Shown in pieces: positions 1 through 21,464 of a stretch of DNA of 21,464 nt. Each line of letters starts with the position of its first letter. Position 1 is the stretch's first letter. A program made the position numbers and the translations under genes. Location: positions 1 through 21,464 of the IMG/VR virus record IMGVR_UViG_3300010885_008372; one strand, given 5' to 3'. The notes under the pieces were generated by a model. That model did not search any database, was not told the origin of the DNA, and saw nothing but the letters and a program-made list of their open reading frames with translations. The stretch comes from a virus.

Positions 1-414
1 CATAAAAGGCATCCAGTTGTTGTCTAATGGTGAAATGTATATTTGATTGCCTGATGATCTACCAAGTAAATTAATATCTCTATTGTAAGATGTATTGCCA
101 TTATTTAATACACTTTGCAAATCCTGTGTACCTCCACCTGTTGTAGTTACATTAATTGTATCCCAACCAAGTTGATTAGTCCACATATAAAGATAACCTC
201 CACACGTATCTATTGCCAATGCCCCATCTTTAACCGTACTACCACGTAGATTGGGAACACCACAAAAACTCGGTAGATGTAATGTTGAATCCACTTTCAA
301 ACGCTTCATTTGATATCCTGAAGCAGTCATAGGTGTATACTGTGCTGGTTGAGCATAGGTAATAAGTGTACATAGTATAAAGATTACCGTTAGTATGTAT
401 TTATATTTCGCCAT
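1..414 (-). CDS. Secreted-type tail/adhesin protein, N-terminal part (runs off left edge)
   Basis: The frame opens at an ATG at 412-414 and stays open for 138 codons to the window edge, so only the N-terminus is seen. It overlaps the end of the upstream tube-like gene by 14 bases. The first 22 or so residues look like a Sec signal peptide: a short basic start (MAKYKY), a hydrophobic core (ILTVIFILCTLITYA), then QPAQ. Residues 35-90 have the Leu/Val-Asp-Ser plus Asn-Leu-Arg-Gly pattern I associate with Bacteroidota phage tail-tip or fibre proteins. A Gly-Gly-Gly-Thr-Gln-Asp-Leu-Gln segment follows, then a repeat-like Asn-Gly-Asn-Thr stretch. Its place after the tail hub genes suggests a tail fibre or host-recognition protein. 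A signal peptide on a virion protein is odd. The adhesin role is inferred from position and composition; I cannot name a family. Confidence 0.75.
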   Translation of the reverse strand, partial: MAKYKYILTVIFILCTLITYAQPAQYTPMTASGYQMKRLKVDSTLHLPSFCGVPNLRGSTVKDGALAIDTCGGYLYMWTNQLGWDTINVTTTGGGTQDLQSVLNNGNTSYNRDINLLGRSSGNQIYISPLDNNWMPFM

Positions 415-1219
415 AAGTTATTCCTGGTACTCCAGTGCCTTTAAATGTTGCTGAAAATGTTGTCATATTATCAAATGATGCTGTCTCATTGATTGATTCA
501 ATATAAACATTACAATCCTTTAGTAAATAATGATTATCATCATCAACCTCGTAATATCTTATTTGAATTATCTCTCCAAGTATTAATTTATAATACAAAA
601 AACCCATACTTATTTTAGAAGGAAAGTAACCATTAACACCACCTGAAAATGCTGAATCAATATTTACTCCAGGTGCAGGACTAAATTCGTATGAACATTG
701 AGAATTATATCCATTTATTGTTGATCCCAATCCTGGTCTAGCAGTTATAATTAAACTATTGCCACTTATTACAGATTGATAACCACTAACACCAGCATTT
801 ATACCATCATTCATATAAGTTAAAAAAGCTGCAAAATTTGCAAAAGTACCAGTTGAAGTAACAAATAAATTTACCCAACTACTAATCTCAAAAGCTCTTA
901 TTAAACAAAATAAATTACCATCAGTAGGAAATTCTCCACTATCAGCTATATCAGTTAAATCTAGTGTAGTTGTTGCTCTTGTTTCACCAGTTTCAGGCTT
1001 ATCCAAAAAAACCAATCCCTCAATACTTCCACTATATTGCTTGCCTGATGGTAAAAATGTTTTAAACGCTCCTGATTCAGTTACTGATGTTTCTATAAAA
1101 TCTGTGGATATGTCAAACGTTACTGATCTAGCACAACCAATAGGAACATAAACATCACCAACAAAATCTTGGTTTTGTAAAACGCTTAGTATTACATCTT
1201 CACCTCTTACTAATCCCAT
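401..1219 (-). CDS. Tail tube-like protein with an inserted domain (putative distal tail protein)
   Basis: This 272-residue protein starts 3 bases after the stop of the large hub gene. Residues 1-75 resemble the tail-tube fold of siphophage major tail proteins: a strand reading GCARSVTFDISTDFIETS, followed by SGAFKTFLPSGKQYSGSIEG. That pattern (strand, Thr-Ser-x-Ser-Gly, Pro-Ser-Gly, Ser-x-Ser) is common in TP901-1-type tube proteins. Residues about 110-195 look like an inserted domain with its own Thr/Ser/Gly-rich strands, and the C-terminal quarter returns to beta-strand character ending in ATFKGTG. The true major tube protein is encoded at 6036-6467, so this is more likely a second, distal tube-like ring near the tail tip. 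The tube-like call rests on pattern recognition only and the exact role is uncertain. Confidence 0.6.
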   Translation of the reverse strand: MGLVRGEDVILSVLQNQDFVGDVYVPIGCARSVTFDISTDFIETSVTESGAFKTFLPSGKQYSGSIEGLVFLDKPETGETRATTTLDLTDIADSGEFPTDGNLFCLIRAFEISSWVNLFVTSTGTFANFAAFLTYMNDGINAGVSGYQSVISGNSLIITARPGLGSTINGYNSQCSYEFSPAPGVNIDSAFSGGVNGYFPSKISMGFLYYKLILGEIIQIRYYEVDDDNHYLLKDCNVYIESINETASFDNMTTFSATFKGTGVPGITYGEI

Positions 1220-1222
1220 TGC

Positions 1223-3487
1223 TTAGTTGTTTTCATAAAGATAATTAAATTCGTACAATATATTAAATAAATAGTTGGTAAAATCAGTAAAATTGTCTAC
1301 ATAATCAGTGTCACTATTAAATACTTCCCACATTGTAAACTCAGCTGAATCATTTTTATAATCTATAGCTACACTACCTAATAACATTTTATTGTGTAAT
1401 GATGCTCCAGTAAACCCATTGCTAAATATTGCTAGATTGCTAAGCACTCCATTTGAATTTCTAATACTAAGTAAATTGCCATTAAATTTCGTTCTAGGAA
1501 TGTAACGCTGAAACATGTAAGTCTCAGTAACCAACTGCCCTAGATTTTGATAGGTAGCATCAGGTATGCCTGTATTGTAACCATATCCAAACTTCCATGT
1601 AGTACATTTATCTTGTAATATGCCAGTTTGAGTTGTTAAAAATAATGTACCTGATATTGATGAACGTTCTGTATTGTCAATAAATATTTCAACATCATTT
1701 ACATTATTTAATTTTTTTGATTGGCTTGCATTATGACTATGACCAGTAACTTGACCTTGACCAGCAATAACAAATTTTAATTCAAATCTTAATCCTTTGT
1801 ACCTAGTTTCATCTGAAGGTGATGCTGTTGCTTCAGCTAAATAAATATTTAAAATACCATCAAATGGTGCTTTTGCATTTTCAATATTGACATTTTGCCA
1901 TTGATTAGTATTTTGTCCTGAAGGTATATAAACTGTATATCCTGGAAATGCAGCCCAAGTATAATCATCTTGTAAAAATAATGTTGTTGTTCCATTAGTT
2001 ATTCTAATAGCAAATTGTATACTATTTGGTCCAGGTTGACTTACATCAGTAGAAAATTGAAATGTATAATTAAAAATATCACCTTGATTTAATGGTATAT
2101 TTTGCGATTGAACAGATCTTGGGGCATCCCAAGTACTTCCAGTAACTACAACATATCTTTCTACTTCATTACCTCCATCATTTATTACTCTAATAAATCT
2201 ATTTGGTGATGGTGATGGATGGGCATCATAATCAAACCAACATGGCAAATCATACTCTCTATTGGTAAATCCTCCACCAGTTGTTACTTGTCTTAAAGGC
2301 CCTAAATCAGTAAATTGGCTATTACATAACAAATCCTCAGGCTGTACATAATTAAAGGTCTCTAATGTCCTCCTATAAGGTCTAATGATAGATTTAAGTA
2401 AACCAGTCTCAATACTATTATTTGATAAAAAATCATAAGATTTGTTTATTTGTAATAAATCTACATAATCAAAATCACTATTGTAATTGTAATAATATAT
2501 AACCGTTTGACCTTCCTCAAAATCTAAAAATAAATCAGGATAACGCACTATCCACCAACTGCCCAAAGATTGAAAGCATGACATGTTAAAACGCTTCATA
2601 ATTATCTCTAACACATCATAGCAACTCATGTACTCATTACCTTTTAAAAATGTGTTACCTAATAAGGTAACATCTTCAAGTATTCTAGTCTCACCAGTAT
2701 CTAAGAAAATCTCACCATCGGATGGAGTAATGTGATTGTAAACATTTAAACCCATATCTGTTACATAAGTAGAACGTAAACATAACTTTATAAAAGTCAT
2801 TAATGGTATGTAACCATCTAATGATACTACTTGTCTATACGTTATATCAAATGTGCCTATCACTAATGCTGGTATATCTTCAATTATTTGAATACACCAA
2901 CCTGTATAAAATAAATCAATTTCACCCAAATTGGTAACCATTGTAAATGGTGTACCATCTATTGTAAAAGTTTGACCAGGTTGCACATTCCAAGTTGCTA
3001 CGTTTATTACAATATATGGGCCAGCTGGAACAAACGCACAACCTACATTTGTTAAAGTAGTTACATCACCAAATAAAAAAGCCGCTCTATCTAAATTTAT
3101 ATCTTTTATAGTCCCTAAGTTATCGGATGCAGTTAATGTAATTGTATGTATAAAATCTATCTGCACTTCACTACAATCATCTTGTTGTATAAATCCATCA
3201 AATAATGTACCTGCAGTTGTATCTTCAATTAACTTAACCCTAAACTCATTGTCATTGTCTGAATAAAAATCTGATAACGATAAGCCACCTGATGTAGTAA
3301 GATTTATTGTTAGTGTACTACCTTTTATAGGTGCCAATGGATCATCTTCCTGCCACTCATGTATAACTGGCGTGCCAGCTAAAATAAATGGGATAGAAGC
3401 ACCCTCATAACTATCCTGATAGATTTCTACAATGTATCTAAGTTGCGTTCTAATTGAATCAAATGAGCTTGTGTATTTTAATCCCAT
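1223..3487 (-). CDS. Large tail hub/baseplate-like protein with carbohydrate-binding-like insert
   Basis: This 754-residue protein sits directly after the tape measure gene, the usual place for distal-tail and hub proteins. Its ATG overlaps the tape measure stop as TAATG, implying coupled translation. Residues 1-130 are beta-rich and end in a segment reading ITLTASDNLGTIKDINLD. Residues 285-320 carry a Cys-Tyr-Asp-Val-Leu-Glu-Ile-Ile helix and then GSWWIVRYPDLF, a helix-then-Gly-x-Trp pattern I associate with Bacteroidota phage tail hubs. Residues about 385-575 look like a beta-sandwich module of the CBM4/9 type (LLCNSQFTD start, aromatic-rich strands), possibly a glycan-binding insert. No peptidase or lysozyme motif is seen. 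The hub role is inferred from position and size; the insert assignment is weaker. Confidence 0.65.
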   Translation of the reverse strand: MGLKYTSSFDSIRTQLRYIVEIYQDSYEGASIPFILAGTPVIHEWQEDDPLAPIKGSTLTINLTTSGGLSLSDFYSDNDNEFRVKLIEDTTAGTLFDGFIQQDDCSEVQIDFIHTITLTASDNLGTIKDINLDRAAFLFGDVTTLTNVGCAFVPAGPYIVINVATWNVQPGQTFTIDGTPFTMVTNLGEIDLFYTGWCIQIIEDIPALVIGTFDITYRQVVSLDGYIPLMTFIKLCLRSTYVTDMGLNVYNHITPSDGEIFLDTGETRILEDVTLLGNTFLKGNEYMSCYDVLEIIMKRFNMSCFQSLGSWWIVRYPDLFLDFEEGQTVIYYYNYNSDFDYVDLLQINKSYDFLSNNSIETGLLKSIIRPYRRTLETFNYVQPEDLLCNSQFTDLGPLRQVTTGGGFTNREYDLPCWFDYDAHPSPSPNRFIRVINDGGNEVERYVVVTGSTWDAPRSVQSQNIPLNQGDIFNYTFQFSTDVSQPGPNSIQFAIRITNGTTTLFLQDDYTWAAFPGYTVYIPSGQNTNQWQNVNIENAKAPFDGILNIYLAEATASPSDETRYKGLRFELKFVIAGQGQVTGHSHNASQSKKLNNVNDVEIFIDNTERSSISGTLFLTTQTGILQDKCTTWKFGYGYNTGIPDATYQNLGQLVTETYMFQRYIPRTKFNGNLLSIRNSNGVLSNLAIFSNGFTGASLHNKMLLGSVAIDYKNDSAEFTMWEVFNSDTDYVDNFTDFTNYLFNILYEFNYLYENN

Positions 3488-5328
3488 TATGTTGTACGTG
3501 CATAAGTAGCACTATATTTTTTATTACTAAAATAAATATCTTGACCTCTTAAAATGCCGTAAATCTCTAATCCACCAGTTACACCACCTAACATGTTAGA
3601 TGTTTGAGCTGCAGGGATTACTTGACTGCCTCTTGGTAAATTAATCAACTCAGGTCCACGCTCCCCAACTAATGCCATACCACCAGGTGCATTACGTGTA
3701 CCAACTGCAAATGCATTTTGAGTACTAGTTGCACTTTTTATTAATGAGCCTAAAGCTACCAATGCAACCCCTGCAGCAATAACTAAAAAAGGATTTGCTA
3801 AAGCTTGAGCAATTGCAGCTTGAGCTACTAATGCAGCTGCACCAATTGCAATAATTTGCTCACCTAAAGTAGCTACTACTCCACCTAATGCATTAAATAT
3901 ACTTTGAAAAATATCACCGAAATTAGCAGTACCATTTATTGCAGCTGCTAATCCTTCTCCAAGTCCTACACCTATTGCAGATATTGATGATTCTAATGCT
4001 GATGCTAATGCATCAGTTATATTTACTGCATCTTTTTTTATATTATCTATACTACCTTGTGGAATTGCAAATGGTATAGCTATTGGTGTAAGATTTATTT
4101 TCTCTTGTAATGATTTAACTAAATCTTTAGGTTTTACTTCATCCAATGATCTTTTTAATCTATTTAACTCAAATACTAATGGCAATGTAAAAGCTGGATT
4201 AGCTTTAAACTTTGTAATTGCAGTTGTTATAAAAGATTCAAACGCTTGTATGTTTGCTTTTGTTGCCGGCTCATTAAATGCTAAAGCTATTCTCTCATTA
4301 GCTACTAATGTAGCTATAAATGCATTGTATGCATCTTTTAATGTTTCAACTTTTTTTACTGATTTAGTATTAGTAACATTTTTTCTACGTTCCTCAGCTT
4401 CTAATGCCTGTACCGCTAATTTTGATAATGCAAGTTGATTTTGATAATCTTTGTAAATTTTCTTTTGCTCATTTACCTTTTTAGCTGCATCTACAGCAAC
4501 TTGAACATATCTTTTTTGCTCATCAGTAAAGCCAGCTAACTGATCAGATGTAACATTAGAAATATCATTAAATGAACGTATAGCATTTCTAAAATTATTC
4601 GTAGATTCAAAAGATCCTTGTTGTGTCTCTGCGAATCTATTTAAAGCACCTTCAGCATCTTTATATAATTGAATTGATTGACCAACATCTAAATTAGCCT
4701 GTGCTGTTTCCTCTCCTAATATTCTAACATTTAAAGCTGCAGATTTTGCAGATGCAGCCGCACCACCAAAATTTATTTTAAACTCTAAATCTTTTGTAGC
4801 CTTTATAAAATCTAATTCTGTTTTTAAGTCTTTTAAATCATTACCTACATTTTTTATGTCTGTAGATAATCTAACTAACGAACCACCATAAATATCTGAT
4901 GCATCTGCTGCCTCTTTACTTGTTCTACTCCACGCAGTAAATCCAATCTGAGCAAAACTTATAGCTGCAGTAACTACACCAAATGCCAACCCAAGACCAG
5001 CAGGCCCACTCAACCCACCAACCAACGCTTTTAATGCTCCACCAGTGCTACCAGTCTCAGCTTTTAATCTACCAAATGATTCAACTAACGGATTGATGTT
5101 ATTGGCAATACCTATAAAGCCAAATGGAGCATCCTGAGCTATTCTAGATAGATTTTGTATTGATTGCCCGGCTTGTGTAGCTCCATTGTTTAAATTACTT
5201 CTTAATGCATCTCCAGTTTTCTTAGCCTCAGTAGCTGTAGTTTTTAATGCATCAGTAGTATTTTTAAGACCACTACTAACCTTATCAAATCCGGTTGCCG
5301 TAACTATTATCTCTATCTCTTCTGCCAT
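3487..5328 (-). CDS. Tail tape measure protein
   Basis: The tape measure protein sets tail length and occupies the tube lumen before DNA ejection. The 613-residue product has an Ala/Lys/Thr-rich helical N-terminus, a hydrophobic stretch at about residues 105-130 (GPAGLGLAFGVVTAAISFAQ), long helical segments in the middle, and a strongly hydrophobic block at about 475-530. Near the C-terminus it has GGMALVGERGPELINLPRGS, a motif widely shared by siphophage tape measures. It follows the two-frame tail chaperone genes, as is typical, and its ATG overlaps the chaperone stop as TAATG. At about 0.15 nm per residue, the usual rule of thumb, it would give a tail of roughly 90 nm, moderately short. 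No peptidoglycan hydrolase domain is apparent. Confidence 0.9.
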   Translation of the reverse strand: MAEEIEIIVTATGFDKVSSGLKNTTDALKTTATEAKKTGDALRSNLNNGATQAGQSIQNLSRIAQDAPFGFIGIANNINPLVESFGRLKAETGSTGGALKALVGGLSGPAGLGLAFGVVTAAISFAQIGFTAWSRTSKEAADASDIYGGSLVRLSTDIKNVGNDLKDLKTELDFIKATKDLEFKINFGGAAASAKSAALNVRILGEETAQANLDVGQSIQLYKDAEGALNRFAETQQGSFESTNNFRNAIRSFNDISNVTSDQLAGFTDEQKRYVQVAVDAAKKVNEQKKIYKDYQNQLALSKLAVQALEAEERRKNVTNTKSVKKVETLKDAYNAFIATLVANERIALAFNEPATKANIQAFESFITTAITKFKANPAFTLPLVFELNRLKRSLDEVKPKDLVKSLQEKINLTPIAIPFAIPQGSIDNIKKDAVNITDALASALESSISAIGVGLGEGLAAAINGTANFGDIFQSIFNALGGVVATLGEQIIAIGAAALVAQAAIAQALANPFLVIAAGVALVALGSLIKSATSTQNAFAVGTRNAPGGMALVGERGPELINLPRGSQVIPAAQTSNMLGGVTGGLEIYGILRGQDIYFSNKKYSATYARTT

Positions 5329-5645
5329 TATTTAATCTTTAAATTGTGTCGCTCTAAAATAGCTTTGTATCTATCTGCCGTCATTGGCTCAACCTCTTTT
5401 TTATCACTCTCATCCTCCATTGGCCAAAACTTATTAATCTTACCTATTGCCTTACTTCCAGCCATAGCCTCAGCTACACGAAAAGAGGCAAAACGAATGA
5501 CCATAGCCGATTCCTTTTGCCTCTCTAAATATCCCTCACACGCTGCATAAAACTCATGAGGCATTGAGCAGTAATATTCATCAACACTCCACCCTAACTT
5601 GCCCAATGCAAATTTTAAGTTGTCGTAGCACTGCTCTCTATGGCT
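5328..5645 (-). CDS. Tail assembly chaperone, -1 frameshift extension (GT-like part)
   Basis: This frame encodes the C-terminal half of a two-frame tail assembly chaperone, equivalent to the T part of lambda gpGT. It is open without a stop from the A9 slippery run (5645-5653) to the TAA at 5328-5330. A -1 slip there would add 105 residues to the first 106 of the upstream chaperone, giving a product of about 211 residues. Alone it could start only at a TTG (5604-5606) or at later internal ATGs, all without a clear initiation context. The sequence has GKLGWSVDEYY, PHEFYAACEGY and a Lys/Glu-rich C-terminus. The Gly-Trp-Ser near the junction and the Glu-Gly-Tyr fit T-type domains as I know them. 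The product would bind the tape measure protein during tail assembly. Frameshifting is inferred from the sequence and gene order. Confidence 0.8.
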   Translation of the reverse strand, partial: SHREQCYDNLKFALGKLGWSVDEYYCSMPHEFYAACEGYLERQKESAMVIRFASFRVAEAMAGSKAIGKINKFWPMEDESDKKEVEPMTADRYKAILERHNLKIK

Positions 5646-5962
5646 TTTTTTTTCTCCTCATTATCTCTTATCTCTTGACCTTGCTTTATAAGGTCATTCC
5701 ATACTTTTGTCTCGTTAAGCAAAAGTGTTACAGCTTGTATCTGTTCATTTTTATTCTCCATCTCATCTACCCAATCACACACATTTTCCCAAGTGTATTC
5801 CACATCTTCACGCTTTAATCTGCTATAACCTAACATACCACCGTATACCATAGCATACATAAAACCTGATGTAGTCTCACCATCGTTAAACTCATGAAGC
5901 TTCTCAATGGCTAATTGGTTAAATTTAATTCCGTACTCACGTCCGTTTAGTTTGATTTTCAT
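5615..5962 (-). CDS. Tail assembly chaperone (G-like)
   Basis: This 115-residue protein lies between the tail tube and tape measure genes, the standard place for the gpG-type chaperone. It begins with a short beta strand (MKIKLNGREYGIKFNQ), followed by helices with LAIEKLHEFNDGE and WENVCDWVDEMENKNEQIQA, typical of small acidic tail chaperones. The last in-frame codons before the junction are GAG GAG AAA AAA AAA GCC. Most ribosomes would continue to the TAA at 5615-5617, giving this short form, and a minority would slip to make the longer GT form. The ATG is preceded by the A-rich leader AAAACAAACAAAA with no Shine-Dalgarno sequence. A 13-bp inverted repeat lies just upstream. Confidence 0.85.
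   Translation of the reverse strand: MKIKLNGREYGIKFNQLAIEKLHEFNDGETTSGFMYAMVYGGMLGYSRLKREDVEYTWENVCDWVDEMENKNEQIQAVTLLLNETKVWNDLIKQGQEIRDNEEKKKAIESSATTT
5645..5653 (-). promoter_or_regulatory. Programmed -1 frameshift slippery site (A9)
   Basis: Nine consecutive A residues on the coding strand lie in frame as AAA AAA AAA GCC. They contain the A_AAA_AAA heptamer, at which tandem P- and A-site tRNA-Lys can slip back one base. After the slip the next codons are AGC CAT AGA GAG, and this frame runs open into the 92-codon downstream frame. I see no clear downstream stimulatory stem-loop. Transcriptional slippage on the homopolymer is an alternative route to the same fusion. Confidence 0.75.
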
Positions 5963-5975
5963 TTTTGTTTGTTTT
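5960..5975 (-). promoter_or_regulatory. A-rich translation leader, identical copy at 21235-21250
   Basis: The 16 bases AAAACAAACAAAAATG, including the start codon of the chaperone gene, are repeated exactly at 21235-21250 before the 79-residue gene. No Shine-Dalgarno motif is present in either copy. A-rich leaders are typical of Bacteroidota translation starts, so the element probably drives initiation. The exact identity could reflect duplication or selection. Confidence 0.45.
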
Positions 5976-5983
5976 AGATAATA

Positions 5984-6023
5984 GTTAATTTGATTGACCT
6001 AATTACAAGCCAATCAAATTAAC
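5984..6023. repeat. 13-bp perfect inverted repeat between tail tube and chaperone genes
   Basis: GTTAATTTGATTG (5984-5996) and CAATCAAATTAAC (6011-6023) are perfect inverses separated by 14 bases. The hairpin lies in the 73-base gap between the stop of the tail tube gene and the ATG of the chaperone gene. On the transcript it is followed by TATTATCT, not a U-run, so it is not a classical terminator. It could protect the 3' end of the abundant tube mRNA, be a processing site, or be a partial terminator. It could also be an operator-like palindrome in DNA. Confidence 0.6.
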
Positions 6024-6035
6024 CTATGTTATTAA

Positions 6036-6467
6036 TTAAGCTGTTACAGTTATTGTAGGCTCTCCTTGAGGCTGTATAGTTCCAGTGAATGTTCCGATAG
6101 AATCGAATGCGTATGTGCTGCTTAATTCAGACAAAAATCCTGTTCCACTTTCTATCTCATCTCCAGTTACTGGTGTTTCAGGTGCTATCTTCCATCCTAT
6201 TGTTGTTTTACTTCTCAACAATTGACGAAGTGATGTACCACTGATTTTACCACTATCCGGATCTTGTAAATGTTGTCCTTCAAAAGAATAAGACAACTCT
6301 AATGTGCCTGGACTTTTATCCGGTCCACAAGCTGACGCTGCATCAACAACTGTTACTGAATCAGCTTTGCTTACTGAAGTTAAACAAACTACTGTATCGT
6401 AATCTGTTCCACCCGCTGGATCAATGAATAATAACATCGTACCACCGGCTACTTTGTGTTCTGCCAT
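6036..6467 (-). CDS. Major tail tube protein
   Basis: This 143-residue protein would polymerise into the tail tube. It starts MAEHKVAGGTMLLFIDPAGG, a common opening for small Bacteroidota phage tube proteins. It is rich in Thr, Ser and Gly with alternating strands: LELSYSFEGQHLQD, then SGTSLRQLLRSKTTIGWKI, then FDSIGTFTGTIQPQG. The pattern Ser-x-x-Gly-Thr-Phe-x-Gly-x-Ile-Gln-Pro-Gln-Gly-x-Pro at the C-terminus fits the final strands of tube proteins. Position supports the call: it lies after the tail terminator candidate and before the tail chaperones and tape measure. Highly expressed tube genes often have their own transcript ends, and a 13-bp inverted repeat follows this one. Confidence 0.8.
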   Translation of the reverse strand: MAEHKVAGGTMLLFIDPAGGTDYDTVVCLTSVSKADSVTVVDAASACGPDKSPGTLELSYSFEGQHLQDPDSGKISGTSLRQLLRSKTTIGWKIAPETPVTGDEIESGTGFLSELSSTYAFDSIGTFTGTIQPQGEPTITVTA

Positions 6468-6487
6468 TTTATTTAAGTTTTAATTTG

Positions 6488-6913
6488 TTATGAAATTACG
6501 AAAATATCTTGTTTAAAAATCAATATCCTTGAAATAAATACTTTTCCACCCAAATTACCAAATCTTTCTGTCCTATCTGTTTGTAAGGTCAAATTACACA
6601 TTTGTAATCCAAAGGCTGATAAATCTATGTTTGACACCCCTTGTGGCTTTATTGCGTCTATAATTGCCCCACACGCTGTATTTAATGTTTTGCTGTTGTT
6701 GTATTTGTACTCCCAACTGTGAACGCTCAACTGAATAGTAAGATTTACATCTGATGAATTGTTTGTACTGGTCTCAGTTGATGTTGCATCATTAATGACA
6801 CAATAAATTTTATGCTTTACATCATCCGGCTCCTCCCCCTCATAAACAGGAATATCCAATCCATTCACTATCTCATAGTAAGCTTGTAATATTGCACTGT
6901 TTACATCTCTCAT
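6488..6913 (-). CDS. Tail terminator/completion protein (DUF3168-like)
   Basis: This 141-residue protein lies between an HK97 gp10-like protein and the tail tube protein, where siphophages encode the protein that caps the tail tube and joins it to the head. The N-terminus reads AILQAYYEIVNGLDIPVYEG, the 'helix, then Ile-Pro-Val-Tyr' opening of DUF3168-type tail terminators. Next come a Tyr-Cys-Val-Ile strand and VNLTIQLSVHSWEYKYNNSK, where the family usually has a strand followed by a helix of the 'nucleus of small residues' type. The middle helix (TACGAIIDAI) and the C-terminal strand ISRILIFKQDIF also fit. The gene ends 20 bases before the tail tube ATG. The call rests on pattern and position. 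Confidence 0.65.
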   Translation of the reverse strand: MRDVNSAILQAYYEIVNGLDIPVYEGEEPDDVKHKIYCVINDATSTETSTNNSSDVNLTIQLSVHSWEYKYNNSKTLNTACGAIIDAIKPQGVSNIDLSAFGLQMCNLTLQTDRTERFGNLGGKVFISRILIFKQDIFVIS

Positions 6914-6915
6914 AA

Positions 6916-7509
6916 TTATAGCATTTTTTTAAATACAGCCCTTAATTTTCTTTTTAATACAGGCAAAGTTTTATTTACAGATGGATATAAAAAAGGTTTT
7001 GCTGGTATTCCATTTCTTAATATACTTAAAGCTATAGCTTGTGCTGCATCTACCAATCTTTCATCATCTGCTTTTGAATTTTTTAATCTTTTTCTTGTCT
7101 TAACTGAGTACCTTGCCGTTATGCCTTTTCTTTTTACCCAATCTAAAATTGCATTTAAAAAATCATAATAATCACCACCTGCTTTACCTTTAAATGTTGC
7201 TGCATATGCTTGCCAATCTGCAGGCAAACTGCTAACATAAGCTGCTGCATATTTCCTAGTACCAAACTCAATATATGCTGCATATTTTGCTGTTGCTACT
7301 ACTTTTGCTGTACCATTACCATAAATAGGACTTATTGACCTTAATAAAGCTCCTTCATCACTACTATTTGCACTAACTAAAGATTTAGCATTTGATGCTG
7401 TATCATCAGCCCATGCATTAAGCTCTGCTTGTACCATGCCTTGCATTTCTCTTGATAATACATCAAACTTTTTAATTAACTTATCTAATCCTTTAGCTTG
7501 TAGCTCCAT
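6916..7509 (-). CDS. HK97 gp10-like head-tail joining protein
   Basis: This 197-residue protein has the typical HK97 gp10 layout. An N-terminal part, LQAKGLDKLIKKFDVLSREM, leads into a helix with Asp-Asp-Thr-Ala-Ser-Asn-Ala-Lys. A central SANSSDEGALLRSISP follows, then the family hallmark AKYAAYIEFGTRKYA (Tyr-Ala-x-Tyr-Ile-Glu-Phe-Gly-Thr). Proteins of this family act in neck or tail completion. The middle (residues about 100-150) is longer than the shortest family members and Lys-rich, and the C-terminus PAKPFLYPSVNKTLPVLKRK matches the usual 'Pro-x-x-Phe-Leu-x-Pro' ending. The ATG (7507-7509) overlaps the adaptor gene's stop by one base. Confidence 0.85.
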   Translation of the reverse strand: MELQAKGLDKLIKKFDVLSREMQGMVQAELNAWADDTASNAKSLVSANSSDEGALLRSISPIYGNGTAKVVATAKYAAYIEFGTRKYAAAYVSSLPADWQAYAATFKGKAGGDYYDFLNAILDWVKRKGITARYSVKTRKRLKNSKADDERLVDAAQAIALSILRNGIPAKPFLYPSVNKTLPVLKRKLRAVFKKML

Positions 7510-8090
7510 TAGTAATATAATATGGTTGCAACCTCGTTAACTTCAAAATAAGCACCCCATGTAAACTCACCTGTAGCACTATTATACAACACTTCCTTAC
7601 CTACTGGACTGCCCGATGTAATTACCAGGTATTGTATGCCGTCTTTAAAGGCACCAAATACATTTTTACCAACTAACCCATTGTAAGTAAATTGATACTC
7701 GCCACCCTCAGCTATGTAGTTGTATACTTTGATATTGCCTGTGTCCATTGGTGCGTCTGAGTTAATATTTTCATCTAATTTTGTTGCCTTAATATATTCA
7801 AAAGATTTAGCTCCCTCCGTTCTTATTTGTATTGAATTAATCTTGTAAAATTGTGATTCGTACTCTATAATATCGTTACTTCTTGTTGGTCGCTCACGCT
7901 CATACCTTAACACAAAATTCTGGTCATAAGTCCATTGATTTTGGTCATAACTTTTTGCCGTAGAGCCGTCTCTATCAATAACCTCAGCCCACTTTGACCA
8001 ACTACCAGTAAGTACACTAACCAATCCACCAAACTCATTCAAGCTTGTTGTGTATCTATTGATAGTAACTCTACGATTTAATTTATACAC
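7509..8090 (-). CDS. Head-tail adaptor (SPP1 gp16-like) with C-terminal extension
   Basis: Residues 1-110 match the phage head-tail joining family: LNRRVTINRYTTSLNEFGG, then WSKWAEVIDRDGS, then FVLRYERERPTRSNDIIEYE and FYKINSIQIR. These are the Arg-Arg-Val-Thr-Ile opening, Trp-x-x-Trp-Ala-Glu-Val and Ile-x-Tyr-x-x-x-x-Tyr-x-Ile motifs of such adaptors. The family is usually about 100-115 residues. Here another 80 residues follow, rich in Tyr/Gly strands (YNYIAEGGEYQFTYNGLVG ... FTWGAYFEVNEVATILYY), which look like a separate beta domain of unknown role, perhaps neck decoration. The start overlaps the end of the upstream connector gene by 8 bases. Confidence 0.75.
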   Translation of the reverse strand: MYKLNRRVTINRYTTSLNEFGGLVSVLTGSWSKWAEVIDRDGSTAKSYDQNQWTYDQNFVLRYERERPTRSNDIIEYESQFYKINSIQIRTEGAKSFEYIKATKLDENINSDAPMDTGNIKVYNYIAEGGEYQFTYNGLVGKNVFGAFKDGIQYLVITSGSPVGKEVLYNSATGEFTWGAYFEVNEVATILYY

Positions 8091-8601
8091 GCTTGTAAAG
8101 GTTTAAAATTATCTTAGCTATTGGACTAATGTCATCCACTCCTACTGATCTGTTGTCATACAAATAATACACCTGGTTAAGTAATGCCGTCTTTAATGCC
8201 TCCGGTAATGTTGTGTACCCTGTTGTATAATCAATGGTAATGTTATTTTGCAAAGGTGTTTTTAAACGCTTAAACTCATTGCCACCAATTGTGTAATTTG
8301 TATCTAATATCAACACCGTTCCTTGCTCATTCTCAACACTATTAATGGCTATCATTGGGCCATAAGGAATGTAAATATCACCGTTCATATTGTTAAGCAC
8401 TGCTACTACATCATGCTCTACAAATCCAACACCAGTGTAAGCTTCACACATTTGCCTTGCAGCAGTAATCAATAAATTAATCAAATCATCATCAGTACTG
8501 ATGTCTATCTTACAAAAATTCTTTGCCTCAGTTAATGTAACCGGCTCCGTAATTTCCCCATCCTGAAATTGAACATCTAAGACACTGTTATAATCTACCA
8601 T
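8083..8601 (-). CDS. gp6-like head-tail connector protein
   Basis: This 172-residue protein would attach to the portal and begin the connector. The N-terminus has TEPVTLTEAKNFCKIDISTD, then DDLINLLITAARQMCEAYTG, the helical 'Leu-Asp-Asp-x-Leu-Ile-x-x-Leu-Ile-x-x-Ala-Arg' signature of HK97 gp6/SPP1 gp15-type connectors. A beta domain follows (IPYGPMIAINSVENEQGT) and a C-terminal helical part reads YTTLPEALKTALLNQVYYLY, also typical. The length fits the Gram-negative family. It is the first gene after the capsid-gene terminator, so it is either read through or has its own promoter. I did not find a clear promoter in the 72-base gap. Confidence 0.8.
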   Translation of the reverse strand: MVDYNSVLDVQFQDGEITEPVTLTEAKNFCKIDISTDDDLINLLITAARQMCEAYTGVGFVEHDVVAVLNNMNGDIYIPYGPMIAINSVENEQGTVLILDTNYTIGGNEFKRLKTPLQNNITIDYTTGYTTLPEALKTALLNQVYYLYDNRSVGVDDISPIAKIILNLYKRV

Positions 8602-8611
8602 GATTTATTTA

Positions 8612-8643
8612 TTTTAAAAAGCCCCACCCCTAGAGGTGAGGCC
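8612..8643 (-). terminator. Rho-independent terminator after the major capsid gene
   Basis: On the minus strand, GCCTCACCTC (8633-8642) pairs with GGGGTGGGGC (8621-8630) over ten positions, two of them G-U, around a TA core. A run of five T residues and further AT follow. It lies 31 bases past the capsid stop and before the connector ATG. It is the most GC-rich stem in the intergenic regions and a strong intrinsic terminator candidate. Confidence 0.8.
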
Positions 8644-8673
8644 TTTATCATCATCAAACAAACGAACTATTTA

Positions 8674-9876
8674 CTATACGTTACCGAAATCAGCATATAA
8701 TGCAGATGCAGGCATCATTAAGTTAACATCTTCTAAACACTCAATACGTGCAGTGATTAAGTTTTTAGTGAAGTTGTCTGCATCTTCCATTGAGAATTCA
8801 ACAGTGATAGCTTCAGTTTCAACTCTCTCAAGATAATCTCTATCAATGATTAAGATTTTATCATCAGTTACCCAAGATGCTGGTAAGATTGGTGTACCAC
8901 TTATTGCTACGTTTCCGTTAACACTTGACAAGATACCACCTGATCCTTGATAGTAACCATTAACATACAAAAGCTTGTTTAAACGAGCCAATTGTGTGTG
9001 TGATACTAACGCATAAGATGCATTGTAGTTAGCAGTCATTTGAGCAGCAATTGCATCAACGATAAATTTGATATCATCAGTCTCAGCTGATGAAGTAGAT
9101 CCTGTTGCAGCAGCACTAACTGTAGAGAAAAATGCAGAATTCTCAGCTTTGTAGAAATCTCTAAGCAACAATCTTGGAAGAGTTGTTTGCATAAATGGTA
9201 ATTGCTTAGCCATTTGCTTTGAAAAACGTGCAAAGCCTGCAATATAATCTTCAACAATTTTGATTTCTGATAAATCATAATCTACTTGACCTTTGCTAGC
9301 TCCTTCAGTTTGTACTGCAATTGCACCTTCTCCACCAGTCTCACGATATTGAACATATAAACCAGTTGGACTGATTGCAGTTGGCATCAAATCTCTAAAG
9401 TTGATTTTTTGAGATGGCAATAAAGCTTGTGTAGCTGCATAAGATGCAACACCATCACCAGTTAAGTTGTTAGACAAAGTCATGTTACCAACAGCTTTGA
9501 TTTCCATACGGAATGGCTTACCCTTCTTTACGTTTTGGATTTGGTCGAAATTCTCTTCCATTCCTTCAGTAAATAATTGACCAAAAGATTTTTTCTCCAT
9601 GCTAGATGCAGATGAAGATTTAACTCTTGTTTGCAACAAATCAAATCCTTTCAATATTGCAGCTTGCTCAGCTTTCAATTTGTTGAACTCATCTGTCATA
9701 GCTTTTACAGCCTCAGCTGAATCACTACCGTTGCCAAATGCGTTGATTTTCTCATCAACTGCTGTTACTACTGATTTCAATTGATCAGCAATCTCAGACT
9801 TAGTTTTTTCAGATATTGAAGTTTCAAGTGTTGACTTTAACGCTTCCAATTCTGACATTAATTCTTTCTTTTCCAT
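8674..9876 (-). CDS. Major capsid protein, HK97 fold, with N-terminal delta-like domain
   Basis: This 400-residue protein forms the icosahedral head. Residues 1-85 are helical and Lys/Glu/Ala-rich (MEKKELMSELEALKSTLETS, then AVKAMTDEFNKLKAEQAAIL), a coiled coil like the HK97 delta (scaffolding) domain. A Ser-rich linker (VKSSSASS, about residues 85-92) is a likely place for maturation cleavage by the protease encoded next door. The mature part has the HK97-type N-arm and E-loop pattern (SPTGLYVQYRETGGEGAIAV), then a P-domain spine helix beginning QMAKQLPFMQTTLPRLLLRD and an A-domain reading YALVSHTQLARLNKLLYVNG. The protease gene is 24 bases upstream and a strong terminator lies downstream, consistent with high expression. 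Confidence 0.92.
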   Translation of the reverse strand: MEKKELMSELEALKSTLETSISEKTKSEIADQLKSVVTAVDEKINAFGNGSDSAEAVKAMTDEFNKLKAEQAAILKGFDLLQTRVKSSSASSMEKKSFGQLFTEGMEENFDQIQNVKKGKPFRMEIKAVGNMTLSNNLTGDGVASYAATQALLPSQKINFRDLMPTAISPTGLYVQYRETGGEGAIAVQTEGASKGQVDYDLSEIKIVEDYIAGFARFSKQMAKQLPFMQTTLPRLLLRDFYKAENSAFFSTVSAAATGSTSSAETDDIKFIVDAIAAQMTANYNASYALVSHTQLARLNKLLYVNGYYQGSGGILSSVNGNVAISGTPILPASWVTDDKILIIDRDYLERVETEAITVEFSMEDADNFTKNLITARIECLEDVNLMMPASALYADFGNV

Positions 9877-9900
9877 GTCTTTATGGTTTTTGTAATTTGA

Positions 9901-10644
9901 TTAAATTTTATTTCTAAACTGCCTAATTATATCTATTGTATCATCTGCTGGCTGAATGGTGTTAACCGGTTCAGTAGTATTAGATTTCATATCTAGAATT
10001 AATTGAGCTAATTGTTTACTATGTAACAACAACATCTGTATTGTATCATCTGTTGCCGTTGTATTTCTGCAGAACTTGTCAATAGCAGCCGTCTTAGCCA
10101 CTATCATATCTACATCTAAATTCTTATCACCCTTAAGTGATGTGATTGGAGTTAATGCATTTGCACCCCATGCCGTCAATGAACTACCCTCATATAACTT
10201 TACCTCAGTAATCTCAAATTGTCCTAATGATGGATTACGTAAATAGTTTTCATAGGATTGGACTTGATTACGCTTGATAATTTTAAAACCTATTGAATGC
10301 TCAGTTATTAATCCACTCTCAACCATCTTTATAAAATCCATACCGCCCTCATGTGTGCCTACCTGACTCTCATAATACAATCCATTTGCATCTTCCTTTA
10401 AACTAAGTAATTTACCCAAAGGTTGTGATGGATCATGATTAAGTAAATGCTTAATTCTAGGTTGTGCTGATGCCGGGCCTTGCTCACTAATTGTCTTAGT
10501 AAATGCTCCAGGCTTCATAATGTCTCCATCTGCATCAACATTGTTGAACTTGCTAAAGTAACCAGTAACAATGCCCTGTATTGGATTCATATCCATTATC
10601 TCAGATGCTATTGAAATGTCCTTTATTGTGTAAATACTGTTCAT
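9901..10644 (-). CDS. Prohead protease (HK97 gp4-like)
   Basis: This 247-residue serine protease would cleave the capsid protein's N-terminal domain during head maturation. The N-terminal part has GIVTGYFSKFNNVDADGD, the usual 'Gly-x-x-x-x-Phe-x-x-x-Asn-x-x-Asp' opening, then MKPGAFTKTI. The likely catalytic histidine lies in IKHLLNHDPSQPLGK (His66 or His70), and the nucleophile is Ser117 in ITEHSIGFKI. The C-terminal third (residues about 175-247) has low-complexity Thr/Asp segments, probably a linker or scaffold tail. It precedes the capsid gene, as is standard. A weak Bacteroidota-type promoter match lies just upstream. Its start is close behind the tRNA-like element. Confidence 0.9.
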   Translation of the reverse strand: MNSIYTIKDISIASEIMDMNPIQGIVTGYFSKFNNVDADGDIMKPGAFTKTISEQGPASAQPRIKHLLNHDPSQPLGKLLSLKEDANGLYYESQVGTHEGGMDFIKMVESGLITEHSIGFKIIKRNQVQSYENYLRNPSLGQFEITEVKLYEGSSLTAWGANALTPITSLKGDKNLDVDMIVAKTAAIDKFCRNTTATDDTIQMLLLHSKQLAQLILDMKSNTTEPVNTIQPADDTIDIIRQFRNKI

Positions 10645-10649
10645 TGATA

Positions 10650-10684
10650 TAAAGTTACTATTTTATTTTAAATAAATGACCAAA
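10650..10684 (-). promoter_or_regulatory. Weak candidate promoter before the prohead protease gene
   Basis: On the minus strand, TTTG (10681-10684) and TAACTTTA (10650-10657) are separated by 23 bases, close to the Bacteroidota TTTG / TAnnTTTG pattern but with A as the last base of the -7 box and a slightly long spacer. It lies just before the protease start at 10644. In AT-rich DNA this could be chance. Confidence 0.22.
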
Positions 10685-10694
10685 ATAATTTTGC

Positions 10695-10782
10695 ACTTGG
10701 TAAGGGATTTGCACCCTTATCTCCCTACTATGTAAGGGCGTTTCCTAATGTTGGTATTTATTCCCAATTACGCCAACCAAGT
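10695..10782 (-). tRNA. tRNA-like element of 88 nt, anticodon not assignable
   Basis: It reads on the minus strand, in the gap between the minor head protein and protease genes. Ends ACTTGGT and ACCAAGT form a perfect 7-bp acceptor stem. AAGGG TGCAAAT CCCTT forms a 5-bp T arm with a 7-base loop directly next to the acceptor, as in tRNAs. TG at positions 8-9 and GCGTAATTGGGA place GG at 18-19, like a D loop. The D-stem partner ACGC appears only about 20 bases late, and the next stem CCTTAC-ATA-GTAGGG has a 3-base loop, like a long variable arm. No 5-bp/7-base anticodon arm with U33 can be drawn. The T loop has G where U55 is expected. CCA is not encoded. It may be a decayed tRNA or a tRNA-mimicking RNA. 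Confidence 0.5.
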
Positions 10783-10785
10783 ATC

Positions 10786-11577
10786 TTATCTTCTAATTAT
10801 TCTACCGTTCCTATCCCTCTTCGCCTGAAATGCAACCGTACATCTGCAATTTACTACCTCACTAGCTGGGACTGCCAGCCCATTTGGTTGTGTTCTCACA
10901 CCAGGTTGCATCATCCCAATATCACCAAGCTTAGCATTTGTCAAAGTAAATGGTGTATCAATTGGTAGCCTTGTACCGTCAACCATCTTATGATCATGCC
11001 TTGTTCTGTTATCCTTTACTGCTATCCATACTTTCTCCATTACATTACCAGATTCATTTGCGTATATCATAGCAGCACCATTAGCACTGGTAACTGTCTC
11101 AGTCCTTGCTATCCTCCTTGCCCTCATTGCATTGAATGCCGGACTAACCAATAACTGCCTTACTATATCATCAAATGAGGCACCTGTTACTGCTGCATCA
11201 CTTAATACCTGTTGTATGAATGATGTGCTGTAACTTGTCATTAGGTTTGCATCATTCAACAAATCAATACCATAGTATTGATTCATCAACTCCACTATCC
11301 TTTCATTAAATCCCATTTGACCTGAAACAAATGCATCATCAGCCTTTATTGATTCCGTTCTAGTTACTCTAGCCCACGCTGGCCCCACCGTCTTATACAA
11401 TGATACTAACACCTCATATATGGGGAACACCGGTAATGTCATTGGATCTTGTGTCTTTATAAATGCATCCAATTGAATCTTTAAAGCTTTATGAAACTTA
11501 GGCTCATACAACTTCTCATACCTTTGTTGAAACTTGTTCCACTTATTCCAATATGCCTGTTGTTCCTGTTGTGTCAT
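10786..11577 (-). CDS. Minor head protein (SPP1 gp7 / Mu F-like head morphogenesis)
   Basis: This 263-residue protein is encoded right after the portal region, as in many phages, and is a minor capsid protein involved in head assembly or DNA entry. The C-terminal half carries the Mu F signature: ARRIARTETVTSANGAAMIY, then KVWIAVKDNRTRHDHKMVDG (Trp-x-x-x-x-Asp-x-Arg-Thr-Arg-x-x-His), then PASEVVNCRCTVAFQ. The N-terminal half is helical and less conserved. Its ATG overlaps the preceding 62-residue gene in ATGA, so translation is likely coupled. The tRNA-like element begins 3 bases after the stop. Confidence 0.88.
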   Translation of the reverse strand: MTQQEQQAYWNKWNKFQQRYEKLYEPKFHKALKIQLDAFIKTQDPMTLPVFPIYEVLVSLYKTVGPAWARVTRTESIKADDAFVSGQMGFNERIVELMNQYYGIDLLNDANLMTSYSTSFIQQVLSDAAVTGASFDDIVRQLLVSPAFNAMRARRIARTETVTSANGAAMIYANESGNVMEKVWIAVKDNRTRHDHKMVDGTRLPIDTPFTLTNAKLGDIGMMQPGVRTQPNGLAVPASEVVNCRCTVAFQAKRDRNGRIIRR

Positions 11578-11762
11578 AAACTAACTGTTATGCTTAACCC
11601 TTGTGGACTTAATTTATTTGCTAATGCTTTTTTTACTTGCTCTACCTTCCATTCCCTTTGTTGTTTTTTTAATGGACATGATGGCACTGGCAACTCACTG
11701 ATAAGCATCAATGAGATTTTACTGTGTATCATCTGTGTAATTTGCTCTATACTTTTTTCCAT
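11574..11762 (-). CDS. Small hypothetical protein between portal and minor head genes
   Basis: This 62-residue ORF starts at an ATG overlapping the portal stop (TAATG) and ends in ATGA shared with the next gene's start. Both junctions fit tight translational coupling, which supports a real gene. The sequence is MEKSIEQITQMIHSKISLML, then Pro/Cys/Ser and Lys/Gln-rich segments, including LKKQQREWKVEQVKKALANK, likely an amphipathic helix. No motif or family is recognised. Its place between portal and minor head protein suggests a role in head assembly, but that is only inferred from position. Confidence 0.7.
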   Translation of the reverse strand: MEKSIEQITQMIHSKISLMLISELPVPSCPLKKQQREWKVEQVKKALANKLSPQGLSITVSL

Positions 11763-13102
11763 TACAACATTGGTAAATCAGGAACACTCATAGTTAAATC
11801 CGTTATCACTTGCTTACCTGAATCAATTATAATCTGATTCATTACAGGCTCATCTATCATCTCAAAGTCTTGTATCTCTCTCTTTTCATTTGGTGTTATC
11901 CACCACATTGCACCCAATGCCTCAGCTTGCGTTTTCATATCATCCTGCATAGCCGGAATGTCGCTTATGTCTATCTCTATTGTTCTGCTCACTCCATCCT
12001 GATACATAGGCAATATGCCCCTTATCAATGCATCCCTAAACAAATGTATGTTTGGTAAGATTGAGTTTGTGTATAGCATTTTTAATGCTGTATTCATGTT
12101 GTTGTAAGTACTGCTATCTGTATTGTTTAGCAACACCTCAGGGAACTTATAAGCATTGCAAATCTTTGTGAAGTCTATCTTTTGTAAATCAGCTACCTCC
12201 ATATCTGCTAACCTCAATCCCAACTCTAAATATCCCATCTCACCAGCTGCGAAGTATGGCGCACCCTTGTTACTGCTATTTCTTAAGTACTTGCTAAAGT
12301 CATTCTTACGTTGCCCCAATGATTCAATTGCAAAATCAGACTTCTCATACACAATACCTGGCACCCCACCATTCTGCATTTGTGCTACTGATGCATTCAT
12401 TCCAGCATCTAACCTGGTAACACGTTTAGTCAATACTTGCAAAGGACTTAGGCCCCTGAACTGCTGACCATTTGTAATGGTTGGATTGTAATACTTCACA
12501 TGAATTATCTCATCTGTTGTAAACTTACCATCAAAGTTTGTATCAAAGTATCTATACCCTACTACTGCCTGAGGGAACGTATCACTAACCAACACCGTTA
12601 CATTCTGATTGTTCAATGCATGAAGTGTAACCATGCCAGCATTAGGCCCAAGCTCCAACACTTCTTTGTATAAAAAAAGCTCACCAGTGATGTATAAGAT
12701 TGTGTAATATTTTATCTTATCTTCATAGCTTATGCCATCCAACATTTTCATAAAGATATCATCAGGCTGTAAATCTTGTAAAGCTTTAGTTTTATAGTAC
12801 TTCTTTTGTAATGCTTTCATGTCATACTTTTTGTATGACTTCATTGCATTATCATCCACAATCTCATAACCATAGAATGGAATCCTTGCAGCAGTCTCAG
12901 CTAGATAGCTTATCACTGAATAAATATCATCAATTGTGCAGTACTGGTTGATTGCCTCAATAGTCTGCCAACTTGGGAAGATTGCATTACTTGCATTGAT
13001 AGTCATTCCCATTGATGTACTTTGTAAAGCTTTTACTTGTTGCTGTAAGTCCTTTACTATCTTAGGAACTCCAAACAGCCTGTCAATCATTCTCATAAGC
13101 AA
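11762..13102 (-). CDS. Portal protein (HK97-type)
   Basis: The portal is the dodecameric ring at one vertex through which DNA is packaged. The 446-residue product has the family's N-terminal region with INQYCTIDDIYSVISYLAET (helices leading into ARIPFYGYE), then a strand region reading LYITGELFLYKEVLE. An Asn/Gln-rich core follows (GVPGIVYEKSDF), then YKFPEVLLNNTDSSTYNNMN, the HK97-type 'Pro-x-x-Leu-Leu-x-Asn ... Tyr-x-Asn' segment. The C-terminus has IEIDISDIPAMQDDMKTQAE and WITPNEKREIQ, typical of portal stem and crown helices. Its start overlaps the large terminase stop by 20 bases. Confidence 0.9.
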   Translation of the reverse strand: MLMRMIDRLFGVPKIVKDLQQQVKALQSTSMGMTINASNAIFPSWQTIEAINQYCTIDDIYSVISYLAETAARIPFYGYEIVDDNAMKSYKKYDMKALQKKYYKTKALQDLQPDDIFMKMLDGISYEDKIKYYTILYITGELFLYKEVLELGPNAGMVTLHALNNQNVTVLVSDTFPQAVVGYRYFDTNFDGKFTTDEIIHVKYYNPTITNGQQFRGLSPLQVLTKRVTRLDAGMNASVAQMQNGGVPGIVYEKSDFAIESLGQRKNDFSKYLRNSSNKGAPYFAAGEMGYLELGLRLADMEVADLQKIDFTKICNAYKFPEVLLNNTDSSTYNNMNTALKMLYTNSILPNIHLFRDALIRGILPMYQDGVSRTIEIDISDIPAMQDDMKTQAEALGAMWWITPNEKREIQDFEMIDEPVMNQIIIDSGKQVITDLTMSVPDLPML

Positions 13103-14591
13103 ACATTAATTTTGGTTTTAACTCAAACATTTCACGCATCATAAACATATCCAACAAATCGGGGCTATCCCCGTTTAACTTAACTTTCATTTCATCCTTG
13201 CCCACTATCCTAAGCTTACCATCATAATCACTCTTAGCACGTTGGATAGCCTTGCGCTCATACATAAACCTTTGCCTCACCGTCATTGTACTATCGTACA
13301 TCTTAGATGCTACATTCTTACTAATTTTCATCTGTCCATCACCAACCCTTCCACCTGATCTGTAATAGCATTGTGTCTTTAGATTAAAGTAATTCTCTTT
13401 TATCAACCTTCCACTTGCCTCATCCTTTACACTCATTGCTGATGCCCCACCATTGAACGGTACTGCACCCTTTATGAATCCATCCACATAACTACCTACA
13501 CCATCAGCGTCATAACAAATATAACGATTTTCTACGGAATACTTTTGAGCCATACGATTAATTAAATCTATCACTTGCTTACCATCACTCTTATCCATTA
13601 TCTCCATGTCCACTAACTCCATACCTTCCCAATATCCAACTACAAGCTTATTGCTTCCCTTCATTGCAATATCTGCAGTGATGTACTTGCCTGTCTTATT
13701 AACTCCTTTTACATTCTCAAACAACCCTGCAAAGCTATCATACTCATACACATCATTAGGACTGTTGCTCACCTTCCACCTTCCTTCAAGTAGTTGCCTC
13801 CTGGTGTCCTCATCCTGACTAAGCAAGTTACCTGGATAAGAAGGATCATTCTTTAACCCTTCCTTATTATCGTAAATGCTTCCACTAACAAACGTAATGG
13901 ACTTGATAAAGTCTTGTGGTTGTAATCCTGATGCCTTTATCATTGGCTCAATGATATGCTCAGCTTTCTCATACACTTCCTCATAGCTATCACCCCAAAT
14001 GTAATCATGGCCATACTTGATAAAGTATCTTAGCTTACCTCTACGCTCCAGTATTGGAAACCCTGTCTCACCATCTATCCACCAGCTTATGAGTTTATAC
14101 ACCCAACTCTCAGGATCAGGATTGCATGTAGCCCTAACATAAGGCTTCACCTGGCATGAGCTACGGTTACGTGATAGCAGATAAAAAAACATTGATTCAG
14201 TAAAATGTGTAAGCTCATCAAATCCTAAGAATGGAATCTGTGATCCCTGCCAATCATATTTATTTTTCTCATACTCCAAATGCCTGAATGAAATCTTTAC
14301 ACCACTTGGGAACTTCCAGTCTAATGATGATTCCCTTGCATCACCCTTAACTATTGGATAAAGCTTTGTACTGGTGTCCCATAATCCACCCTCATTTCTT
14401 ATCTGTACGCTGGTCCTACGGAATATTACACCACCAAATCCTTTGATGTCTATGTGTCTAATAGGATCTAATAAAAGTGCAAATGTCTTACCTACAAACG
14501 CAGCTGCACCACCAATGACAATATCAGCCTTACTGGATAAAGCTATAGTTTGGTAGCCTGTTTGTGGCCTTATATATTCGATGTTATTCAA
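13083..14591 (-). CDS. Large terminase subunit (ATPase and nuclease)
   Basis: The large terminase pumps DNA into the prohead and cuts the concatemer. The 502-residue protein has IVIGGAAAFVGKTFALLL (residues 25-41) as the Walker A region; the P-loop fits the relaxed [AG]-x4-G-K-[ST] pattern, with Ala in place of the usual first Gly. Walker B is FLGFDELTHF (121-130, with Asp125 and Glu126). The coupling motif is in RATCNPDPESW (153-163). The nuclease half has ITADIAMKGSNKLVVGY (Asp307), YICYDADGVG (Asp361/Asp363) and a C-terminal acidic pair in GDSPDLLDMF. The start codon overlaps the small terminase stop by 8 bases. Such packaging proteins are the best markers for placing this phage. Confidence 0.93.
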   Translation of the reverse strand: MNNIEYIRPQTGYQTIALSSKADIVIGGAAAFVGKTFALLLDPIRHIDIKGFGGVIFRRTSVQIRNEGGLWDTSTKLYPIVKGDARESSLDWKFPSGVKISFRHLEYEKNKYDWQGSQIPFLGFDELTHFTESMFFYLLSRNRSSCQVKPYVRATCNPDPESWVYKLISWWIDGETGFPILERRGKLRYFIKYGHDYIWGDSYEEVYEKAEHIIEPMIKASGLQPQDFIKSITFVSGSIYDNKEGLKNDPSYPGNLLSQDEDTRRQLLEGRWKVSNSPNDVYEYDSFAGLFENVKGVNKTGKYITADIAMKGSNKLVVGYWEGMELVDMEIMDKSDGKQVIDLINRMAQKYSVENRYICYDADGVGSYVDGFIKGAVPFNGGASAMSVKDEASGRLIKENYFNLKTQCYYRSGGRVGDGQMKISKNVASKMYDSTMTVRQRFMYERKAIQRAKSDYDGKLRIVGKDEMKVKLNGDSPDLLDMFMMREMFELKPKLMFAYEND

Positions 14592-14907
14592 TTGGCTCTA
14601 TTGTTTCATCTATCGGCTCTATTGGCTCAATGAAGTTATCTCGGCCATTGTCCGGTAGTTGTATTACTTGGAATGTTTTGATGTCCTGTTCTACGTTCAT
14701 CTGTATCTGATCTGTTGGCTTACCTACTCCATGCTCCCAGCAAAACTTAATCAATATAGGCTCCTTGCTATTCAGTAACGTAACAAAGCCATTGTGAATA
14801 CTACCGTAGTACTCCTCAATAGCTTTTATTGCGATGTTCCTGACATCTAACTCAAATTGTTTTTTAGGCCTTCCTGCTCCAGGTCTAGCCCCTCCTGTTC
14901 CTGCCAT
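14584..14907 (-). CDS. Small terminase subunit
   Basis: This 107-residue protein would recognise the packaging site. It starts MAGTGGARPGAGRPKKQFEL, the Gly-Ala-Arg-Pro-Gly-Ala-Gly-Arg-Pro-Lys basic N-terminus typical of many small terminases, followed by a helix reading IAIKAIEEYYGSIHNGFVTL and a segment reading IKFCWEHGVGKPTDQ, typical of this group. The C-terminus is a short acidic Glu-Pro-Ile repeat (IEPIEPIDETIEPIE) that may contact the large subunit. It directly precedes the large terminase gene and overlaps it by 8 bases, the usual order. Confidence 0.85.
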   Translation of the reverse strand: MAGTGGARPGAGRPKKQFELDVRNIAIKAIEEYYGSIHNGFVTLLNSKEPILIKFCWEHGVGKPTDQIQMNVEQDIKTFQVIQLPDNGRDNFIEPIEPIDETIEPIE

Positions 14908-14950
14908 GATGATTTACAATTGTTTAATCAATATAAAATTAATCATTTTC

Positions 14951-15277
14951 TTAGACATAACGATAATTAAATGACCTCTTAACTAAATCTAATGCTTTTT
15001 TACGGTCTAATAGCAATACTTCCTTCATCTCGGTAAGGTCTTTAAATATCTTGCCACTATTAACCTCTAAAATGCGTTGCTTATTGTAATCTCTTTTTCT
15101 TGAATTTATGACATGGATAAGCTCATCATTTTTGTAAACCTTGTAAAGATTTTTCATGCCATCATACATTGGAATTATGACTCCTAAAATCTCATCATCT
15201 GTCCTGGTTGTTGTAGCCACTTTATAACACATAATTCTGCTAGAATTATACACCTTAAATATCGTTTGTTTTTCCAT
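14951..15277 (-). CDS. Hypothetical protein, 108 residues
   Basis: No family is recognised with confidence. The protein is basic and mixed alpha/beta: MEKQTIFKVYNSSRIMCYKV, then IIPMYDGMKNLYKVYKNDEL and INSRKRDYNKQ. The last third, ILEVNSGKIFKDLTEMKEVL followed by a Lys-rich helix, resembles a NUMOD1-like 'Val-x-x-Gly-x-Ile-Phe-x-x-x-x-Glu' mini-domain of DNA-binding homing endonuclease accessory proteins, but the match is weak. It lies between the origin-like region and the small terminase gene and is read in the same direction. A DNA-binding or packaging accessory role is only a guess. Confidence 0.6.
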   Translation of the reverse strand: MEKQTIFKVYNSSRIMCYKVATTTRTDDEILGVIIPMYDGMKNLYKVYKNDELIHVINSRKRDYNKQRILEVNSGKIFKDLTEMKEVLLLDRKKALDLVKRSFNYRYV

Positions 15278-15336
15278 ATCTTTTTTATCTGTTTGTAATC
15301 TATGTAATCAATTTTAACCATTTTTCTATTTCTCTC

Positions 15337-15356
15337 TATATATATATATATATATA
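15337..15356. repeat. (TA)10 dinucleotide tract
   Basis: Twenty bases of alternating TA lie in the 187-base gap between the primase and the 108-residue gene, next to a GGTTACA heptamer cluster. Such a tract melts easily and could act as an unwinding element or promoter spacer. It may also be polymerase slippage with no function. Confidence 0.8.
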
Positions 15357-15381
15357 CTTTAGTAAAATAAATATAAAAATA

Positions 15382-15492
15382 GGTTACATCGGTTACAAAT
15401 GTTGTTATTTAATTGATTTTCAATACGTTGGGATGTAACCAATCCGTAAATAAATCGGTTACAATTAAAATAAATCGGTTACATTGGTTACA
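15382..15492. repeat. GGTTACA heptamer cluster, origin-like iterons, overlapping the primase 3' end
   Basis: GGTTACA occurs at 15382-15388, 15391-15397, 15457-15463, 15477-15483 and 15486-15492, with the inverse TGTAACC at 15434-15440. Two pairs are spaced exactly 9 bases apart. A 16-bp direct repeat (AAATAAATCGGTTACA) occurs at 15448-15463 and 15468-15483, spanning the primase stop. GGTTACATC (15382-15390) and GATGTAACC (15432-15440) are inverted. Further TGTAACC copies lie inside the primase gene at 15560-15566 and 15601-15607. Clustered iterons next to the primase and a TA tract suggest a replication origin or operator. This is inference. Confidence 0.6.
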
Positions 15493-17825
15493 CTTTCTAT
15501 GAAGTTATTATGATTTTTTCCTATTTTAAAGTACTTTTTGTTGTTATCTTGTCTATTTTTGTAACCAATGTAATCAATCCCAAAAATTTGGGAACCTATT
15601 TGTAACCCTTTTGAGAATCTTTTTAAACTATAATCTCTAGGCTGTAATTCATAACGATTTAGAAAGTTTTTCCACTCATCATTTAATGGTAATTGCTGCC
15701 CTAAATAATCTTCTATAATGGTGTCAAAATAGTCCAAAAAATCCTCACTAAATTGTAGTTTAATTTGTTTTCTATTAAGTTTTTCACTATTCATTATTGG
15801 CTGTATGCCATTAATAAAATAGTACTGCACACAGATAAAAAGAAAGTTATAGAAACGCTGCCACTCATCATTATCCCAGTCATTAAATAATTTGTTACCA
15901 AAGTACTGTTCAGGTGTCTTTGTAGATGAGAAAAATGGAGCAAACTCCAGTACTCTTTGCCTACGTTTAGCATGTTCTGCATTAGATGCTATGCTATAAT
16001 TGGTAGTAAATGCAAGCTTAGGGCTATCATCAAAGCTTAAAAATATCTCATCTTTATTCTTTTTTTCAATGGTCATACCTTCGGTAATGGTCGGGTAATA
16101 ACGCTCAAACTCTACATTCTTAGGGCAATCTTCAATGATTACAAGCTTTGTTCCAAGCTCTACCCGGCTAAATGCAAATGTTTTATCAGGCTTAAAGTTT
16201 TTACCATCCATTGTAACTGTAGGTATAAGTTTGCTTATAGCTTTAAAGAATATACCTTTACCAGTACCACCACCTTTGGTCTCATCATCAGTCTCTTCAG
16301 CTAAAATCACTGCATAAGGTCGGCTTGAATCTTTATAACTGTGTAGTATGTAGCCAATTATAGACATTGCATAACTTATACGCTCAGGCTCATCATTACT
16401 AATTTTCTCAATAAACTTGTAATACTGGCATTCTGTAATATCAACATCTTTATTTATGTAAATATCAAAGTCATTGATTTGGCTATCCCAAATGGACTGA
16501 TTAATGGTACCATAATCTATTCTGCTAATATTACCTTTGTCAATGGTTACAATACCATTTTTGAATGGGAAGTAGCATTTATTGGCTTCATCTCTAAGTA
16601 TCTCAATCTCTGACTTGTCAATATATTCAAAGAAAGCATCAGTAAATATGCTATTGGTATTCTTTATGATTTGCTCCATAACGTCAATATGTCCAGCATC
16701 AACAAGCTTCTTTTTTATAAACTTTTTTATTGATTCTGAGTAAACCTCTCTTACTTGCCTGTTCTCTTCATGTATGAGACGGTATACTTTATTTTTTGCG
16801 TTTTGAAAATACAGCTGATAGTTATTATAATGTAACCACTTTTGCAATGCATAACGCTCAATAATTACAGCTCCATTTTTGTTATGGTACCAAAACCAAC
16901 CACCAGTATTAACCTCACCATAAATATCACTAAGCTCTTTACAAGCCTTTTTAGCATCATTATTTGTCTCAAGCATACAATACACCCCAAATGGATTATA
17001 ACCCTTATTTTGAAAGTTTGTAGAGGTTGTATGAGGATAAAATATCCTTGTGTCATTAAATAATACAGCAGATGTAGCAGATGTGGTTGAGCCTGGTCTA
17101 AGTAGGTAAGTTTTTTTACCATCATTATTTAAAACTGACCAGCCATGTTTTTCAAGTAGTGCAAGCACATCACCTCTTTTGTTGTAATCTTCCCACACGG
17201 TAAGCTTATCGTTATTATGAGCTATTTTTGGCTGTTCTATGGTCTCAATAATTTGATTAAATTCCCTAGCACAACTCATAAGTGTATCGCGCTCATCAAT
17301 AGATAAAACTGGTATTGATTTACTATTTCCATCAATTGGGTTGTAGCCTGGTGTTGGAGGCGCACAAACATAACCACCTTCACCTCTTGTCTCAATTAAT
17401 ACATAAGATTTAGCCATTGGATTGGCTTTTAATTCTGCATCATTTGGAGGCCTTTCTGCAAGCTTTTGATTTCCTTCAATAAATTCACATCTAAAGTAAA
17501 TGTGGTAGCCATCAGATTTGGTTTTAACGATAAATAATTTGCTGTATAGCACAGGATCTGCATCAAGTATTTTATCACAATAATTTGTAAAATTGACACC
17601 ATATTTGCAGTCCACATCTATAACCTCTAGATTGTTAGATACAGCCCCACATATAACTGCAAGTCCTTGCACTTTAGGATGTGCAAACATTGTAATAAGT
17701 TGCTGATCAGTTGGTATGTTGTATTGGTATTGCTTCCATGATCCAATGGAGCGTTTAGTGTTGTCAGTTGAGATTACCGATAAGCCTGCTGCTGCGTAGT
17801 CCCTCGCTGATTTTAATAAATTCAT
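15465..17825 (-). CDS. Primase-polymerase with C-terminal SF3-type helicase
   Basis: This 786-residue protein would prime and unwind at the phage origin. Residues 1-175 form a bifunctional primase-polymerase domain: KSARDYAAAGLSVISTDNTK opening, LEVIDVDCKYG with the metal-binding Asp70 and Asp72, SDGYHIYF with His108, and VLIETRGEGGYVCAPPTPGY. Residues about 500-640 are a helicase: Walker A GGGTGKGIF (518-526, Lys523), Walker B LVIIEDC (561-567) and KLAFTTN (603-609) with its polar Asn, then a basic RRQR finger candidate. The C-terminus reads ESVTNVTDLF, encoded by the GGTTACA iterons that continue past the stop. Its first 62 bases overlap the VRR-NUC gene. Confidence 0.92.
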   Translation of the reverse strand: MNLLKSARDYAAAGLSVISTDNTKRSIGSWKQYQYNIPTDQQLITMFAHPKVQGLAVICGAVSNNLEVIDVDCKYGVNFTNYCDKILDADPVLYSKLFIVKTKSDGYHIYFRCEFIEGNQKLAERPPNDAELKANPMAKSYVLIETRGEGGYVCAPPTPGYNPIDGNSKSIPVLSIDERDTLMSCAREFNQIIETIEQPKIAHNNDKLTVWEDYNKRGDVLALLEKHGWSVLNNDGKKTYLLRPGSTTSATSAVLFNDTRIFYPHTTSTNFQNKGYNPFGVYCMLETNNDAKKACKELSDIYGEVNTGGWFWYHNKNGAVIIERYALQKWLHYNNYQLYFQNAKNKVYRLIHEENRQVREVYSESIKKFIKKKLVDAGHIDVMEQIIKNTNSIFTDAFFEYIDKSEIEILRDEANKCYFPFKNGIVTIDKGNISRIDYGTINQSIWDSQINDFDIYINKDVDITECQYYKFIEKISNDEPERISYAMSIIGYILHSYKDSSRPYAVILAEETDDETKGGGTGKGIFFKAISKLIPTVTMDGKNFKPDKTFAFSRVELGTKLVIIEDCPKNVEFERYYPTITEGMTIEKKNKDEIFLSFDDSPKLAFTTNYSIASNAEHAKRRQRVLEFAPFFSSTKTPEQYFGNKLFNDWDNDEWQRFYNFLFICVQYYFINGIQPIMNSEKLNRKQIKLQFSEDFLDYFDTIIEDYLGQQLPLNDEWKNFLNRYELQPRDYSLKRFSKGLQIGSQIFGIDYIGYKNRQDNNKKYFKIGKNHNNFIESVTNVTDLF

Positions 17826-18075
17826 TTTGTAAATGGTTTAATGATGATGATGTAATTACGAAAAATCCTTTGTCTTGTAGTTGTTTGTGTCTATATTTTT
17901 GTAGCTCAGATAGTTTGCCATTTTCAGATTTAACCTCAATAAAAATGGTTGTGCCTAATGCATGAAGTTGCAGGTCAGGCCAACCATTTTTATTAGTTTG
18001 AATAATTTTAACTACTAGCCAGCCTTGTGTTTCAAGCCACTTTATTATCTGATGTTGTATTTGTGATTCTTTCAT
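17764..18075 (-). CDS. VRR-NUC family nuclease
   Basis: This 103-residue protein has the compact VRR-NUC (PD-(D/E)xK) layout: SQIQHQIIKWLETQGWLVVK, then the catalytic GWPDLQ (Asp34), then IFIEVKSENGKLSELQ (Glu47 and Lys49 in Glu-Val-Lys, with Gln59 in the following helix), and KGFFVITSSS. All expected active-site residues are present. Stand-alone phage members are thought to act as nucleases on branched or replication DNA, such as Holliday junctions. It is shorter than host VRR-NUC proteins. It overlaps the primase start by 62 bases and the preceding 84-residue gene by 44 bases, placing it within the replication operon. Confidence 0.9.
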   Translation of the reverse strand: MKESQIQHQIIKWLETQGWLVVKIIQTNKNGWPDLQLHALGTTIFIEVKSENGKLSELQKYRHKQLQDKGFFVITSSSLNHLQNEFIKISEGLRSSRLIGNLN

Positions 18076-18286
18076 ACTTTGGTCGGGTTTCTTGAGGTAT
18101 AAAGTTAGTACCTACACCGCCAACTTTGTTAATAAAATCTACTTCAACTTTTGCAGAATTAATAATTACTTGAGCTACATCGGCTATAGCTTTAGCTCGG
18201 TCTAAATCCATTGGCTTCTCAGGATCAGCTAAAGCTTCTAGACAGGCAAATAAATGGTTGCGTAAATCTTCAATTTTGTTTTGCAT
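18032..18286 (-). CDS. Small phage protein of unknown function (84 residues)
   Basis: Residues 1-60 form a helical pattern I have seen in small phage proteins near HNH and nuclease genes: LRNHLFACLEALADPEKPMD, then LDRAKAIADVAQVIINSAKV and EVDFINKVGG. The AKAIADVAQVIINSAKVEVDF helix is the conserved core. The C-terminal 25 residues are polar and likely disordered. It overlaps the HNH gene's end by 17 bases and the VRR-NUC gene's start by 44 bases. The family is widespread in phages, but I know of no assigned function, and none can be inferred from motifs. Confidence 0.75.
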   Translation of the reverse strand: MQNKIEDLRNHLFACLEALADPEKPMDLDRAKAIADVAQVIINSAKVEVDFINKVGGVGTNFIPQETRPKYERITNTTSDNKVA

Positions 18287-18890
18287 TGATTTGTTTTTTT
18301 AGTTTGTTATTTAATTTGATGATTTGTTTTATTGGTTCCGGGTACTGATGAAGGGTGTTTCTTTGCATATTTTCAACTTTAGTAATAAGCTCCAGGTTGT
18401 TGATGTCAAAGTTTTGTTGATTATTGTCTTTAAACACTACTATATGATCAGCTGGAATGGGTCCATTAACTTGCTCCCAAATTACCCTATGCTTTAACCT
18501 CCAGTCATTGTCAGCAATCTTTACATAAGTATAACCGTCAGTAGATTTGCTTTCTTCGCCTTCCTTCCTTGTATTATGAGGTTTTGCACCTTTTTTAAAC
18601 ATGGTTTTTTGGCATTTTTCATAAAGTATTTTGGACATTTTTTGTCCATAATTGTAAGGTACATTACCTTTTTTAAATTGGTAATTTTTTCCAAATTCGG
18701 CTAGTTTTTTTGCCTCACGTTCCAGCATCTTTGCTAAATACTCTTTTGACTTTTTTAAGCCCATTGAATAAGCTTTACCATACACTCCACCCATTGGTCT
18801 ATTAAGTATAGTGGCAATATCAGCTGAATTCATATTGCTATAATTATCAGTCATAAATTTAATTTCTTTGTCTGTCCAAAATGTTCTCAT
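18270..18890 (-). CDS. HNH endonuclease with N-terminal helix-turn-helix-like domain
   Basis: This 206-residue protein has an N-terminal 50-residue part with FWTDKEIKFMTDNYSNMNSA, then DIATILNRPMGGVYGKAYSMG, a helix-turn-helix/Myb-like DNA-binding pattern. The middle is basic and carries two FKKG-type motifs (FKKGNVPYN at 72-80 and FKKGAKPHN at 98-106). The nuclease is at 118-185: DGYTYVKIA, KHRVIWEQVNGPIPADHIVV (His134 and His149), FKDNNQQNFDINNLELIT and the Asn-x-x-Arg-Asn helix. This is the HNH_3 phage type, and the catalytic residues look intact. It could be a free-standing homing endonuclease or a host/packaging nuclease. It overlaps the helicase end by 32 bases, so it is in the operon rather than a disrupted gene. 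Confidence 0.88.
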   Translation of the reverse strand: MRTFWTDKEIKFMTDNYSNMNSADIATILNRPMGGVYGKAYSMGLKKSKEYLAKMLEREAKKLAEFGKNYQFKKGNVPYNYGQKMSKILYEKCQKTMFKKGAKPHNTRKEGEESKSTDGYTYVKIADNDWRLKHRVIWEQVNGPIPADHIVVFKDNNQQNFDINNLELITKVENMQRNTLHQYPEPIKQIIKLNNKLKKQINAKQN

Positions 18891-20367
18891 CTATTAATAG
18901 TTTTAAAAATGATTGTGTATCAATACCGGCTTTAATGATGTTGTCTTGCATATCATTACACCAGCACCATAAGTAGTTTTCAATTTGTCGGGCATCGAAT
19001 GTAGGATATTTTTTCAAACTTTGCAAAGCCATTTTTTTGTATGCTAATATTTGCACTTCATTACGTGCAACGATAGTACTAGATTTTATGGCTTGTACTG
19101 CTTGCACTGGCATAGTTTTCAAATCTTCAACAAAATAAGATGTGGTATAATTTTTCTTATTGCATACTGCTTTATAAATACGCTCCTCAATGCCATTGAT
19201 GGCAAATATCCAATGTACTTTAGCAGCTTCAACTCTATCTTTAGATTGTAGCCTTGCTCTTACCTGAAAATAAGTAACTGCAGAAAAATCAATATTGTAA
19301 CACACCAGGCAATCGGCAGTAGATAGGTTTACACCTTCTCTACCACTCACAAATTGGGATAAGAAAATCATATCATCATTGGCTTGAAATTCCTCCGGTG
19401 ATTCGGTACATTTTAAGCCTCTTTTTTGCGCTCCTAACATTAGGACAGTACGTTCAGCTTTAAACTTATAAAAGATAGCAAATTTTAAGCCCTTGAACGT
19501 GTCAAAGATATAATTCACTTTACTATCATCAGTGATAGCTGAATCTTGTTCATCACACATAGCCACATCAAAAATAACAGTGCCTGAGTAAAGCTGATGT
19601 AGTTTTGATAGTAGTTTCACTTCGGTATCTGCTTCAATAATATCCCCATTTTTACCTATGACAACTTTGTCAATACGTAGTCTATTGCATACTTGGTATG
19701 TCCTATCAGACATGGCAACCTGGTGGATATGCTCATCAACTAATTGTGTAAATCCTGCCTCTTCCTGAGTATAGGATAAAAATAAATGGCTTACTACTTT
19801 GTCAATGGCTTCTTTATTGGCATTTGTATAATCATGAATCTGTCTATTAAATACATACTTAGATTCAATGGTTACAAATCCCTCTCTAGCCCATGTATAA
19901 AAGTTTTTCTGTGTAAATGGATTAAATGAGCTTATCCAAAATTGATGATAAAGTTGGCTATAAGATTCGGGTGATGGTGTCCCACTAAGATATATGATTG
20001 GAAGGTTATGACATAGCCTCTTTAATTCTTTAGTACGTTTGGAAGGAATGGCAAAGGCACCAGTGCAATGAGCCTCATCAATTATCACCAGGTCAAAGTA
20101 CTGATCAGTGATATTATGCAGTTGCTCAAAGTTTATGACAAAGCATTTAAAGTGTTGTTTGTAATGCTCATAATCTGCTACTACGCTTAATGTAGCTTTC
20201 TTTTTTGTTACAAAGAGTATGTTTTTTGCACCATAAAGTTGACACGTATTAAGGGCAGTTAGTGTTTTGCCTGTTCTAACTTGCATGGATAGATAGGCTA
20301 TTTTGTATTGTTTTAAAAGCTCGCAAGCTTTGGTTGATATCTTAACCTGGTAATCTCGTAATTGCAT
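18859..20367 (-). CDS. DEAH-box superfamily 2 helicase
   Basis: This 502-residue protein has an intact SF2 helicase core: MQLRDYQVKISTKACELLKQ with the Q-motif region, Walker A MQVRTGKTLTA (28-38, Lys34), motif Ia region ILFVTKKKATL, DEAH in VIIDEAHCTG (97-100), motif III YLSGTPSPES (126-135), motif V SGREGVNLSTADCLV (341-355), and motif VI FQVRARLQSKDRVEAA (367-382) with the arginine-finger position. The C-terminal 80 residues are helical and not recognised. In phages such proteins serve in replication or recombination. It is read together with the upstream sigma-like gene, whose end it overlaps by 26 bases. A restriction helicase is unlikely because no partner is present. Confidence 0.9.
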   Translation of the reverse strand: MQLRDYQVKISTKACELLKQYKIAYLSMQVRTGKTLTALNTCQLYGAKNILFVTKKKATLSVVADYEHYKQHFKCFVINFEQLHNITDQYFDLVIIDEAHCTGAFAIPSKRTKELKRLCHNLPIIYLSGTPSPESYSQLYHQFWISSFNPFTQKNFYTWAREGFVTIESKYVFNRQIHDYTNANKEAIDKVVSHLFLSYTQEEAGFTQLVDEHIHQVAMSDRTYQVCNRLRIDKVVIGKNGDIIEADTEVKLLSKLHQLYSGTVIFDVAMCDEQDSAITDDSKVNYIFDTFKGLKFAIFYKFKAERTVLMLGAQKRGLKCTESPEEFQANDDMIFLSQFVSGREGVNLSTADCLVCYNIDFSAVTYFQVRARLQSKDRVEAAKVHWIFAINGIEERIYKAVCNKKNYTTSYFVEDLKTMPVQAVQAIKSSTIVARNEVQILAYKKMALQSLKKYPTFDARQIENYLWCWCNDMQDNIIKAGIDTQSFLKLLIDENILDRQRN

Positions 20368-20833
20368 TAGATAAATTTTTCTTTGCGTAATAAAATTGGC
20401 TTATTGAGTAAGATTGTGTTGTGTTTAATATTTTAGCTATTTCAATAAAGTTATAACCAGCAAGCTTTAAAATAACTACATTTCTTTGGCTTTCTTTTAA
20501 GTTGTCAATTTTTGACAATAAACTTTTTAAACGTAATTCTGTTACAATATTATCTTCTTTTGTAACAACCAAATCAGAATAATCAGCTATTGAGTAAATC
20601 TTGTCAACTGGTATGTAGTTTAGATGTTTTTTGTTGCGTCTGTAATTATCAATAAATGCAAAATTTACAAGTTTTGATAAGTATTTAAGGTTGACTGATT
20701 CGGGTGATTTTTGCCATAATTTAATAAGGACATTTTGATATATTTCGTTGATGGTATTATCATCTGTTGTGTAAGATGAGATATTGGACTTTATAAACTT
20801 GCCATATTTTTTTATAATCAGATTTATGTCCAT
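20342..20833 (-). CDS. Phage-encoded ECF-like sigma factor
   Basis: This 163-residue protein has a two-domain ECF sigma layout. Region 2 (residues about 1-70): NEIYQNVLIKLWQKSP, then SKLVNFAFIDNYRRNKKH, which resembles the -10-binding helix Tyr/Phe-x-x-x-x-Ala-x-x-Asp-x-x-Arg-Arg. Region 4 (about 105-158): LKESQRNVVILKLAGYNFIE followed by IAKILNTTQSYSISQFYYAK, a clear helix-turn-helix. The linker is about 30 residues. If functional it would redirect host RNA polymerase to phage promoters. It could instead be a sigma-like regulator. A terminator-like hairpin stands 4 bases upstream of its ATG, and a possible promoter lies farther upstream, so its level may be controlled by attenuation. Confidence 0.8.
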   Translation of the reverse strand: MDINLIIKKYGKFIKSNISSYTTDDNTINEIYQNVLIKLWQKSPESVNLKYLSKLVNFAFIDNYRRNKKHLNYIPVDKIYSIADYSDLVVTKEDNIVTELRLKSLLSKIDNLKESQRNVVILKLAGYNFIEIAKILNTTQSYSISQFYYAKKNLSNAITRLPG

Positions 20834-20837
20834 AAGT

Positions 20838-20879
20838 AAAAAAAGACCACAAAGCAGATCTTACCGTATGCAATGTGGT
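20838..20879 (-). terminator. Terminator-like hairpin directly before the sigma-factor start
   Basis: On the minus strand ACCACA (20874-20879) pairs with TGTGGT (20846-20851), with GCA/TGC inside across a small internal loop. The hairpin is followed by C and then seven T residues (20838-20844). It has the shape of an intrinsic terminator. Its T-run ends 4 bases before the ATG of the sigma-like gene (20833), so it could act as an attenuator for that gene. Confidence 0.65.
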
Positions 20880-20885
20880 ACATGG

Positions 20886-20987
20886 TTACTCATCATCGTA
20901 ATTGTTATCCTCATTGCTTATCAAATGTACATATAATAAAGAAACAATTATAACTACTCCAAATTCAATTGAAAATACTATCCACAT
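20886..20987 (-). CDS. 33-residue single-pass membrane peptide
   Basis: An ATG at 20985-20987 opens a 33-codon frame ending in TAA at 20886-20888. The product begins MWIVFSIEFGVVIIVSLLYV, a hydrophobic run of about 20 residues that would span a membrane, followed by a strongly acidic tail (SNEDNNYDDE). The start is 10 bases after the stop of the 79-residue gene and the stop is followed by the terminator hairpin. Too short for standard gene calls. Possible roles include superinfection exclusion, anti-host membrane activity or a leader peptide. No family is known to me. A promoter-like TACATTTG lies inside it. Confidence 0.5.
   Translation of the reverse strand: MWIVFSIEFGVVIIVSLLYVHLISNEDNNYDDE
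20922..20929 (-). promoter_or_regulatory. Candidate Bacteroidota -7 box TACATTTG
   Basis: On the minus strand TACATTTG at 20922-20929 matches TAnnTTTG exactly. A TTG lies 15 bases upstream, closer than the usual -33 spacing. It sits inside the 33-codon frame. If active, transcription would start near 20914 and pass through the terminator hairpin into the sigma-like gene. One consensus match in AT-rich DNA may be chance. Confidence 0.28.
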
Positions 20988-20997
20988 AAGTTATAGT

Positions 20998-21237
20998 TTA
21001 AGGTTTATAATATTTGTCCATTGAATATTTAATACCGGCATGCATAAAATGTAAAAAGCTCATATTATTTACCTTAAAGGTAATATCAAATTGCTTTTCA
21101 CCTGGTGCTATTGGTTTGCCATCATATTCCACACACGATAATATTTCAACACCTGCCTCTTCAAGATATTTAAACCTATCTTCAGATATTATAATACTAC
21201 TGGTAAAATCTCCAAAGTAATCAATTTTTATACTCAT
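20998..21237 (-). CDS. Hypothetical protein, 79 residues
   Basis: This small acidic protein starts MSIKIDYFGDFTSSIIISED, then KYLEEAGVEILSCVEYDGKP and FDITFKVNNMSFLHFMHAG. The alternating pattern suggests a small alpha/beta fold. No known motif is seen. The start has the A-rich leader AAAACAAACAAAA, identical to the one before the tail chaperone gene. It follows the end of the SSB-like gene and precedes the 33-residue membrane peptide, so it probably belongs to the early or replication transcript. The real function is unknown. Confidence 0.7.
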   Translation of the reverse strand: MSIKIDYFGDFTSSIIISEDRFKYLEEAGVEILSCVEYDGKPIAPGEKQFDITFKVNNMSFLHFMHAGIKYSMDKYYKP

Positions 21238-21250
21238 TTTTGTTTGTTTT
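21235..21250 (-). promoter_or_regulatory. A-rich translation leader, identical copy of 5960-5975
   Basis: AAAACAAACAAAAATG, including the start codon of the 79-residue gene, is identical to the leader of the tail chaperone gene. There is no Shine-Dalgarno sequence. It probably acts as a Bacteroidota-type translation start. Confidence 0.45.
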
Positions 21251-21273
21251 GATGATGATAAATAATTTAAAAT

Positions 21274-21292
21274 GTGCGTTGAATGGTCGCAC
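21274..21292 (-). terminator. Weak hairpin after the right-edge gene
   Basis: On the minus strand GTGCG (21288-21292) pairs with CGCAC (21274-21278) around a 9-base loop, followed by ATTTTAAATT. It lies 14 bases past the stop of the right-edge gene. With 5 bp and only four T residues it would be a weak terminator at best. Confidence 0.3.
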
Positions 21293-21305
21293 CCCCATCG
21301 CTAGG

Positions 21306-21464
21306 TTAGAACGGCACGTCTGAGTTATCCTGTTCGTTGTTTGCAAACTTAGATTTAACCATGTTTTCAAGATGCTCCATCATGTCGGAATCATCCCAAA
21401 CATCAACACCTTTTACCTTAATTTTTTTCATTGATGGTAAGCCATTTGGGTTATCTTTTGTGTA
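21306..21464 (-). CDS. C-terminal end of a protein with SSB-like acidic tip (runs off right edge)
   Basis: Only the last 52 residues are visible. They include LPSMKKIKVKGVDVWDDSDM, then MEHLENMVKSKFANNEQ and end DNSDVPF. The acidic tip ending in Val-Pro-Phe is like the Asp-x-x-Ile/Val-Pro-Phe tip of single-stranded DNA-binding proteins, which recruits replication partners. The preceding helical stretch is not a standard OB fold, but an OB domain could lie upstream. It may be an SSB or another single-strand DNA accessory protein. The gene stands at the start of the visible replication block. Confidence 0.6.
   Translation of the reverse strand, partial: YTKDNPNGLPSMKKIKVKGVDVWDDSDMMEHLENMVKSKFANNEQDNSDVPF

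Follow-up and report, generated by a model that had tools for sequence, protein, structure and literature searches.

A small gene for a sigma-like protein whose start codon stands directly behind a terminator-shaped hairpin raises the question of whether the hairpin controls synthesis of the protein and, through it, the timing of late phage transcription, as an earlier note on this DNA had proposed. The locus lies in a 21,464-base virus fragment (the window, i.e. the whole stretch analysed), which comes from a tailed phage of freshwater origin and has minus as its gene strand throughout. Contig G001 (28.4 kb) represents the same virus, with proteins 99–100% identical across the common part, and G002 (29.4 kb) is a close relative. 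With the helicase gene (18859–20367, minus strand; ResIII 1.1e-8, phrog_62 3e-46) as bait, sibling phages were located at 13 loci; the siblings include G003 (29.9 kb), G007 (30.3 kb) and G009 (20.8 kb). Both G002, which repeats one gene at its two contig ends, and G003, in which the tape-measure gene spans the contig ends, look circularly permuted and near complete, neither being proven complete. The tape-measure-like gene of the window (3487–5328, minus strand) is only 44% identical in G002 and 83% in G007, while its neighbours are far less divergent, which suggests that this gene has been exchanged. The window also carries an intergenic tRNA-like gene (10694–10782, minus strand) that was missed by ARAGORN and scores 30.9 bits with the Rfam tRNA model (gathering threshold 29); it has a 7-bp acceptor stem (ACTTGGT/ACCAAGT), the T-loop TGCAAAT and some 22 additional bases close to the D arm, is kept in G002, G003 and G007 and is missing from G009. 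Another tRNA-like insert, absent from the window, is found at the contig end of G002 (L033, 14032–14127), between two small genes upstream of the 33-aa peptide gene described below; its score of 25.7 bits is below gathering.

The sigma gene (20342–20833, minus strand) encodes 163 amino acids and shares its last 26 bases with the helicase gene. The protein aligns with TIGR02937 over residues 5–157 at 44.5 bits (cut-off 42.9) and with phrog_1740, a sigma factor family, at 1.5e-8, and sigma-factor models match all four members of the sigma alignment, so that the description of the product as an ECF-like sigma protein holds. Regions 2 (approximately residues 7–69) and 4 (approximately 104–140/158) were the only sigma regions found, regions 1.1 and 3 being absent. 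The Pfam models for both regions stay under their cut-offs in the window copy, and the region 4_2 model exceeds its cut-off in L003 and L042, two contigs discussed below. Since the window protein scores far under the cut-offs of every named ECF subfamily, it is best described as an ECF-type factor of no named group. With four sequences as input, AlphaFold gave a weak model (mean pLDDT 56), its C-terminal half being modelled better than sigma2; the 14 leading Foldseek matches obtained with this model were almost all ECF sigma factors (1or7, 5uxx and 5wuq being the best), none of them under an E-value of 0.001, and the sigma4 domain alone, likewise from the weak model, gave TM scores of 0.76–0.82 to 2h27, 3vfz and 3vep. 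Sequence comparison with PDB chains returned weak ECF matches only. The gene is under selection, as judged from dN/dS ratios of about 0.14 between the window and G002 (dN 0.037, dS 0.267) and 0.16 between L003 and L042 (dN 0.148, dS 0.951); codon comparison thus shows an intact reading frame under purifying selection. The statements on conservation rest on no more than five distinct sigma homologues, one of which is truncated at the end of its contig. No anti-sigma gene was found next to the sigma gene.

The hairpin (20838–20882, minus strand) reads on the minus strand ACCACA-TT-GCA, 12 nt and TGC-TT-TGTGGT (20879–20846), followed by C, a run of seven T (20844–20838), ACTT and the sigma ATG at 20833; the distance of four bases between T-run and start codon noted earlier is therefore exact. 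With a stem of 6 + 3 bp, a dG of -10.4 and the T7 tail, it has the form of a G+C-rich hairpin with a U-run. Hairpins of this quality (perfect outer stem of at least 6 bp, at least three G-C pairs, dG of -10 or lower, T-rich tail) are expected 0.075 times per 21.5-kb strand according to 40 dinucleotide shuffles; the minus strand of the window holds two, the second inside a coding gene. The global fold of a 71-nt stretch taken by itself is not unusual (z -0.97). No match to the hairpin was found in Rfam and none beyond chance in phage and plasmid records. A 19-codon open frame (MYHIAYGKICFVVFFYLWT; 20823–20882, minus strand) runs through the hairpin, and its stop codon overlaps the sigma start. 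It was rejected as a peptide gene, the differences from the corresponding elements of L050 and L125 being mostly non-synonymous, with dN similar to dS or higher.

Upstream of the hairpin, the 33-codon frame of the earlier note proved to be a real small gene (20886–20987, minus strand) for a single-span membrane peptide of the MWxVxxxEF family. It is conserved in relatives, namely G002, G003 and G007 as well as L003, adjoins the terminase in a second and a third phage family, and occurs both with and without sigma. More generally, single-span membrane peptides of 30–36 aa with the pattern MWxVYLxEF are encoded in L043–L051, L125–L127 and the window, either immediately before the terminase or within cargo slots, in three phage families; they have no family match. 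The 33-aa peptide was considered as an anti-sigma factor and rejected, as it matches no family and is widespread without sigma. The TAnnTTTG box (TACATTTG; 20922–20929, minus strand), which had been taken for a possible promoter, lies inside the peptide frame. As the motif occurs in the window at chance level (35 matches against 33.4 expected), the box carries no weight; it is replaced in the siblings by TACACTTA, TACATCTT and TACATATT, and was dropped as a promoter.

If the hairpin served the sigma gene as a dedicated leader, the two should be found together. They are not conserved together. The sigma frame of L129 overlaps the end of the peptide gene with no hairpin in between, L003 has a gap of 11 bases and no hairpin between peptide and sigma genes, and L042 has neither the hairpin nor an intact peptide gene ahead of sigma. 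Conversely, L050, L125, L126 and L127 have the hairpin but no sigma gene, and there it stands 2–5 bases after the stop codons of other genes. The copies are clearly related (27 of 34 bases are shared between the window and L050, 28 of 34 between G002 and L050), and the hairpin is nearly unchanged between the window and G002. In the alignment, 33 of 47 columns are invariant, the loop is conserved like the stem, and the stem shows one compensatory change, from A-U to G-C. The T7 tail is restricted to the window, G001 and G002 and is lacking in the four sigma-less contexts. A search of 780 kb of related loci with a model built from the six copies revealed no further good copy. Compared as nucleotide alignments, these copies show a portable 46-nt element, conserved in stem and loop, which follows the stop codons of different genes independently of sigma; it can be read as a terminator-like element at the end of the gene before it, and it resembles an intrinsic terminator in the lineage of the window. 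The siblings hold at the same position an unrelated strong hairpin with the stem GCGAAAGGGTATAA/TTATACCCTTTTGC and a dG of -11 to -21. This second type, with a 14-bp stem and TATA on both flanks, occupies the same cargo slots in L012 (near 3257–3305), L014, L016, L017 and L019.

The distribution of the sigma gene itself is equally discontinuous. It was not found anywhere in G003, G007 or G009 with a protein profile and phrog_1740, these contigs not being proven complete. The three hold most other genes of the window, with TerL 91%, the major capsid protein 92–96% and the primase 91–92% identical to those of the window, and the portal of G003 and G007 is 86–89% identical. The slot between peptide and helicase genes is complete and devoid of sigma in five loci: that of L014 contains a hairpin only, and those of L012, L016, L017 and L019 contain a 100-aa membrane ORF, a hairpin, an MPIDKQYHF ORF and a secreted ORF. 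In L003, which belongs to another phage family, the sigma gene again follows the 33-aa peptide gene and is placed between the genes for the small and the large terminase; in L042 it also lies between the terminase genes, directly after TerS, and the peptide gene is only a remnant. These two are the only carriers among 80 TerL relatives of L003. The sigma protein of L129, a member of the family of the window with sigma in the same slot, is 81% identical over 63 aa to that of L042 as compared with 63% to that of the window, and at the DNA level the sigma genes of L129 and L042 are 84% identical, those of the window and L042 72%. Between the family of the window and the other families, DNA similarity does not extend beyond the slot and the adjoining small genes, sigma included. 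This confinement, the rarity of sigma among the TerL relatives and the closeness of the L129 and L042 proteins all indicate that the gene is exchanged cargo. Two scans of bacterial and prophage genome contigs, seeded on short peptide matches, did not find it. Judged from these alignments, the sigma gene is shown to be present in some close relatives, absent from others and akin at the DNA level to the copies of a second phage family, and the slot, together with the same set of small genes and hairpins, recurs in three or more phage families as defined by their terminases.

The proposed switch for late genes fares poorly, because G003 and G007 carry the same late genes in the absence of sigma and because genomes with and without sigma conserve the late intergenic region (15278–15464) and its TGTAACC/GGTTACA repeats equally well. 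For the latter reason this candidate region was also discarded as the source of a late promoter shared with sigma, the search of other intergenic regions being non-exhaustive. The direct and inverted repeats form a cluster (15278–15590, minus strand) between the primase and the late genes in all siblings, a candidate origin or late control region. The position of sigma differs as well, the gene lying within the replication module in the family of the window and within the packaging operon in the second family. The hairpin, being a reusable element that also occurs elsewhere without the sigma gene, is unlikely to be an inherent timing switch for late genes.

How the sigma gene is expressed has to be considered in the light of its cramped upstream region. 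The bases between T-run and ATG are too few to accommodate a promoter, so that sigma must either be read from upstream transcripts that pass the hairpin or be transcribed from a start inside it; no promoter of its own was supported, the TAnnTTTG box being at chance level and not conserved, and none was located for the operon that hosts it. The idea of gating thus survives insofar as upstream transcripts have to read through the hairpin and T-run, but not as a device dedicated to sigma. The account that we consider probable is that of an accessory ECF sigma factor, composed of sigma2 and sigma4, which occupies an exchangeable slot between peptide and helicase genes, is read as part of the operon behind a partly terminating hairpin and is not an essential late switch. 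The gene would have no promoter of its own and would be expressed from the operon that hosts it. In this lineage, the hairpin and T7 run would end part of the transcripts coming from the peptide gene, and the sigma and helicase genes would be read at a reduced level owing to this partial termination. The hairpin may therefore lower sigma expression in this lineage without being its dedicated switch. The protein would redirect host RNA polymerase to a few promoters, which might be its own, those of the phage or those of the host, and would act as a fitness modifier; the analysis found no target promoter for it.

Other explanations deserve to be weighed. That the hairpin is a dedicated attenuator which times sigma, with sigma in turn activating the late genes, was the earlier proposal; the T7 run ending 4 nt ahead of the ATG and a hairpin that is beyond chance and nearly unchanged in G002 speak for it, but it has become very improbable in view of the sigma genes without hairpin in three relatives, the hairpins without sigma on four contigs, the siblings that keep late genes and late region without sigma, and the location in two different modules of what would have to be a single late switch. 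Alternatively, translation of the peptide gene, perhaps followed by the 19-codon frame, might deliver ribosomes to the sigma start and open the hairpin. Such coupling would fit the overlap of peptide and sigma frames in L129, their spacing of 11 bases in L003 and the end of the 19-codon frame across the sigma ATG in both the window and G002. It is nevertheless improbable, given that the 19-codon frame lacks coding constraint between elements, that the elements of L125–L127 end otherwise, that the peptide is widespread without sigma and that L042 has sigma without an intact peptide.

The protein might also be a degenerate relative of sigma factors that no longer initiates transcription and serves as a decoy or DNA-binding regulator. 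The sub-threshold Pfam scores of the window copy and the better modelling of the C-terminal half than of sigma2 would agree with this; we nevertheless hold it to be quite unlikely, as sigma2 and sigma4 both align along their length with TIGR02937 and the homologues show some of their strongest conservation at residues of region 2. The hairpin, for its part, could be a boundary or recombination site, or a site of RNA processing or binding, that marks cargo slots, its T7 tail being incidental. This is unlikely, though conceivable: the loop is as conserved as the stem and the T-run is not kept, and the element always lies 2–5 nt past a stop codon beside variable cargo in three phage families, but the unrelated strong hairpin of the siblings at the same place is what would be expected if any terminator sufficed, and the compensatory change affects one pair only. 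It is tempting to speculate further that this 46-nt sequence serves regulation or recombination as a specific, portable element: a phage or host factor would recognise its conserved loop, and the element would mark or insulate exchangeable cargo genes in several freshwater phage families. Sigma would be one such cargo and might in turn control other cargo genes. We regard this as rather doubtful.

The closest counterparts of the protein are the ECF (group 4) sigma-70 factors, such as E. coli sigmaE, SigW, SigM and the Bacteroidota-type models TIGR02985 and NF058625, with which it shares sigma2 and sigma4 joined by a short linker, a length of 149–163 aa and a TIGR02937 score over the cut-off; the best fold matches of its weak model are ECF factors as well. 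It differs from them in being encoded in a phage operon, in having no anti-sigma gene found alongside and in falling under all named-subfamily cut-offs. Its genetic setting recalls morons, which are accessory gene cassettes of phages: it is present or absent between close relatives, sits in a variable slot and is exchanged between phage families. Contrary to morons, the sigma gene has no recognised promoter of its own, has the terminator-like hairpin upstream rather than downstream, lies on the operon strand and overlaps the helicase gene downstream. Phage-encoded sigma factors as such are familiar from T4 gp55 and from SPO1 gp28 and gp34, which serve late or middle genes and are indispensable (PMC9429907), whereas the gene of the window is missing from close siblings that carry the same late genes. 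About 13% of the phage genomes in one survey encode a sigma factor, either essential or accessory and sporulation-like, the latter, for example that of phage SP10, in phages of spore formers (PMC9429907). SP10-type factors resemble the present one in being accessory and are thought to act on host programmes (PMC9429907); the window protein is, however, ECF-like rather than sporulation-like. Searches of open-access full text yielded no paper describing ECF sigma factors from phages of this kind. Thus, while phage sigma factors are known, an ECF-type factor as exchangeable cargo of small phages is new as far as the open-access text searched is concerned.

There are few descriptions of small phages, of about 30 kb, that carry an ECF-type sigma factor as optional cargo. 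A factor of this sort would allow a phage to redirect host transcription although it is unneeded for the phage's own late genes. The cargo slot, occurring with and without sigma, offers a clear natural comparison for finding the targets of the factor.
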